Source: Flavobacteriales bacterium
GTDB lineage: Bacteria; Bacteroidota; Bacteroidia; UBA10329
Length of the DNA stretch: 64,000 nucleotides
Direction: 5' to 3'
Assembly: GCA_016124845.1 (NCBI GenBank)
Contig: WGMW01000012.1
Span: 1 to 64,000 of the forward strand
Below, in pieces: positions 1-64,000 of the stretch (the stretch's first letter is position 1; every line of letters starts with the position of its first letter). Under the pieces are notes generated by a model. That model worked only from the letters and a program-made list of their open reading frames with translations, was not told where the DNA came from and did not search any database. The position numbers and the translations under genes are program-made.

Positions 1-23
1 CAGCGTATTTCTTCCAGTAATTG

Positions 24-44
24 AATACACTTTTTCTGTGTATT
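24..44 (+). terminator. Possible weak terminator hairpin
   Basis: AATACAC (24-30) and GTGTATT (38-44) form a 7-bp AT-rich stem with a 7-nt loop followed by a T-rich stretch. It could end a plus-strand gene lying left of the window. The stem has few GC pairs, so this is weak. Nothing else recognisable lies in 1-119. Confidence 0.25.
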
Positions 45-119
45 GTATTTTCTATGTATCGCTATCAAATTCATGCTACAATCCTTTATTTGTAAGGGTT
101 TCAATTATCTTGCCATCCG

Positions 120-632
120 TTATAGGGAGACGCGCGAATAATAATATCCCTGCTTAGCCGAAATACCTTTCCAGTATGTAAAATCAGAACCACCGATAGC
201 AGTGGCCATCAGCAGTTGATTCTGGAATGTGGACGTCATGCCGCTTTGAACAATATTGTCCTCAATATCCTCAATGTACGACTGTAGCCCGTACGTAGGA
301 ACATCCTGAATGCCTTCCAACAACTGAAAAATGAAAAATTTCTGCTGAGAATTATACGGCAAGGCTCCAGCCTTGGAATTGACATAATTAACCACCGCAT
401 CCGTAATAATGATGTTCAACTCCAAATTACTTACCGAGGTAAGACTAGAGCCATACACGGAATCAATATAGGCAACAGTAGCCTGTACAATCTGATCGAT
501 GGTTATTGAGGTAGAACCCGAAGAGGAACTACTGGAACTACTGGAACCACCAGAAAGAATTTGAATAACATAATCAAGACCAGCCTGATGCTGATCTCCG
601 AGATACTGATAAGGGTTTGCAATAATCGCCAT
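120..632 (-). CDS. Small poly-serine protein of unknown function
   Basis: A 170-residue protein I do not recognise as a named family. It has no signal peptide or membrane segment. The N-terminal motif NPYQYLGDQHQAGLDYV resembles, from memory, the Asn-Pro-...-His-x-x-Gly-Leu-Asp-Tyr pattern seen near the N terminus of many uncharacterised Bacteroidota proteins. It is followed by Gly-Gly and a run of nine serines (about residues 30-38), then an acidic, probably helical region rich in Ile, Val, Tyr and Gln. Cysteine is absent. The gene is divergent from the glycosyltransferase/methyltransferase/sulfotransferase cassette, with 113 nt between the two starts, so the serine tract is a candidate acceptor for modification; that is inference only. 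Start chosen at the ATG at 632. Confidence 0.75.
   Translation of the reverse strand: MAIIANPYQYLGDQHQAGLDYVIQILSGGSSSSSSSSSGSTSITIDQIVQATVAYIDSVYGSSLTSVSNLELNIIITDAVVNYVNSKAGALPYNSQQKFFIFQLLEGIQDVPTYGLQSYIEDIEDNIVQSGMTSTFQNQLLMATAIGGSDFTYWKGISAKQGYYYSRVSL
525..547 (-). repeat. 9-nt tandem repeat in the poly-Ser tract
   Basis: The unit GGAACTACT (plus strand) occurs at 525-533 and 534-542, with a partial third copy at 543-547. On the coding strand it reads AGT AGT TCC, giving serines. Slippage here would change the tract by three serines at a time without shifting the frame. Confidence 0.6.
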
Positions 633-678
633 GACTTTTTAGTTTTTGATTTTATCACATCGAACCTATGGGATCTTT

Positions 679-723
679 TTTACATTTATACCGTTTATGA
701 TCATTTTTTAACATAAATGTAAA
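679..723. promoter_or_regulatory. Symmetric inverted repeat in the divergent promoter region
   Basis: TTTACATTTAT at 679-689 is the exact reverse complement of ATAAATGTAAA at 713-723, with 23 nt between. Each arm contains TACATTTA, one base off the Bacteroidota -7 consensus TAnnTTTG, and the two boxes point outward toward the divergent genes. It may be a pair of divergent promoters or a two-half-site operator. Confidence 0.45.
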
Positions 724-745
724 GGATCGTACAAATAACGTGCAG

Positions 746-3082
746 ATGAACCATCCAAACACACCCTCGTTACGTGTTTCACTTAGAAACCATCAGGCAC
801 CCGGTGATATTTTAATGTTATCGGCCGCTCTGAGGGATCTGCACCTCGCTTATCCTGGTCGGTTTATAACCGATGTGGAGACAACCTGCCCAGACATTTG
901 GATAAACAATCCTTACGTTACGGCTTTGGACAAAAAGGATCGCTCAGTAAAAAAACTGAGATGCGAATACCCACTCATCCACCAGAGTGACAAGCTTCCT
1001 TATCACTTCGTCCATGGGTTCATTCAATTTCTGAATGAGCAATTGCAGTTAGACATTCGGCCAACTGCTTTCAGAGGAGACCTACACCTTTCTGAGGAAG
1101 AAAAGAATGAGAATATTCTGAGCCAGTATGGGGTCGATGGCCCATTTTGGCTGATGAATGCCGGAGGGAAGAACGATTTCACCATTAAGTGGTGGGATGC
1201 CAAGCGTTATCAGGAAGTGGTGGATCATTTTAAAGGCCGCATCCAATTCGTTCAGGTTGGAGCCAATGAGCATTATCATCCAGAACTCAAAGGGGTCATT
1301 GACCTCCGTGGGAAGACCACGGTGCGAGAACTTATTCGTTTGGCTTACCATGCCGATGGTGTTGTAACCCCGGTTAGTTTTCTGATGCACTTGGCTGCGG
1401 CCATCGTGCCAAAGCATAAGGACCGAACCCTGAAACCCTGTGTGGTAATTGCAGGAGGTAGGGAACCCGTGCATTGGGAGCAGTACCCAGGACATCAGTA
1501 CATACACACCATTGGGGCGCTTTCTTGCTGCAATAATGCCGGATGCTGGAAATCACGAACGGTAAAACTGAATGATGGAAGTCCTAATGACCGACCGGAG
1601 AATCTTTGTGTGAATGTTGTGCAAAAGACCTCCCCCAGCCTCTTCCTTGGACAAACTAAGAACAGGCTCTTTCAAGGAGGGGAGTTTTTACCTCGTTGTA
1701 TGGACATGATAACTGCGGATGAGGTGATAAGACGGGTGGAGTTCTATTTTGAAGGTGGGACATTGGAATATTCAGTGCCTCTTTCTCAATCAAGTCCTCA
1801 TACCACTCCCGAAGCCAAGAGTAGCAGGCAACCCATCATGGAACCTGTACGAACTTCGGGATACAAAATGCCTAAAAGGCTGACGGAAAAAACAGCCCAA
1901 AAGGAAATTGATACGTTCATACGAACACTCCATGAACGAACATTCAACTTCAACGGTCGTGGCATTGTAATATGCGGGGGTGGCGAGAAATACTTTCCGG
2001 GCACATGGGTGCTTGTAAACATGCTCCGCTATCTGGGCTGTAAGCTTCCCGTAGAAGTATGGTATCTGGGCAAGCATGAAATGGACAACCACATGCAGGC
2101 ATTGCTTGCCCCGTTGGATGTAGCATGCATAGATGCCACAATTATGCGAAAGGAACATCCCTGTCGTATTCTAAAAGGATGGGAACTGAAGGCCTATGCG
2201 TTGCTTCACTCATCTTTTAAAGAGGTGATGCTTCTGGATGCAGACAACGTCCCAACCATTAACCCAGAAGAACTATTCGATTGGCCAGAATACAAGAAGA
2301 CGGGATGCATCTTTTGGCCAGATGTCAACAAACTTTCCAAGGGCCGTCAGATATGGGATCTGATAGGTGTTCCCTATCGCGATGAGCCTGAATTTGAAAG
2401 TGGTCAAATACTGGTTCACAAAGGAAAGTGCCTTGATGCTGTCATCTTATCACTTTGGATAAATGAGTACTCCGACTTCTATTATAACTATATCCATGGA
2501 GATAAGGAGACCTTTCATATGGCCTTCAGAAAACTGAAGACCAACTACGCCATGACCCGCCATCATGTGGTGCTTAGACAAGGAGTAATGTACCAGCATG
2601 ATTTTCGTGGAAAGGTGGTCTTTCAGCATAGAAACGGTCACAAATGGTCCATGAATCACAATCCACGACTGAACGGCTTTCAGTTTGAAGACGAATGCAT
2701 CGCCTTTGTAGAACTGCTTGGTAATATCTGGAGCGGTAAAATAGGGAGTGAACGTACCCGCGATAAAGGAGACAAGAAACCAAATACGGACGCCACAAAA
2801 GAGCTGATATCGTCCCTTTGGTATTATGAACGTGTCGGTTATGATAGACGCCCGATGGTATTCCATCCTGACGGCACTATCCGATTTGGAGGGGCAGCCA
2901 TGGAGAAGCGATGGAATTTTGACGGGAAAGCAGGAGAACTACGGATAAGTGGCGATTCAGGTGTTACGTGCTCCTTAAAACGAAGTGACCACGAAAATAT
3001 CTGGAACGGCCGATGGCTTCAATTTGAGCAAATGCCAATAAAACTGATAGGAATCAACAAACCCAAAAACCATGAAGTATAA
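746..3082 (+). CDS. Two-domain glycosyltransferase (GT9-like plus GT71/MNN1-like)
   Basis: A protein of about 778 residues. The N-terminal half (about 10-260) resembles GT9 heptosyltransferase-like proteins, with an APGD-type loop (QAPGDILML) near the start and a late VTPVSFLMHLAAA segment. A Cys-rich stretch follows (SCC...GCWKSR...LCV...LPRCMDMI). The second half (about 400-650) resembles MNN1/GT71 or GT8 retracting transferases, with the metal-binding DAD in LLDADNVP near residue 496 and a GGGEKYFPG segment. About 90 C-terminal residues look like a small beta domain ending near GRWLQFEQMP. Probably cytoplasmic, building a surface glycan. Residues about 294-314 are encoded by an inserted dispersed repeat. 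An in-frame GTG at 740 is the alternative start. The end overlaps the next gene by 11 nt. Confidence 0.8.
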   Translation: MNHPNTPSLRVSLRNHQAPGDILMLSAALRDLHLAYPGRFITDVETTCPDIWINNPYVTALDKKDRSVKKLRCEYPLIHQSDKLPYHFVHGFIQFLNEQLQLDIRPTAFRGDLHLSEEEKNENILSQYGVDGPFWLMNAGGKNDFTIKWWDAKRYQEVVDHFKGRIQFVQVGANEHYHPELKGVIDLRGKTTVRELIRLAYHADGVVTPVSFLMHLAAAIVPKHKDRTLKPCVVIAGGREPVHWEQYPGHQYIHTIGALSCCNNAGCWKSRTVKLNDGSPNDRPENLCVNVVQKTSPSLFLGQTKNRLFQGGEFLPRCMDMITADEVIRRVEFYFEGGTLEYSVPLSQSSPHTTPEAKSSRQPIMEPVRTSGYKMPKRLTEKTAQKEIDTFIRTLHERTFNFNGRGIVICGGGEKYFPGTWVLVNMLRYLGCKLPVEVWYLGKHEMDNHMQALLAPLDVACIDATIMRKEHPCRILKGWELKAYALLHSSFKEVMLLDADNVPTINPEELFDWPEYKKTGCIFWPDVNKLSKGRQIWDLIGVPYRDEPEFESGQILVHKGKCLDAVILSLWINEYSDFYYNYIHGDKETFHMAFRKLKTNYAMTRHHVVLRQGVMYQHDFRGKVVFQHRNGHKWSMNHNPRLNGFQFEDECIAFVELLGNIWSGKIGSERTRDKGDKKPNTDATKELISSLWYYERVGYDRRPMVFHPDGTIRFGGAAMEKRWNFDGKAGELRISGDSGVTCSLKRSDHENIWNGRWLQFEQMPIKLIGINKPKNHEV
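1627..1687 (+). repeat. 61-nt dispersed repeat inside the glycosyltransferase gene
   Basis: This stretch aligns without gaps to 4792-4852, with 51 of 61 identical bases by my hand alignment. Shared ends are GACCTCCCC and TCAAGGAGGGGA. It keeps the reading frame and encodes about 20 residues (KTSPSLFLGQ...LFQGGEF) between the conserved-looking segments LCVNVV and LPRCMDMI. Confidence 0.8.
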
Positions 3083-3887
3083 CAATAGAGCAGAAGTTGA
3101 ACGCATTGGCCGAGCCGGTGTACATTCCTTTAAAGACAAGGACAACATGGTTGCCCGACAAATGGCCTCCTACTGGCTATATGTTGACCCTACTGATAAG
3201 GGCTACACACCCCATGCATTGAATGATGGGTTCTGGGAAGCATGGATAACCCTATGGATGAGCCAGCATGTAAAACCCGGAGCCGTATGTGTTGATGTGG
3301 GTGCAAACTTTGGATTCTATACATTCTTTCTTGCCCAACATGGCTGTAAGGTTTTCGCTTTTGACCCCAGCCCTCTCTGCATCAGTTTACTAAAGCAGAG
3401 CAATATTGCCAACGGAACCACCGACCGCGTTACCGTTGAGCACAAGGCAGTAACGGATGGAAAGGAAAAAGAAGTAAAACTTTGGGAGGTTTCGGGGCAT
3501 ATGATGAATACTACCATCCACATGAACAATGCGGCTCCAGAGAATTTCTTTACCGCCAAAACCACGTCATTGGACAAGTATTTCGCACGCAAGAAAGAGG
3601 GAAAACAAATCGATTTCATCAAAATAGATGCCGAGGGAAGTGAACAACTCATCTGGAATGGAATGCAAAAGGTGCTTGAGGCAAATCCACGCTGTATCGT
3701 ACTAATGGAGTTCGTGCCAGACCATTATGAGAAAAATGGACGTCCGTTTTTAAGTGAGTTACTTTCAAAGAGAGATGTGTGGTACGTAGATTATGCAGGA
3801 AGAGAGCAACGAATTGTGCGTCCTGATTTTTTTGAATCAGATACGGAGCCATTCCGAATGCTTGTGTTGCGGAGAAAAAGAGCATAG
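3072..3887 (+). CDS. FkbM family methyltransferase
   Basis: A 271-residue predicted S-adenosylmethionine-dependent methyltransferase. The SAM-binding glycine loop is VDVGANFGFYT near residue 74, followed by the acidic FAFDPSP strand. The family hallmark DFIKIDAEGSE appears near residue 180. FkbM enzymes typically O-methylate sugars or small molecules; in this setting the substrate is probably a sugar on the glycan made by the upstream fused glycosyltransferase, which is inference. No signal peptide, so cytoplasmic. It overlaps the upstream gene by 11 nt, and its TAG stop shares one base with the GTG start of the next gene, so the three genes are very likely one operon. Confidence 0.88.
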   Translation: MKYNNRAEVERIGRAGVHSFKDKDNMVARQMASYWLYVDPTDKGYTPHALNDGFWEAWITLWMSQHVKPGAVCVDVGANFGFYTFFLAQHGCKVFAFDPSPLCISLLKQSNIANGTTDRVTVEHKAVTDGKEKEVKLWEVSGHMMNTTIHMNNAAPENFFTAKTTSLDKYFARKKEGKQIDFIKIDAEGSEQLIWNGMQKVLEANPRCIVLMEFVPDHYEKNGRPFLSELLSKRDVWYVDYAGREQRIVRPDFFESDTEPFRMLVLRRKRA

Positions 3888-4549
3888 TGGTGCCTCTTGT
3901 ATTATCGGAAATGAGAACCGGAAGCACTTATATATGCGAAGTACTTGCACATACGCTCTTTGATGAAAATTACATCTACTTGAACGAGCGGGAGTTTGGA
4001 GAACCGAATCAGATAGTAAATCTGTCCCAGCATCATTTGGTGAAGATTCATCATGCTCCTTATCATGAAATCATTCAATTGGTTCCGACCACACTACCCA
4101 TTTTAATTCCGGTACGTGACCCCATGGATGTATATGTGTCTGCCATTCATTTTGCTGCAACTCGCCAAGGAATGACGTTCGACCAATCACTGCTACATCT
4201 AACAGAAATAAAGTGGTTTGAAGGAATGTGGGAACGTATGAAGTCCTTTCTTCATTGTAGCGACCCACGAATAGCTATCATCCAATACGAGGATCTGATT
4301 CAATACCCGGTCAATACACTTCAACAAGCGTTAGTGCGACTAAACATTCCGTTCAATCCCAAACGGTTGCATCATTGGGCAAGCGCATTTTCCTTTACTT
4401 CTAAAACCGGGCGGCAAATGGGCCAAGAATCAAGAGGCACGCATGAAAGGAATGGTTCCATCGGTCAATGGAAAAATCACCCAGACGCCTCGATTCGAAA
4501 GTACGAAGAAGCTTCCAGCGAATACCGTAAACTCTTAAGCGTGTGCTGA
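3887..4549 (+). CDS. Sulfotransferase family protein
   Basis: A 220-residue protein with the PAPS sulfotransferase signatures: an N-terminal 5'-phosphosulfate loop (EMRTGSTYICEVL, about residues 8-20) and a 3'-phosphate-binding RDPMDVYVSAIHF segment near residue 78. It probably transfers sulfate from PAPS to a hydroxyl, most plausibly on the product of the neighbouring glycosyltransferase. Start is GTG at 3887, overlapping the preceding TAG by one base, which favours translational coupling. It is shorter than many sulfotransferases but looks complete. Its 3' end overlaps the convergent gene at 4535 by 15 nt. Specificity cannot be read from the sequence. Confidence 0.78.
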   Translation: MVPLVLSEMRTGSTYICEVLAHTLFDENYIYLNEREFGEPNQIVNLSQHHLVKIHHAPYHEIIQLVPTTLPILIPVRDPMDVYVSAIHFAATRQGMTFDQSLLHLTEIKWFEGMWERMKSFLHCSDPRIAIIQYEDLIQYPVNTLQQALVRLNIPFNPKRLHHWASAFSFTSKTGRQMGQESRGTHERNGSIGQWKNHPDASIRKYEEASSEYRKLLSVC

Positions 4550-4879
4550 GAACTTCTTTTTGAACCAAGCAACTATCTGCTTGCGGTAGAAGGCATAGAA
4601 GAAGATGATGGCCAAGATGTAGGGCATGAACATGAGATATACGATGGCGTTGTTCAGGCCATTGCCCACGGTAAATGCATCGTTGTTCAATTGGTTGGAT
4701 TCGGTAACGGCCCGACACATGCTGCATTGGGCGGAAGCGAATTGGGGGAGGAGGGAAAGGACTACGATAGTGATATGAAAATATACCGCTCGACCTCCCC
4801 TAACCCCTTCCTTCGACAAGCTCAGGACGGGCCCTTTCAAGGAGGGGAATTTGCTCGCTATTTCACCTTCATTTTTCAT
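4535..4879 (-). CDS. Small membrane protein with QCSMCRA motif; repeat-derived N terminus
   Basis: 114 residues if translated from the ATG at 4879, which overlaps the stop of the DUF420 gene (TAATG). The core is a hydrophobic segment ending QFASAQ, then CSMCRAVTES, an amphipathic stretch and a second membrane helix (VYLMFMPYILAIIFFYAFY) with a basic tail. I recall small Bacteroidota proteins with a Q-C-x-M-C-R-A motif beside oxidase assembly genes; function unknown, though the two cysteines suggest metal or redox handling. Residues about 10-29 are encoded by the dispersed repeat at 4792-4852, so the usual signal peptide is preceded by a repeat-derived segment with no downstream ATG before the hydrophobic core. 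It may be impaired. Confidence 0.6.
   Translation of the reverse strand: MKNEGEIASKFPSLKGPVLSLSKEGVRGGRAVYFHITIVVLSLLPQFASAQCSMCRAVTESNQLNNDAFTVGNGLNNAIVYLMFMPYILAIIFFYAFYRKQIVAWFKKKFSAHA
4792..4852 (+). repeat. 61-nt dispersed repeat at the 5' end of a membrane protein gene
   Basis: Second copy of the element at 1627-1687, in the same orientation on the plus strand. Here it is read from the minus strand, giving KFPSLKGPVLSLSKEGVRGG. It contains CTTCGACAAGCTCAGG, typical of Bacteroidota intergenic repeats, and roughly inverted ends (CCTCCCC / GGAGGGG on one strand being CCCCTCC on the other). Confidence 0.8.
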
Positions 4880-5403
4880 TAGAACTCGTAGTACGGGGAT
4901 ATCATCAGATAGACCACCACGCCTGTAACAGTTACATACAACCAAACGGGAAATGTAAACTTAGACACTTTACGGTGCTGGGCAATTTTTCCCTGTAAAC
5001 CGAAATAGAAAGAGATAAGGACCATTGGCAATACGATGGCCGCCAATATGATGTGTGTAAGGAGTATAAAGAGGTAAACTGGCCTTAATGGGTTGTCGGC
5101 TGGGAAACGGGTTTCTACCCCGAAAGAATGAAAAACGATGTAGGAGACCAAGAACAGACTTGACAGCACGAAGGTGGTGATGTTGAGCCGTTTGTGCAGC
5201 TGCACCTTCTTGTTCTTGATGGCCATGAAGGAGGTGATGAGCAACGCAGAACATGTTCCGTTGAGGATGGCATTGAGCAATGGAAGGTATTGCGCCCAAG
5301 CGGGAATCATTTCCTGTTTGGGGAGTGAATAGAGCACGACCACCACCCCGAAAACGACCACGCTGAGGGCAAGAATCAATTGAAAAACTTTTTTGTCGCT
5401 CAT
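4879..5403 (-). CDS. DUF420 family membrane protein
   Basis: A 174-residue integral membrane protein with about five hydrophobic helices, matching the DUF420 (YozB-like) family that accompanies caa3-type oxidase and SCO genes in many bacteria. Features visible are conserved-looking histidines (LHKRLN, VFHSFG, LTHIILA) and a C-terminal helix ending MISPYYEF. A role in oxidase assembly or copper or heme delivery is proposed from context; the biochemical function is not established. It is separated from the SCO gene by a 160-nt gap containing two dispersed repeats, and its stop overlaps the start of the next gene. Confidence 0.85.
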   Translation of the reverse strand: MSDKKVFQLILALSVVVFGVVVVLYSLPKQEMIPAWAQYLPLLNAILNGTCSALLITSFMAIKNKKVQLHKRLNITTFVLSSLFLVSYIVFHSFGVETRFPADNPLRPVYLFILLTHIILAAIVLPMVLISFYFGLQGKIAQHRKVSKFTFPVWLYVTVTGVVVYLMISPYYEF

Positions 5404-5458
5404 ATTGGTTAGAGAGATAAGTTGACAAAGTTCATGAAGAAATCAGTTTCAGTTCTTT

Positions 5459-5508
5459 ATCCTTCGATACGCCCTTCGACTTTGCTCAGGACACTCAGGA
5501 TGACCGTC
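5459..5508. repeat. Dispersed Bacteroidota-type repeat, copy A
   Basis: It begins ATCCTTCGATACG and ends ACTCAGGATGACCGTC, with CCTTCGACTTTGCTCAGGA inside. The same outer sequences bound copy B at 5531-5581. No protein is encoded here. This pattern is familiar as a short intergenic repeat in Bacteroidota genomes. Confidence 0.7.
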
Positions 5509-5530
5509 AATTGTCTTTGGTATTCTTCTT

Positions 5531-5581
5531 TATCCTTCGATACGATTTTCACAAAAGTGAAAATCACTCAGGATGACCGTC
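5531..5581. repeat. Dispersed repeat, copy B, with internal hairpin
   Basis: Same ends as copy A (TATCCTTCGATACG and ACTCAGGATGACCGTC) but a different core: GATTTTCAC (5544-5552), AAAA, GTGAAAATC (5557-5565), a perfect 9-bp hairpin. The minus-strand reading of its right part gives the final residues and TGA stop of the SCO gene. Confidence 0.7.
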
Positions 5582-6292
5582 TTCTGTTTTCTTATTTTTC
5601 TTCAGTTCGAGATTATACTCAGCCATCAGCACCTTGATGTCGTCAATAAGGTCGCGGATGTGCTGGGCGTTGGTGCCATCATAAACACCGATCACATTTC
5701 CTTGTTCATCATCGCGCGAGCGCAGAAACCCTTCTTTATCGACCAGCACGAAATACTCGGTGTGAAGGAATCCGCCAACGGCCAAGCTGTCTTCCATGGC
5801 GCTTGAGAGATACTGATAGGCCACGGCATAGAGCGAATCCTGCTCTCCCGTAAGGAAGTGCCACTTTTTGGTGTCGATCATGCGCTGATCGGCATATTCC
5901 TTCAACGTTGCAGGTTTGTCTCTGCGCGGGTCTACCGTGAAGGAAACGGACATGAAATCGTCATAATGAGCGAAGCGTTCCTGCACCTTCATCATGTTGG
6001 CCGTCATAATAGGACAGATGGACGGGCAGGAAGTGAAGAAGAAATCGACCACGTAGACCTTTCCTTCCAGGTCTTTGTCTGTGACCGTTACACTATCCTG
6101 ATTCACGAATCCGAAGGCGGGTGCTTTCCGCTTGATGGTCAGGCCATTGACATCGGTGTATGTAACAAAAGGAAGGTGAGCAAAATGCTGCTCACCTTTC
6201 CCATAAACGAATAATAAATAGAGGATTGTAGGAAGAAAAAGTATCGTGAAAAGAATCAGGTACTTCTTCGCCCCTGTTTCACCTTTCATCAA
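5564..6292 (-). CDS. SCO1/SenC family copper chaperone
   Basis: A 242-residue membrane-anchored thioredoxin-fold protein. It has an N-terminal membrane helix (about residues 11-30), then the copper-binding FFFTSCPSICPIM motif near residues 84-90, and the downstream His in LHTEYFVLVDKEG. SCO proteins deliver copper to, or reduce cysteines of, the CuA site of oxidase subunit II, acting on the outer face of the cytoplasmic membrane. Its start overlaps the subunit IV stop (ATGA). The final residues (DGHPE) and stop are encoded by a dispersed repeat, so the native C terminus has probably been replaced; the thioredoxin fold itself is complete. Confidence 0.93.
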   Translation of the reverse strand: MMKGETGAKKYLILFTILFLPTILYLLFVYGKGEQHFAHLPFVTYTDVNGLTIKRKAPAFGFVNQDSVTVTDKDLEGKVYVVDFFFTSCPSICPIMTANMMKVQERFAHYDDFMSVSFTVDPRRDKPATLKEYADQRMIDTKKWHFLTGEQDSLYAVAYQYLSSAMEDSLAVGGFLHTEYFVLVDKEGFLRSRDDEQGNVIGVYDGTNAQHIRDLIDDIKVLMAEYNLELKKNKKTEDGHPE

Positions 6293-6672
6293 AAGCCAAA
6301 GTAGTTTTCAATCAGCGGACGATGCACGCCATCGTACAATGCTTCTGTGAGACTAATGAAGATCAGATAACCGATAAGGATGAAATACGGTGCAAGTACG
6401 GTCCATTGGAAACTTTTCTTCTCATCTCCCAAGTGCATGAACACCATGGTAATGTAGCCTGCCTTTACCAAGGTAAGGGCAATGAACGTGTATCTGAGAA
6501 TGAGGGCCATGGACTCATCGCGCGACCATTTCATACCCATTCCTACTTCGATGATGGTGACAGCCGAAAGGAGTGCCAACACGAAATAGAACTTCTTTCT
6601 AATCTTCTTGCCTTCTTCTTCTCCGTGATGAAGGTCGAGGCTGTACTCGTAAATGTCGTCTCTTGCGTCCAT
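6289..6672 (-). CDS. Cytochrome c oxidase subunit IV-like protein
   Basis: A 127-residue protein with a charged N terminus (HHGEEEGKKIRKK) and three membrane helices, matching the prokaryotic COX4 (caa3 type) family. The second helix carries the family-typical VKAGYITMVFMHLGDEKKSF stretch. It is an accessory subunit of the aa3/caa3 oxidase in the cytoplasmic membrane. It lies 33 nt after the second subunit III gene and overlaps the SCO gene by 4 nt, consistent with one operon. Confidence 0.9.
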   Translation of the reverse strand: MDARDDIYEYSLDLHHGEEEGKKIRKKFYFVLALLSAVTIIEVGMGMKWSRDESMALILRYTFIALTLVKAGYITMVFMHLGDEKKSFQWTVLAPYFILIGYLIFISLTEALYDGVHRPLIENYFGF

Positions 6673-6705
6673 TTGTTTAGCTGCTGAAGTCGTTAATCCG
6701 ATTTA

Positions 6706-7584
6706 TTAAAGTAGGTAGAAGAAGGTGAATACGAATACCCACACAAGGTCTACGAAGTGCCAGTAAAGCCCTGACTTCTCGACCATTTCGTAATGCCCTG
6801 TCTTCTCAAACTTGCCATCAACCACCATCAGAAAGATGATAAAGTTGATGACCACCCCAGAGAACACGTGAAAACCGTGGAATCCTGTGATGAAGAAGAA
6901 GAAGTTGGCGAACAGCGGAATACCGTATTCATTATGATGCAGGTTGGCACCATGAATGTGCTCAGCCGTGGCAAGCATTTTCTGCGCCTCTGCTCCTTGC
7001 ACTTCTCTGAAACCGTTTCCGTCTTCAAGCTCACCATGTCTGTTTACTGGAACCAGGAATGTTCCTTCTTCAATAACATGCGTGTGCGGATCGACCTTGT
7101 GCCGCATAACCGTCACGCCATCTTCTAAAAGATACGCTCCATGCTCCGTTCCGTGAATGAAATGATACCATTCCCACGCCTGAGAGCCTACGAACACGAG
7201 ACCTCCGACAATGGTAAGCACCATCCAGAACTGAACCTGTTTCTTGTTCATTCTGTGACCTGCCTCAACCGCCAATACCATCGTTACCGATGAGGCGATA
7301 AGCACGAACGTCATGAATGCAACGTAGGCCAATTCGATGTGACCATGGTAGAACGGAAAGTGCGTGAACACGTCTCCCGAAGTTGGCCAAATGTCTTCGT
7401 ACTTGTGGCGCATGAAACCATACGCGGTAAGTAGACCAGAGAATGTGAAAGCATCTGAGATGAGGAAGAACCACATCATCATTTTTCCATAACTGATCTT
7501 GTAAGGTGAGGTTCCTCCTGCCCATGCTCCTGCGCTATGATCGCTGTGTGATGGAGCGGCTGTCTGACCAACGTGTCCTGCCAT
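6706..7584 (-). CDS. Cytochrome c oxidase subunit III (copy with long soluble loop)
   Basis: A 292-residue heme-copper oxidase subunit III. Hydrophobic helices flank a hydrophilic insertion of about 75 residues (about 150-225) rich in His, Glu and Asp before the conserved ITGFHGFHVFSG helix; the family-typical final YWHFVDLVWVFVF helix is intact. Subunit III binds and stabilises subunit I and has no redox centre. It follows a second subunit III gene, an arrangement common in Bacteroidota. The insertion may face the periplasm. Confidence 0.93.
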   Translation of the reverse strand: MAGHVGQTAAPSHSDHSAGAWAGGTSPYKISYGKMMMWFFLISDAFTFSGLLTAYGFMRHKYEDIWPTSGDVFTHFPFYHGHIELAYVAFMTFVLIASSVTMVLAVEAGHRMNKKQVQFWMVLTIVGGLVFVGSQAWEWYHFIHGTEHGAYLLEDGVTVMRHKVDPHTHVIEEGTFLVPVNRHGELEDGNGFREVQGAEAQKMLATAEHIHGANLHHNEYGIPLFANFFFFITGFHGFHVFSGVVINFIIFLMVVDGKFEKTGHYEMVEKSGLYWHFVDLVWVFVFTFFYLL

Positions 7585-7629
7585 TATTTAGAATGATTAT
7601 AAAGACCTGATTTTAAAGTCGGTGCAATT

Positions 7630-8343
7630 TTAACGAATAAATAGTAAAAACAAGAAGAGGTAAACCCACAGAATATCGAGAAAATGCCAATAGATGGATC
7701 CAAGCTCCAACGGAAGCACGTTTTGTCGCGTAATTGACCCAGAAAAAGCCTTGACCAACAGCACGAGCAGCCAAATAATTCCGCCCGCGAGGTGCAAAAC
7801 ATGCAGCCCCGAAAGCAGATAGAGGAATGATGCACTTACATTGAAGGTGTCGTTGATGCGATCATTGATCGGTTCGGTGTAACCGATGTCGGCAGGTTTG
7901 TAAAAGTTTCCTTGATCGTAAAGCAGCGGTTCGCCTTTCATCAGAATAATGTAATCCTTACCGTATTCGCCTTTCAGGTCGTGCAGCGTTCCGACCATGA
8001 ACTTGCCTTCGGCCTGAAGCTCTTTCCAACCCATGTATTGGGCAACCGTGAATCCGATACCGAGAAGAAACGTTGCCACCAACCACAGTTTCAACCCTCC
8101 TGCATTGCCAGAAGAAATGCTTCGCTTGGCGAGATAGATCGTCACGCTGCTGATGAGAAGAATAACGGTGCTGACGCTGAACATGGGCGGCAACGTATCC
8201 TGCACCCAGAAGTGATCGGCCTGAAGCACGATATAGGCGCTGGTGAACGCCATGAAGAACATGGCAATGCCCGCCACGCCCAGCCAGACCAACATTTTTT
8301 TTGCCCTGTTGCTCTTTTCTTCTGGATTCAGATTCTCTTCCAT
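7630..8343 (-). CDS. Cytochrome c oxidase subunit III (second copy)
   Basis: A 237-residue subunit III-like protein with hydrophobic helices, a soluble central segment (about residues 115-160) and the conserved C-terminal SIYWHFLDILWVYLFLFL. It starts with an acidic leader (MEENLNPEEKSNRAKK). It lies 2 nt after ctaB and 45 nt before the other subunit III gene, so the copies are probably co-transcribed. The two differ enough in the central loop to suggest non-identical roles in one complex rather than a recent duplication. Confidence 0.92.
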   Translation of the reverse strand: MEENLNPEEKSNRAKKMLVWLGVAGIAMFFMAFTSAYIVLQADHFWVQDTLPPMFSVSTVILLISSVTIYLAKRSISSGNAGGLKLWLVATFLLGIGFTVAQYMGWKELQAEGKFMVGTLHDLKGEYGKDYIILMKGEPLLYDQGNFYKPADIGYTEPINDRINDTFNVSASFLYLLSGLHVLHLAGGIIWLLVLLVKAFSGSITRQNVLPLELGSIYWHFLDILWVYLFLFLLFIR

Positions 8344-8345
8344 TC

Positions 8346-9263
8346 TCAGATCTTATCTAACAGGTACGCCAACTGCACGATGGGCAGGTAAAAGAACGAG
8401 CCGAACATGAGCTTTTTGGCAGCTTCGGCCGAAAGTGTTCTGTACAGATCGATCGCCTGCTTGGTAAATATGATGCCTGCTACAATTGCCACCGCTGCGG
8501 AAATGGCGCCAGTATATCCAAAAAAGGTAGGCAGCAAACTGACAGGTATCAGCCCAATGGTGTAAACCACAATTTGGAACGCAGTTCCCTTGTCGCGCCC
8601 ACCAGCAGACGGCAGCATTTTGAAACCCGCTTTAAGATAATCGTCATGCACGCGCCATGCAATGGCCCAAAAATGTGGGAACTGCCAGATGAACTGCACG
8701 GAGAACATCAACAACGAAAGCAAGGTGATCTCTCCAAAACCTTCGGTTGCTGCCACGCAGCCCAACATGGGCGGAATGGAACCTGGAAATGCCCCGACAA
8801 ACACCGCAAAAGGTGTCTTCTGTTTCATTGGCGTGTAGATGACCGCGTACAAGAAAAGTGCGGCCAGACCGAGAATTCCGCTCATCGGGTTGATGAAGTA
8901 CCAAAGGATGCCGATGCCGAGAATTCCCGAAATGGAAGCGATGATCAACGCCTCGGTGGTTGACATGCTGGAGGTTGGCAGCGGACGGTTCTTGGTGCGG
9001 TCCATGAGCGCATCGAGGTCGCGCTCAATGATCTCGTTGAAACCATTGGAAGCTCCCGTAAGCAGCGTTCCGCCAACGATCAGGGCAGCCATGATGTAGA
9101 GGCTGAACTCATCGGCCGCAAGGCCATAACATATAATAGAAGACAGGACGACCAGCGAAGCCAAGCGGAGCTTCATGAACTCCGAGTAATCTTTGATCTT
9201 ACCGCGAATTCCGCCCTCTTCCTTCTTCATCTGATCAAACTTCACTTCCGTCAACGGATCCAT
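8346..9263 (-). CDS. ctaB: Protoheme IX farnesyltransferase (heme O synthase)
   Basis: A 305-residue polytopic UbiA-family prenyltransferase that adds a farnesyl group to heme B to give heme O for the oxidase. The Asp-rich motif NGFNEIIERDLDALMDRTKNRPLP (first part quoted as two pieces: NEIIERDLDALMD and RTKNRPLP) begins near residue 113, and the second conserved segment RVHDDYLKAGFKMLP is present. Multiple membrane helices follow. It heads the oxidase genes and lies 6 nt after the PIN toxin gene, so it may now be expressed from the infB or toxin-antitoxin promoter. The oxidase subunit I and II genes often found just upstream are absent. Confidence 0.95.
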   Translation of the reverse strand: MDPLTEVKFDQMKKEEGGIRGKIKDYSEFMKLRLASLVVLSSIICYGLAADEFSLYIMAALIVGGTLLTGASNGFNEIIERDLDALMDRTKNRPLPTSSMSTTEALIIASISGILGIGILWYFINPMSGILGLAALFLYAVIYTPMKQKTPFAVFVGAFPGSIPPMLGCVAATEGFGEITLLSLLMFSVQFIWQFPHFWAIAWRVHDDYLKAGFKMLPSAGGRDKGTAFQIVVYTIGLIPVSLLPTFFGYTGAISAAVAIVAGIIFTKQAIDLYRTLSAEAAKKLMFGSFFYLPIVQLAYLLDKI

Positions 9264-9269
9264 CGGGAA

Positions 9270-9668
9270 TTATCTTCGAATCCAGTTTTCCATTTCAATG
9301 CCCTCCAACCGTTCGAAATCCTTTGTGTTATCGGTTACCATTACCCTCTCATTTGCAATTGCAGTTGAACCGATAAGCAGATCGAAATCACCGACCAAGT
9401 TTCCTTCACGTTTCAATCGGGCCTTTTGCTTGCCGTACTCCTTTATGGCATCAAAAACGGGTATAACGGAAACACTCTCAACAAATTCATCGATCAGCCC
9501 ATTGTTCTTTTCAGGGTTCTTACTGTTCTCTGCGCCATAAACCAATTCTGCCAAGGTTATTTCTGAAATGAAACAATTATCAACCCCGACCGCGTTCATT
9601 TTCTCAAGCAGGTCAAATTTCCCTCTAAAAAAGTAGATACAGATATTCGTATCCAGCAGGTATTTCAT
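9270..9668 (-). CDS. vapC: PIN-domain ribonuclease toxin (VapC family)
   Basis: A 132-residue PIN-domain protein. The four acidic positions are visible: Asp in YLLDTNICIYFF (residue 6), Glu in ITLAELVYGAE, and the Asp residues in VGDFDLLIGSTAI and VTDNTKDF. VapC toxins are Mg-dependent RNases that typically cut tRNA or rRNA and are held inactive by the partner antitoxin. Its start overlaps the antitoxin stop (ATGA), the standard toxin-antitoxin layout. It lies between infB and ctaB on the same strand. The target RNA cannot be predicted. Confidence 0.88.
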   Translation of the reverse strand: MKYLLDTNICIYFFRGKFDLLEKMNAVGVDNCFISEITLAELVYGAENSKNPEKNNGLIDEFVESVSVIPVFDAIKEYGKQKARLKREGNLVGDFDLLIGSTAIANERVMVTDNTKDFERLEGIEMENWIRR

Positions 9669-9910
9669 TCGAAATCCTCCATTTCCCTCCCAGGAGTCCG
9701 TGAGTTACGGATGTTGCTAATAATCTCGTCTGTGGAACGAGTGTCTTTCCAACCACCGAAAAGTTCAGAGAATTTCTTCTTGGATCCACTGCCATCATCA
9801 ATTGAATCGGTCAATTTGATGATCAACTTTTTTTTTGTCCGATTGTCGAGCTTGAAAAGAAACCCGAAGAATCGATCCATCGCGCCATCGCTTATTCTAA
9901 GTATTCCCAT
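9665..9910 (-). CDS. Putative antitoxin of the PIN toxin
   Basis: An 81-residue, highly charged protein directly upstream of the PIN toxin with a 4-nt overlap. I do not recognise a clear AbrB, RHH or HTH fold. It has a basic segment (TKKKLIIKLTDSI), then SKKKFSELFGGWKDTRSTDEIISNIRNSR, whose W-x-D-x-R-S-x-D-E-I-I pattern resembles C-terminal toxin-binding tails of VapB-like antitoxins. Function is assigned by gene order. A good -7 box lies 4 nt before its ATG. Confidence 0.7.
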   Translation of the reverse strand: MGILRISDGAMDRFFGFLFKLDNRTKKKLIIKLTDSIDDGSGSKKKFSELFGGWKDTRSTDEIISNIRNSRTPGREMEDFE

Positions 9911-9914
9911 CTTA

Positions 9915-9922
9915 CAAAGTTA
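9915..9922 (-). promoter_or_regulatory. -7 promoter box for the toxin-antitoxin pair
   Basis: The minus strand reads TAACTTTG, a perfect TAnnTTTG, ending 4 nt before the antitoxin ATG at 9910. No clear -33 TTG is visible. If used, the transcript would be leaderless or nearly so. Confidence 0.45.
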
Positions 9923-9944
9923 GCCATTTAGCGAGGTGGCGACT

Positions 9945-12581
9945 CTATAACTTGGCCTTCACCTCTACGATCTCGTATCCTTCGATGATGTCTCCGACCT
10001 TGATGTCGTTGAACTTATCGATGTTCAGACCACACTCGAATCCTTTCGAAACTTCTTTCACGTCTTCCTTGAAACGCTTCAATGAAGCCAACTCTCCTGT
10101 ATAGACCACGATACCATCGCGAATAACGCGCACCTTGGTGTTCCGTGTCACTTTTCCATCCAGAACCATACATCCTGCAATGGTTCCGACCCGCGAGATC
10201 TTGAATACTTCGCGTACTTCGATGTTGCCCACGATCTTCTCTTCGAACTCTGGTGCCAACATCCCTTCCATTGCCGCTTTCACCTCTTCGATGGCATCGT
10301 AGATGATGCTGTAGAGCTTGATCTGGATCTGTTCCTGCTCGGCCACTTTACGTGCATTTACCGAAGGACGCACCTGGAATCCGATCACAATTGCATCAGA
10401 GGCTGATGCCAAGAGAACATCCGATTCGGAGATCTGCCCCACACCTTTCATAATGATATTGACCGCGATCTTCTCGGTAGAGAGTTTCAGCAACGAATCG
10501 GAAAGTGCTTCGATGGAACCGTCCACATCACCTTTAACGATGAGGTTGAGTTCTTGGAAGTCTCCGATGGCGATTCGTCTTCCGATCTCATCCAACGTGA
10601 TGTGTTTCTGTGTACGCAGGCCTTGCTCACGCTGCAACTGCAATCTTCTTGCGGCCACGCCACGTGCTTCACGTTCGTCTTCCATTACGTTGAACTTGTC
10701 TCCCGAAGATGGCGCGCCATCCAGACCCAGCACCTGCGCTGGCATGGAAGGGCCTGCTTCCTTCATCGGTTGATTCCGCTCGTTGTAAATGGCTTTCACC
10801 CTACCGCTGTAACTTCCCGCAAGGATGACATCGCCAATGCGAAGCGTTCCTGACTGAACGAGAACGGTAGAAACGTATCCACGCCCTTTGTCCAACTCAG
10901 ATTCGATGATGGTACCAACGGCACGTTTCGTTGGATCGGCTTTCAGCTCAAGAATCTCTGCTTCAAGCAACACCTTATCAAGCAAGGAATCAACTCCCTG
11001 CCCTGATTTGGCCGAGATCTCCTCACATTGGTATTTACCTCCCCAATCTTCTACAAGAATGTTCATGTTGGCCAATTCCTCCTTGATCTTATCAGGGTTG
11101 GCATTCGGCTTATCGATCTTGTTGATGGCGAAGATCATCGGCACACCTGCCGCTTGCGCGTGGTTGATCGCCTCCTTGGTCTGCGGCATCACCGAATCAT
11201 CCGCAGCTACCACGATGATCACCACGTCCGTTACCTGCGCACCTCGGGCACGCATGGCGGTAAACGCTTCGTGACCGGGAGTATCGAGGAAGGAGATCTT
11301 ACGACCGTCTTCCAACTCCACATTATAGGCTCCGATGTGCTGGGTAATGCCTCCAGCCTCACCGGCAATTACGTTTGCATCTCGGATGTAGTCGAGCAAC
11401 GATGTCTTACCGTGGTCAACGTGACCCATGATGGTAACGATCGGTGGACGCTCCGTCATCTTTTCTGGATCGTCCTCCTCTTCCATGATGGAATCCTGCA
11501 CATCGGCACTCACGAAATTCACTTCGTGACCGAACTCTTCAGCCACAATGCTGAGCGTTTCCGCATCCAATCGCTGGTTGATGGAAACGAACAATCCGAG
11601 GCTCATGCATGCTGCAATGATCTCGTTTACGGGAACGTCCATCATCTTGGCCAATTCGTTCGCGGTTACGAACTCGGTGACCTTCAGCACCTTCTTTTCG
11701 CGTTCGAGCTGTTGCTCTTCTTCCTGCGCTCTTTCTTGGTACGCCTGACGTTTCTCTCTTCGGTATTTGGCCCCCTTCGATTTGGTGCTTCCTGAACTCA
11801 GACGGGCAAGTGTTTCCTTGATCTGCTTTTGGATCTCTTCATCCGAAAGCTCCTGCTTCTTCTCTCTGCCGCCACGGCCGCCTTGCTGGCCTCCTTCTTC
11901 TCCGGAAACCGGACGTCTTACACGCTTACGCTTACGTTTCTTGTCGGCAGAATCGTTGGATGTGGCAACAGGTTTCTTCTCGCGCGGTTTCTCAACTGGA
12001 AGTTCCATCTTACCGAGAACTTTTGCTCCAGCCAATTTCTCAACCTTGGCACGGATCACTTCGCCTTCTTCTTTTTCCTTCTCGGCCTTCTTCGCCTCTT
12101 CGGCAGCCTTTACTTCGGCTGCTTCTTTCTGCTTTTTGGCTTCGTCAGCTGCCTTGGCGGCAGCTTCTGCTGCTTCCTTTTCCTGCTGGGCCTTCTGTGC
12201 TTTTTCCTCTTCGAGTTTCTTTTTACGTGCGGCCGGATCGATGTCTTCCAATTTGAGCGAACCCATCACCTTCGGACCTTCCACCTTGTGTCCTTCGGCT
12301 TTGATCACCTCTTGCTGCTTGGCCTCTTCCTTTTCCTCGGCTGCGGCCATTCGCTCGTCCTTGCGAGCTTGCAAAAGTTCGGCCTTGGCCTCAGCCTCCA
12401 TTTTGAGCTTTCGGTCAGCGGCAAACTCATCAACAAGCAGGTTGTACATGTTCTCATCCAACTTGGAGTTGAAGTTGACATCAGCAAATCCCTTCCCTTT
12501 CAGAAAATCTACGATGGTAGCCTTTCCTACGTTGAGGTCCGTTGCCACGGCACCTAATCTTCTCTGTTTTCCTTCTGACAT
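9945..12581 (-). CDS. infB: Translation initiation factor IF-2
   Basis: An 878-residue GTPase that loads initiator tRNA on the 30S subunit. The N terminus has an IF2_N-type domain ([20 protein letters not shown]), followed by a long Lys/Glu/Ala-rich helical region and basic linker to about residue 290. A second IF2_N-like domain ([21 protein letters not shown]) precedes the G domain, whose motifs are GHVDHGKT (near 384), DTPGH, NKID and SAKSG. The C-terminal domains II-IV are complete. It is third in rimP-nusA-infB, 42 nt after nusA. TAG stop. Confidence 0.98.
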
Positions 12582-12623
12582 ATACGCTCGTTGGGTTTAA
12601 TTCAATTCATTGCCGCTACCTCA

Positions 12624-13862
12624 TCAGTCGGCAAATTCTTCTTTCAATATTTTGAGAACATCATCGATGGTCTCTTCTTCAAGGTCGGTACGCTTGACCA
12701 ATTCGGCCTTGCCGATCTCGATCACACTCTTGGCCGTATCGCAACCGATGGCTTTGAGTTCATCCAAGATCCAACCTTCGATCTCATCTGCAAATTCTTC
12801 GAGGTCAACGTCTTCCACGTCCACATCAGAATCGCGGTACACATCGATCTCATAACCCGTTAACTGACCAGCCAAACGGATGTTGAAACCTCCTTTACCG
12901 ATGGCCAATGAGACCTGATCGGGTTTCAGGAACACATCTGCCTTGTGCTCAGCATCGTTCAATTCCATACGCGTAATTTTCGCAGGACTCAGTGCTCGCT
13001 GAATGAACAGTTGCGAATTGTTGGTGTAGTTGATCACATCGATGTTCTCGTTACGCAACTCACGAACGATTCCGTGAATCCGAGAACCCTTCATACCAAC
13101 ACAAGCTCCTACTGGATCGATACGGTCATCGTAAGATTCCACAGCAACTTTTGCTCTTTCGCCAGGAACGCGAACGATCTTCTTGATGGTGATCAGACCA
13201 TCGAACACTTCTGGAACTTCGTTCTCGAACAAACGCTCCAAGAAACGTGGATCTGTTCTTGAAAGGATGACCGCTGGGTTGTTGTTTCTCATTTCAACCT
13301 CTTTGATCACCGCTCTCACGGTGTCTCCCTTTTTGAAGTAATCGCTTGGGATCTGCTCTGTTTTTGGCAGCACCAACTCATTTCCCTCATCATCCAAGAT
13401 CAAAATCTCGCGCTTCCATATCTGATAGACCTCACCGGTCATCAACTCACCTTCACGGTCCTTGTATTTACGGAAAACGTTGTCCTTTTCAAGATCCATG
13501 ATGCGAGAGGCAAGATTCTGACGGATGGCCAGAACGGCTCTACGTCCGAAATCTTCCAATTTCACTTGCTCCGAAACTTCTTCACCGACCTCAAAGTCGT
13601 CCTCGATCTTCAACGCTTCCGACAATGGAATCTGAAGAACGTCATCTTCCAGATCCTCATCGGCTACGATCTCGCGGTTACGCCAGATCTCAAGGTCACC
13701 TTTATCAACGTTGATGATCACATCGATGTTCTCATCCGTTCCGTACTGCTTGATCAAAAGCGAACGGAACACATCTTCCAAGATGCTCATCATGGTCACC
13801 CTGTCAATGTTTTTGAATTCTTTGAATTCTGAAAACGACTCAATTAGATTTAAACTGTTCAT
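12624..13862 (-). CDS. nusA: Transcription termination/antitermination protein NusA
   Basis: A 412-residue protein with the N-terminal RNA polymerase-binding domain, an S1 domain (GEVYQIWKREILILDDEG onward) and two KH domains including the conserved VGACVGMKGSRI and SLAIGKGGFNIRLA loops, then an acidic C-terminal extension. NusA binds elongating polymerase and nascent RNA and promotes pausing and intrinsic termination. The gene begins 6 nt after rimP. A terminator-like hairpin in the operon leader (14320-14341) could be a direct target of its product. Confidence 0.97.
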   Translation of the reverse strand: MNSLNLIESFSEFKEFKNIDRVTMMSILEDVFRSLLIKQYGTDENIDVIINVDKGDLEIWRNREIVADEDLEDDVLQIPLSEALKIEDDFEVGEEVSEQVKLEDFGRRAVLAIRQNLASRIMDLEKDNVFRKYKDREGELMTGEVYQIWKREILILDDEGNELVLPKTEQIPSDYFKKGDTVRAVIKEVEMRNNNPAVILSRTDPRFLERLFENEVPEVFDGLITIKKIVRVPGERAKVAVESYDDRIDPVGACVGMKGSRIHGIVRELRNENIDVINYTNNSQLFIQRALSPAKITRMELNDAEHKADVFLKPDQVSLAIGKGGFNIRLAGQLTGYEIDVYRDSDVDVEDVDLEEFADEIEGWILDELKAIGCDTAKSVIEIGKAELVKRTDLEEETIDDVLKILKEEFAD

Positions 13863-13868
13863 TGCATG

Positions 13869-14318
13869 TTATTTGAACGATATTACTGTCTTGGCTTCTT
13901 TTATTTCACTTAGCGGAAGCGTTATCGGCCCCGTTTCTTCTTTCTTTTTCTTCTTTTCGGGTTCGATGGTGATATTCTCGCCATCGAACGCGGTCAATTT
14001 CCCTTTGAGGTTTCTTCCATCTGTAGTAGCGACCTTCACTTCTCTGCCCACGTTCTTCCTGTACTGCAACGGATGCTGATACGGCTCGGTCAATCCTGGC
14101 GATGAGACCTCCAACTCGTAATCTTCCACCTCGCGGTCCAAATTTCCCTCGATGTGTCGGCTCACATTCACACAGTCCCGAACATCCAGTCCTTCCAACG
14201 AATCGATGTAAACCCGAATACGGTTGGTCGGCATCACTCTTACCGAAACGATGAACAGGTCGGTTCCCTCCAACTTCTCCTCAACCAAGCTCCGAATCGT
14301 ACTTTCCGTTATCATCAT
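13869..14318 (-). CDS. rimP: Ribosome maturation factor RimP
   Basis: 149 residues from the ATG at 14318; a second ATG follows immediately at 14315. It matches RimP, needed for 30S subunit assembly: an alpha/beta N-terminal domain (LEGTDLFIVSVRVMPTNRIRVYIDS), the conserved CVNVSRHIEGNLDREVEDYELEVSSPG segment in two parts around SRHIE and LEVSSPGL, and an SH3-like C-terminal domain (REVKVATTDGRNLKGKLTAFDG). A Lys-rich insert lies near the end. It is first in rimP-nusA-infB. A longer start at 14381 is excluded because it lies in the promoter. Confidence 0.94.
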   Translation of the reverse strand: MMITESTIRSLVEEKLEGTDLFIVSVRVMPTNRIRVYIDSLEGLDVRDCVNVSRHIEGNLDREVEDYELEVSSPGLTEPYQHPLQYRKNVGREVKVATTDGRNLKGKLTAFDGENITIEPEKKKKKEETGPITLPLSEIKEAKTVISFK

Positions 14319-14319
14319 T

Positions 14320-14341
14320 AAAAAAGGGACCTGCTGGTCCC
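14320..14341 (-). terminator. Intrinsic-terminator-like hairpin in the rimP-nusA-infB leader
   Basis: On the minus strand GGGACC, loop AGCA, GGTCCC, then TTTTTT (the A run at 320-325) and one base before the rimP ATG at 14318. A 6-bp GC-rich stem followed directly by six U is an ideal intrinsic terminator, placed inside the 5' leader of the operon encoding NusA. It may be an attenuator. Confidence 0.65.
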
Positions 14342-14367
14342 CTCCGTCTAATTCCTCAAAGCGCGGG

Positions 14368-14397
14368 CAAAGGTAATACAATTAAATTGTCTGTCAA
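14368..14397 (-). promoter_or_regulatory. Promoter of rimP-nusA-infB
   Basis: The minus strand has TTGACAG (14397-14391) and TACCTTTG (14375-14368), with 22 bp between the first base of each. This matches the Bacteroidota primary sigma pattern. The start site would be near 14362, giving a leader of about 44 nt that contains the hairpin at 14320-14341. Confidence 0.7.
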
Positions 14398-14492
14398 GCA
14401 CTCCGATCACTCGAATTACCCTTGTTTCGGTAGAAAATCCTCCAAAGGACAAAACTGCCGCCTGAAATACAAAGTCATTATTAAGCAGATGT

Positions 14493-14500
14493 TACCTTTG
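14493..14500 (+). promoter_or_regulatory. -7 promoter box for the 14521 operon
   Basis: TACCTTTG, a perfect TAnnTTTG, 20 nt before the ATG at 14521. The -33 element is not clear. It is divergent from the rimP promoter. Confidence 0.5.
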
Positions 14501-14520
14501 CGCTGCCTGAAAAAACACCT

Positions 14521-14910
14521 ATGAAAAATACGCTACTTGTTCTAACCGTTGTTGTCATGTCTTCTATCTGGTCGCTGGCCACAGCCCAGAACACGGATTT
14601 CGACAGCCGTCTGCTGGCAAAATTCTCGGAAAAGGAATTGAAGGCCATGAGTGCAGATGAGGTGGATTATTGGAATTTCTTCATTAAAGAAGGATTCGAG
14701 GTTTTCCAGATCACCAAGGATTCCGATCAATCCGACATTGAAGTGATGGAGTTCGATGGGGATGTTTCTGCCATCAATCCTTTGGCACTTGGCCTGACTC
14801 CTAAGGAGAATTCAGTTCAGACATTTAAACTTGGTAATAGCGGCTATGGCATCATGATACTCTCGGTAGAGAAACTGAATGCCCGAATGAAAAGGCTTCA
14901 AAAAGATTGA
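14521..14910 (+). CDS. Small exported protein of unknown function
   Basis: A 129-residue protein with a Sec signal peptide (residues 1-22, cleavage after LATAQ-type sequence). The mature part is mainly charged and helical (LLAKFSEKELKAMSADEVDYWNFFIKEGF) with a short beta-like C-terminal section. I do not recognise a family. It lies 29 nt upstream of a large T9SS cargo gene and is probably co-transcribed with it from the -7 box at 14493. Confidence 0.75.
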   Translation: MKNTLLVLTVVVMSSIWSLATAQNTDFDSRLLAKFSEKELKAMSADEVDYWNFFIKEGFEVFQITKDSDQSDIEVMEFDGDVSAINPLALGLTPKENSVQTFKLGNSGYGIMILSVEKLNARMKRLQKD

Positions 14911-14939
14911 CACAACCACTATTGAGAAGGAACATTAGG

Positions 14940-17858
14940 ATGAAGAAGATAATTTACCCGATACTTTTTACAGCACTCATTTTTCTTTCGAGTGCATCCG
15001 CATTTGCCCAATCACCGATCACGGTCACTTTCAGCGATGGTGGGAGTGCCACAATCCCCTGTGGTGAATCGAACACTTTCCTTGACGGCTACAACGGGTC
15101 TTACGGCAACAATATCGATCAAACATTTACGGTTTGTGTAACCCCAGGTACTGGCATGGCGGTCAATTTCTCTTTTTCAGCCGAAGAGGGAGGATATTTT
15201 GACGTTGATCCGAGCGACACATTGTATGTGTATGATGGTTCTGACATCAATGCACCTCTGATTGCCACGTTGAATAATACGTCAGCACCATTCGGAGCAG
15301 CAACAGGAAACACAACGCTTTCCAACACTTCCGGTTGCATCACTTTTCAATTTGTTACCGATGGCTCTGCCACAGGTCAGGGATTTCAAGGGGTCATCAA
15401 TTGCAACTTTCCATGCCAACCGATCGAGCCGTGGTTCACCGCGATTCCACCCATTGTCCCTAATGATTCTTCAGGATCCATCAACATCTGTTTGGGAGAT
15501 ACAGTGATACTTTTTGCGGAGGCCGGATTTCCGATGAGTCCGACCAACGGTGGGAGCGGCTATAACCAAACATTGGAAAACAGCACTATTGAGTGGTACA
15601 TCTTCGGTGAACCGACCATGACCGGAGACAGCATCATGTTCATCCCAGATCAACGTGCAGGTTATTTCGTTGACATGCTTATTACTGATTCGCTTGGGTG
15701 TTTTGAAAATGCACGAACCAAAATACAGGTCTCCACTATACCAAGTTTTGCAGAAACGCGATTTGTAGATGGAGATACGATCTGTTTGGGAGAAACAGCC
15801 ACCGCACTTGGTGGAGTAACTACCACAGATACGGTTGGGGTCGCCCCCACAGTAGGTCAGTTCCTTCATGGTGGCCTTTTTGGAGATGCATTGCAACTAC
15901 CCGATGGTTCTGGAACTATCGAAGATATTTACACTACAACCATCAACATTACCGGCTTTGAACCTGGCGACACTATTTCAGCCGGATCAGACATTGTGAG
16001 TGTTTGTATTGATATGGAGCATAGCTGGATCGGTGATCTTGAAATGTGGCTGACATGTCCAGGCGCTCACGACAGTATTACCATATTCAACGCTTATAAT
16101 GGGAATTCAGGAGCTCCTGGCTTTATACCTGGTGGGTTCCCAGTGAACGGACCTGTTGGAACAAACCTTGGAATCCCAGGTATAGGATCCAACCAAGGTA
16201 CATGCTGGGAGTATTGTTTCAGTATCACCCAAAATGAGTACGGAACATTTCTGGACACATATGCTACAAATCAGACAAACGGGGCAGTTACTGCGGGAAC
16301 ATATCTTCCAGAGCAGTCATTTGATAACCTGATAGGTTGTCCGATCAATGGTGACTGGAGCCTTTCGGTAGCTGACAACTGGGGGGGAGATGATGGTTGG
16401 ATCTGCCAGTGGGGAATCACATTCGACCCAAGCATCGACCCGAACTCTGTAAGTTATGAACCCGCCATTACAGATGGTTGGTGGAGTATCAATCCAAATA
16501 TTGTAAGCAACCAAGGAGATACGATCATCATGGTTCAACCAACTGTGCCGGGTAATTCGTCTTATACATTTAATGTAACAGACGATTACGGCTGTTCTTA
16601 CGATACGACCATTGTCCTGAACACGGTTCCAACACTTACCTCATTCACCGACACTTCGGTTTGCGACACGCAGCACCAACTTTCTGCGGCAGACTATGCA
16701 ATTCTTGGGGAATGGAGCTACTCAGGTCCAAGTGGTGAAACTGCCACCTTCACTCCGAGCAACACAGCCTACCAACCCACCGTCAGCGTCTCTGATTATG
16801 GTCAATATGAATTCATCTACACAAGTGATTACTGCGGACAGAGTGATTCTGTGTTCATCAACTTCAATCCTACACCTGCAGCCATAAACCTTACGGACCA
16901 GACCATCTGTCCGGGAACGAATCTGACTTTTGACGCGGGTAATGAAGGCATTGGCGCAACCTATCTGTGGTCTCCGGGAGGATTTACCGGGCAGGTGCTT
17001 GAATTGGATTCGGTGACCGCAAGCGGAGGGATCCAAGTAACGGTCACTAACGATTGTGGTACTTCCAACGGTGCAGCCTCCATTACGGTACACACGCTTT
17101 CGGTAACCGGACCGCTGGAGGTCTGCTTGCAGGATGAGGCCGATCTTTCTGCTTCTTTCACTACTTCTGGCGGAAGCTGGTCTTACACAGGACCTACTGG
17201 CGGAACTGCAACGTTCTCACCAAATGAGCAAGATGCTTCGCCAACGGTTTCTGTAGACAAACCGGGTGCTTATCAATTTACATTTACAGATGATGAATGC
17301 ATGATGCAGCGTGTATGGGAGGTAAACTTTGCCCCTGCTCCATCTGTGACCCTGATGCTCGATACCAATAGAATCTGTGTAGAAGATCAGGTTTCTATCT
17401 GGTATACGACCAACACGGATTTCTTCGATACGTTCGAATGGAACCCTTACAGCTCCTCTACGGCAGACACGTTGGTGATCGCTGGTTCTGATTCAATGGC
17501 ATTCAATCCGATGGACACGCTCTTCCATGTTTCTGCAAGCATGAGTAACTTCTGCGGAACAGGTGAGGCAGAGATCGTTTACCAAGTATTGGACTGCAAT
17601 CTCAACCTACCGAACGTTTTCAATCCAGAATCGACCATTCCGGCCAACCGCTATTTCAATATTGTGGCGTTGGAGCTTCATCCTGGAAATAATGTGAAGA
17701 TCTTTGACCGTTGGGGACGTAAGCGTTATGATATGGACGACTACCACTTGCACCCATGGGATGGCTCTGGCGCAAACGATGGTGTTTACTATTACGTGCT
17801 GACGCGTCCCGGCTACGAAGCTGAGGTCGGTTACATTCAATTGATTCATGGGTCGTAA
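14940..17858 (+). CDS. T9SS type B cargo with CUB-like and P-domain-like modules
   Basis: A 972-residue secreted protein. It has a signal peptide (MKKIIYPILF to AFAQ), a CUB-like domain (about 22-160) with SDTLYVYDGSD, an Ig-like stretch, a proprotein-convertase P-domain-like module (about 325-495; SVCIDMEHSWIGDLEMWLTCP and GDWSLSVADNWGGDDGW), several Ig-like beta domains and a C-terminal gliding-motility-associated sorting domain (LPNVFNPES...VKIFDRWGRKRY...GVYYYVLTRPG). The sorting domain is somewhat diverged. It is probably attached to the cell surface or released, with adhesive or proteolysis-related roles; no catalytic domain is seen. Start is the ATG at 14940, where the signal peptide begins. 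metF follows after 14 nt. Confidence 0.88.
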   Translation: MKKIIYPILFTALIFLSSASAFAQSPITVTFSDGGSATIPCGESNTFLDGYNGSYGNNIDQTFTVCVTPGTGMAVNFSFSAEEGGYFDVDPSDTLYVYDGSDINAPLIATLNNTSAPFGAATGNTTLSNTSGCITFQFVTDGSATGQGFQGVINCNFPCQPIEPWFTAIPPIVPNDSSGSINICLGDTVILFAEAGFPMSPTNGGSGYNQTLENSTIEWYIFGEPTMTGDSIMFIPDQRAGYFVDMLITDSLGCFENARTKIQVSTIPSFAETRFVDGDTICLGETATALGGVTTTDTVGVAPTVGQFLHGGLFGDALQLPDGSGTIEDIYTTTINITGFEPGDTISAGSDIVSVCIDMEHSWIGDLEMWLTCPGAHDSITIFNAYNGNSGAPGFIPGGFPVNGPVGTNLGIPGIGSNQGTCWEYCFSITQNEYGTFLDTYATNQTNGAVTAGTYLPEQSFDNLIGCPINGDWSLSVADNWGGDDGWICQWGITFDPSIDPNSVSYEPAITDGWWSINPNIVSNQGDTIIMVQPTVPGNSSYTFNVTDDYGCSYDTTIVLNTVPTLTSFTDTSVCDTQHQLSAADYAILGEWSYSGPSGETATFTPSNTAYQPTVSVSDYGQYEFIYTSDYCGQSDSVFINFNPTPAAINLTDQTICPGTNLTFDAGNEGIGATYLWSPGGFTGQVLELDSVTASGGIQVTVTNDCGTSNGAASITVHTLSVTGPLEVCLQDEADLSASFTTSGGSWSYTGPTGGTATFSPNEQDASPTVSVDKPGAYQFTFTDDECMMQRVWEVNFAPAPSVTLMLDTNRICVEDQVSIWYTTNTDFFDTFEWNPYSSSTADTLVIAGSDSMAFNPMDTLFHVSASMSNFCGTGEAEIVYQVLDCNLNLPNVFNPESTIPANRYFNIVALELHPGNNVKIFDRWGRKRYDMDDYHLHPWDGSGANDGVYYYVLTRPGYEAEVGYIQLIHGS

Positions 17859-17872
17859 ATTCGCGGCCTGCT

Positions 17873-18826
17873 ATGAAAGTCATCGAACACCTTAACAGGG
17901 CTGAAAAAACCCTGTTTTCCATTGAGATACTTCCTCCTTTGAGAGGAAAGAGTATCAATTCGCTCTTCAACGGAATTGAGCCGTTGCTGGATTTCAAGCC
18001 CTCATTCGTTGATGTGACATATCACCGCGAGGAATATGTCTACAAAAAACGTGAAGGTGGCTTTTTGGAGAAGGTCAGCATCAAGAAACGACCGGGTACG
18101 GTAGGTATCTGTGCGGCCATCATGAACAAATTCGGCATTGATGCAGTGCCACACATCATCTGTGGCGGTTTCACGAAAGAGGAAACCGAGAACGCCTTGA
18201 TCGACCTGAGTTTCCTGGGCATTGATAACGTGTTGGCCCTTCAGGGAGATTCCATTAAGACCGAACCGAATTTCGTTCCCGAACCAGAGGGACACGCTTA
18301 CGCAAGCGAGCTGGTGGAGCAAGTGGTGAACCTGAACAACGGTATTTATCTGGACGAGGACCTGAGGAATGTGGAGAAGACCGATTTCTGTATCGGTGTT
18401 GCAGGATATCCTGAAAAACATCTGAAAGCACCTAACCGCCAGACCGACCTTCGTTACCTGAAGAAAAAAGTGGATGCGGGAGCCGAGTACATCGTTACGC
18501 AGATGTTCTTCGACAATAAGGCCTTTTTCCGATTTGTGGATGATTGCCGTGCTGCCGGTATCACGGTTCCGATCATTCCAGGGCTGAAGCCGTTGACCAC
18601 CATTAAGCAGGCCACTATTCTGCCAAGCCTATTTCATATCGATATTCCTGCGGACCTGTTTGATGAGGTTGAGAAATGCAAGGACAATGAATCTGCCGCG
18701 CAGGTCGGTACCGAATGGTGCATTGCGCAAAGCAAGGAATTGATGGAGGCCGGAGTTCCGTGCCTGCACTTCTATACCATGGGAACTTCTGCGGCCACAA
18801 AGGCCGTTGCCGAGAAAATATTCTGA
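17873..18826 (+). CDS. metF: 5,10-methylenetetrahydrofolate reductase
   Basis: A 317-residue flavin enzyme that reduces methylenetetrahydrofolate to 5-methyltetrahydrofolate for methionine synthesis. The family start (LFSIEILPPLRGKSI) contains the catalytic Glu, and typical segments follow: NVLALQGDS, CIGVAGYPEKHLKAP, GAEYIVTQMFFD and PGLKPLTT. Full length. It lies 14 nt after a T9SS cargo gene with no visible terminator or promoter, so it may be expressed by read-through. Its TGA stop directly abuts the stop of the convergent riboflavin synthase gene. Confidence 0.96.
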   Translation: MKVIEHLNRAEKTLFSIEILPPLRGKSINSLFNGIEPLLDFKPSFVDVTYHREEYVYKKREGGFLEKVSIKKRPGTVGICAAIMNKFGIDAVPHIICGGFTKEETENALIDLSFLGIDNVLALQGDSIKTEPNFVPEPEGHAYASELVEQVVNLNNGIYLDEDLRNVEKTDFCIGVAGYPEKHLKAPNRQTDLRYLKKKVDAGAEYIVTQMFFDNKAFFRFVDDCRAAGITVPIIPGLKPLTTIKQATILPSLFHIDIPADLFDEVEKCKDNESAAQVGTEWCIAQSKELMEAGVPCLHFYTMGTSAATKAVAEKIF

Positions 18827-19414
18827 TCAGCTTCTGCTCATCATTCGGGCAACATACTTGCCGATGATGTCGAATTCCAAGTTCACCTTGTCGCCTACTT
18901 TCAGGTTCCTGAAGTTGGTGTGTTCAAACGTGTAGGGAATGATGGCCACAGAAAATCCCGTATCGGAGGTATCGAACGCAGTAAGGCTAACGCCATTTAT
19001 GGTGATGGAGCCTTTATCAACGGTGAAGTTTTCTCCCTTCTCGTGACGAAATGTAAACACGTGACTTCCATCCTGTTCGGCAATCGAGACAACTTCGCCC
19101 AACTGGTCTACATGACCTTGAACGATGTGTCCATCAAACCGACCATTGGCAGACATGCAACGTTCCAGATTGACCTCGCTACCGATTTCCAACGCTCCGA
19201 GATTGGTCCGTTTCAGCGTCTCATCGATGGCCGTTACCACGTAGGAATCACTTCCGGCCAATTCGACAACAGTGAGACATACGCCATTGTGCGCCACACT
19301 CTGATCGATCTTCAGTTCGTGGGTTATCGGACTGCTCAAAGTGAAATGAATGTTGGTTCCATCTTCCTCTCGCCTTTCCAGTCTTCCCAATGTTTCAATA
19401 ATTCCCGTAAACAT
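18827..19414 (-). CDS. ribE: Riboflavin synthase, alpha subunit
   Basis: A 195-residue protein made of two tandem lumazine-binding domains (MFTGIIETLG... and MSANGRFDGHIVQGHVDQLG...), which dismutates two 6,7-dimethyl-8-ribityllumazine molecules into riboflavin. Conserved segments VAHNGVCLTV and ITINGVSLT are visible, one per domain. Its ATG overlaps the TGA of the upstream T9SS cargo gene (TGATG), so translation is probably coupled to that gene. The symbol follows the B. subtilis/actinobacterial convention; E. coli calls it ribC. Confidence 0.96.
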   Translation of the reverse strand: MFTGIIETLGRLERREEDGTNIHFTLSSPITHELKIDQSVAHNGVCLTVVELAGSDSYVVTAIDETLKRTNLGALEIGSEVNLERCMSANGRFDGHIVQGHVDQLGEVVSIAEQDGSHVFTFRHEKGENFTVDKGSITINGVSLTAFDTSDTGFSVAIIPYTFEHTNFRNLKVGDKVNLEFDIIGKYVARMMSRS

Positions 19415-22029
19415 CAGTTGGGACTTGGGTTAGATGTCCGCAGCAGTTCGATGTAGCCGTTGATCTCTCGCGGCACCACGCCCTGCAATCGGATCTCGTT
19501 CACCGTACATATATAATAGTAAACGCCATCTGGCACAGGCTGCTTTGTGGTCTTATTTGTTCCATCCCAAAGAATCTTCGGGTCGGTGGTTTCAAAGATC
19601 TTCAAGCCCCATCGGTTGTAGATCTTCAGGTCGATACTCTCCACAAACGCATACGGGAACGGACCGAAAATATCGTTGTATGAATCATCTCCAGGAGTGA
19701 ACACATTCGGCAATTGATACTTCGAACATTCATCGATGCAGAAAGTATCGGAAATGCTCTTATTATCGAACGAATCGATTGCTGCAATGGCATAGCAACC
19801 GGCCATGGTGTAGTCAAGCGGTCCGTGAGAGAAGTCGTTCCAAGGGAATTCATGCGTGGCGATAACCTCAAGGTTTCCGCCATAGGTTGGCGTGTAAAGC
19901 ACCTGATATTCCACGATATCGTTGGCACAACTTGGCGATTGTTCCCAAGTAAGGCTGTTCTTGAGCTGATCGCAATCTGAACTTACCGTCAGCTCCTGTT
20001 TACATGGCGGAATGGAATCGATCGGAGTGGCACAACTTTCCTGCGACCAGTTCTCAATCGGATAGATCAATCCATCTACCGAATAATGACCGATACTCTT
20101 GATTCGATAGCACCTTTCGATTCCATTTGCCAGGCCTGTGTCGAGATATGTGTGCTGCGTGGTTTCGCCAATGTATGCGAACGTCAGATCGGGCTGTTTA
20201 CGGTAAACCTCAAACGTATCATTAAGCCATGGAACCGTTTCGTGCCACACCAATTGAATTTGATTGTCTGTGCCAATGGCCACAATGAAAACCGAAGATG
20301 CACGGTCGGATTTCCCTACGGTGAATTCATTTCCGGACTCTGCATTGTAAAGTTCGATCTTGTAGTAGAACTCCAGTTCCTGTGTGTTCATCAAGGTGTC
20401 GATGAAAATGGTGTCGTTCAGTCCGAAGTTTGTTCCAACCGTTTGGAAATTGACCGAATCGGTAATGTCTGAACGCCACACGCGGTACTCGTACGGACCG
20501 GGAATCTGAACCGTGTCCAACTCCGTAGGCTTGCTCCAGGCCACATACATCGAGCCCTGAGAAACATCCGTGGTACGCACGCTGACATTGGTAATGATCG
20601 GAAGATCCCGTCTCAGCTCAGTACAGAATTCCTCGGAAGCGTAACCCTCCGCACCATCTGGGAAACACGCCACAACCATATAGCAATAGGTAATTCCCAT
20701 CGTCAGACCAGCCCCGTTATTGTCATCCAGATAAGATGTAGAGGTCAGTCCGCTTGTAGAGCCGATATAATGATAGCCTGTATAGCCCGGAACACCAACC
20801 TCGCACGTATCGTGCTGATAACCGTACTGCTCAACCCTTCGATAGATCTTGTAACCGATCACCTGCCCACAGACACTCTGATCCCAATTCAACTGAATGG
20901 AATTTCCTTGCGGATCGGCCTGAGGATTTTGAGGCGCAGGACCAACAACTGTGATGTATGTAGTATGATAAGCAGACAAAGGCTGGTCATTTCCCGGTGG
21001 ATCATCCACCACTCGGAACGACATGGTATAAGGCTGAATCTGCACGTGGTCGCAATCGGTACGCCAACGGAACGTACTTTTTGCCGTATCCTGTGCCGAA
21101 ACCGGCTGTTGGAATGTGGCCGGACTGACCGTTTGCTCCAACGGACCTCCAGTTCCGGTAAGCGTTACCGGATCTCCGTCAGGATCCCACCCTTTCACAA
21201 GAAATTCGAGCGTATCTCCCGCCTCCACACAGATCTCGTCAATGGCCTCAACCACCGGAGGATTATTGTCGCATGGAACGACCGTTACCTGCATGTCTCG
21301 AATGGTATAACCGATCGGGAAGTAGGTTCCATCGGCCTGTCTCCTCCACTCATTGATCCTTATGGCGAAGTTGAACTCACCTTGTTCCGTAGGTACCGCC
21401 CACGTCAAGGTTCCGCCTATTGGATCGATAGAAACTCCCGGAGGAAACGTGTAACCAACGATCGGATCACCGAACTCACCGGCACAGACCACCAATTCAT
21501 AACTCAAACTATCTCCATCAGGATCATAAGCTCCAGGATTGTGCTCGTAAACCCTATTCACGCAGGCGCGGTCGATAGGTGGGTTCAGCAGAAAGGGCGT
21601 ACTATTTTCCCCCAAAAAACCCCCGAACACCACATGTGTTTTAATGAAGAATGGCACATTCACCGAGTTCGGAATGTTCAAGATTCCAGCATTTCTGTTC
21701 GGGTCTTCCATACTCACCGTGTAGCCGCTCTGAGGACCACTTGCGTAAGTATGCGTGGAGCTGTAGATGTTCTTTTTCACTCCCGGTTGGATGACCACAC
21801 CATCCCCGTTTCCATTGGAGCGGTAAACTGTATCGATATTCCCATCTCCCCAATTCACCTCTAAGAATGGCCTGTCAGCAGGGCTGTCAGGAACCGTGTA
21901 AGTGGTGACCGTAGCACGGATTTTATTATTACCGAGGTACTCTATCTGAATCTCTCCCGCACGATTGTGCGTAGCCTTGGCCGCGAACGACACAAGACCC
22001 AACAGCAGGATGGAGAGAAGTTTTTTCAT
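19414..22029 (-). CDS. T9SS type B cargo with Ig-like and fibronectin III-like domains
   Basis: An 871-residue secreted protein. It has a signal peptide (about 1-20, FAAKA), a THNRAGEIQIEYLG start typical of large gliding-motility-associated proteins, Ig/cadherin-like domains (PDGDSLSYELVVC, DPDGDPVTLTG), then several fibronectin III-like repeats with IQLNWDQS/IQLVWHET patterns (about 375-700). The C-terminal sorting domain is canonical: LPNVFTPGDDSYNDIF, IYNRWGLKIFET, LWDGTNKT, PDGVYYYI, GYIELLR. Likely a surface protein exported by T9SS. A TACCTTTA box lies upstream. Its stop overlaps the ribE start. Confidence 0.9.
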   Translation of the reverse strand: MKKLLSILLLGLVSFAAKATHNRAGEIQIEYLGNNKIRATVTTYTVPDSPADRPFLEVNWGDGNIDTVYRSNGNGDGVVIQPGVKKNIYSSTHTYASGPQSGYTVSMEDPNRNAGILNIPNSVNVPFFIKTHVVFGGFLGENSTPFLLNPPIDRACVNRVYEHNPGAYDPDGDSLSYELVVCAGEFGDPIVGYTFPPGVSIDPIGGTLTWAVPTEQGEFNFAIRINEWRRQADGTYFPIGYTIRDMQVTVVPCDNNPPVVEAIDEICVEAGDTLEFLVKGWDPDGDPVTLTGTGGPLEQTVSPATFQQPVSAQDTAKSTFRWRTDCDHVQIQPYTMSFRVVDDPPGNDQPLSAYHTTYITVVGPAPQNPQADPQGNSIQLNWDQSVCGQVIGYKIYRRVEQYGYQHDTCEVGVPGYTGYHYIGSTSGLTSTSYLDDNNGAGLTMGITYCYMVVACFPDGAEGYASEEFCTELRRDLPIITNVSVRTTDVSQGSMYVAWSKPTELDTVQIPGPYEYRVWRSDITDSVNFQTVGTNFGLNDTIFIDTLMNTQELEFYYKIELYNAESGNEFTVGKSDRASSVFIVAIGTDNQIQLVWHETVPWLNDTFEVYRKQPDLTFAYIGETTQHTYLDTGLANGIERCYRIKSIGHYSVDGLIYPIENWSQESCATPIDSIPPCKQELTVSSDCDQLKNSLTWEQSPSCANDIVEYQVLYTPTYGGNLEVIATHEFPWNDFSHGPLDYTMAGCYAIAAIDSFDNKSISDTFCIDECSKYQLPNVFTPGDDSYNDIFGPFPYAFVESIDLKIYNRWGLKIFETTDPKILWDGTNKTTKQPVPDGVYYYICTVNEIRLQGVVPREINGYIELLRTSNPSPN

Positions 22030-22079
22030 GGAATGTTTCCGATCAGTTCAGAACTAATAAAGGTAGCTGTTTATTGTTG

Positions 22080-23204
22080 TCAGTAGTCGATCACTTGTTG
22101 CTCCATTTTCTCTGGCAAGACGCGATACTCGTATTGTTGGTTGCGTAACTGCGGTTCAAAACCTGCTTCGCGGATAGCCTCCTGAATGGCATCTGCTGTA
22201 AAGCGATGCGGAGCGCCAGCGGCCGAAACCACATTCTCCTCGATCATAATGGATCCAAAATCGTTGGCTCCTGCATGCAGACACATTTGTGCTGTTTGCT
22301 TTCCGACAGTTAGCCAGGAAGCCTGAATGTTGTCGATGTTCGGAAGCATGATGCGCGAAATAGCGATCATGCGGATGTATTCATCGGCAGTACATGAATT
22401 ACGGATTCCTTTTACTCTCCGAAGCAGCGTTCCGTCATCTTGAAACGGCCAAGGAATGAATGCAATGAACCCTTTAGCATCAGCTGGTTTTTCGGATTGC
22501 ACCTCGCGTAACCACACCAAATGTTCAAAACGCTCTTCCAATGTTTCAATGTGTCCGAACATCATGGTTGCAGAACCTGTAATATTCAGCTGATGCGAAG
22601 CACGCGCTACATCCAACCACTCTCTTCCCGTACATTTTCCTTTGGAGATGAGTCTGCGGACACGGTCGTTCAGAATCTCAGCACCTGCGCCTGGAAGGCT
22701 GTCCAGACCAGCGGCTTTCAACTCAGTTAGAACTTCCGTATGGGTCATTCCTTCCAATTTGGAAATGTGTGCGATCTCTGGCGGACCGAGCGCATGCAAC
22801 TTCAAATTCGGATAGAGCGATTTCAACTCACGGAACAGATCCGCATAGAATTTCAATCCCAATTCTGGGTGATGTCCGCCTTGGAGCAGAAGCTGCTCTC
22901 CTCCATAACGGAACGTCTCCTCAATTTTTCGCTTGTAGGTTTCGATGTCCGTTACGTAGCTCTCTGCATGACCAGGAATTCGGTAAAAGTTGCAGAACTT
23001 GCAATTGGCAATACACACGTTGGTCGTGTTCATATTGCGATCGATGATCCACGTTACTTTACCATCGTTCCGCTTGGTTTTGCGGAGCTCATTGCCAACG
23101 AACATTAGGTCGGCCAGACCGGCATTTTCAAACAGGAACTGACCTTCTTCTGCCGAAAGGAATTCAGCCCGTAGGGCTTTATCTAAAAGGGTAGTGCAAT
23201 CCAT
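22080..23204 (-). CDS. mqnC: Cyclic dehypoxanthinyl futalosine synthase
   Basis: A 374-residue radical SAM enzyme of the futalosine route to menaquinone. The iron-sulfur motif is CIANCKFC (CX3CX2C) near residues 64-71, followed by FYRIPGH and the family-typical GGEQLLLQGGHHPEL, LPGAGAEILNDRVRR and TATMMFGH-like (SATMMFGHIETLEER) segments and FIPWPFQ. These distinguish it from MqnE. Menaquinone would feed the respiratory chain that includes the oxidase genes here. It is full length and probably monocistronic; I see no clear -7 box upstream. Confidence 0.93.
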   Translation of the reverse strand: MDCTTLLDKALRAEFLSAEEGQFLFENAGLADLMFVGNELRKTKRNDGKVTWIIDRNMNTTNVCIANCKFCNFYRIPGHAESYVTDIETYKRKIEETFRYGGEQLLLQGGHHPELGLKFYADLFRELKSLYPNLKLHALGPPEIAHISKLEGMTHTEVLTELKAAGLDSLPGAGAEILNDRVRRLISKGKCTGREWLDVARASHQLNITGSATMMFGHIETLEERFEHLVWLREVQSEKPADAKGFIAFIPWPFQDDGTLLRRVKGIRNSCTADEYIRMIAISRIMLPNIDNIQASWLTVGKQTAQMCLHAGANDFGSIMIEENVVSAAGAPHRFTADAIQEAIREAGFEPQLRNQQYEYRVLPEKMEQQVIDY

Positions 23205-23358
23205 TTTGCTACTCGTTAAACACCGATTTATCCGATAGTGTTCGGTGCGAACAAGACGATAATACCTGTGTTAAAGTTGGTACTTTAGCGGCCACGAATT
23301 TACGAATTGAAAGGGGCTTTCCCTTCGCATCGAACTGGGTTCGGAAACAAGCATTGCG

Positions 23359-24474
23359 ATGAGCAGAGAACAGGACAGGATACGGGTTGGAATTTCATGT
23401 GGCGATCTGAACGGAATCGGGTTGGAAGTGGTGATCAAAACCTGTTTGGACAACCGCCTTTTCGAACTGTGCACACCTATCCTATATGCTTCCAAAAAGG
23501 TTTCTTCGGCATACCGAAAGGAGTTGGATGTGAAGGATTTCAGCTTTGAGGAAATCCGAAACGTAGAAGATGCGAACCCAAAGCGCGCCAACGTTCTGAA
23601 TGTTTGGAACGAGGATGTGGAACTCAACCTCGGAACACCTACAAAAGCAAGTGGCGAATACGCATTGAAATCGCTACAGGCCGCCACGGCCGATCTGAAA
23701 GCGGGTAAGATCGATGTGTTGGTTACGGCACCGATCGATAAACAGAACATTCAATCCGAGGAATTCAAATTTCCTGGACACACAGAATACTTGGCAAACG
23801 AATTCGGAGCGGAAGAATTTGCCATGCTGATGGTGAGCGAAAATCTGAAAGTGACCTTTATGACGGGGCATTTACCGCTTTCGGAAGTTGGCAAACAGCT
23901 TTCGTTCGAAAGTATTATCAAGAAGATTCGTTTTTTGGACAGAACCATGCCACAGGATTTCGGAATCCGTAAACCGAAAATTGCCGTTTTGGGATTGAAT
24001 CCGCACAATGGCGATGGCGGAATTCTTGGAACCGAAGAACAACAGATAATCGCTCCTGCCATTAAGAAGGCGAAGGAAGACGGAATTCTGGTTTTCGGAC
24101 CGTTTGCGGCCGATGGCTTTTTCGGTTCTGGCGCCTACAACCAGTTTGATGTGGTGCTCGCCATGTACCACGACCAAGGCCTTATTCCGTTCAAAACATT
24201 GAATTTCGATCAAGGTGTGAACTACACCGCTGGTCTGCCTGCGGTGCGCGTTTCACCCGATCACGGAACGGGTTTCGATATTGCCGGAAAAGGCATTGCA
24301 AGTGAGCAGTCGTTCCGAGACGCCATTTTTCTTGGAATCGACCTTTTCCGCGAACGCGAACGCTACGCAGAATACACCGAAAATGTGCTTCAACCTCAGA
24401 CAGAGCATCGCTTAGAAAGTGGTGCAAGAGGCCGTTCTGAAGGTAAAAGAGGCGGGAAAAAGCCTCGGGAATAA
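23359..24474 (+). CDS. pdxA: 4-hydroxythreonine-4-phosphate dehydrogenase
   Basis: A 371-residue enzyme of pyridoxal 5'-phosphate synthesis. Visible signatures include GISCGDLNGIGLEV at the start, VTAPIDKQNIQ, FPGHTEYLA (metal-binding His), MTGHLPLSEV, GLNPHNGDGG, AMYHDQGLIPFK and SPDHGTGFDIAGKG. The catalytic core is complete. The last 25 or so residues (LESGARGRSEGKRGGKKPRE) are a Gly/Arg/Lys-rich tail not expected in the family; it could be lineage-specific or the result of a late frameshift. The intergenic gap to the divergent mqnC gene is 154 nt. Confidence 0.94.
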   Translation: MSREQDRIRVGISCGDLNGIGLEVVIKTCLDNRLFELCTPILYASKKVSSAYRKELDVKDFSFEEIRNVEDANPKRANVLNVWNEDVELNLGTPTKASGEYALKSLQAATADLKAGKIDVLVTAPIDKQNIQSEEFKFPGHTEYLANEFGAEEFAMLMVSENLKVTFMTGHLPLSEVGKQLSFESIIKKIRFLDRTMPQDFGIRKPKIAVLGLNPHNGDGGILGTEEQQIIAPAIKKAKEDGILVFGPFAADGFFGSGAYNQFDVVLAMYHDQGLIPFKTLNFDQGVNYTAGLPAVRVSPDHGTGFDIAGKGIASEQSFRDAIFLGIDLFRERERYAEYTENVLQPQTEHRLESGARGRSEGKRGGKKPRE

Positions 24475-24497
24475 TCGAAGCAAAAGGAAAGCTGACC

Positions 24498-24905
24498 CTA
24501 ATCTGCGAGCAATTCCAAAAATTGATCCGCAGCAACCACCTCAACCTTCGGAAAGTCAAGTTCCTTGAGACTCGCAAAATGCCTATCGTTGCTTACAAGG
24601 CACTTCGCGTTGCACGCAATGGCACAATCAACAAACTTATTGTCGTCAGGATCGGCATCGATCAAGTCCCATTTGTAGTAGTTGGTTATCCATTCCACAT
24701 TTAGAGCATTCTCGATCAGCAGCATGACATCGGTTGCCAACTTCCGCCCCATGTGTCTACCAATTACTTCCTCATACTCCAGAAGAATATCTGTAGAAAC
24801 ACACAGTATGATCTCCTCCTTCAGAAAACTATCGAATATTGGTCGGTACTTAGATCTTGTGGAAAACGATACAAGCAGAACATTGGTATCTAAGACCACT
24901 TTCAT
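24498..24905 (-). CDS. PIN-family toxin (COG1569 type)
   Basis: A 135-residue PIN-domain protein of the group annotated as putative toxin-antitoxin system toxin component, PIN family. Acidic residues are visible in VVLDTNVLLVSF (Asp 5), ILLEYEEVI (Glu), and DPDDNKFVDCAIA and SNDRHF (Asp). It differs from the VapC at 9270, so the two are not duplicates. It is 6 nt after a small charged gene that is the likely antitoxin. RNase activity is inferred from the family. Confidence 0.85.
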   Translation of the reverse strand: MKVVLDTNVLLVSFSTRSKYRPIFDSFLKEEIILCVSTDILLEYEEVIGRHMGRKLATDVMLLIENALNVEWITNYYKWDLIDADPDDNKFVDCAIACNAKCLVSNDRHFASLKELDFPKVEVVAADQFLELLAD

Positions 24906-24911
24906 CTTGCG

Positions 24912-25148
24912 TCATTTCTTCTTTTTTGAGCTTCTTTCGTAGCTGTTCAAGAGCTCTTCAACCCTATCATCAGACCAGTTGTCCTTTTCCCAAACCTTAT
25001 CTGCCATGTCGGTGACCTTACTTCCCAAGTAAGCCACAATGAGCCGCTTGATGGCAATGAAATCCTTCTCGTCCATCTCGCGCGAGAACAACTTGAGTAT
25101 TTCAAGCTGATGGTTATTCAGATTGATATTGTTTGGAACTGAACTCAT
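24912..25148 (-). CDS. Putative antitoxin of the COG1569-type PIN toxin
   Basis: A 78-residue charged, helical protein (NHQLEILKLFSREMDEKDFIAIKRLIVAYLGSKVTDMADKVWEK) with a Lys-rich C-terminal tail (YERSSKKKK). I recall similar small proteins preceding COG1569 PIN toxins in Bacteroidota, with a W-x(4-6)-W-S-D-x-R-V-E-E-L-L tail; assignment rests on gene order. No HTH or AbrB fold is obvious. A TATATTTG box lies 15 nt upstream of the start. Confidence 0.68.
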   Translation of the reverse strand: MSSVPNNINLNNHQLEILKLFSREMDEKDFIAIKRLIVAYLGSKVTDMADKVWEKDNWSDDRVEELLNSYERSSKKKK

Positions 25149-25163
25149 AGCAAACTATTACTA

Positions 25164-25171
25164 CAAATATA
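25164..25171 (-). promoter_or_regulatory. -7 box for the second toxin-antitoxin pair
   Basis: The minus strand reads TATATTTG, a perfect TAnnTTTG, 15 nt before the antitoxin ATG at 25148. The -33 element is not clear. Confidence 0.4.
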
Positions 25172-25242
25172 CATTGAAGGTTTAAAGACCGAGTACACGA
25201 CAACGTTGACAAGCAGTCCAACACCCGATTAAAACGAGGTAT

Positions 25243-25270
25243 TGCAGCATCGAATAATTATTTACCTTTG
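25243..25270 (+). promoter_or_regulatory. Promoter of yceD-rpmF
   Basis: TTGCAG at 25243 and TACCTTTG at 25263-25270, 20 bp between first bases, fitting the Bacteroidota primary sigma pattern. The start codon at 25289 lies 18 nt downstream of the -7 box. Confidence 0.65.
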
Positions 25271-25288
25271 CAGCCCTCGTTCTGAAAC

Positions 25289-25819
25289 ATGGGAAAGTCA
25301 AGTGCATTCGCGGTTCAGTTTTCGGGCCTTAAGCTTGGAAAACACGACTTCGATTTCGTAGTTGACGACTCGTTCTTTGAAAAACTCGATTACTCTCCTA
25401 TTAGAAAAGGGGCTGTTGATGTAAAGATCGAACTGGAAAAGAAATCTTCCATGCTCGTTCTGAACTTCCAATTGAACGGTTGGGTTGCTGAAAATTGCGA
25501 CCGCTGCTCGGTGGAATATCAACAACACTCGGAGGGTGAACACACGGTCTTTGTGAAGTTCGGTGATGATTACGAAGAGCTGGATGACAATCTTCTGATG
25601 ATTCCACGCGGTGATTTTGAACTGGACGTTACGCAATTGATCTACGAGTTTATCGGGCTGAACATCCCGTTGCGGAAAGTGCCATGTGAGGAGGCCGATG
25701 ACCTGACCATTTGTGATCAGGATGTATTGGCGAAGTTGGATGCTTCCCGTTCGGAACAAGAGAAAAACAACCCCTTGTGGGCGAAATTGAATGAGATCAA
25801 AGATCAACTGAAAGACTAA
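25289..25819 (+). CDS. DUF177 (YceD-like) protein
   Basis: A 176-residue protein of the DUF177/YceD family, which nearly always precedes rpmF and in other bacteria is linked to 23S rRNA accumulation and processing. The conserved CDRCSVEY motif is present near residue 71, with a second cysteine pair later (VPCEEADDLTICDQD) that could complete a metal site. It ends with the conserved NPLWAKLNEIKDQL. The gene sits 20 nt before rpmF in the expected order. Confidence 0.9.
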   Translation: MGKSSAFAVQFSGLKLGKHDFDFVVDDSFFEKLDYSPIRKGAVDVKIELEKKSSMLVLNFQLNGWVAENCDRCSVEYQQHSEGEHTVFVKFGDDYEELDDNLLMIPRGDFELDVTQLIYEFIGLNIPLRKVPCEEADDLTICDQDVLAKLDASRSEQEKNNPLWAKLNEIKDQLKD

Positions 25820-25839
25820 TACGATTTAAGTAGAGCACC

Positions 25840-26022
25840 ATGGCGCATCCTAAACGAAAAATATCCAAGCAGCGTAGAGACAAAAGGCGTACGCATTACA
25901 AGACTGAGGCTCCGACAATTGCGGTATGCCCTACAACTGGCGAACCTCACATCTATCACCGTGCCCATTGGTACGAAGGAAAGCTTTACTACAAGGGTAA
26001 AGTGGTAATGGAAAAGGAATGA
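25840..26022 (+). CDS. rpmF: 50S ribosomal protein L32
   Basis: A 60-residue basic protein with the L32 start [19 protein letters not shown] and a single Cys in [18 protein letters not shown]. The four-Cys zinc form seen in some bacteria is absent, as expected for the zinc-independent type. It lies directly after the DUF177 gene and before a strong terminator at 26057. Confidence 0.97.
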
Positions 26023-26056
26023 CACATCCGCTAAACACGGATTTGTGAATGATAGG

Positions 26057-26089
26057 ATTGCGGCTAACTTAGCCGCAATTTTTGTTTTG
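26057..26089 (+). terminator. Intrinsic terminator after rpmF
   Basis: ATTGCGGCTA (26057-26066), ACT loop, TAGCCGCAAT (26070-26079), then TTTTTGTTTT. A perfect 10-bp stem with a U-rich tail. Confidence 0.9.
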
Positions 26090-26110
26090 AGGCGGTTTAT
26101 TGGCCGCCTC
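26089..26110. other. Second hairpin between rpmF and fabH
   Basis: GAGGCGG (26089-26095) pairs with CCGCCTC (26104-26110) around an 8-nt loop. No U tail follows, so it is not a standard terminator. It may be part of the fabH leader. Confidence 0.4.
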
Positions 26111-26134
26111 TGAGGGGAGGGAAAAACCATTGGA

Positions 26135-27145
26135 ATGACGAAAACCAGAGCAGCCATAACAGGCATAAACACGTGGGTTCCGGAATACCGGCTAACCAAC
26201 GCGGAACTGGAAAAAATGGTGGATACCAACGATGAGTGGATCCAGACCAGAACGGGAATTCAGGAAAGACGCATCCTGAAAGGAAAAGACCAAGGAACAT
26301 CTCAAATGGCCATTCCAGCAGTTAAAGGTCTGCTGGAAAAAACGAATACTGACCCAGCTGACATCGATCTGGTCATTTGCGCCACGGTAACGCCAGACAT
26401 GCAATTTCCGGCCACAGCCAACATCATTTCGGATAAATGTGGAATGACCAATGCCTTCAGCTATGACCTGAATGCGGCCTGTTCAGGATTCATTTATGCG
26501 CTTACCACGGCTTCCATGTTCATTGAAAGTGGCCGGTATAAGAAAGTAATCGTGATCGGAGCAGATAAGATGTCGTCCATTATCGATTACACCGACCGCC
26601 AAACATGTATCATTTTCGGAGATGCGGCAGGCGCAGTTCTCATGGAACCGAACACGGAAGGAAATGGTCTCATTGACCATGAACTTCATGTTGATGGTTC
26701 TGGCGTGGTCCATTTGCACCAAAAAGCAGGCGGTTCAATGCGACCCGCTTCGCATGAAACGGTTGATGCACGCGAGCATTACGTCTATCAGGAAGGTGCT
26801 GCCGTGTTCAAATTCGCAGTAACCAAAATGGCTGATGTCTCCGAAGAGATCATGCAGCGCAATCACCTTACGGCTGAGGACATTGCTTACCTGGTTCCTC
26901 ATCAGGCCAACAAACGCATCATCGATGCAACGGCCTCTCGCTTGGGTTTGGATGAGGAAAAAGTGATGCTGAACATTATGCGTTACGGTAACACGACCAA
27001 CGGAACCATTCCGCTGTGTCTGCACGAATGGGAATCGAAACTGAAGAAAGGAGACAACCTCATTCTGAGTGCATTCGGAGGCGGTTTCACGTGGGGCGCA
27101 CTCTACCTGAAATGGGCCTATAATGGTAGTCCATCCAACAATTGA
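26135..27145 (+). CDS. fabH: Beta-ketoacyl-ACP synthase III
   Basis: A 336-residue enzyme that condenses acetyl-CoA (or a branched starter) with malonyl-ACP to begin fatty acid synthesis. The catalytic Cys lies in [13 protein letters not shown], the His in [10 protein letters not shown] and the Asn in [12 protein letters not shown]. The family-typical [14 protein letters not shown] segment binds CoA. It is followed after 46 nt by accB and accC, so the genes supply and use malonyl-CoA together. plsX, often between rpmF and fabH, is not here. Confidence 0.96.
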
Positions 27146-27169
27146 CGGATATAGATTTTTATACCTTTA
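27142..27169 (+). promoter_or_regulatory. Candidate promoter of accB-accC
   Basis: TTGACGG at 27142 overlaps the fabH stop and TACCTTTA lies at 27162-27169, 20 bp between first bases. The last base of the -7 box departs from consensus. The accB start follows 22 nt later. Confidence 0.45.
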
Positions 27170-27191
27170 ACCACCAAATCGAAGGGAAATT

Positions 27192-27692
27192 ATGGAGATC
27201 AAAGAGATCCAAGAGCTTATAAAATTCGTTGCCAAATCAGGGGTCAGCGAAGTGGAAATTGAATCAAAAGGATTCAAGATCAGCATCAAAACTCCACCTT
27301 ATAAACGAGGCGGAAACGGACAACCTGAAGTTCAATTGGTACAGGCCGTTGCTCAACCAGCAGTACAGGCGCAACCTGTGGTTCAAGCGGTAGCGCAGCC
27401 TGCGGCAGAAGCTGCTCCAGCCAAGGCCGAAGAACCAAAGGACAACGGCAATTACCAAGAGGTGAAATCACCGATGATCGGTACGTTCTACCGTTCGCCA
27501 TCGCCCGAAAAACCACCTTTTGTGGGTGTTGGTGATGAGGTGAAGAAAGGAGATGTGATCTGCATCATCGAAGCCATGAAGCTCTTTAATGAGATCGAGG
27601 CTGAGGTAAGCGGTAAGATCGTGAAGGTGTTGGCGGACGATTCAAGTCCAGTTGAATACGATCAGCCGTTGTTCCTCATCGAACCGCACTAA
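27192..27692 (+). CDS. accB: Biotin carboxyl carrier protein of acetyl-CoA carboxylase
   Basis: A 166-residue carrier. The N-terminal helix region ([20 protein letters not shown]) is followed by an Ala/Pro/Val/Gln-rich flexible linker (about 45-90) and the biotinyl domain with the biotin-accepting Lys in [14 protein letters not shown]. Cytoplasmic. It is followed by accC after 21 nt, the standard accBC order. Confidence 0.97.
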
Positions 27693-27713
27693 GTTTAACT
27701 CAACCCTTTTGTT

Positions 27714-29048
27714 GTGTTCAAAAAAATTCTGATAGCCAACCGAGGCGAGATTGCTTTGCGCGTCATCCGTACGTGCAAGGAAATGAACATCCAAACCGTG
27801 GCGGTTTACTCAACTGCCGACAAGGACAGCCTACATGTTCGCTTTGCGGATGAGGCTGTCTGTATCGGTCCGGCACCAAGCCCGAAAAGCTACCTGAACA
27901 TTCCAAGCATTATTTCTGCTGCCGAGATCACGAATGCAGATGCGATTCACCCTGGTTATGGATTCCTTTCTGAGAATGCTACGTTCTCCAAGATCTGTCA
28001 GGAACACGGCATCAAATTCATCGGTGCTTCACCGGAAATGATCGACTCCATGGGCGATAAGGCTTCGGCCAAAACGACCATGATCAAGGCAGGCGTTCCG
28101 TGTATTCCGGGTTCTGAAGGATTGTTGGAAGATCTTGCCATGGCCAAGAAAGTGGCCAAGAAGATCAAGTATCCTGTGATGATGAAAGCCACGGCCGGTG
28201 GCGGTGGTAAAGGAATGCGCGTCATCTGGAATGAGGATGAACTGGAAGACGCGTGGGATTCTGCCCGTCAGGAAGCCAAAGCAGCCTTCGGCAACGATGG
28301 CATGTACATGGAAAAATTCATCGAGGACCCACGACACATTGAGATTCAGATAGTTGGCGATCAGCACGGCAATTTCTGTCACCTTTCTGAGCGCGACTGC
28401 TCCATTCAGCGAAGACATCAGAAATTGATGGAGGAAACACCTTCGCCATTTATGACGGATGAACTTCGCGACCGCATGGGCGAAGCTGCCATCAAAGCTG
28501 CGTCTGCTGTGAATTACGAAGGCGTTGGAACAGTCGAATTCTTGGTTGACAAGAACCGTGATTTCTACTTCATGGAAATGAATACGCGGATTCAGGTGGA
28601 GCATCCGATCACAGAAGAAGTCATCAACTACGATCTTATCTGCGAGCAGATAAAAGTGGCTGCGGGAATTCCTATTTCAGGTAAGAACTACTTCCCACAG
28701 ATGCATGCAATCGAATGTCGTATCAATGCCGAAGACCCGCACGCGGGTTTCCGACCAAGTCCTGGAAGGATTGAAAACCTGAACACGCCAGGCGGCCACG
28801 GAATCCGTATCGATTCGCACATCTATGCAGGCTACACCATTCCACCGAACTATGACTCGATGATCGCCAAGCTGATCACGGTGGCGCAAACGCGTGAGGA
28901 GGCCATTGCCAAAATGCGTAGAGCGTTGGATGAATACGTGATCGAAGGCATAAAAACCACCATTCCGTTCCATCGCAAATTGATGGATGATGAGAATTTC
29001 ATCAAGGGGAATTACACCACGAAGTTCATGGAGAGCTTTGAGCTCTAA
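27714..29048 (+). CDS. accC: Biotin carboxylase subunit of acetyl-CoA carboxylase
   Basis: A 444-residue ATP-grasp enzyme that carboxylates biotin on AccB using bicarbonate and ATP. The start is GTG at 27714 ([17 protein letters not shown]). The glycine-rich ATP loop [11 protein letters not shown], the catalytic ECRINAEDP region and the [15 protein letters not shown] signature are present. Full length. A dispersed repeat lies directly after the stop in place of a typical terminator. Confidence 0.97.
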
Positions 29049-29187
29049 CGCTCCATCCAACTCCCCCAAAGGGGGAAATAGAACACGACTTCAAGGGTAA
29101 TATTTACTCGCTCGACACGCTAAGTCTCAGACAATGTTTCTCTGGGAAGGAAGTCCCCCTTCGGGGGATTTAGGGGGTCAACTTCTG
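29049..29187. repeat. Repeat region with two C5/G5 hairpins between convergent genes
   Basis: CTCCCCCAAAGGGGGAAA near 29061 and TCCCCCTTCGGGGGATTTA near 29155, ending AGGGGGTC. These hairpins resemble widespread Bacteroidota intergenic repeats and may also terminate transcription from both sides. The right end encodes the last Thr-Pro codons and the TAA stop of the gene at 29170. Confidence 0.6.
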
Positions 29188-30630
29188 CTCCAACCAACCG
29201 TTGTAATTCACCAGTTCGGCATCGCCACTTCGCGGTGTGGCAGTTTTCGTAAACTGTGTGATTCGATCTTTCATTGCCTCGCTGCGCAATGACCGGCCTT
29301 TCAGGAACATGTCTGAGATAAGATCGAGCAACATGGCCTCGCGAATATTCTCCTCGTTCTCCAACAAATTCTGAAAGTCCTTTCGGATCTGCTTCATGCG
29401 GTATTCCAAGAAATCGGTATCTCCCAATTCCAGCCGAATGAGAATTTCGAGAATGGCAATTCGGAACTTGAGCGGTTCGGCAGTATTCTCAAATTTCTCG
29501 TGGTGATAGAGTTGATTCAATCTCTTTATTGATTCTCGATAATTGCCCAGATCGAAATAGAAAATGGACAGATTCAGATAAACAAAAACAATATAGAATG
29601 GTGTCTTCTTTAGCTTTTCGTTGTGTTCCAGCTCAAGAAGAATGGAAACAGCCTTCTCCATATCCACCTTGGAATAATTGATGACCAATGAATTGTAGTA
29701 GAAGAATAGGAAACGGTCGTAATGCAGGCGATCGTACTGTTCCATTGCCTCCTTCAACTTCTCGGCCCACTCCAACGACTCGGTGGTCTTATTGTTCTTG
29801 AACAGCGCATTCACCATGTAGGTGAGCATCTGCAATTTAGTCTGATGATTTGCCTTGGTGAAAAGCTTCTCGCGTTCAAACTCTGAATAGGTCACACGCA
29901 GATAATCCTCCAAGTTGGCGTAATCGTGCTGCTGCAACAGAATCTGGCTTACCGCCTGATAGATCTTGAACCGAAGAGCCGAACTTCCTTTCAATTCGGT
30001 ACTGTCGGTCAGCCGCTGCACGGTTTCCTGAAGCATGTCCACCACAGGATTATCGATGGGCGAAAAATTCTGAGTGATCTTGAGCTTGTATTTCACCGTG
30101 GCCAGAATATCATCTATCTGCCGCAGCGATTTTAACCGCAATTCGTTTTCCTGCCGCTTGAAGATGTAAGTTTCAGGATTCACGCTGATGATTTCCTGAG
30201 ACAATCGGATGAATTCCGTGTAGATGAGGTCGAGCACTTCCAAGTTCTCCAGCGCCAAGGCCCGTTTCTCCGCTTTGGAAAGAAAATGCTCCGCCAACGA
30301 ATAGTTGTTCCGAGTAATGTAGTGGCGCGCCAAGTTGTAGAGATTGATCACCTGCGTCATGTCCTCATCATCAAAATGCTGCACCATCAAGCTCCTGCTG
30401 AGTTCAGATTTCAACCTGTTCTTCAAACGGTAGTAGGCGTTTTTATTCCCATCAGGATAAAGCTTCAATGCTGCGGCATCCTCATCAAAGTCCTCCCGTT
30501 CTTTACGTATAATGTCGAAAAGATCAAGGTCCTTACGTGGTTGATTACTGGAAATTCGAGAAGAATAGATCTTGTAATAGCGAATCTCCTCTTTACTGAG
30601 ACCAAGGATCATTTGATTGAGAACATCCAT
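29170..30630 (-). CDS. Conserved helical protein of unknown function
   Basis: A 486-residue, almost entirely helical cytoplasmic protein without signal peptide or membrane segments. The repeated pattern of paired helices (for example LYNLARHYITRNNYSLAEHFLSKAEKRAL and VFVYLNLSIFYFDLGNYRESIKRL in part) suggests degenerate TPR repeats through most of its length. I associate such proteins with conserved hypothetical Bacteroidota genes but cannot assign a function. The C-terminal residues TP and the stop come from a dispersed repeat. Confidence 0.8.
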   Translation of the reverse strand: MDVLNQMILGLSKEEIRYYKIYSSRISSNQPRKDLDLFDIIRKEREDFDEDAAALKLYPDGNKNAYYRLKNRLKSELSRSLMVQHFDDEDMTQVINLYNLARHYITRNNYSLAEHFLSKAEKRALALENLEVLDLIYTEFIRLSQEIISVNPETYIFKRQENELRLKSLRQIDDILATVKYKLKITQNFSPIDNPVVDMLQETVQRLTDSTELKGSSALRFKIYQAVSQILLQQHDYANLEDYLRVTYSEFEREKLFTKANHQTKLQMLTYMVNALFKNNKTTESLEWAEKLKEAMEQYDRLHYDRFLFFYYNSLVINYSKVDMEKAVSILLELEHNEKLKKTPFYIVFVYLNLSIFYFDLGNYRESIKRLNQLYHHEKFENTAEPLKFRIAILEILIRLELGDTDFLEYRMKQIRKDFQNLLENEENIREAMLLDLISDMFLKGRSLRSEAMKDRITQFTKTATPRSGDAELVNYNGWLEQKLTP

Positions 30631-30683
30631 TTGAGCGCGTAAGAAAAATTGAAATTATAAAAGCATTTGTACAAACAACAAAT

Positions 30684-30691
30684 TACATTTG
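30684..30691 (+). promoter_or_regulatory. -7 promoter box for the T9SS gene at 30709
   Basis: TACATTTG, a perfect TAnnTTTG, 17 nt before the ATG at 30709. The -33 element is poorly placed (TTTG at 30666-30669). Confidence 0.4.
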
Positions 30692-30708
30692 GGTAAATGA
30701 TGTTGGAG

Positions 30709-31398
30709 ATGAAGCATATTCTGAGAATGCTGGTGATCTGTCTGGGGATTGGCCTTTCGACCACAGCCATAAAGGCGCAGACCACGTATGTGCTTGAAAT
30801 TGACAGCATTGTTGCTCTGCCCGATTCCATCGAAGACGGAACTACGGTGACCTTTTACATGATGGTGTCGATGAGCGGCACCCCACTTTTCTACCAAGGA
30901 ACCATTTACGTTGAATTCGAATACGGTGGGAACTTCTATCATGCCGATTCCACCATCAGCCAAGGATTTCTGAGCCCGAACAACCCGAATCAATTGCAGG
31001 TCACGCACCGGTTCTCAACAGATAATAACCTCAGCATCGGAGACAATGTGGTGGTGGTTTGGCCACGCATTGGAAATGGAACCGACCCTCCGCAAGTGGT
31101 TACAAACCCGTATGAGACCGTTATCACGCTGATTGAACCGAATGGAATTGAGGAGAACTCGAAACATCTGCTTCGCTTCTTTTATCCGAATCCAGCAACC
31201 TCCGTTGTCCAATTTGAGAATGAGACATTGAACAAAATCCAATCAATTTCCATGTTCGATGCGCTTGGGAAGTGCGTCCTAAGATCAGGGCGGCAAACGC
31301 GCCTTGACATCTCATCTCTCCCGAACGGAGTTTACTTGCTGAACGCACAACTCAACGATGGTGGCGTTCTGACCCAACGCCTTTTGGTCGCTCATTGA
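30709..31398 (+). CDS. Small T9SS type A cargo protein
   Basis: A 229-residue secreted protein. A signal peptide (MKHILRMLVICLGIGLSTTAIKAQ) is followed by one beta-rich domain of about 120 residues that I do not recognise, and a C-terminal type A sorting domain (FFYPNPATSVVQFEN...SISMFDALGKCVL...LDISSLPNGVYLLNAQ). Start chosen at 30709 rather than 30697 because the upstream ATG would sit at or before the expected transcription start. Confidence 0.82.
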   Translation: MKHILRMLVICLGIGLSTTAIKAQTTYVLEIDSIVALPDSIEDGTTVTFYMMVSMSGTPLFYQGTIYVEFEYGGNFYHADSTISQGFLSPNNPNQLQVTHRFSTDNNLSIGDNVVVVWPRIGNGTDPPQVVTNPYETVITLIEPNGIEENSKHLLRFFYPNPATSVVQFENETLNKIQSISMFDALGKCVLRSGRQTRLDISSLPNGVYLLNAQLNDGGVLTQRLLVAH

Positions 31399-31436
31399 TC
31401 ATTCCGAAACTTCGCCACCAGCCCAGTTCAATCGGT

Positions 31437-31444
31437 TAACTTTG
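31437..31444 (+). promoter_or_regulatory. -7 promoter box for ispG
   Basis: TAACTTTG, a perfect TAnnTTTG, 15 nt before the ATG at 31460. The -33 element is not clear. Confidence 0.45.
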
Positions 31445-31459
31445 CAGCAAATTCTGGCC

Positions 31460-33391
31460 ATGGCCTCTCAGAAATACTGCAACAGTCTAACGAGTTATAG
31501 TCGTTTCCGCACGCGGGAAGTGATGGTCGGAAACCTTGGAATCGGTGGCGATAACCCGATACGTGTTCAGTCGATGACGACAACTGACACGATGGATACG
31601 GAAGCGACTGTTGCCCAGAGCATCCGTATGATCGAGGCTGGTTGCGAACTGGTTCGAATCACGGCTCCGAGCCTGAAAGAGGCGGAGAATCTGGCAAACA
31701 TCAAAGCAGAGCTCAGAAAGCGAGGTTACGACACACCCATCTGTGCAGATATTCACTTTACTCCGAACGCGGCTGAGATCGCTGCAACGATCGTAGAAAA
31801 GGTTCGTGTCAATCCAGGGAATTACGCGGACAAGAAGAAGTTTGAGACGATCGAATACACAGATAAATCGTACCAAGCTGAACTGAATCGAATCCGCGAA
31901 CGGTTCATTCCGTTGGTGGAACTCTGCAAGAAGCACGGAACGGCCATGCGGATCGGAACCAACCATGGTTCTCTTTCCGATCGGATCCTCAGCCGTTATG
32001 GCGATACGCCTCTCGGAATGGTGGAATCGGCCATGGAATTCCTTCGCATCTGCCGCGAATTCGATTTCCACAATATTGTGCTTTCCATGAAGGCAAGCAA
32101 CACGCAGGTGATGGTGCAGGCCTACCGTTTGCTGGTGGCAACCATGATGGAAAATGGCATGGATTACCCATTGCATTTGGGCGTGACCGAGGCTGGCGAG
32201 GGTGAAGATGGTCGCATCAAATCGGCTGTAGGAATCGGAACCTTGCTTGAAGATGGATTGGGCGATACGATCAGAGTATCACTCACCGAAGACCCTGAAT
32301 TTGAAATTCCTGTTGCGCAGCAATTGGTGGCGCGTTACGAAAAACGTGTATCAACTTCCGAAATAGAACCGTATTCGGAGTACCCGATCGATCCATTTCA
32401 ACACGCAAAGCGTGCTAACTCCAACGTGTTGAACATTGGCGGGGAAAACGTCCCGAGAGTGATCGCGGACCTTTCAGCCAAAGAAGAGATCCTGCCAGCC
32501 AATCTTTTTGCGTTCGGCTACCATTATTCGGTAGAATCGGATAAGTGGAATCTGAGCGACCTTGCGTGCGATTTTCTTTTCATTGGGAACAAGAAACTTG
32601 CGTTCGAGATTCCAGGAACTTTAGGAATCATCCAACATGCAGATCATTGGAATGCAAACAAGGAGCGTCATTATCCGCTTTTTGAAAGCCAAGTTTATTT
32701 AGATGCTAACGAGCATTCGGATGTGCTGAATTTTATCAGCGTGCAACTGTCGGATCTGGATGATGAGTTCCTATCAAAACTGAAAGGCGATTCCACTGCT
32801 GTATTGGTCCTTACCAGCTCTCAGAGCAACCCGATGCAGGAACTTCGAAGAGGAATTGCCAAACTCATGGAACATGGAATTGAAACGCCCGTGATCGTAA
32901 AAACCGATTATTCGGTGGATGAGAATGCCTTCCAGCTTTACGCTGCAACCGATCTTGGCGGGTTGTTGATAGATGGGTTGGGAGACGGCTGCTGGATCAC
33001 CAACGGTCTGATTCCGAACAGAACATTGAACTCAACTTCCTTTGGCATTCTTCAGGCAGCAAGGGCGCGCACCTCAAAAACGGAATACATTTCATGTCCA
33101 AGCTGCGGCAGAACGCTTTTCGACCTTCAGGAAACAACCGCCAAGATCCGCAACCGAACCGACCACCTCAAAGGAGTTAAGATCGGCATCATGGGTTGTA
33201 TTGTAAACGGCCCGGGAGAAATGGCAGATGCTGATTATGGTTATGTTGGAACTGGAAAAGGCAAGATCACGCTGTACAAAGGGCAAGAAGTAGTTCGAAG
33301 GAACATTCCTTCGGAAGAGGCTTTGGAGGCCTTGGAGAATCTGATAAAAGAACACGGTGACTGGGTGGAACGCCCAACTGTTGAAGCATAA
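31460..33391 (+). CDS. ispG: 4-hydroxy-3-methylbut-2-enyl diphosphate synthase (long form)
   Basis: A 643-residue [4Fe-4S] enzyme of the methylerythritol phosphate isoprenoid pathway, converting MEcPP to HMBPP. The TIM-barrel N terminus begins RFRTREVMVGNLGIGGDNPIRVQSMTTTDT (conserved part NPIRVQSMTTTDT). The C-terminal domain carries the cluster cysteines in SCPSCGRTLFDL (near residue 545) and GCIVNGPGEMADADYG. About 250 extra residues between the two domains mark the long form known from Bacteroidota, Chlamydiae and plants. Start is the ATG at 31460. A terminator begins at the stop. Confidence 0.96.
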   Translation: MASQKYCNSLTSYSRFRTREVMVGNLGIGGDNPIRVQSMTTTDTMDTEATVAQSIRMIEAGCELVRITAPSLKEAENLANIKAELRKRGYDTPICADIHFTPNAAEIAATIVEKVRVNPGNYADKKKFETIEYTDKSYQAELNRIRERFIPLVELCKKHGTAMRIGTNHGSLSDRILSRYGDTPLGMVESAMEFLRICREFDFHNIVLSMKASNTQVMVQAYRLLVATMMENGMDYPLHLGVTEAGEGEDGRIKSAVGIGTLLEDGLGDTIRVSLTEDPEFEIPVAQQLVARYEKRVSTSEIEPYSEYPIDPFQHAKRANSNVLNIGGENVPRVIADLSAKEEILPANLFAFGYHYSVESDKWNLSDLACDFLFIGNKKLAFEIPGTLGIIQHADHWNANKERHYPLFESQVYLDANEHSDVLNFISVQLSDLDDEFLSKLKGDSTAVLVLTSSQSNPMQELRRGIAKLMEHGIETPVIVKTDYSVDENAFQLYAATDLGGLLIDGLGDGCWITNGLIPNRTLNSTSFGILQAARARTSKTEYISCPSCGRTLFDLQETTAKIRNRTDHLKGVKIGIMGCIVNGPGEMADADYGYVGTGKGKITLYKGQEVVRRNIPSEEALEALENLIKEHGDWVERPTVEA

Positions 33392-33417
33392 AAAAGGAGC
33401 CGTTCGGCTCCTTTTTT
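33390..33417. terminator. Bidirectional intrinsic terminator after ispG
   Basis: AAAAAAGGAGCC, GTTC loop, GGCTCCTTTTTT. The stem has A and T runs on both sides, so it works for ispG and for the convergent gene at 33449. Confidence 0.92.
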
Positions 33418-33448
33418 ATTGTTTACCTGAAGAGATTACTTCTTCATG

Positions 33449-33763
33449 TCATTCTTTTTCTTCCTTCCATTTCTGGCCGGTAAGTTTTTCCCACTCAGAC
33501 TTTACGGCTTCGTAATGGGCTTTCATTTCCTTGATGCGTTCCTGCTCAGCAGAATAATCCACCTTCGGATTGTTCTTGTTCGCTTCGATCTTCTCCACAT
33601 ATTGATCGATTCGAGCCTTCAGAGCATCTGCCTCTTTTTTCACATTCTCCGGAGTTCTTGTTGACTCCACTTTTGTTTGAGAGGCTGCCTTATTCTGCCC
33701 AACAGCTTCTGTTGAAGCGAACACAGCCATCGCCAATGCCAATACTAAAGTGATCTGTTTCAT
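33449..33763 (-). CDS. Small exported coiled-coil protein
   Basis: A 104-residue protein with a signal peptide (about 1-22, ending EAVGQ) and a mature part of charged helices (ENVKKEADALKARIDQYVEKIEANK and IKEMKAHYEAVKSEWEKLTG), probably a coiled coil. No family recognised. The gene is convergent with ispG. Confidence 0.72.
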   Translation of the reverse strand: MKQITLVLALAMAVFASTEAVGQNKAASQTKVESTRTPENVKKEADALKARIDQYVEKIEANKNNPKVDYSAEQERIKEMKAHYEAVKSEWEKLTGQKWKEEKE

Positions 33764-33798
33764 TCTGTTCTCGTTAAATAGCGTTTAAAAATAGACAT

Positions 33799-33830
33799 AA
33801 AAAAAGAGTCCCGACAATTGCCGGGACCCT
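33799..33830 (-). terminator. Intrinsic terminator of the T9SS gene at 33853
   Basis: GTCCCG (33808-33813) and CGGGAC (33822-33827), with seven A on the plus strand at 33799-33805 giving a U run in minus-strand RNA. Confidence 0.8.
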
Positions 33831-33852
33831 TCTCTTCAAATACAACTTCAAG

Positions 33853-36800
33853 TTAGTTCACCTGAATTTTTCGAGTGACCGTACCATCTACCGTGACGAT
33901 CTGAAGCAGATACGTACCGCTGGCAACATCCAAGTTCATTTCCTTACGGAAAGCCTTGTTCATTACCACGCCTTCGCTGTAAACCTGACGTCCAGCAAGA
34001 TCGTTCACAATGATCTGAGCATCCGCTTCAATACCGCTAACCTCTACGATGAACTGACCATTTGATGGGTTCGGATAAACGGAAAGACCGTTTTCCAACG
34101 CATTTTCAATACCGATGGTCATTGCGTGTACGCAGATATCGAATCCGGTGGCAGCTGGTGTGCCTGAATAATACTCGTACGTACGAACATAGTAGGTCAT
34201 TCCAGTGGTCAGACCTGTAAGATCGTAAGACTCTGTTCCAGCATCTCCAGTATTGTCAACGCACTGCATGCTTGTAAGCGAGCCACATGAACCTGAGAAT
34301 ATTTCAAGTACAGCATCGAAGCCAGTAGCTCCAGTCACCTCTACCGTAGCCTCAGGCCCAGTAGCTTGGAAACTGTACCAAACATCTTCATTTGCAGTTC
34401 CTGCACAACCGGTCATGGATTCCGTGGCAGATGTTACATCCCCAGCGGTAGCTACGCAGGTCTGATTTACCGTCAACGCAATTGCACCAGAACACTCATC
34501 ATTTGCTGGTGGTGGAGGACAGGTGTAAGGATTGGTACCACAAGTAACAGTTGGATTTCCGTTATCCACTTGCAAAGACGTGCCACAATCAGTTTGAGAT
34601 GGTGCGTCTCCTGCCGCAGTTCCCAACTCGTTGATCACGATGTAGTAAGTACCACTTTGAGAAGCCGTCCATTCCAACGAACACTGATCGTTGAACGTAA
34701 GCGAAGAACCTGTAGCATATCCACCGTTCCAAGCATCAATAGTGGTTCCGTCAGCAGCCACGATCGTTATTTCTGGAATCCATGCACCGGCACCGAAGCC
34801 AGAACACATGTCAAACACGTAATCGTATCCGGCCTGTACATTGGACAGTAAATACGTTTCAGAGCCAAAGACACCGATACCCGAGTAGCCAGGATCCGTT
34901 ACAATACACTGCGACCCATCGAAGCATGGTGCTCCTCCAGCCGTGTTCAAATCGACCCAAGTATTGGCAGATGAAGTACATGGCGTAGGAACCGGCAATA
35001 CGGAAACCGTTATCGTTGTATCATCTGAACCGCATGAATTGGTGGCGGTCAGCATCACATCAAACGAACCATCCGCACCATAAGTGTAAGAAGGGTCTGT
35101 GTCTGTTGATGTGCCATTAGAATCTCCAAAATCCCATGCGTAGGTCAATGGGGCCGTACCTGTGCTTGCATTTGTGAAATCAACTTGTAACGTTCCCATA
35201 ACCTGTGATGATGTAAATGAAGCAATGGCTGGCTCATCAACAGTAATCATTGTGCCTGTTTGATCAATAGAACCGCAAAGGGAACCACCACCATCAATTG
35301 TAAGAGCATAAAGCCCAGCAACTGTTGAGGCTGTTTGATATGTAGTAAGATCAGCAGGGTTCACTACTCCAATATGAATGTAATAGTCACCGGCAGCGTA
35401 AACTGTGTATGATAAGGTTCCCCCATCCAGAATGTTACCTGAAGCATCAGCAAGAACCCCAATAGCCTGATAACCTGAAGGAATCACCTGATTTCCATCA
35501 GCAGTTGCAGAAATGGTGGCACTTCCACCGCTCAGGCATACGGTACTTGCATCTGCCGTAGTCGTTCCGGCATCTGCTGTGCATGGCGCAACCGCCTGTA
35601 CTGTAGTGGTATAAGATCCTGATGCATCAACGGCACAGAATTCGTCCGCATTCCAATGAACGTAGAGGTTATCGGTAGATGTTGCAGTAACCGTAAGTGG
35701 TGACACTCCAGATCCGAGAACCGTTCCATCAACTGCGCCAGCTCTTACTGTGATAAAGGTTGTAGCATTGCTATGTGTGAAAATGTAATCATATCCTGAT
35801 TGAATGCCCGTAATGACCGAATATTCTGAACCCAGATATTGTGCCGTTGAAATAGTGGTAACTGCCCCACCTGCATCTGGAGTTATAGAACCGACTGGGT
35901 ATTGTCCACTCGCTGTTGTGTTGTTGCATGGAGGGATGCCCATGTCCTGAACAGTTGTTGTATAAGAACCACTGGCATCGGTAGCACATGCATCGTCTAC
36001 CGTCCAATGTACATAGAGATCATCAGTGCCTGTGGTCTGAACGGACAAGGGGGAGTAACCGTTTCCGAGAAGTGCACCATCAACAGCACCAACCCTCACC
36101 GTGATATAAGCACCATTTGAATGTGTGAATTCATATTCATGACCATTCAGCACACCCGTAATTACAGAATACTCTGAGCCATAATATTGATTTGTAGAAA
36201 TTGTTGTGACCGCTCCACCTGCGTCTGGGGTAACGGCTGAAATCGGATACTGTGATGAGTTTTGACAAGGGGGAAGACCAAGGTCAGTAATAGTTGTTGT
36301 ATAGGTGCCACCACCTAATCCAAGCGTAGCGCATAGGTCATCTACAGTCCAATGAATATAGACATTTGATGCGCTTGCAGCTGTGAAATATAACGGACTG
36401 TAACCGGAAGCGACAACGGCTCCATCAACTGCACCATCACGAACGGTAATGTAAGCTCCATTGGCATGAGTGACCTCATAGTAATTTCCAGAGGTCATTC
36501 CTGTAATGACCGAATACTCGGAACCCGCATATTGATCAGTAGCGATTGTTGTTTGAACCCCTACCGAACCAATACTGATTGCCGAACTTGGATATTGACC
36601 ATCAGCACCCGAATTGTCGCACGGAGGAGTCACATCCAGAACCGTGGTGGTCAAGCAGCTACTGGCAGTACCGCAAGATGCATCGGTGTTCCAATGTACG
36701 TACAGGTCAGCACCAGTACCGGAAACGGCAGTTACCGGGGTTACCCCGCTAATGAGAACCGTTCCTCCCGATGATCCTTCGCGTACTGTAACATAGGTTG

Positions 36801-37023
36801 ACGCATTATCTGCGGCAAACTCGTAAGAGCGTCCAGCAGAAACGCCCGTGATCTGACCGTATTCACCTGCATAATTGCAGCCACTGATGGTCGTCACATT
36901 CTGTCCATCTACCGTAACCGCACTGGCCGGGTACATGGACGTATTCTCGCATTGCGCGAAAACACCTGTACTACTGACCAACAATGCCAGCAGCACAGAT
37001 AGAAAAGTAAATCGTGTTTTCAT
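33853..37023 (-). CDS. T9SS type A cargo with four tandem repeats and a PKD domain
   Basis: A 1056-residue secreted protein. After the signal peptide (about 1-23) come four tandem repeats of about 110 residues (about 24-480), each with a YP-x(2)-A/S-I/V start, a Y-x-G-S-E-Y-S-V-I-T-G core, Y/F-I-T-V-R-x-G-A-V-D-G and L-Y-V-H-W. An Ig-like segment, a PKD domain (WDFGDSNGTSTDTDPSYTY) and two beta domains follow; the last, beginning ANDECSGAIALTVN, resembles pre-peptidase C-terminal modules. The end is a type A sorting domain (LSVYPNPSNGQFIVEV...GTYLLQIVT). Probably a surface adhesin; no enzyme domain seen. Confidence 0.88.
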   Translation of the reverse strand: MKTRFTFLSVLLALLVSSTGVFAQCENTSMYPASAVTVDGQNVTTISGCNYAGEYGQITGVSAGRSYEFAADNASTYVTVREGSSGGTVLISGVTPVTAVSGTGADLYVHWNTDASCGTASSCLTTTVLDVTPPCDNSGADGQYPSSAISIGSVGVQTTIATDQYAGSEYSVITGMTSGNYYEVTHANGAYITVRDGAVDGAVVASGYSPLYFTAASASNVYIHWTVDDLCATLGLGGGTYTTTITDLGLPPCQNSSQYPISAVTPDAGGAVTTISTNQYYGSEYSVITGVLNGHEYEFTHSNGAYITVRVGAVDGALLGNGYSPLSVQTTGTDDLYVHWTVDDACATDASGSYTTTVQDMGIPPCNNTTASGQYPVGSITPDAGGAVTTISTAQYLGSEYSVITGIQSGYDYIFTHSNATTFITVRAGAVDGTVLGSGVSPLTVTATSTDNLYVHWNADEFCAVDASGSYTTTVQAVAPCTADAGTTTADASTVCLSGGSATISATADGNQVIPSGYQAIGVLADASGNILDGGTLSYTVYAAGDYYIHIGVVNPADLTTYQTASTVAGLYALTIDGGGSLCGSIDQTGTMITVDEPAIASFTSSQVMGTLQVDFTNASTGTAPLTYAWDFGDSNGTSTDTDPSYTYGADGSFDVMLTATNSCGSDDTTITVSVLPVPTPCTSSANTWVDLNTAGGAPCFDGSQCIVTDPGYSGIGVFGSETYLLSNVQAGYDYVFDMCSGFGAGAWIPEITIVAADGTTIDAWNGGYATGSSLTFNDQCSLEWTASQSGTYYIVINELGTAAGDAPSQTDCGTSLQVDNGNPTVTCGTNPYTCPPPPANDECSGAIALTVNQTCVATAGDVTSATESMTGCAGTANEDVWYSFQATGPEATVEVTGATGFDAVLEIFSGSCGSLTSMQCVDNTGDAGTESYDLTGLTTGMTYYVRTYEYYSGTPAATGFDICVHAMTIGIENALENGLSVYPNPSNGQFIVEVSGIEADAQIIVNDLAGRQVYSEGVVMNKAFRKEMNLDVASGTYLLQIVTVDGTVTRKIQVN
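35580..36960 (-). repeat. Coding tandem repeat, four units of about 345 nt
   Basis: Encodes the four N-terminal repeats of the T9SS protein at 33853. The two middle units are most alike (GGAVTTIST-QY and SEYSVITG shared), suggesting the latest duplication. Confidence 0.7.
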
Positions 37024-37201
37024 ATCAAGTGTAGATTAATTAATGGTTTGATTTTGTTTCAGTCGTGAACTGCGCAAGGTATACAATGAATGTTCGACAC
37101 GCAACATAATTGACAATTATCAGGCTCCTTCCGTCCATATTGGCTGGCTAACCTATCAGATTTGTCTCCAAGCGACATTTAACGGGATGTCGGCCAAAAA
37201 G

Positions 37202-37231
37202 AAAGGTCCGACCAGAGTTGGTCGGACCTTT
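37202..37231 (-). terminator. Intrinsic terminator of the T9SS gene at 37254
   Basis: AAAGGTCCGACC (37202-37213), AGAGTT loop, GGTCGGACCTTT (37220-37231): a perfect 12-bp stem. On the minus strand it is followed by CTTTTTGG. Confidence 0.88.
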
Positions 37232-37253
37232 CAACAACATTAGTTTCAGCTAC

Positions 37254-40022
37254 TTATTGAACTTCGATCCTGTGGGTGACAGTACCACTGGCAGTAAGGA
37301 TCTGCAACAGGTATGTGCCTTTGCTTACATTGAGATCGAACGACTGACGGATCTGTGACCCGTTCGATTGACGCGTAGCGGTGTAGATGCCTCTTCCTGT
37401 TACATCAACCACGTTGAACTGAACCGAACCCTCAATATCATTCAATTCTACCATGAACTGACCGTTTGATGGATTCGGATATACCGTCACACTACCCTTG
37501 GCAATCGTGCCAATACCGGTTGTAATATCAACCTGTATGGCCTGGCAGTCTTGCGATTCGCAACCGTATTCGTCCGTTACCGTGAGACATACGGTATATG
37601 GTCCGGAAGACGCATAGGTGTTGGAAGGACTTGCCACGGTGGAAGTGTTTCCATCACCAAAATCCCAGTCGTAACCAGCAACAGACGAGCTGGCGGTACT
37701 GGCATCCGTGAAGTCCACAGTAAGACCGGCAGCACTATATGTGAAACCTGCCGCAACTGTGGTTTCGGTGAGTGTCAGGGAAATATCGCCTGTTGCCCCA
37801 CCATAGCCATCCACGAGCACGTAGTACGTGCTGCCCGGGGTAAGACCGCAGACAAAAACCTTACTGGTGAGTGTTGAACCACCTGAACCAGAAGCATCCG
37901 GATCGTCATCATTGGCTCCAAGTAGGGTTGCGGAACTGCTTGCAAAATCCTGACATGTAGATGCGCCATAAACAGCTACCTGCGTGTCAAAGGAAGAACC
38001 ATCCGTGCTTACCGTCAAATTACCGGACGCTGGTGCCACAAATGAGAACCACACACTGGCTTCAACACTTGGGTTTACACACCAACCGCCCTGTGCACTA
38101 CATGATGCAGTAGGAAGGTCGGTCTCCCACCCCTCGGCACTTGCACCAAGGTTAGAGAACGGACCGTTTGCGCCCATGGAAACCGCGGTTGCGTTGCAGA
38201 CATCATCGTTTGATGGTGGAACAGTACAAGTTACGCTCAGTTCAAAATTGCCCACATCTGTTCCTTGATAACCACCGACATACAGGTAATAGTCTGTTCC
38301 CTGCTGAGTTGGGATGGTGAGAACAGATGTCCAACCGCTGACGTAGTCGGTTCCTCCATCATCATCGAAATCGATGCATGCATTACCACAACCGTCCGTA
38401 TATCCGATACGTGTATCGAAATCGGTTCCTGCATTGTCGGTCGAAAATGTGACAACACTACCATCACCACTGAAGACATACCAAACTCCGGCACCCGGTA
38501 CACAATCCAGTTCATCCGTATTTGTTACAGGGAATTCAGTGGAGCCTGTAACCACATCATTGCATGCAACGGAAATGGCACCGGTACAAACATCATTGGC
38601 AGGTGGGTTACAGAAAGTGGCGGTAATATCATAGTTGTTTGCTGAACCCGAACCGCAAGGAATAGACTCAAACGAGGTGGGCGCAATAACCAAAAGATAC
38701 GTGCCCGGTGCTGCTGAGTAGCTCAAATTTACGGTTCCACAGCCCACTGACGAACCATTGGCCAGCACGTTGAAGTTCGTGCAATCATCCACCAAGAGAA
38801 GATTTACCGGTTGGCCGCTACTGAAATTGATAGAAATGGTCGTTTGCTCTGTCACAACCAATTCATACCAGTCCGTATCGCGCGATCCACCATCAGACCA
38901 GAGTGTTCCGGAGACAGAACCTCCACAGGAAATACTCTCATAAGCTTCGGGCGATGCATTGCAACCACCATTGGAATCGCTTCCGCATGCTTCAGACTCT
39001 GCCGTATTTCCGCCAGAAAGATATAAACAGGGACATTGGATTTCAAACGTTTGCGTTTCGGTATCCGCAAATTCATTGTCAACCAGAATGAGGTATTCCA
39101 CTCCAGCGGTCAAGTTCATTGGAAATGAGCCCGTAGTATCTGCATCGACCATACAGGTCCAGCCCAAAGTATCGCATCCGCTGGAAGCTGGCTTGTACAT
39201 ATAATCCAACCAACTTGCCCCAGTGGCAGCGGTAATGTTCATGTAATGGATTCCTGTTGTGGAAGGTGTAAAACTGTACAGTTGTTCTGCTCCCGGCACA
39301 CTCCAACCGCATGCACTTGTAAAATTGAAATCGAGAACGCCTTGACCGCCAAGCGAAACCGTTTGTGGCGAGGCGCAGCCAGAAATGGTCACAATATCAT
39401 CGCAAGGGTTGTTGTATCCTGCAATAATGACATTGTCAACGGCAAATCCAGAACCCCAGACACCATTGTCGGAATGCAGGAAACCGACCATCATCTGATC
39501 GTTGAATGTGTAAGTTACATTTGATACAACGATGGAATTCGGTATCACCACGCCATCTTCTGCCCAAACAGCACTATCGTTAATGGGCAGATACAGCCAT
39601 GTGGCTCCTGCATCATAACTGATGGTGAAATAGGCACTTGCGCTATACAATCCATCGTAGAACACATCATAGAGGAAAACGGCCGAATCGAAATGGGTCA
39701 GATTCAAAACTGGGCTTTTCAACCAGTCTTCCGATCGGTCCTGATCCACGGGATCATCGTTGGCAATCGCAAACTGACTGGCATCTATTGAGGGGGGCAC
39801 TGTCCAATAAGTACTTGAGTAACCCGTTTGGCCGAAGGCCCAGCCATCTGAGGTAACGGTGGAAGTGGCACCTGTTGGTGGAGCTGTGCTGACGGATTGG
39901 GTCCAACCAGTTGGTTGTACACCGCTTTCGAAATCTTCATAAAGAAGAATGCCATAGTTCTGTGCCAATGAAATTTGGCATACACATGCCAGAACCGACA
40001 TGAGGGTAAATAATCTTTTCAT
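37254..40022 (-). CDS. T9SS type A cargo with adhesin-like, pre-peptidase-like and PKD domains
   Basis: A 922-residue secreted protein. It has a signal peptide (about 1-20, QISLAQ), a cleaved-adhesin-like or MAM-like beta domain (about 22-205; YEDFESGVQPTGWTQS), several Cys-containing beta modules typical of pre-peptidase C-terminal domains (CTGAISVACNDVVTG and VCNATAVSM), one PKD domain (YDWDFGDGNTSTVASPSNTY) and a type A sorting domain (VTVYPNPSNGQFMVEL...GTYLLQILTASGTVTHRIEVQ). No catalytic residues recognised. The sorting domain is very similar to that of the adjacent T9SS gene, suggesting duplication of that module. Confidence 0.88.
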   Translation of the reverse strand: MKRLFTLMSVLACVCQISLAQNYGILLYEDFESGVQPTGWTQSVSTAPPTGATSTVTSDGWAFGQTGYSSTYWTVPPSIDASQFAIANDDPVDQDRSEDWLKSPVLNLTHFDSAVFLYDVFYDGLYSASAYFTISYDAGATWLYLPINDSAVWAEDGVVIPNSIVVSNVTYTFNDQMMVGFLHSDNGVWGSGFAVDNVIIAGYNNPCDDIVTISGCASPQTVSLGGQGVLDFNFTSACGWSVPGAEQLYSFTPSTTGIHYMNITAATGASWLDYMYKPASSGCDTLGWTCMVDADTTGSFPMNLTAGVEYLILVDNEFADTETQTFEIQCPCLYLSGGNTAESEACGSDSNGGCNASPEAYESISCGGSVSGTLWSDGGSRDTDWYELVVTEQTTISINFSSGQPVNLLLVDDCTNFNVLANGSSVGCGTVNLSYSAAPGTYLLVIAPTSFESIPCGSGSANNYDITATFCNPPANDVCTGAISVACNDVVTGSTEFPVTNTDELDCVPGAGVWYVFSGDGSVVTFSTDNAGTDFDTRIGYTDGCGNACIDFDDDGGTDYVSGWTSVLTIPTQQGTDYYLYVGGYQGTDVGNFELSVTCTVPPSNDDVCNATAVSMGANGPFSNLGASAEGWETDLPTASCSAQGGWCVNPSVEASVWFSFVAPASGNLTVSTDGSSFDTQVAVYGASTCQDFASSSATLLGANDDDPDASGSGGSTLTSKVFVCGLTPGSTYYVLVDGYGGATGDISLTLTETTVAAGFTYSAAGLTVDFTDASTASSSVAGYDWDFGDGNTSTVASPSNTYASSGPYTVCLTVTDEYGCESQDCQAIQVDITTGIGTIAKGSVTVYPNPSNGQFMVELNDIEGSVQFNVVDVTGRGIYTATRQSNGSQIRQSFDLNVSKGTYLLQILTASGTVTHRIEVQ

Positions 40023-40083
40023 ATGTAGAGGTTTTTTGGTGAACCAAGGAAAGAACAGTAAGATTCCCTCGGTTCAGCGTGGA

Positions 40084-40368
40084 TTAATTTTCGTCTTTGG
40101 CCTTTGGTTCCGCTGCTGCAGCCTTTTGCTCAGACCGCGTCCTCACTTGCTCTTCGGTGAGAAATTCTTTGGTTGCACCGACATGTTGGGCAGAAGCAGC
40201 ACGATCGGTGACAACTTGCTCATTGACCTTTTTAGATTCAGGTTGTGCGGCCCGCATCGATTCCTTTGGGGCAACTTTCATTTGGCGGGTGGTCTCAGTT
40301 CCGTTCTGAGCCTGTGCCATTGTGGCGCAAAAACATGCAACCACCGCAAGGGTAAATGTTTTTTTCAT
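40084..40368 (-). CDS. Small exported Ala/Gln/Lys-rich protein
   Basis: A 94-residue protein with a signal peptide (MKKTFTLAVVACFCATMAQAQ) and a low-complexity, charged mature part (APKESMRAAQPESKKVNEQ, EQKAAAAEPKAKDEN) that is probably disordered. No family recognised. A good -7 box lies upstream. Confidence 0.65.
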   Translation of the reverse strand: MKKTFTLAVVACFCATMAQAQNGTETTRQMKVAPKESMRAAQPESKKVNEQVVTDRAASAQHVGATKEFLTEEQVRTRSEQKAAAAEPKAKDEN

Positions 40369-40395
40369 GAGATTGTGTTTAGGTTTTTCTTAATA

Positions 40396-40403
40396 CAAAG
40401 CTA
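40396..40403 (-). promoter_or_regulatory. -7 promoter box for the gene at 40084
   Basis: The minus strand reads TAGCTTTG, a perfect TAnnTTTG, 27 nt before the ATG at 40368. A TTG about 24 bp upstream is a slightly long-spaced -33 candidate. Confidence 0.45.
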
Positions 40404-40440
40404 ACATTGGAAACGTCAGTTGACCAAGTAGACCTAAAAA

Positions 40441-41664
40441 TCAGATCGGTGTTCTGAAGACCGCTTTTATCGAATCTCTCTCGGAGACCATTTTCAGGAA
40501 ATCCGGTCGAGATGAATCTGAGATGGGAATGGCCGCTGGTAGATCTTCTTTACGGTGATCGACCTGCTTACCGTTCTTCCAAAAACGGAAACAGACGTGT
40601 GGACCGGTGGCCAGACCCGTGCTGCCCACGTACCCGATAATATCGCCCTGACTGACCCTTACTCCGGGTTTGATGCCCTTGGCGATCTTGGACATGTGCA
40701 GGTATTGCGTCTCGTAGACGCTATTGTGCCGCATCTTCACATAGTTGCCATTGTTGGCCTTGTATCGGGCCTGGGTTATCACACCATCGCCAACGGCCAT
40801 GATCGGGGTCCCTGTGGGTGCGGCATAATCGGTTCCCAAGTGCGGTTTTATCCTTTTCTGCACCGGATGATACCGTTTGAGGTTGTAACCGGAACTGATG
40901 CGGGAAAACTTGACCGGAGCCTGTAGAAAGGCCTTTTTCAGATTTTCTCCTTTCTCATTGTAATAGCCCTTTTCATTCTCCGAATCGAAAAAGTAGGCGT
41001 TGATGGGTTTACCGAAATGAGTGAACGTGGAAGCAAGGATGCGGTCCACTCCGATGGATTCTCCGTCCACATAATTTTCGGTATACAGGATCTCAAATTC
41101 ATCCCCTTTCTGTATGCGATAGAAGTCGATGGTCCACGCATAGATCTCTGAAAGTTCGATGGCCAACATGGGATCGGCATGTTGCTTTTGCAGATCCACA
41201 TAAAGAGAAGAGTTGACCGCTCCCTTCACATACCTGGTCTTCTTCTCAATCTCCTTCTGTCCTTTGTATACGTGAATGCTATCGCGAAGATTGTAAACCA
41301 CATACTCTGTAGCGTTCGGTTCATAGATGAAACAGGTGGCGTACCCGGCCGAATCCTTCGTGCAGAAAATGGTGTATGGCTTTCCGGCAGCGAGTTTGCG
41401 TACATCGAAAACCTCTCGCGAAGCTTTGGCTATCTGATCGATGGTGGCGTAAGGAACACCGTATGGAAGTAGAATGGATGACAGGTTCTGATTCCGCCCG
41501 ATCTTATCTTTAATAACGAGGAAAGAATCGGTGACCATGCCGTATTCCTCATTCACCTCATGTGTTACGGTCTCATCAATGGGAACGGAATCAGGACCAC
41601 CCGTACCACCACATCCATATAAGAACCCACCAAGAACAATCGACAACCACAGAAAACTCCTCAT
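40441..41664 (-). CDS. M23 family peptidoglycan endopeptidase-like lipoprotein
   Basis: 407 residues from the ATG at 41664. The N terminus is a lipoprotein signal (FLYGC, Cys 18), followed by a helical and beta middle region with an OapA/LysM-like segment (SSILLPYGVPYATIDQIAK), and a C-terminal M23 domain. The first zinc motif is HLGTDYAAPTGTP near residue 273 and a further His lies in QYLHMSKIAKG. The usual HxH motif reads GPHVCFRFW, so one His is Cys. It probably cuts peptide cross-links in peptidoglycan, or is a regulatory variant. It starts 19 nt after the upstream T9SS gene and may share its promoter. Confidence 0.88.
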   Translation of the reverse strand: MRSFLWLSIVLGGFLYGCGGTGGPDSVPIDETVTHEVNEEYGMVTDSFLVIKDKIGRNQNLSSILLPYGVPYATIDQIAKASREVFDVRKLAAGKPYTIFCTKDSAGYATCFIYEPNATEYVVYNLRDSIHVYKGQKEIEKKTRYVKGAVNSSLYVDLQKQHADPMLAIELSEIYAWTIDFYRIQKGDEFEILYTENYVDGESIGVDRILASTFTHFGKPINAYFFDSENEKGYYNEKGENLKKAFLQAPVKFSRISSGYNLKRYHPVQKRIKPHLGTDYAAPTGTPIMAVGDGVITQARYKANNGNYVKMRHNSVYETQYLHMSKIAKGIKPGVRVSQGDIIGYVGSTGLATGPHVCFRFWKNGKQVDHRKEDLPAAIPISDSSRPDFLKMVSERDSIKAVFRTPI

Positions 41665-41683
41665 CCCCACAACCTTACAACAA

Positions 41684-43393
41684 TTATCTCAATAGGGTAA
41701 CGGTACCCTGCTCAGAAAAATTGCTGCCGTTGGTTCCGATCATATCAAGAACATAATAATACGTGCCCTCCGCTGCCCGGGCACCACCATTTACTGTACC
41801 GTCCCAACCCCATTCGTCCATCACAGGAATTTCGCCTTCGTAGTTGAACACGGGCCTTCCCCAACGGTTGTAGATCTTCATGCGAGCCTCAACCATGGCA
41901 TAGGTACGTGGACGGAAGCGGTCGTTGATCATGTCTCCGTTCGGAGTGAACACATTCGGCACATCAAAATCCGGAATTCCCTCAATGTAAATGGAATCAA
42001 CCACCGTATTGGAACAACCATTCTCATTGGTTATCGTGAGTGTCACCTCATACCAACCGCTATCTGGAAACGTGTAGTTGAGCGGTGTGTCGGTGTAAAC
42101 CGTGTCAAGAATCGTCCATTGCGCTTCTTCTCCGCTCTGCAAAGTTGTAGTGAACACGGCATCGAAACCAGTTGACTCCTGAGCAAGTTGAGCAACTGGA
42201 TTTTCAAACACGGTAACGGATGAGGTCACGCTATCGGTACAACCGAAATTGCTTACAACTGAGAGCGTTACATCATACGAACCCGCGTTGTATGTGTGAG
42301 ACACACTTGATCCATTATCTGTCTGTCCATCTCCTAACTGCCAGTTCCAACTGGAAATGTTTCCCTCTGTAAGGTTGGTCTGGTCGGTGAAATCCGTTTG
42401 TTCGCCTTCGCAGGCGTCCGTAGCAGTAAACGCAGCTTCGGGATTGGCATGCACCACCACTTCCAAACTGTCTGAAGCATCGCAACCTTCTGAATCTGTG
42501 ATGGTCTGAACCACCCAATAATCCCCGGGCTGATCGAAAGCCACCTGACCGGGAGATTGATCGGTTGAGGTTTCTCCGTTCCCGAAATTCCATTCCCAAC
42601 CTACAACCTCGCCCAATGCGCTGTAAGACTCATCCGTAAAATCGACCTCCGCGCCAGCACAGATATCCAAGTTACTGGCCGTGAGACCCGGTATGATGGA
42701 AAAGCAGAACTGTTGCAGGTTGCTCAGGCCTCCAGTACTTCCTGTAAATCCCCAAAACACATTCGGGTCGCCACCGAAAATATCGGCAATGATATCTCCG
42801 GTGTAGCTGGTACGTAACGAGCCATCCATATAAACACTGATCGTCATGGCAGTTGGATCCCACGTAACCCGCATCACATGCCATTGGCCATCTTCGATAT
42901 TGAAACCGCTGACCAACGCATTTTCGGGGCCGGCAAGGTTATCGGCAGAGTTATGGTCCACCGCTCCATTGGCCATAATGGCCACATGATCGTAAGACGG
43001 GTCATTATGATCTCCATTCTGATACGTATCTATCTGTATATCCAGGGAAGGAGCAATATTCTCGTAGCCCATACCGCCTCCGTTGGTTCCAACAGAAGTA
43101 CTGATAGGCTGTAGCACGAAAGCGATTCCATCCGCACCACTTTGCTGCCCCTGCACATCCTCGCCCAGATACACATCGAATTTGAAATCGAATGGGACAG
43201 TAAGATCGATCTGCGCGCTGTTCCATACCGAACCACTTTGAGAAATGGCATTCTCCGTCAGTCGGTAACAGTTGCAGCTCAACTGAACGGCTGTTCCATT
43301 AGGCTGAGGCTGTGCCATGACCAACCCGGTAGTGAAACCGGATATCATAAATGAGGTCAACAGCCGAGAAATGTTCCTGCTTTTAAAAAACAT
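41684..43393 (-). CDS. T9SS type B cargo with L-type lectin-like and PKD domains
   Basis: 569 residues from the ATG at 43393. After the signal peptide (to VMAQ) comes a legume/L-type lectin-like domain (about 30-230; DGIAFVLQPIS, DIQIDTYQNGDHNDPSYDHVAI in part, WHVMRVTWDPTAMTISVYMDG), suggesting carbohydrate binding. Two PKD domains follow (WEWNFGNGETSTDQSPG and WNWQLGDGQTDNGS), one further Ig-like segment, and a type B sorting domain (VPNVFTPNGDMINDRF, KIYNRWGRPVFNY, EGTYYYVLD). A GTG at 43417 is an alternative start. It lies 19 nt upstream of the M23 lipoprotein. Confidence 0.9.
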   Translation of the reverse strand: MFFKSRNISRLLTSFMISGFTTGLVMAQPQPNGTAVQLSCNCYRLTENAISQSGSVWNSAQIDLTVPFDFKFDVYLGEDVQGQQSGADGIAFVLQPISTSVGTNGGGMGYENIAPSLDIQIDTYQNGDHNDPSYDHVAIMANGAVDHNSADNLAGPENALVSGFNIEDGQWHVMRVTWDPTAMTISVYMDGSLRTSYTGDIIADIFGGDPNVFWGFTGSTGGLSNLQQFCFSIIPGLTASNLDICAGAEVDFTDESYSALGEVVGWEWNFGNGETSTDQSPGQVAFDQPGDYWVVQTITDSEGCDASDSLEVVVHANPEAAFTATDACEGEQTDFTDQTNLTEGNISSWNWQLGDGQTDNGSSVSHTYNAGSYDVTLSVVSNFGCTDSVTSSVTVFENPVAQLAQESTGFDAVFTTTLQSGEEAQWTILDTVYTDTPLNYTFPDSGWYEVTLTITNENGCSNTVVDSIYIEGIPDFDVPNVFTPNGDMINDRFRPRTYAMVEARMKIYNRWGRPVFNYEGEIPVMDEWGWDGTVNGGARAAEGTYYYVLDMIGTNGSNFSEQGTVTLLR

Positions 43394-43498
43394 GCTTAAT
43401 GATGAAAATTGAAACACAAATTAAACTGTCGGCACAAAACCGACACGTTCAACGGAAGACGAAAATACTGCCTTTAGTTGCCCGATGAAAATTGCGGC

Positions 43499-44506
43499 TC
43501 ACTTGTTTTTCACAAGGTCTTCCACCCAGGCCTTTCCCCAATTGTCTTTTTCCTCTGCTGTCCACAGTTCTGGGAAGAAGATGCGCTTCATAAAACGCGG
43601 TGGCAGGTACTTCTGCCAGTTGGTGCCGCCCGTGGCGGGAACACCTTCTTCATCGCGAAGCAGATAACGCGCTGCCGTTTTATAATGCTGCAACGGCCAG
43701 TTCACATTCACGTTCTGGTCGAGTTTCTTCATCTCCTCAATGAGTCCTTCGTCCTTTTTTTCAGCTTCCGGCAGGGCCGAATACTTGGCCCAAAGATTTC
43801 TGTCGGCATACTTCACCGCCAAGCAGATCAGATCTTCAGAATACTTGTTCTCAAACTGCTTCAGCGTTAGCGTTTTCTTCCCTGTTTCCAGTTCGGTGGC
43901 ACCGGCCTTCCAGTAGATATACTCGAACATCTCACGTATTCCCTCCTCATCCGAAGCGGTTTCTGTGAATTTGTGGCGATGATCAACGTGTACCAGATTG
44001 TTCATGGCCGTGGAACATATCTCAATCTTCCGGTATTGTGCACTCTGAAAACCACTGGCTGGCAACAGCGCCATTCGGAATCGGAGAAACTGCTCCTTTT
44101 CCATGCCATGTTCCATCACACCATAACTGTTGGTCAGCGCATTGAAATAGGCATTGATCCTGCGGACGCGATCCTTGAAGAAACCCGGTTCCATCGTCTC
44201 GCGCCAGCCTTTGTCCTCCCCGTTCGGAAGCACATTTCTTCCATTGTACGCGATCTGCTCATACTCGTGCAGCGCCAATCTGAAGTAGAGTTCGGTTATC
44301 TGATGGTAGATGATGAACACCAACTCGTCCGGAAAATCAGTGCGTGGCTTTTGCAGCGTCATCAACGTATCCACACTCGTGTACTCCCAATAAGGCAGAT
44401 AATTGGACAGCAGCAAGCCATCGAGATAGGCATTCATATCCTGCCCCATGGCCTCGTACTTGTCTTTCAGTTTTTCCAGCTGTTCTTGAAGAAGCTCGTT
44501 GTTCAT
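43499..44506 (-). CDS. kynA: Tryptophan 2,3-dioxygenase
   Basis: 335 residues from the ATG at 44506. A heme enzyme that opens the indole ring of tryptophan to N-formylkynurenine. Typical segments are FPDELVFIIYHQITELYFRLALHE (conserved IYHQITELYF near residue 65), the MALLPASGFQSAQYRKIE motif and the C-terminal AARYLLRDEEGVPATGGTNW (conserved GTGGT-like ATGGTNWQKYLPPR). The minus-strand frame stays open far upstream, antisense to the next gene, but that extension has no dioxygenase features. The gene is divergent from the kynurenine monooxygenase gene with 111 nt between starts. Confidence 0.95.
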   Translation of the reverse strand: MNNELLQEQLEKLKDKYEAMGQDMNAYLDGLLLSNYLPYWEYTSVDTLMTLQKPRTDFPDELVFIIYHQITELYFRLALHEYEQIAYNGRNVLPNGEDKGWRETMEPGFFKDRVRRINAYFNALTNSYGVMEHGMEKEQFLRFRMALLPASGFQSAQYRKIEICSTAMNNLVHVDHRHKFTETASDEEGIREMFEYIYWKAGATELETGKKTLTLKQFENKYSEDLICLAVKYADRNLWAKYSALPEAEKKDEGLIEEMKKLDQNVNVNWPLQHYKTAARYLLRDEEGVPATGGTNWQKYLPPRFMKRIFFPELWTAEEKDNWGKAWVEDLVKNK

Positions 44507-44617
44507 CTCTTTGTTTTCAAGCCCCCGAAAGTAGGGCAAAACGCATCCTATAATACTGACCTCAGTCATGAACACAGCCTCATACGAATGGTTAATTTGG
44601 CGAGCAAATTGAATTCG

Positions 44618-45958
44618 ATGGCAGAGAAACAGATCATTATCGGTGCAGGACTTGTGGGTTCGCTGCACGCGGTTTATTTGGCAAAGCGGGGCGTGAAAGT
44701 GGAAATGTTTGAGCGCAGACCCGACATGCGCACGGTCGATATCAGCGCAGGCCGCTCCATCAACTTGGCCATTTCGCACCGAGGATTGAAAGCGCTGGAC
44801 CGCGTTGGTCTGAAAGAAAAAGTGTTGGAAATGGTGATTCCGATGCCTGGCCGAATGATCCATGACGTGGAGGGCAACACCAATTTTCAGCCTTACGGCA
44901 AAGATGGCCAGCACATCAATTCTGTTTCGCGGGGCGGATTGAACGCCTTGCTGATGACTGAAGCAGAAAAAGCGGGCGTGAAGATCAACTTCAACCAACG
45001 CTGCATCAAAATGGATCTGGATGCTGGTCAAGCAACGTTCCGAAATGAGGTTTCGGGTGAGGTTTGTGAAGTAACGGCCGATCATATTTATGGTACGGAT
45101 GGCGCCTTCAGCGAAGTGCGCCACGCCATGATGATGACTGACCGTTTCGATTATTCACAGACCTATTTGAAGCACGGCTACAAGGAACTTTCCATTCCGC
45201 CAGCGGAAAATGGCGGTTTCCGATTGGAGAAAAATGCACTGCACATTTGGCCGCGTGGCGGATTCATGCTCATTGCACTGCCGAATCTGGATGGAAGTTT
45301 CACGGTCACACTTTTCCTTTCATTTGAAGGGAAATACGCCTTTGAAAACCTGAAAACCGAACAGCAGGTGCTGGATTTCTTCAACGAGGTTTTTCCAGAT
45401 GCGGTGCAGCACATGCCCACTTTGGTGGAAGATTTCTTCGGCAACCCGACCTCTTCGCTTTGTACGGTTCGCTGCTTCCCTTGGCGATACAAGGACAAGG
45501 CACTCATTTTCGGAGATGCCTCACACGCCATTGTTCCATTTTACGGGCAAGGAATGGTCTCTGGGTTTGAGGATTGCTACGTGTTCGATCAATTGGCCGA
45601 TGAACATTGGAACGACAAGGAAACGCTGTTCGACAAGTTCCAATATTCGCGTAAACCGGATGATGATGCCATTGCCGACCTCGCGCTACGCAACTTCGTG
45701 GAAATGCGCGACCTCGTGGCCGATCCGCAGTTCCTGCTCCGCAAGAAGATCGAGAAGAAACTCAGCACCAAGCATCCCAACAAGTGGACACCTCTTTATG
45801 AAATGGTGACCTTTTCGGAGATGCGCTATTCCGAGGCGCTCTCGCGCGGCAAGGAGCAGGACAAGATCATGGAAGAGATTCTTTCTTGGGAAGGAATTGC
45901 GGAGAATTGGGAGACTGAAACAGTTTTCAAAAAGATAGAGGAACTGGCAACCAAATGA
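44618..45958 (+). CDS. kmo: Kynurenine 3-monooxygenase
   Basis: 446 residues from the ATG at 44618; an in-frame ATG at 44588 is possible. A FAD-dependent hydroxylase converting kynurenine to 3-hydroxykynurenine. The Rossmann loop IIGAGLVGSLHAVYLA is at residues 6-21, the second FAD motif (IFGDASHAIVPFYGQGMVSGFED, core GDASHAIVPFYGQG) near residue 297, and the C terminus holds the family-typical KWTPLYEMVTFSEMRYSEAL. Together with the divergent tryptophan dioxygenase it forms the first part of the kynurenine route to NAD; kynureninase and the later dioxygenase are not in the window. Confidence 0.95.
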   Translation: MAEKQIIIGAGLVGSLHAVYLAKRGVKVEMFERRPDMRTVDISAGRSINLAISHRGLKALDRVGLKEKVLEMVIPMPGRMIHDVEGNTNFQPYGKDGQHINSVSRGGLNALLMTEAEKAGVKINFNQRCIKMDLDAGQATFRNEVSGEVCEVTADHIYGTDGAFSEVRHAMMMTDRFDYSQTYLKHGYKELSIPPAENGGFRLEKNALHIWPRGGFMLIALPNLDGSFTVTLFLSFEGKYAFENLKTEQQVLDFFNEVFPDAVQHMPTLVEDFFGNPTSSLCTVRCFPWRYKDKALIFGDASHAIVPFYGQGMVSGFEDCYVFDQLADEHWNDKETLFDKFQYSRKPDDDAIADLALRNFVEMRDLVADPQFLLRKKIEKKLSTKHPNKWTPLYEMVTFSEMRYSEALSRGKEQDKIMEEILSWEGIAENWETETVFKKIEELATK

Positions 45959-46032
45959 TGGTGTTACAGTCTATGTCAGGAGTGAATATAATTCACAATA
46001 ACTGATTATTTTTCTGGCTGCTTACATCCTGA

Positions 46033-49000
46033 ATGAACCCCACCCACCCCTCCCAGAAAACCGTTTGGTTTTGGTTTCTGACGTTATTCAGCGCAATCTC
46101 TTTTAATGTACACGGCCAGAGCTGCGTAAATGCGGATTTTGAACAGGGAAATCTCACCGGATGGACGGGAACTTGGGGAAACAACACATGTACATCCACA
46201 TTTTTAGGTCTCTGCGTATGTAACACTCCCGATCCATTTCAGGTGAATGGATTCAGTACCGGACCGAACAACTCTTCACCTGCCACCATCCCAAAGAAAT
46301 TCCACGTTCTTACCACTACTGGGTTTGATCCTGTGGTCGGAGGTACGGCCATTCCAATGGTTTATCCGGGTTCAGGTGGAACTTCACTGCGATTGGGAAA
46401 TGGAGTTGCCACCAACCACAATGATGGAACATTAGGGGGTGGTGCTTCAGCCTCTTATTCGTTCACGGTCAATTCAAGCAACGTCAACTTCACCTATCAC
46501 TATGCCGTTGTGCTGAACGATGGCGGCCATGGTTCTGGTGAGCAGCCGTACTTCCGAATAAGAATGACAGACGGAAATGGCAACCCCATCAGTTGTGCCA
46601 CCTACGATGTTGACGCGACCACAGCACAATCCATTGGGGGTTTCGTCACATCCGGTAGCATGTCGTACAAGTCCTGGACATCCGTTTTTGTTCCATTGAA
46701 CAACTACATGGGGCAGACCGTGACCATCCAATTCAGCACAAGAGACTGTGCCCCAAGCGGTTGCGATGGAAGCCATTACGCTTACGCTTACATTGATGCA
46801 GATTGCGCACCATTGCAGATCATCTCGTCCTCTCCCACCGTATGCGGTGGGCAAGATGTCTATCTGACCGCACCTGTAGGAGCAGCCACTTATTCTTGGA
46901 CCGGACCCGGTCTCGTTCCCGGTACGGAGAACCAGCAGATCGCAACCATCGTTGCGCCTGGGCCTTACACGGTAACCATGACGACATTCGGCAATAATCC
47001 ATGTACGTTCTCGCTTGACACGGTGCTTCAGCCCAGCCCAAGCAATCCTACCGCCATCTTCGATTATACGCCAGTTTGCGAAGGCGACCCGATGCAGTTT
47101 ACCGACCTTTCCACACCAACAGGACAAATAGTGAACTGGGCCTGGGATTTCAATGCCGATGGAAACCCGGACGACCTCACCCAGAACCCGACACATACCT
47201 TCCCCGCTGCGGGAACCTACCCGGTTCGATTGGCAGTTTCGTGGCCTCCCTGTTTGGATGACACGACCGTAACCGTGGAAGTTTATACATCACCGACATC
47301 TGATTTCACGGTCACTTCACCGGTTTGTGTGGGAGATGATGCCACCATCACCTATACAGGAAATGCACCAGCTGGAGCCACCTACAATTGGAATTTCGAT
47401 GGTGGAACGGTGGTTTCCGGAAGCGGCCAAGGCCCGTACACGGTCAATTGGGGAACAGGCGGAACCAAAAACATCTCGCTGGATGTGAGCTTGGGTTCTT
47501 GCACCTCTCCAACTACCACAAATTCATTGGTAGTTAATGCAAGTCCAATAGTTGATATGGGTCCTGATGTATCCATTTGCGATGCTGGAAGCATCAGCCT
47601 CACCGCTACGGGTGCCACCACCTATGCTTGGTCTCCGGCAACGGGATTGAGTGCCACATCGGGGGCATCGGTCACGGCCAACCCGGCCACGACCACTACT
47701 TACACGGTAACAGGAACTTCAAGCGGTTGCACCGGAACCGGAACTATCACGGTGAACGTGAATCCAATTCCTGTGGTAACCGTCAATCCGACAACTGCCA
47801 CGGTCTGCGCGGGCGAGGTGACCACCTTCACCGCCAGCGGAGCCGACACCTACGATTGGACACCTGCCACAGGCTTGAGCGCAACAACAGGCACTTCGGT
47901 TGATGCCGCTCCGAACACATCCACCACTTACACCGTGACGGGCACAACCAACGGTTGCAGCGCCTCTGCCACATTCGACATTACGGTCAACATCTCCCCG
48001 AACCTATCGGTAAGCCCAGATGTGGCCATCTGTGGCGGACAGACAACAACACTTACCGCCAACGGAGCAGATACCTACGATTGGACACCGACCACCGGGT
48101 TGAATGCAACTACCGTAGCGAGTGTAGATGCTACACCTGCATCAACCACCACTTACACCGTAACCGGAACAACACAGGGCTGCACCGCAACGGAAACCGT
48201 TACAGTAACGGTAACGCCTTATCCCACGGTCACGGTTACGCCACCCGCTGCCTCCGCATGTCTTGGAGAATCGAAAGGGTTCACAGCCTCTGGGGCCGAT
48301 ACGTATGTTTGGTCGCCAGCAACAGGTTTGGATGTGACCACGGGGTCATCAGTGGTAGCCAATCCGATCACGACAACCACGTATCAGGTTGTCGGTTCGG
48401 TCAATGGATGCAACGACACGGCCACCGCAACCATCACCATCAATCCGATTCCGATAGTTACGGTAAGCAACGACACTACGATCTGTAGCGGAGAAAGTGC
48501 CCCGATAACGGCCAACGGAGCCACCACTTACGTTTGGACTCCAGGAACCGGTCTCAATACGCAAAGTGGGGCAAACGTGACGGCCGGTCCAATGACCACC
48601 ACATCGTACACGGTCACCGGAACGAGTTTGGGATGCGTGGCTTCGGCCTCGATGACCGTGACAGTAAATCAAACACCGAGCGTGAACATTACGCCAGCCG
48701 CCATTGCGTTCTGCGATGGCGATTCGATCCAACTTACGGCAACAGGAGCCAACAGCTACGTGTGGTCGCCTGCGACTGGATTGAGTGCTACCACCGGAGC
48801 TACGGTCACCGCCAACCCGACCGCCACTACGGTTTACTCGGTTGTTGGTTCAACCTTGGGTTGTGATGACAATGCATCGGCCACGGTAACCATTTACCCG
48901 AATCCTGTGGTTGACTTTGCAGCAGATGTAACGGAAGGCTGTGTGCCGCTGTGTGTCCAATTCGCCAACAACTCCACCATCGCTTCTGGAGCTATGACCT

Positions 49001-49689
49001 ACCAGTGGGATTTTGGGGATGGCGAAACCTACATCGGAACAACTGCACAGCATTGCTACCCTGATGTCGATTCGTTCACGGTCAGCCTCACGGCAACGTC
49101 AAACTATCAATGCCAAACGGAGTTGGTCATGAACGATTACATCATCGTTCATCCCAACCCTACTGCGCGATTCGATGCAGACCCGACCAGCGCAAGTGTG
49201 CTGGACCCAACATTTCAGTTCACAGATAACTCAACGGGCGCAGAACAATGGTTCTGGGATTTCGGAGATGGCACGACCATGCAGAATCTCATCAGCACGC
49301 CAGCGCACACCTACCCGACCAATATCGATAGCGGAACGTACACCGTAACGCTTCAAGTGATCAATGAATTCGGCTGTGTGGATGAGACGCAGCTCGATGT
49401 GTACATCACGCCCCACATCAGTATTTATATTCCCAATTCATTCTCGCCCAACTCCGATGGCAAAAACGATAAGTTCCGAGCCTATGGCGAGAACATCATC
49501 GAGTTTGAGATGCACGTGTACACACGCTGGGGACAGGAGATCTTTTACTCTGCCGTAATGGACGAAGGCTGGGATGGCACATTCATGGGAGAACAAGTTC
49601 AGAACGATGTGTATGTGTACAAGGTCGTTTACAAAGGGCTTGACGGCACCGAAGGAAGCCCGATCGGAAGCGTGACGCTGTTCAGGTAA
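46033..49689 (+). CDS. T9SS type B cargo with six tandem Ig-like repeats
   Basis: A 1218-residue secreted protein. A signal peptide (to FNVHGQ) is followed by a MAM-like or lectin-like beta domain (about 30-260; NADFEQGNLTGWTGTWG), an Ig-like and a PKD domain (WAWDFNADGNPDDLTQNP), then six tandem Ig-like repeats of about 75-80 residues (about 500-955). Each has a D/A-x-x-x-C start, a W-[ST]-P-[AT]-T/G-G-L core and T-T-T-Y-x-V-x-G. Two PKD domains (YQWDFGDGETYIG, WFWDFGDGTTMQN) and a canonical type B sorting domain (IPNSFSPNSDGKNDKF, YTRWGQEIFYS, GWDGTFMG) complete it. Long and repetitive, it is a likely surface adhesin. Confidence 0.9.
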   Translation: MNPTHPSQKTVWFWFLTLFSAISFNVHGQSCVNADFEQGNLTGWTGTWGNNTCTSTFLGLCVCNTPDPFQVNGFSTGPNNSSPATIPKKFHVLTTTGFDPVVGGTAIPMVYPGSGGTSLRLGNGVATNHNDGTLGGGASASYSFTVNSSNVNFTYHYAVVLNDGGHGSGEQPYFRIRMTDGNGNPISCATYDVDATTAQSIGGFVTSGSMSYKSWTSVFVPLNNYMGQTVTIQFSTRDCAPSGCDGSHYAYAYIDADCAPLQIISSSPTVCGGQDVYLTAPVGAATYSWTGPGLVPGTENQQIATIVAPGPYTVTMTTFGNNPCTFSLDTVLQPSPSNPTAIFDYTPVCEGDPMQFTDLSTPTGQIVNWAWDFNADGNPDDLTQNPTHTFPAAGTYPVRLAVSWPPCLDDTTVTVEVYTSPTSDFTVTSPVCVGDDATITYTGNAPAGATYNWNFDGGTVVSGSGQGPYTVNWGTGGTKNISLDVSLGSCTSPTTTNSLVVNASPIVDMGPDVSICDAGSISLTATGATTYAWSPATGLSATSGASVTANPATTTTYTVTGTSSGCTGTGTITVNVNPIPVVTVNPTTATVCAGEVTTFTASGADTYDWTPATGLSATTGTSVDAAPNTSTTYTVTGTTNGCSASATFDITVNISPNLSVSPDVAICGGQTTTLTANGADTYDWTPTTGLNATTVASVDATPASTTTYTVTGTTQGCTATETVTVTVTPYPTVTVTPPAASACLGESKGFTASGADTYVWSPATGLDVTTGSSVVANPITTTTYQVVGSVNGCNDTATATITINPIPIVTVSNDTTICSGESAPITANGATTYVWTPGTGLNTQSGANVTAGPMTTTSYTVTGTSLGCVASASMTVTVNQTPSVNITPAAIAFCDGDSIQLTATGANSYVWSPATGLSATTGATVTANPTATTVYSVVGSTLGCDDNASATVTIYPNPVVDFAADVTEGCVPLCVQFANNSTIASGAMTYQWDFGDGETYIGTTAQHCYPDVDSFTVSLTATSNYQCQTELVMNDYIIVHPNPTARFDADPTSASVLDPTFQFTDNSTGAEQWFWDFGDGTTMQNLISTPAHTYPTNIDSGTYTVTLQVINEFGCVDETQLDVYITPHISIYIPNSFSPNSDGKNDKFRAYGENIIEFEMHVYTRWGQEIFYSAVMDEGWDGTFMGEQVQNDVYVYKVVYKGLDGTEGSPIGSVTLFR
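47540..48895 (+). repeat. Coding tandem repeat, six Ig-like units of about 230 nt
   Basis: Encodes the six Ig-like units in the T9SS protein at 46033. DNA blocks such as ACCTACGATTGGACACC recur between units, so recombination could change the copy number. Confidence 0.75.
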
Positions 49690-49760
49690 ACATATTTTAA
49701 GATCCTCCTGCTTTGAAATAGGCTTTCCTATTTCATCTTTCCACTTTCAAATTTCCTCTC

Positions 49761-50534
49761 TCAGTCTCCGCTGATAATATTTCCGAGCAGGTCGCCACCC
49801 AGACCCGCAACGCCTTTGCGTTCACCTGTGCCCCTGTTTCCACCAATGCGTGCGGCCGCTGCAATTCTGTCGGCCAAACGGCTGAACGGTAGCGTTTGCA
49901 GATAAACGATTCCAGGTCCTGTGAGGTTGGCTGTGAACAGACCTTCTCCACCAAAGAGTGAGTTTCGGAATCCGCCAATGAACTGAATGTCGTAATCGAC
50001 CGTTGGGGCAAACGCCACCAAGCAGCCTGTATCAACACGAAGTGTTTCTCCATGTTGCAACTCTTTCTTAATAATCGTTCCGCCCGCGTGAATGAATGCC
50101 AATCCATCGCCTTCCAGTCGCTGAAGAATGAATCCCTCACCACCGAAAAGCCCCGCACCGATGCGTTTGGTGAAGGCCACTTCGATCTCTACGCCTTGCG
50201 CTGCACAGAGGAAACCATCCTTCTGGCAGTAGAATTCGCCACCAAGTTCGCCCAAATGCAGCGGGATGATCTTACCTGGATAAGGAGCTGCAAATGCCAC
50301 GTGGCTTTTTCCCATTCCAGTATGGAGGAAGGTGGTGATGAAGAAGCTCTCGCCTGTTATCAGTCGCTTGAAGCCTTTGAAGATACCTCCGCCCGTGTTG
50401 GCCTGCATCTGAATGCCGTTTTCCATGTACAGCATCGCGCCAGCTTCTGCTCTCACCGCCTCATTCGGGTCGAGTTCCACTTCCACGGCCTGCATGTCAT
50501 CGCCATATATCTTGTAATCTATCTCGTGTGCCAT
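49761..50534 (-). CDS. AIM24/TIGR00266 family protein
   Basis: 257 residues from the ATG at 50534. It matches the AIM24 family of cytoplasmic beta-rich trimer-forming proteins, with typical EAGAMLYMENGIQMQANTGGG near residue 31 (quoted part: AEAGAMLYMENGI), GLFGGEGFILQRLEGDG, and FRNSLFGGEGLFTANLTGPG. Mitochondrial AIM24 influences inner-membrane organisation; bacterial roles are not settled. It has no signal peptide. It is divergent from kdsB. Confidence 0.88.
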   Translation of the reverse strand: MAHEIDYKIYGDDMQAVEVELDPNEAVRAEAGAMLYMENGIQMQANTGGGIFKGFKRLITGESFFITTFLHTGMGKSHVAFAAPYPGKIIPLHLGELGGEFYCQKDGFLCAAQGVEIEVAFTKRIGAGLFGGEGFILQRLEGDGLAFIHAGGTIIKKELQHGETLRVDTGCLVAFAPTVDYDIQFIGGFRNSLFGGEGLFTANLTGPGIVYLQTLPFSRLADRIAAAARIGGNRGTGERKGVAGLGGDLLGNIISGD

Positions 50535-50630
50535 TTTCTGTTTGGTTTTGGTCAAAGAAAAAGGACAAAACGAAGAATAAAAAACGTGAAGGGAGTATTT
50601 CACAAACCTTCACAATTAGGAAACGGATCG

Positions 50631-50658
50631 GTAAGGGCGTATGGCCATACGCCCTTAC
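50631..50658. repeat. 28-bp perfect palindrome upstream of kdsB
   Basis: GTAAGGGCGTATGG at 50631-50644 is followed at once by its exact reverse complement at 50645-50658. It ends 4 bp before the kdsB -7 box and occupies where the -33 element should lie. It resembles short palindromic repeats dispersed in many bacterial genomes. Confidence 0.8.
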
Positions 50659-50662
50659 ACCA

Positions 50663-50670
50663 TACATTTG
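50663..50670 (+). promoter_or_regulatory. -7 promoter box for kdsB
   Basis: TACATTTG, a perfect TAnnTTTG, ending 4 nt before the kdsB ATG at 50675, implying a leaderless or nearly leaderless transcript. Confidence 0.5.
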
Positions 50671-50674
50671 CCAC

Positions 50675-51415
50675 ATGACCAAAGTCGTTGGCATTATTCC
50701 ATCACGCTATGCGAGCACGCGCTTTCCAGCCAAGCCATTGGTGGATATTGCGGGCAAGAGCATGATCCAACGCGTGTACGAGCAGACTTCGAAAGCCAAG
50801 TTGCTCAGCGATGTGATCGTGGCCACGGATGATGAACGCATCTTCGATCATGTGAAAGGGTTCGGAGGAAAGGTGATGATGACCTCCACCGAACATCAGA
50901 CAGGAACAGACCGCTGTGCGGAAGTGCTTTCCCAGTTAGAAAGTGTGGATGCGGTGATCAACATTCAGGGAGATGAACCGTTTATTGAACCCGAGCAGAT
51001 CGATCAACTGGCTGTGCTTTTCGAGAACCCAGAAACAGAGATTGCTACGCTGATCAAACGCATTGATGATGCGGAAGACCTTTTCAGCAACACGGTCATC
51101 AAAGTGGTGAAGGCTGCGAATGGCAAAGCCATCTATTTCAGCCGAACGGCTATCCCATATTTGAAAGGTGTGGAGCCGAAAGACTGGTTGCTGAACGCTG
51201 CATTTTACAAGCATATCGGCATTTATGCGTATCGCGCTGAAGTGCTGGAAACACTTTCCTCGCTACGGCAGACCGAACTGGAAAAAGCCGAAAGTCTGGA
51301 ACAGTTGCGTTGGTTGGAAAACGGTTATTCCATCCAACTTGCTGAAACAGAACACGAAAGCAACTCGGTGGATACACCCGAAGATCTTGAGCGGCTATTG
51401 AAAAACATGATCTAG
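50675..51415 (+). CDS. kdsB: 3-deoxy-manno-octulosonate cytidylyltransferase
   Basis: 246 residues. It activates Kdo with CTP to CMP-Kdo for lipopolysaccharide inner core synthesis. Visible are the nucleotide-binding start VVGIIPSRYASTRFPAKPL, VIVATDDERI, HQTGTDRCAEV, INIQGDEPFI and the GIYAYR and NSVDTPEDLE motifs. Full length. The open frame extends upstream to 50528, but the family start and the -7 box fix the ATG at 50675. Confidence 0.96.
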   Translation: MTKVVGIIPSRYASTRFPAKPLVDIAGKSMIQRVYEQTSKAKLLSDVIVATDDERIFDHVKGFGGKVMMTSTEHQTGTDRCAEVLSQLESVDAVINIQGDEPFIEPEQIDQLAVLFENPETEIATLIKRIDDAEDLFSNTVIKVVKAANGKAIYFSRTAIPYLKGVEPKDWLLNAAFYKHIGIYAYRAEVLETLSSLRQTELEKAESLEQLRWLENGYSIQLAETEHESNSVDTPEDLERLLKNMI

Positions 51416-51455
51416 CCACAGATTCACAGATCTTCACAGAGCTTTCACAGAGTAC
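51415..51455. repeat. CACAGA-rich dispersed repeat
   Basis: Immediately after kdsB: CCACAGATTCACAGATC followed by TTCACAGAGCTTTCACAGAG. It is related to the longer element at 53336-53423. Such CCACAGATTCACAGA sequences are familiar as Bacteroidota intergenic repeats. Confidence 0.55.
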
Positions 51456-51563
51456 GAATGATGAAAGTTCCAGACTTGTCAACTTTGTCAACTCCGTAAA
51501 CTGCTTTCTTTTTCAACTTTCATTTCATCCTAATAAACGGTTACTTTGGTGCGTTACAATCGC

Positions 51564-52643
51564 ATGCTGACCCAACAGTTAGGACATATCATTGCAAGTG
51601 CGCTGCGCGAACAGCCGTTGGTTGTATTGCCTGGCTTCGGTGGGTTTGTGAAAGACCACATCGGAGCGGAGTTGGATGAGCTACGCAATCGTGTTCATCC
51701 GCCTAAGAATTCGGTGATCTTCAATGCGAAACTTTCACATAACGATGGTTTGCTTTTGGCCGCTGTTGCTTCTGAATTGGAACTTACCTATTCGGCTGCC
51801 GACAAATGGCTGACCGATGCGGTTTCGGAAGTGCGTTTCCGATTGAACAATGGCGAAAGCGTTCTATTGGATGGAATCGGTGAACTGAAAAGAACGCTGG
51901 AAGGAAACATCGAATTCAAAGCCGTGCCGCTTCCTGAAATTCAGGATGAGTTCTTCGGTCTGAAGCCTGTTTCCCTCAACCGAGTTGAGAAGGATAATGT
52001 AGATAAGGTGCGTGAACTGGTGGCTGCCGATGGCACCATTGCCACCAAGGTGCGCACACTTCCGATCAAACGCATTACGGGCTATGCAGCCATGGCTGCG
52101 GCTATTGGGCTGCTGGTTTGGTTGCCTATTCAGCAAGGAATTGTGGGGAACGGAAACATGCTGGTGAATCAGCTCAACCCATTTGCAGTGACCACCGAAG
52201 CGGCTTATCAATCGCGCCAGTTCAATGAGAATTGGCTGAACAAAGGATTTGAGAAGGAAGATGTGTTGGCCGATAAGTTCCAGCACGAATTTTTAGAACT
52301 TCATTTGGCGAAGAATTCCGCCAACGCCATTGTGGTGAAAACCGATGCCGTGCCTTCTACGGAAGTGAATATTCCAACAACGGAAGAAGTCACGGAAACC
52401 GTGAACGAGAATGCATCCTCCTTCAAAGTGATCGCGGCAACGTTTGCTTCTAAAAATGAAGCTGCCGACCACGTTGCCAAGATGATCAAGCGTGGTTTTG
52501 CTGCCGAGTATGCAGGACAGGACACTCAAGGCCACATGGTAGCTTACGGCACGTACGATTCGCTGAAAGATGCTGAGAAAATGCTTGCTTCTGTAAGTCT
52601 CTCTAACAAGCAGGCGCGTATCGTTTCAGGAACAGGAAACTGA
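51564..52643 (+). CDS. HU-CCDC81-like and SPOR domain membrane protein
   Basis: 359 residues from the ATG at 51564. The N terminus (LTQQLGHIIASALREQPLVVLPGFGGF...NSVIFNAKLSHNDGLL) matches the bacterial HU-CCDC81 domain, about 1-130, in its typical SPOR-protein context. One membrane helix lies near residue 175 (ITGYAAMAAAIGLLVWLPI), so the first part is cytoplasmic. The C-terminal domain (about 285-355; SFKVIAATFASKNEAADHVAKM) is a SPOR domain expected to bind denuded peptidoglycan at division sites. It may link a cytoplasmic HU-like module to the cell wall. A terminator follows. Confidence 0.88.
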   Translation: MLTQQLGHIIASALREQPLVVLPGFGGFVKDHIGAELDELRNRVHPPKNSVIFNAKLSHNDGLLLAAVASELELTYSAADKWLTDAVSEVRFRLNNGESVLLDGIGELKRTLEGNIEFKAVPLPEIQDEFFGLKPVSLNRVEKDNVDKVRELVAADGTIATKVRTLPIKRITGYAAMAAAIGLLVWLPIQQGIVGNGNMLVNQLNPFAVTTEAAYQSRQFNENWLNKGFEKEDVLADKFQHEFLELHLAKNSANAIVVKTDAVPSTEVNIPTTEEVTETVNENASSFKVIAATFASKNEAADHVAKMIKRGFAAEYAGQDTQGHMVAYGTYDSLKDAEKMLASVSLSNKQARIVSGTGN

Positions 52644-52650
52644 TTTTTAT

Positions 52651-52708
52651 TTCACGCAGAGACGAAGAGAAACGAAGTTTTTCCTCTCGCAAAGGCGCCA
52701 AGACGCTA
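52651..52708. repeat. Dispersed CGCAAAGGCGC-type repeat
   Basis: TTCACGCAGAGACGAAG and TCGCAAAGGCGCCAAGACGC in a stretch directly after the SPOR gene. It resembles the TTTCACGCAAAGGCGCAAAG repeats found between genes in many Bacteroidota. Confidence 0.5.
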
Positions 52709-52742
52709 AGGTTTTCGGCTCACACCGAACCTTTTTCTTTTT
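52709..52742 (+). terminator. Intrinsic terminator after the SPOR gene
   Basis: AGGTTTTCGG (52709-52718), CTCACA loop, CCGAACCT (52725-52732), then TTTTCTTTTTTC. The stem has a two-base bulge. Confidence 0.65.
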
Positions 52743-53309
52743 TCATTCTTCCCTTTTCTTGCCCCTTGCTTTCCCGTAAAGCTTGATGCCAAGCATCATC
52801 ACTATTGCCAGCATAATGAGACTTCCCAGGCCCCAGATCCATGTAACGGAATTCTTCAACACCACCACGAACACGATTCCGAAAAGGAACAGCGTTGCCA
52901 CCTCGTTCCACATGCGGAGTTTGACGGAACCCCACGTTTCCTCATCCTTCTGGAACTTTCGGAAGATCCTGTGGCAGTAGAGATGATAAAGGAACAACCC
53001 TCCTACCATGGCAAACTTCACATGCATCCACGGTTGTAGCCAATAGTTGAATCCGTAAACCAGCCAAAAACCGAACACGAAGGTGAGAATGGCCGATGGC
53101 CACGTGATGATGTACCACAACCGCCATTGCATCAGTTTGTACTGTTTTTCCAAGATGCTGCGAGCGGGTTCTTCCTTGCCTCGTGCTTCTGCGTGGTAGA
53201 TGAACAGACGCACCATGTAGAACAGCCCCGCGAACCACGTGGTTACGAAGATGATGTGCAACGCCTTGATGTAGAGGATATTGAATTCGATGTTCGATAG
53301 AAATTCCAT
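52743..53309 (-). CDS. hemJ: Protoporphyrinogen IX oxidase, HemJ type
   Basis: 188 residues from the ATG at 53309; an ATG at 53315 is equally possible. A four-to-five-helix membrane protein of the HemJ (UPF0093/CopD-like) family, which oxidises protoporphyrinogen IX in heme synthesis. The conserved IKALHIIFVTTWFAGLFYMVRLFIYH segment (core ALHIIFVTTWFAGLFY) carries the invariant His, and WRLWYIITWPS and WMHVKFAMV follow. It would supply heme precursor upstream of CtaB. A TACCTTTA sequence lies just upstream. Confidence 0.92.
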   Translation of the reverse strand: MEFLSNIEFNILYIKALHIIFVTTWFAGLFYMVRLFIYHAEARGKEEPARSILEKQYKLMQWRLWYIITWPSAILTFVFGFWLVYGFNYWLQPWMHVKFAMVGGLFLYHLYCHRIFRKFQKDEETWGSVKLRMWNEVATLFLFGIVFVVVLKNSVTWIWGLGSLIMLAIVMMLGIKLYGKARGKKREE

Positions 53310-53335
53310 GACCATAAAGGTAGGACATCGGGGCG

Positions 53336-53423
53336 GCCACAGAAACACAGAAAGCACAGAGGTTTTCACAGAGGAATGGAAATACTTCTGTGCTCGTTCT
53401 GCGTAAATCTGTGCATCTGTGGC
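53336..53423. repeat. 88-nt element with inverted CCACAGA ends
   Basis: GCCACAGA at 53336-53343 is the exact reverse complement of TCTGTGGC at 53416-53423. Inside are further inverted CACAGA / TCTGTG copies. It is noncoding, lies between divergent hemJ and the sigma factor gene, and is related to 51415-51455. It looks like a MITE- or REP-like element. Confidence 0.6.
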
Positions 53424-53509
53424 AATAAAATCTTGCAATGCTGTAACTATTGCTCCATAAGCTGCATCTGATAAGCGAATGGACGAAAAACACGATCTTG
53501 TTACGCACC

Positions 53510-54052
53510 GTGCATAGTCAGAATAGCATAGAAAATTGGGTTTCGAAAGCTGCCGAAGGCGACCAAAGGGCGCAACGGCACATTTACAACGAGCTTTCTG
53601 GGGTGCTCTACTCCATCTGCCTCCGCTATATGGGTAATGAGGATGACGCGAAGGATGTGTTCCAAGAAGGTTTTGTAAAGCTGTTGGACAGTTTGAAGAT
53701 GTTTCGGTTCGATGGTTCGTTCGAAGGGTGGGCCAAGCGCATCATGGTAAACATGGCGCTGACCCACCTTAGAAAACGCAAGCCGATGGCTGACATCGAA
53801 ATGGAGAACAGCGAAGAGATCACGTACGATCAGGATGTGCTCTCTAAAATGAATGCGGATCATCTGCTGCAGCTGATACGTGAACTGCCAGACGGTTATC
53901 GCGAGGTATTCAGCCTTTTTGCGGTGGAAGGATACAGCCACAAGGAAATTGCCGAGATGCTGGACATCAGCGAAGGCAATTCGAAATTGAGAATGAACCG
54001 CGCACGGAAAATGCTTCAAACGCGGGTAATAGAATTAATGCAAGTAGCATGA
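53510..54052 (+). CDS. ECF-type RNA polymerase sigma factor
   Basis: About 180 residues from GTG at 53510; the true start could be TTG at 53498, and the open frame extends to 53450. Region 2 is clear (RAQRHIYNELSGVLYSICLRYMGNEDDAKDVFQEGF, core CLRYMGNEDDAKDVFQEGF), as is region 4 with its HTH (YREVFSLFAVEGYSHKEIAEML, then NSKLRMNRARKML). It would direct transcription of an unknown regulon. Its stop overlaps the next gene by 4 nt (ATGA), which encodes its likely membrane regulator. Confidence 0.92.
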   Translation: MHSQNSIENWVSKAAEGDQRAQRHIYNELSGVLYSICLRYMGNEDDAKDVFQEGFVKLLDSLKMFRFDGSFEGWAKRIMVNMALTHLRKRKPMADIEMENSEEITYDQDVLSKMNADHLLQLIRELPDGYREVFSLFAVEGYSHKEIAEMLDISEGNSKLRMNRARKMLQTRVIELMQVA

Positions 54053-55548
54053 GCAAGGACCAACATAGCGCTCAGGATTTTGACCGCATCTTCCGCGAGA
54101 AGCTGTCGGGTCATCAGGCTGCGCCACCTGCAGACATGTGGGAAAAGATCAACGCGAACACCGCCTCCAATAAGGAGCAAAGAAGTCTGTTGTGGATCAT
54201 CACCAACGATAGCACAATCATGCTTCTCATCCTTTTACTGTCCTTCTTCGGGTTTGCGGGAGGCGATAATCAGAATACAAACGCGGCCGAGTCTGCCGAA
54301 ACAATTACAGAAACAAGTACCATAAAATCGCAGAACACAGAAACCACAAATGATAGGAATACAACTGAAGAATTTTCAGAAGAAGAAGGTGCATTAGAAA
54401 CAACCGAAGAGACCCGTTCGGTCACTCAAAGTGATGAATCCGATACGGGAAATGACGTTGCAACTCAACTGAACCATACCAACATTACAGACAAGCGTTC
54501 AGAGCCAACCACGGTTTCCAAGCAGTTGAATGCAAGTCGTTACAGTTCAGGAAATGCAGCCGCAGATAATGATCATGTTGCCGATGCCGCCAATTCAAAC
54601 GAATCGGAAAACTCTTCTGACACATCCAAGAAAAACGCAGATTCTTCGAATGAAAGTCGCAATGAATTGACCTCCGCGGCTGCCCCAGACGATTCCCAAC
54701 AATCTCTGGAACCGAGTGTGTCAGATGCACAGAATTCAGGAGGAAACAATACCGAAAACCAGACAGAAGAATTCAGGATGCGCCAAATACGTGTCATTCC
54801 TCCTAATCTGAGTACATCTCAAAATGAAACAATCAGAACATCTTGGACTCCAGATACAGGATTAGTTCAAATGAGGTGTGTCGATTACATCCCAAAACAC
54901 GAGGTGTTTGCAGGCGCACATGTAAATTTCAATCTGCCGCTCATTTTCAACCAGAACACATACGGTGCTTTTGATGGAAAGGAACTCGCCTACAAACCGA
55001 CATTCGGTATTGCTTCTGGCGTGCGCATCGGCTACACGTACAAGCGACAATACGGCTTCCAAACGGGGTTCATCTTCTATTCGCGACAAGGACAGGATTA
55101 TGATGATAAACTGAACGGTCATGTGGCAAAGCGCCAAGTGAAATTGCAATACATGCAAGTGCCGATCATTCTCCGCTATAAGTTCAAGATCAAGAAACAG
55201 CAGAAGTTCGAATCGCCTTGGGTCATCAATCTGGGAACGCAGATAGGCATTTTGCGCTCGGCACAGATCACTTACAAGGGAAATGAATATCCGCTGGGAA
55301 CAATTGTCAACCCAGAAGCGAACGATAAGGATTATTTCAAACCGATAGATGTTTCGGTGGTGCTTGGCGTGGAAAAGGAGATCTACTTTACCAAGTGGCT
55401 CATGCTAAGTGTGGGCATGCGTACTTCCTTCTCAGGCGATATCAACGCGAAAGACCACCCCGTAATGAACGATGGGAAGAACTACGACAAATCGCACAAC
55501 TTCACATTTGGGTTTACGCTTGGGCTGAACTACTATTTGAGAAGGTGA
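54049..55548 (+). CDS. Anti-sigma-like membrane protein with C-terminal outer-membrane barrel
   Basis: A 499-residue protein without a signal peptide. The N terminus (DFDRIFREKLSGHQAAPPADMWEKI, core FREKLSGHQAAPPADMW) looks like a short cytoplasmic domain found in Bacteroidota proteins encoded after ECF sigma factors. One membrane helix lies near residues 51-70 (STIMLLILLLSFFGFAG). Residues about 72-255 are a low-complexity Ser/Thr/Asn/Glu linker, probably disordered and periplasmic. The C-terminal 220 residues alternate like an outer-membrane beta-barrel (PF13568-like) ending LGLNYYLRR. It could link outer-membrane state to the sigma factor. Overlap with the sigma gene suggests coupling. Confidence 0.8.
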   Translation: MSKDQHSAQDFDRIFREKLSGHQAAPPADMWEKINANTASNKEQRSLLWIITNDSTIMLLILLLSFFGFAGGDNQNTNAAESAETITETSTIKSQNTETTNDRNTTEEFSEEEGALETTEETRSVTQSDESDTGNDVATQLNHTNITDKRSEPTTVSKQLNASRYSSGNAAADNDHVADAANSNESENSSDTSKKNADSSNESRNELTSAAAPDDSQQSLEPSVSDAQNSGGNNTENQTEEFRMRQIRVIPPNLSTSQNETIRTSWTPDTGLVQMRCVDYIPKHEVFAGAHVNFNLPLIFNQNTYGAFDGKELAYKPTFGIASGVRIGYTYKRQYGFQTGFIFYSRQGQDYDDKLNGHVAKRQVKLQYMQVPIILRYKFKIKKQQKFESPWVINLGTQIGILRSAQITYKGNEYPLGTIVNPEANDKDYFKPIDVSVVLGVEKEIYFTKWLMLSVGMRTSFSGDINAKDHPVMNDGKNYDKSHNFTFGFTLGLNYYLRR

Positions 55549-56601
55549 TCAATCGTGCTGCGCACCTTCGCGGTTATGCCTTCGTATCTCGCGTCTTATC
55601 TCGAAATAGCTCGCATACGGCACACCATTCTTATGATTGGCCATGCTGATGTCGGCAATGCGTTTCCAATGTTTGAACAGATCGCGCCAAGCAAGGAAAA
55701 GCGAACGGCCAGGATGAAAAATGTGACACGGTTCGGAGTTCACGCCATTCACCTCGATTACTTTAAAGTTGCCTTTGGCGAGTTCTTCCACCGATTCCGT
55801 ACGCACATCAAAACGACCGATGTGGAAACCGTCTATCTGCTTTGCCAACCCATCAAACACACTTTCCAACGCTGGTGTGATGAGATGATTTCCGTTGTAA
55901 AACGTGGTACCAAGCATGTGATTGCCAATGTTCACCATGCGCAGTTTTTCGCCTTTCGGAAGCACTTCATTCAGCCTATCGGCAAACTTTCGGATGTGAA
56001 TCCTGTAACTGAGGCGTGTGCGCAGATTCGATAGGATCAACTCCAAAAGCGTGCTTTTTCCATCTCCTTCCAACACAGGAAAATCCTTGATAACGATGGA
56101 CGTGATGATCCCATACGGCTCATCGGCCTTGCGGCTATACATCACTCCGAATTCCATGGGCAGGTCTTCATACACCTGCAGCAGCATGCGCTCTTTGACC
56201 GAACCCAAAGCTTTCTGCAGTTCCTGCTCCGAGCGAAGGATCTTGACTCCTTTGCCACGTTCGCCCTGATCGGGTTTGATGATGAGTGGGAATTCCATTT
56301 GCTCAACGGCAACCTTTGCCAGTACCGCGGTCAGGCCATCAGTTGGCTCCACAAAAATGGTCTTGGGCAAATAGGCCGATGGAACCAACTTGGTAACATC
56401 GGTTTTGGAATAGGCCACCAGCCCACCGAACCGCATGCACGGATTGGCTGCGCTGAAGAACACCAGACCACGCGCCCGAATTGCCAAACAGAACCAATAG
56501 ACTGCAATTGGAAGGTAAACGATGCGCCATGGCCAGAACTCCCAACGAATGGCGCGTTGCATCCAAATGTGCACGCGGGTTGTGAATGGAACGGAATCCA
56601 T
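55549..56601 (-). CDS. ATP-grasp domain protein (D-Ala-D-Ala ligase-like)
   Basis: A 350-residue protein. The N-terminal 50 residues contain a hydrophobic WPWRIVYLPIAVYWFCLAI segment. An ATP-grasp domain follows: PLIIKPDQGERGKGVKIL is the glycine-rich loop, LLQVYEDLPMEFGVMY and FKVIEVNGVNSEP carry the Glu and Asn metal ligands. Similar Bacteroidota proteins are often annotated as D-alanine-D-alanine ligase, but the N-terminal region differs from true Ddl and the ligated substrates are unknown. It overlaps no neighbour; its stop lies at the end of the convergent barrel gene. Confidence 0.82.
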   Translation of the reverse strand: MDSVPFTTRVHIWMQRAIRWEFWPWRIVYLPIAVYWFCLAIRARGLVFFSAANPCMRFGGLVAYSKTDVTKLVPSAYLPKTIFVEPTDGLTAVLAKVAVEQMEFPLIIKPDQGERGKGVKILRSEQELQKALGSVKERMLLQVYEDLPMEFGVMYSRKADEPYGIITSIVIKDFPVLEGDGKSTLLELILSNLRTRLSYRIHIRKFADRLNEVLPKGEKLRMVNIGNHMLGTTFYNGNHLITPALESVFDGLAKQIDGFHIGRFDVRTESVEELAKGNFKVIEVNGVNSEPCHIFHPGRSLFLAWRDLFKHWKRIADISMANHKNGVPYASYFEIRREIRRHNREGAQHD

Positions 56602-56604
56602 GAC

Positions 56605-57123
56605 TCAGTCGTTCTGCTCGCCACGATAGGCCAGCGTGGAATACGCAACACCGAACGCATCCTCCAACTCAAAATCAGCCGCCTCATCCTTTATCAGAAT
56701 GCGCATAAGTGCCATGTGATGAATGGCATGTTCGAGCACATACAACAACTCACGCGAAAGCGATGACCGCACACACAACGGTTGCGCTGCACCAAGCATT
56801 TCCGCTTCCAGTTGCATCGGCCGATCGGCCTTTATCTGTGAGACGCTCTTCAAAATCTGATCTGCCACATGCACCGCATGCGCTGCACTCGACTCGATAA
56901 GAATATCGCGCTTGCGCTGATCGTAATTGACCGTATCGGTTGCTTCAAAAAGGCATTGATAAAACTCCAACGTGTGGCGTACATGCTGTCCAACAGACGC
57001 GCGGCCTTTATGGTTGACATGCGTGTAAAGCCGCTGATCGACCTCCACAAGCATATCCTTCAACCGAGAAAGTGTCTCGACATTCAACTTCTGAAGAACC
57101 GATATGTTGGTATTGCTTACCAT
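56605..57123 (-). CDS. DinB-like four-helix protein
   Basis: A 172-residue helical protein resembling the DinB/YfiT metal-binding superfamily. Candidate metal-binding His residues lie in GQHVRHTLEFYQCLF (near residue 48) and LEHAIHHMALMRI (near residue 135), the usual three-His arrangement. The family includes thiol-dependent transferases and damage-inducible proteins; the activity is unknown here. It overlaps the upstream membrane protein gene by 7 nt and precedes the ATP-grasp gene by 3 nt, so the three genes are probably one operon. Confidence 0.82.
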   Translation of the reverse strand: MVSNTNISVLQKLNVETLSRLKDMLVEVDQRLYTHVNHKGRASVGQHVRHTLEFYQCLFEATDTVNYDQRKRDILIESSAAHAVHVADQILKSVSQIKADRPMQLEAEMLGAAQPLCVRSSLSRELLYVLEHAIHHMALMRILIKDEAADFELEDAFGVAYSTLAYRGEQND

Positions 57124-58028
57124 TCGTAGGCAACGCCAAGATTGAAACTCGGAGCGGCAGCAACCATGTTGCCCATTCCGAAATAAACCGCAGCATTGAT
57201 GTGCACTTTTTGCTTGATCTTCTGAATGAATTTCAATCCGTAACCAACGTACTGCTGATTGTTCGGATAAAGCGAAGTGAAGAGATCGCGACCGTAAGGA
57301 TGTAGGCTCACGCTTGTAGAATCGGATGGGTTTGGCGGAGCCGTGACGTTATTATCGTAGCTCCCCTCTTGCATGGAAATGCGCCCAGCAACCGTCAGGA
57401 TCAGATAGGTCTTCTGGTTCCACGTTCCTCCGAACTCCCATTTCAGATCCACCTGATCGCTATAACCGTTCAGCCGAAGGCGATAACCTGCATTCAAGAA
57501 CGTGTAAAGTTTACCTTGCATGAAAGATGAACCAACACTTACATACGGGTTGAACACCCAACAGCTTGAGCCTGTGCGAAGTGTGGTGATGGAATCGTAC
57601 TTGGCCACATTGGCCTCTGCATTCAGTCCCGCACTGAAAAGCACCTTCTTGTTGATGATGTTGTACTTGAGGCCGAGCATCACCGAGTTCAGCCCAAAGA
57701 GTTTTCCCGAGGGAACCGTATCGCGGAAGTAACTGGTATCGGCACTCGATATCTTATCGGCACTTGTCACGTACTTGAACGGCAGGTTGGTGCTGAGGGT
57801 CAACTTATCCGTCAGGCCATATTCCAAATAAACCTGACTTGTGAAGTCGGTAACGGGTCTACGGAGGTCGGTCACCTTTCCCTTGTCATTGAAAAACTTG
57901 TTGTAACCGATGTAGGTGAAACCCAACTGCGCGTATCCGCTGCCTTTTTTCCTTGGCCACGGACCCCCCGCCATTGCGGTCAATGTAAACGAGAAAAGAA
58001 CGATGGTCAGGGTAACGATTCGCGTCAT
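57117..58028 (-). CDS. Predicted outer-membrane beta-barrel protein
   Basis: A 303-residue protein with a signal peptide (to TAMAG) and a mature sequence of alternating strands typical of a barrel (GYAQLGFTYIGYNKFF, TSQVYLEYGLTDKLTLSTNLPFKYV in part). It ends in FNLGVAYEW, an aromatic terminal residue expected for outer-membrane insertion. It resembles phenol-degradation-MetA-like or transporter-annotated barrels; the substrate is unknown. First gene of a likely three-gene operon with DinB and ATP-grasp. Confidence 0.75.
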   Translation of the reverse strand: MTRIVTLTIVLFSFTLTAMAGGPWPRKKGSGYAQLGFTYIGYNKFFNDKGKVTDLRRPVTDFTSQVYLEYGLTDKLTLSTNLPFKYVTSADKISSADTSYFRDTVPSGKLFGLNSVMLGLKYNIINKKVLFSAGLNAEANVAKYDSITTLRTGSSCWVFNPYVSVGSSFMQGKLYTFLNAGYRLRLNGYSDQVDLKWEFGGTWNQKTYLILTVAGRISMQEGSYDNNVTAPPNPSDSTSVSLHPYGRDLFTSLYPNNQQYVGYGLKFIQKIKQKVHINAAVYFGMGNMVAAAPSFNLGVAYEW

Positions 58029-58111
58029 ACTGGTGGTTTACGGTTGAAACAAATGTAACGATCGCAGCCAATGCAGCCACCCGCGTTACGACAATTTGCC
58101 TTGCGGAAGAC

Positions 58112-58708
58112 CTATTTGAAGTTCTGCCACTTGCTGATCTTGTTCATGTGATCCAACTTCTTGAAGTAGTTTCCCAGGTTGACAGCAATACCCAAAGCAT
58201 GTGCGTGGTAGCCTCCAACGCCCTGCACGTTGAGGTGAAAAATATACCGCAGCGTAATGCTTCCTTTGAAGAACCATGTTCGGGCGGCCAGCGTGGATAC
58301 GAAGCCTGTGGAAACATCGCTTCCGTTTATCTGCGCCCCATAACCCACACCCAACGCCATACCTATGTCCGAACGGAAATCGCGCGTGGAATAATGGCCG
58401 ATGCTGGCCTCCAACACCGCAGGAATGTGACCGTAGAAATAGGTTCTGTCTATCCATGAATCCTTGACGTGTGCGCCCAAGGTCATCGGCATGGTGGCCG
58501 CCAACGAGAAATCGGCATACTTGTTAATGATGTTGATCTGCGGATTGTAGAACACCCCGAACGCAGGACTCACATTCTTCTTTACCATGAGAAGATGCAC
58601 CGAAGCTCCGATGGAGTTGCGCCAACGGTCCTTCAATGTCCATTTCTTCTGCGCAAACCCGATGCTTGGCAACGCCAGCATGGCCAGTACAATGACAAAA
58701 CGATTCAA
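58112..58708 (-). CDS. Predicted exported beta-barrel protein of unknown function
   Basis: 198 residues if translation starts at TTG 58708, which gives a good signal peptide (LNRFVIVLAMLALPSIGFAQ). An upstream TTG at 58753 is possible but gives a worse leader. The mature part has alternating hydrophobic strands (FSLAATMPMTLGAHV, IGMALGVGYGAQING) like a small outer-membrane barrel. No family recognised. It follows the 1599-residue T9SS gene by about 70 nt. Confidence 0.62.
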   Translation of the reverse strand: MNRFVIVLAMLALPSIGFAQKKWTLKDRWRNSIGASVHLLMVKKNVSPAFGVFYNPQINIINKYADFSLAATMPMTLGAHVKDSWIDRTYFYGHIPAVLEASIGHYSTRDFRSDIGMALGVGYGAQINGSDVSTGFVSTLAARTWFFKGSITLRYIFHLNVQGVGGYHAHALGIAVNLGNYFKKLDHMNKISKWQNFK

Positions 58709-58780
58709 AACATTAGGTTTTTGGTCGGAAGCTTGAACGGAAAGAATGGGCAATTGTTACTGCTGCCGTTCCAACACCAA

Positions 58781-61700
58781 CTATCGAAGCAGCTGAAAAC
58801 CACCTGTGTAACGGTGGTCGTTGCCTTCCCAATCGATGATATTGAACTGATAGACGTATTGATCGGCCTTCGCGGGAGCGCCTTTATAGGTCCCATCCCA
58901 TTTAAAGTTCTGATCGTTCGATTCAAAGATCATCTCGCCCCAACGGTCAAAGATCTTCATGTTGTATGCTTTCAGATACTCGCCCGTACCAAAGAAACCA
59001 TCATTCCGCCCATCACCATTTGGGGTGAAGGCAGACGGAATGTAAAAACTGAAGTACGGTTCCACTTTTACGATGTATGAAATGGTATCGGCACATCCGA
59101 AATCTGTAGCAACACCAAGCGTCACCACAAAGGTTCCCGTATCAGCATACGCGTATTCGGGGTTTTGGTCATGTGCGCCCAATCCATCACCGAATGTCCA
59201 ATTCCAGAACGTAACGTTTTCTGTACTGAGGTCGGTGAATTTGAATAATGGGTCGATAATGGTTGCCAACTTCTCTGGTACAGAACTGAAATGCGCTTCG
59301 GGCAGCGGATGCACCACAATCAAGTCTTGAGTTGTGAGCGAATCGACACAACCGTTCCCCGAGGTGACAACCAGACCGACATCGTAAACTGCCGAGTCGT
59401 TCGGGGCGGTTCCTGTAGCATCATAGAGATGGGTCGGGTTTTGTACGGCAATGGTATCGGTTCCATCACCGACATCCCAACGCCATGAACTCAAAGTGTA
59501 AGGTGATGGAATGGAAGTTCCATCGGAAAATCTGACAAACAACGGATTACAGCCTTCTTCGGGATCGGCTGAAAAACTTACAGATGGCAACGGCCAAACC
59601 TCCACGGTCTTTGTCTCGTCATCTTCGCAGCCATGATTGGTGGTAACCGTGAGTGTAAGATCATAGAACCCTGCCGAACCGTATTGATACGTACCATCGG
59701 CAGTGGTGATCATGTTTCCATCTCCCAGATCATAGCTCCAATCAACGATCTGATCATCTGAAAGGACGTCAACGGTTGATGCGTCCTGAATAGGGATCTC
59801 TACCAAGAAGCAATGCTGAAGCGTGGTTGTGAAATCAGCCACAGGAAGCGGATGAAGCAGCGCATCTCCCAATGTAACGGCATTCTTGCAGCCCACCGAA
59901 TTGGTTACGGTGAGCGTGGCACCATACGCTCCGTACGAAGGGAACATCATGGCAGGAGATTGCTGCGTTGAGCTCTGCGCGTTGGAGAAAACCCACGACC
60001 ATTGGGTAATGCCGTACGAGCCGTTCGGGTCGGAGAGATCGGTGAACTGAATTGGCCCAGGGAAACACACGCTATCGAACATGAATGCAGCGATCGGATT
60101 CGAATAGACCTCAATGGAATCATCCAAAACGGCAACACATCCGCTATCGGACGTTACCGTGAGTTGCACAGGATAGATTCCATCAGCTGGATAGCTTTGA
60201 TACGCGGGGTCGCTTGCCGTTGAGGACTGTCCGTTTCCGAATGTCCATTGCCACCCGACAATGGCGCCTTGCGCAATATTGGATTGGTCTTGAAAGTGTA
60301 CCGAATCACTCTCGCAGATATTGGTAAAACTGAAATCGGCCACCGGAACCGCATGAACCGACACGGTAAACGTCTGCGAATCGGTGCATCCGTCCTGTGT
60401 TTCCACATCAAGTTGAATGGTGTAATCGCCATACGTGGCGTAGAGATACTGATTCAGCGAAGTATCGGTCAGAACGGTGCCATCGCCCATGGTCCAATTG
60501 GAGTTGAGCAGCTGACCAGGGGCGGCAACAGTCGAAGTTTCATTCAACGGAATGGCCGTACCATCACATTGGTTCTGCCATTGCAGGCCAGCAACCGGAT
60601 TCGGGAATGCTTCCACCTGAAACGTGGTATCGGCCGCGCATCCCAGATCGCTTTGCGCATAAAGAACCACGGTATAGACCCCAGCCTGCGCATAAACATT
60701 GGTCGGAGAAACGGTAACGGACGCATTACCATCGCCAAAATCCCAATGGGTGGAATCGATGCTGCCTGATTGAATGGAAGACGTATTTGTGAAAACGAAC
60801 TGCGCTCCTGCACAATCATCGTTCACAGATAATTGAAGTTGCGGGCGAACGCTGATGGTCACTTGCTGCATTACGCTGTCCACACAACCGAATTGATCCT
60901 GAACAAGGAGCTGTACGGGAAAAGTTCCTTCACCTGAAAAGGTATGCTGAACCGATGAGCCGCTCAACGACTGCCCTTCTGCGGTCCATTGCCAAGAGGT
61001 GATGGGCCAGTCACCTGCGGTGGATGCATCGATCAGATCCGCAGGGTCGTTGACACACGTGGTAGGAACTGTGAAGTCTGCTTGTGGAAGTACGTAAACG
61101 TCCACATCATGCTGCACAGCGGACGCACAGCCGTTGGCGGAAACTGCGGCAAGACCGACCGTATATGTACCAGCCGTTGCGTAGGTATTGGAAGGATTCT
61201 GCTGCGTTGACGTGTTTCCATCCCCGAAATCCCAACCCCAAGCGGCAATGGTTCCTGCGCTGATGGTGCTTGCATCGGTGAAAGCTGTCGGTGTTCCGAG
61301 ACAGACATCCGTTGCGGTAAAATCTGCCGCAGGCAATGGATCCACATTCACTTGAAATTGGGTGCTGTCGGCACAACCGTGGTCGGAAACCACCACCAAT
61401 TTCACGTCATAAGTTCCTGCTGCGGTGTAATCGTGTGTCGGATTCTGATCGGTGCTTGTCGTTCCATCACCGAAGTCCCAATCCCAAGAAACAATGGTAC
61501 CATCGTTGGAAACGGAGTTGTCTGAGAACTGAAACGTCTCGCCCAAGCAGACGGAATTTGCGTTCGTATTATTCGTGCTGACCCCTGCGGCAGTAAATGT
61601 GGGCGTTGGCAGTTCATAGATCTGCACCGAATCGACAAACGTGCGGCAAAAGGCATCGTTGACCGTGTAAGTGTAGGTTCCAGCTGCAAGTCCGGTGATC

Positions 61701-63580
61701 GGGTTGGTGGTTTGCCCGCCCGGTTGCCATTCATACGTATAGGGAGCAAGCCCACCAGCCACGTCAATGGTGATCACCCCGGTTCCATCGCAAGCATTGT
61801 TGGCCAAAGCCGTGATCGGTGGAGGCGGTGAGCAGGTGATAGCGAAACTTCCCACGAAGCCATCCCCGCATACCAGCAGCTCGCCCGATGAACCCATGAT
61901 AATATCATAGACTGCACCAGGTGTGGCGATTGTTTCGACATAATTGAGCGTGGAATCGAACTTTACGATGCCCGTTTGCGAACCGACATAGATGTTGCCG
62001 CACAGATCGGCCGCCATGCCGCTGTTCATCAGTTTGGCACCACCCGTTACAGTAGCGCTATTAAGAATTGTGAGCGTGCTTTTATTCACTCTTCGCACGG
62101 TAGCCCCATCTGTCATGTACACATACGGCCCGCTGACGACCAAGCCGTTAAATCCTTGGTAGATGTACGGATGATAGGATGGGTTTGGCACATATCCGGC
62201 CGATGGTTCTGATTCTGATAGCAGAAAGCCACTGGGAACTGAACCCGCAGGGGTAAAATTGGCGTTGGTCTTTCGCAATGTATTTGTTGCGGCCACTCCC
62301 GTAGAACCGAACGTAACATGCAGTGAATACATGTCTCCGTTACAATCTGTTGCAATACAGCGTGTTTCAAGTCCGTAGACGATCTGATCGGAAATGACCC
62401 CCGTACTCAGATCCATTCTACCGAGATTATTATTGCCCGGATTCAAAAAATAGCCCCCAACGGTCAGAACGGTCTTTGAATAGTTGAATGCCAAACGCCA
62501 CTCCTCCACAAGACCCGCAAAGGTCCAAAGTTGCACGCCTGAAGGATCCAGTTTCTGTCGCTTCCCATTCGGATAACCACCAATGATGTAGACATTCCCG
62601 GGATTGTCCACGGCTATGTCGCCTAAGAAGGTGGAGTTGGTAACGTATGTCCATTGGAGAACGCCCGCTGGACTGAATTTCTGCACCTGAAAGTTGGTAT
62701 GATTGCCCTGTACCACCACATTCCCGGCCGCATCTTCCTGAATATCAACCGCGTGGTTGATATCGGGATAGCTGGTGTTGTAGATCCATGGGTCGATGAT
62801 GATCCCTTCGTTGATGGCGGCCTCATCCACGGCCATATCGAACCGGATCTCGTTGCCTTCCATCTTATAATGAATGGGAATCTCCTTTTTACTGGCTGCA
62901 CTCTGCGCATTCGGAGCCTTATCCTTGAGGAGTGTGGTGGGAGTGTGCAATTCCAAATTGCCATCTGCATCAAGCGTAAGCGAAACATCCCCATTCCAGC
63001 GGTAAGCCACATCCTGAACCGAAGCACCGGGCCGGAGTTCGAAGCGATACTTGATTCCGCCTTCCGCGGGCAGTTCAAAAATGGCATCCACGCCCTGAAA
63101 AACATTATGGTACACCACCTGCTTAAAGGCAGGGACGAAGTTGATGTTCGGTTTGCCATCAATACCCGAATAATTGTAGTATTCCGACACTTCCTGCTGC
63201 GAAAGCACCTCCATGTCGGCATGTTGATTCACCCATTGCAGGTCGAACGCATGCCAAATGGTCTCCATTTCACGCTCTTCGGGCTCCTGTTCGTTGTGTT
63301 CGCGCTCTGATTCGGGTATCAGCTCGTATTCTGCATACTGAAAGTGGATGCCGTTCTCGGTGAAATACGCATTGAACTCCGCATTCTCCACTCCGAAAAG
63401 GATGGGTGCGTCCAGCACCGTTCCCTGCTCCTCCAATTTATCGTGGAACTGTCCTTTCTCAGCAATGAAAACCTTGTTCACGAACGGCTCCACCATCATG
63501 GAGGCCGAGGCCGTCTGAGCAACGGACTGCCACGGCCAGAGCAGGCCAAGAAGGATCCAGATGACGAAGGTTCGGTTCAT
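58781..63580 (-). CDS. Giant T9SS type B cargo with propeller-like region and ten PKD domains
   Basis: 1599 residues from the ATG at 63580. After the signal peptide (to QSVAQ) comes an N-terminal domain of about 240 residues (FIAEKGQFHDKLEEQG, VDAIFELPAEGGIKYRFELRPGA in part) of the DUF7948-like type usually found with SBBP beta-propellers. A propeller-like region follows (about 270-600; SPAGVLQW, VYIIGGYPNGKRQKLDPSG). About ten PKD-like units run from about 660 to 1505 (WDWDFGDGTTSTDQNPTHDY is the clearest). The type B sorting domain is canonical (IPSAFTPNGDGRNDGF, IFDRWGEMIFES, WDGTYKG). A likely long surface adhesin. Confidence 0.9.
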   Translation of the reverse strand: MNRTFVIWILLGLLWPWQSVAQTASASMMVEPFVNKVFIAEKGQFHDKLEEQGTVLDAPILFGVENAEFNAYFTENGIHFQYAEYELIPESEREHNEQEPEEREMETIWHAFDLQWVNQHADMEVLSQQEVSEYYNYSGIDGKPNINFVPAFKQVVYHNVFQGVDAIFELPAEGGIKYRFELRPGASVQDVAYRWNGDVSLTLDADGNLELHTPTTLLKDKAPNAQSAASKKEIPIHYKMEGNEIRFDMAVDEAAINEGIIIDPWIYNTSYPDINHAVDIQEDAAGNVVVQGNHTNFQVQKFSPAGVLQWTYVTNSTFLGDIAVDNPGNVYIIGGYPNGKRQKLDPSGVQLWTFAGLVEEWRLAFNYSKTVLTVGGYFLNPGNNNLGRMDLSTGVISDQIVYGLETRCIATDCNGDMYSLHVTFGSTGVAATNTLRKTNANFTPAGSVPSGFLLSESEPSAGYVPNPSYHPYIYQGFNGLVVSGPYVYMTDGATVRRVNKSTLTILNSATVTGGAKLMNSGMAADLCGNIYVGSQTGIVKFDSTLNYVETIATPGAVYDIIMGSSGELLVCGDGFVGSFAITCSPPPPITALANNACDGTGVITIDVAGGLAPYTYEWQPGGQTTNPITGLAAGTYTYTVNDAFCRTFVDSVQIYELPTPTFTAAGVSTNNTNANSVCLGETFQFSDNSVSNDGTIVSWDWDFGDGTTSTDQNPTHDYTAAGTYDVKLVVVSDHGCADSTQFQVNVDPLPAADFTATDVCLGTPTAFTDASTISAGTIAAWGWDFGDGNTSTQQNPSNTYATAGTYTVGLAAVSANGCASAVQHDVDVYVLPQADFTVPTTCVNDPADLIDASTAGDWPITSWQWTAEGQSLSGSSVQHTFSGEGTFPVQLLVQDQFGCVDSVMQQVTISVRPQLQLSVNDDCAGAQFVFTNTSSIQSGSIDSTHWDFGDGNASVTVSPTNVYAQAGVYTVVLYAQSDLGCAADTTFQVEAFPNPVAGLQWQNQCDGTAIPLNETSTVAAPGQLLNSNWTMGDGTVLTDTSLNQYLYATYGDYTIQLDVETQDGCTDSQTFTVSVHAVPVADFSFTNICESDSVHFQDQSNIAQGAIVGWQWTFGNGQSSTASDPAYQSYPADGIYPVQLTVTSDSGCVAVLDDSIEVYSNPIAAFMFDSVCFPGPIQFTDLSDPNGSYGITQWSWVFSNAQSSTQQSPAMMFPSYGAYGATLTVTNSVGCKNAVTLGDALLHPLPVADFTTTLQHCFLVEIPIQDASTVDVLSDDQIVDWSYDLGDGNMITTADGTYQYGSAGFYDLTLTVTTNHGCEDDETKTVEVWPLPSVSFSADPEEGCNPLFVRFSDGTSIPSPYTLSSWRWDVGDGTDTIAVQNPTHLYDATGTAPNDSAVYDVGLVVTSGNGCVDSLTTQDLIVVHPLPEAHFSSVPEKLATIIDPLFKFTDLSTENVTFWNWTFGDGLGAHDQNPEYAYADTGTFVVTLGVATDFGCADTISYIVKVEPYFSFYIPSAFTPNGDGRNDGFFGTGEYLKAYNMKIFDRWGEMIFESNDQNFKWDGTYKGAPAKADQYVYQFNIIDWEGNDHRYTGGFQLLR
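59060..61605 (-). repeat. Coding array of about ten PKD units
   Basis: Ten units of roughly 80-90 codons in the T9SS protein at 58781. Units near the N terminus keep the DFGDGxxS motif; units 3, 5 and 7 are diverged (WTAEGQS, TMGDGTV, VFSNAQS), so the array is old rather than freshly duplicated. Confidence 0.65.
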
Positions 63581-63821
63581 GAATGGGGGTTTCAACCGTG
63601 AGGTAAAGCGAAATTACTGTTTTGCCGTTGTTGTGTAAGACCATGATCTGCGGCCAAGGTTGCTAAAGGGCATCAACAGCCCCTTCCAAACACATCGGCC
63701 GGGAAATGACAGGGCAATCCATCAAATTTCACATCAGGCCTTCTTTTCATTTCTATTTATTGCTGCCGAATGCTAACGTTGTACTGCAATTTATTTCTCC
63801 CACTAAACGATCTGAGAGGTC

Positions 63822-64000
63822 ATGAAAAAAGTATTCGTAACGATGGCAAGTGCCGCATTGCTGGTCACATCGGTTTCCAGTTGCTCTTCCACACAGGGAA
63901 TTTCAGGTTCAGCCCTCGGGCAGGAAGTGAAAACCCTTGCCATACAGGAGTCGGAACAGCTCATTGTCAATTATCTGACCCAGAAATTGGCGGGCGGACA
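63822..64000 (+). CDS. Lipoprotein, partial (DUF4197-like)
   Basis: The gene runs off the window after 59 codons. A lipoprotein signal (MKKVFVTMASAALLVTSVSSC) gives a lipidated Cys at 21, followed by SSTQGISGSALGQEVKTLAIQES, which resembles the start of DUF4197-type exported proteins. Only the N terminus is visible, so the family is tentative. The 226-nt gap upstream has no clear promoter. Confidence 0.65.
   Translation, partial: MKKVFVTMASAALLVTSVSSCSSTQGISGSALGQEVKTLAIQESEQLIVNYLTQKLAGG

Follow-up and report, generated by a model that had tools for sequence, protein, structure and literature searches.

A palindromic repeat inserted in frame in a Flavobacteriales glycosyltransferase gene and its possible link to DUF559 nuclease elements

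Rickettsia palindromic elements (RPEs) are short mobile palindromes, which are found in frame in unrelated protein genes and are absent from the orthologues of these genes. We know of no nuclease-bearing partner of RPEs. Palindromes of the GTAG/CGTC REP type were described within genes of several bacteria, including Opitutus, Thauera and Stenotrophomonas, and CGTC REPs were mentioned in Bacteroidetes (Di Nocera et al. 2013, PMC3733652). These REPs are short, clustered and mostly intergenic, and some of them are located in DNA repair and tRNA synthetase genes (PMC3733652). Homing nucleases in essential coding sequence are usually described as being accommodated there by a self-splicing intron or intein (PMC3943268), and a DUF559 gene of Thermosynechococcus was assigned to the EDxHD homing family within a section on inteins (PMC9403480). 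The stretch of DNA analysed here (64,000 nucleotides, referred to as the window) belongs to a Flavobacteriales-type genome of the Bacteroidota. A sequence-only reading of the window compared a repeat inside a glycosyltransferase gene to RPEs and knew of no counterpart in Bacteroidota; the parallel to Rickettsia stands, but in-gene palindromes are known well beyond this genus, and the mention of CGTC REPs in Bacteroidetes precedes this study.

The glycosyltransferase insertion and its repeat family

The glycosyltransferase (GT) gene at 740..3082 (+ strand) encodes a two-domain protein with a GT9-like N-terminus (Pfam PF01075) and a Mannosyl_trans3 C-terminus (PF11051). Its 793-codon open frame runs uninterrupted through the element at 1627..1687 (+ strand), a long-form palindrome (GACCTCCCC...GGGGAGTTT) delimited by its repeat family and by an insert-free homologue. 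The element encodes TSPSLFLGQTKNRLFQGGEF in frame, a net gain of 60 nt or 20 residues. The homologue in genome G015 (L031, 56% identity), which is the sole good relative among 59 relative genomes and thus the one homologue compared, reads LCVDVVGN-LPRCMDMITADEVIRR, compared to LCVNVVQK-TSPSLFLGQTKNRLFQGGEF-LPRCMDMITADEVIRR in the window. The extra residues, estimated before as about 20, are exactly 20, and their absence from this homologue rules out a conserved GT segment. The gapless 61-nt match between 1627-1687 and 4792-4852 was reproduced with 51/61 identical positions (84%). The chance of at least 51 matches is ~1e-21 per position pair and ~4e-12 over all window pairs, and the whole-genome BLAST E-value is 3.5e-12, which rules out a chance match or low complexity.

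The second long-form copy (4792..4852, + strand) is antisense to a small gene for a membrane or secreted protein (4535..4945, - strand), which was delimited as an ORF with congener orthologues and has an uncertain start codon. The copy is located at the N-terminus of this gene (KFPSLKGPVLSLSKEGVRGGR), and a signal-peptide-like segment follows it. At the orthologous place, congener G005 (L149) carries a short form, KFPSWQGGARGGR, and other congeners carry no element. A further dispersed repeat, TTCGATACG...CTCAGGATGACCGTC, which resembles CGTC-type palindromes, occurs twice at 5460-5581 of the window.

The genome (4.36 Mb, 65 contigs) harbors eight long copies and over 20 that are shorter or partial, so that the repeat is not confined to the two places in the window. 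In the 1.245 Mb of the genome taken as stretches for detailed counts, approximately 30 family copies were detected with nhmmer. The short form is 36 nt long (consensus GACCTCCCCCAACCCCTCCTTTCCAGGAGGGGAGYT), the long form (~59 nt) contains a nested CTTCGACAAGCTCAGGACAGGC piece in its loop, and the consensus ends of the family are GACC and GAGYT. The strict palindrome pattern was found in 6/9 genomes of the genus and in 0/286 other Bacteroidia genomes, with zero matches of reversed-pattern controls; by this pattern, the family appears nearly confined to the genus. All six frames are open in 9/19 short copies compared to 7% of random stretches. In the long copy of the window, only three frames are open, and six-frame openness is therefore no general property of the family. 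No target-site duplication, for which the sequence-only reading had suggested looking, was found among the 22 full copies. Further palindromic families, CTCCCCTTTGGGGAGATGCCGAAGGCAGAGGGG, ACTCCCCCTTTCAAGGGGGAGAGT, GACGCGATGAATCGCGTC and AGCCACAGAAACACAGA, were observed in stretches L040-L099 of the same genome, where CTCCCCTTTGGGGAGATGCCGAAGGCAGAGGGG palindromes frequently follow directly after the studied element.

According to ab initio gene prediction (989 genes, 88% coding), the ~30 copies comprise about 20 intergenic ones, six located deep inside genes in frame and four at N-termini. The six deep in-frame hosts are the window GT, ileS, dnaE, aroA, an ABC ATPase gene and a membrane GT. A chimeric protein search against eight congeners, combined with alignments, showed that the congener orthologues mostly lacked these inserts or had different or shorter ones. 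The ileS insert is SSPPGKEGSGEVD, that of dnaE comprises ~48 residues from two elements, and that of aroA ~55 residues; the corresponding position of aroA in G003 holds just one element. The insert of a Wzt-like ATPase is absent, different or shorter in congener orthologues, and the loop of the membrane GT carries the element here and other palindromes in relatives. The same holds for inserts in the signal-peptide regions of several genes, which are absent, different or shorter in the orthologues; these N-terminal cases are weaker because the start codons are uncertain. As side observations, the membrane GT loop (L102, L110, L112) is a hot spot of in-frame insertion, where the repeat-like insert differs from congener to congener, and dnaE of G001 (L113) carries a separate in-frame insert, GARTERSRS, which may belong to the CTTCGACTGCGCTCAG type. 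A palindrome of a length that preserves the reading frame would persist in coding sequence. The genome has many copies, several of which interrupt further genes in frame and are missing from the congener orthologues. Copy number and in-frame gains relative to these orthologues support the short mobile element proposed before, and the 61-nt stretch is best read as a member of a dispersed family of palindromic mobile elements.

Ordinary REPs mobilised by a RAYT (REP-associated tyrosine transposase) are an alternative reading, and seven Y1_Tnp matches are present in the genome. One of them, the RAYT-like Y1 transposase gene L035 (G000:C54:23104-23448), has flanking palindromes of its own (TAGCCCACG...CGTGGGCTA). 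However, none of the seven loci is flanked by the studied family (0/7), which moreover lacks a GTAG or CGTC end tag, and this origin is considered improbable.

DUF559 nucleases inside conserved enzymes

A scan of GTDB r220 contigs with the palindrome pattern retrieved three records, one Flavobacteriales MAG and two cyanobacteria, and the two cyanobacterial matches led to DUF559 (PF04480). In Pseudanabaena, all pattern matches (7/7) are located in frame in one MmeI-type restriction gene around a DUF559 domain. The arrangement of DUF559 in cyanobacteria is the same as in Bacteroidia, with other palindrome-coded peptides. In the window genome, DUF559 is found in frame inside leuS (L266, G000:C11) and metH (L267, G000:C56), and the sites are empty of DUF559 in the congener orthologues of both genes. 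A SAM riboswitch was identified with Rfam at L267:481-592, upstream of the DUF559-carrying metH.

PF04480 is present in 138/295 Bacteroidia genomes, and 60 of the 150 matches listed are in ORFs with a minimum length of 600 aa. The hosts, read out directly or identified with Pfam, are LeuS and MetH (two sites each), IleS, MutS, RecG, RecJ, a UvrD-type helicase, acetyl-CoA synthetase, an IcmF-type mutase, a SpoIIE phosphatase, HsdR and Eco57I-type enzymes. DUF559 is positioned inside or between host domains in 17/17 proteins scanned with Pfam, and single domains interrupted by it include MutS_III, DHH and AMP-binding. Since the carrier G138, which has DUF559 at LeuS site 1, is a single-contig genome, assembly error is no general cause of this arrangement. 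In-frame copies (L160, L166, L189, L194, L262 and others) share an N-terminal linker like PGYxTADPxxWxxLKxxAK, which free-standing DUF559 copies seem to lack.

An intein was ruled out for the insertions examined, as no Hint splicing domain was found with Pfam in the 17 host proteins; furthermore, no intein-type HN-C/S/T was present at the leuS and metH junctions. Group I and II introns were likewise ruled out for the 12 DUF559 loci examined, in which Rfam detected no intron RNA and only a SAM riboswitch.

In comparison with structures, the DUF559 profile matched 3HRL (E = 2e-31) and 3R3P, annotated as 'mobile intron protein' (E = 4e-6). The latter structure is the EDxHD homing endonuclease I-Bth0305I. 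E17, D46, E57xD59 and H63 do not vary among 13 DUF559 copies, and judged by homology and these conserved E/D/ExD/H residues, DUF559 is a relative of I-Bth0305I. In a DUF559 tree, the copies cluster according to host site (27 changes versus 54.8 with shuffled labels, 0/200 shuffles as low), although the tree is built on few columns with many open forks, and single forks should not be over-read. Insertion sites are reused in different families, and the grouping is exemplified by the acetyl-CoA synthetase site of families f4 and f15 and the SpoIIE site of f8 and f15. The leuS and metH copies of the window genome are found in separate parts of the tree.

Invariant catalytic residues and a LeuS insertion site shared by five family f3 genomes would also be expected of a functional fusion, e.g. 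a guard nuclease, which is kept for the host and is not mobile, with the short palindromes being unrelated to it. Such a fusion is highly improbable, given that the hosts are unrelated (tRNA synthetases, MetH, MutS, RecG, RecJ, acetyl-CoA synthetase), that presence is patchy with empty congener sites, and that the copies have inverted palindromic flanks.

Flanks of the nuclease copies and origin of the short palindromes

For 60 in-frame DUF559 copies, the left and right flanks were compared with each other. The mean inverted-repeat score was 21.5, compared to 15.2 for direct repeats (p = 3e-6) and 10.0 for shuffled flanks (p = 2e-11); these p-values are optimistic, as copies at the same site are not independent. 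About 12 of the 60 have flanks without a clear inverted repeat. A palindrome HMM, trained exclusively on 15 short palindromes from the window genome, gave ~56 matches at DUF559 loci versus one in reversed sequence, many of the ~56 coming from two cyanobacterial loci and from both strands of one palindrome. The matches at DUF559 flanks of other families and of cyanobacteria were mostly 20-170 nt away and part of the same ORF. DUF559 elements of other families carry related but different palindromes, the strict pattern being confined to the genus among the 295 Bacteroidia genomes.

In the window genome, the DUF559 of leuS has a complete palindrome on either side in inverted orientation, and the flanks of the metH copy resemble other palindrome families. 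The leuS flanks match the HMM of the short family weakly (E about 0.4), and the weakest step is therefore the link between the short window family and DUF559 within this genome. The second LeuS site, which is occupied by DUF559 in other families, holds solo palindromes (LPSGEGQGGV, NSPLLGRGVGGEV) in two congeners, G004 and G006, and the LeuS position of NSPSLGGGQGEV in the window genome is taken by a SSPPGKEGSGEV palindrome in G003. These palindromes look as would be expected of solo remnants or solo ends of a nuclease element; an arrival of the palindrome before the nuclease is also compatible.

The window element is most likely, in our estimation with a moderate degree of confidence, a non-autonomous relative ('solo end') of larger elements inserted in frame in conserved host genes, which consist of a palindrome, a short linker, a DUF559 nuclease and an inverted palindrome. 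The DUF559 protein would cut the empty allele and the element would be copied in by break repair, i.e. by homing. Loss of the nuclease part or mobilisation in trans would give rise to the short palindromes. The full fusion would be translated, with the inserts being tolerated by the host enzymes as surface loops or domains.

Alternatively, the palindromes might be independent, REP- or MITE-like elements, which are inserted at random by some transposase, are kept in genes when in frame and, being there beforehand, serve DUF559 only as tolerated landing sites. The majority of the copies being intergenic, the abundance of other palindrome families, the excess of short palindromes, which far outnumber the DUF559 copies in the window genome, and the intragenic REPs known elsewhere (PMC3733652) all fit this possibility. 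Yet the leuS DUF559 has a complete inverted palindrome on each side rather than the two halves of a single one, DUF559 elements generally have inverted flanks, and the family copies in Pseudanabaena are found only around DUF559, so that independent palindromes are regarded as a rather unlikely, though serious, alternative to the solo end of a nuclease element.

In a broader sense, the DUF559 insertions might represent previously unrecognised mobile elements, a proposal to which we give an even chance: homing-type nucleases with inverted palindromic ends, in frame at conserved sites of essential genes and retained unspliced in the mature protein, occurring in Bacteroidia and cyanobacteria and leaving short derivatives, the window element among them, in genes and spacers. 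No paper linking DUF559 to palindromic repeats or to intein-less in-frame insertion was found in the open-access literature, and relative to this literature, the DUF559 elements may be of a kind not yet described.

Comparison with known systems

In place of a self-splicing intron or intein, DUF559 elements seem to use in-frame palindromic ends for residing in tRNA synthetases, MutS, RecG, RecJ and MetH. They are a candidate origin of intragenic palindromes and could help to explain sightings of these in repair and tRNA synthetase genes. If true, the reading of enzyme inserts and of many 'junk' peptides of the SPxPSFxGGE type would change.

The window element taken alone is an intragenic palindromic element of an already known kind, of a family differing from the tagged REPs. 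Like RPEs, the studied family is dispersed (~30 copies in 1.245 Mb), in frame in unrelated genes and absent in orthologues; it is set apart from the description of RPEs by phylum, by length and apparently by sequence. With the GTAG/CGTC REPs it has in common that the palindromes are short, clustered and mostly intergenic, with some in DNA repair and tRNA synthetase genes. In contrast to those REPs, it has no unpaired GTAG/CGTC end motif and ends with GACC and GAGYT, and since both tags are missing, it is a different sequence family. Moreover, no link to a RAYT was found at the seven Y1_Tnp loci, the family being linked to DUF559 instead.

DUF559 itself is comparable to the EDxHD homing endonucleases (I-Bth0305I, 3R3P) and to inteins and introns in its homology, in the catalytic residues kept, and in its patchy occurrence at fixed sites in conserved genes. 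Unlike homing introns and inteins, the DUF559 insertions examined have neither a Hint domain nor an intron RNA, and show inverted palindromic flanks and in-frame read-through. From MITEs and IS elements they differ in that there is no known transposase and no target duplication in the short copies, and in that the frame is kept throughout the element. What the DUF559 elements share with MITEs and IS elements is the plan of inverted ends around a nuclease gene, together with putative short derivatives without the nuclease.
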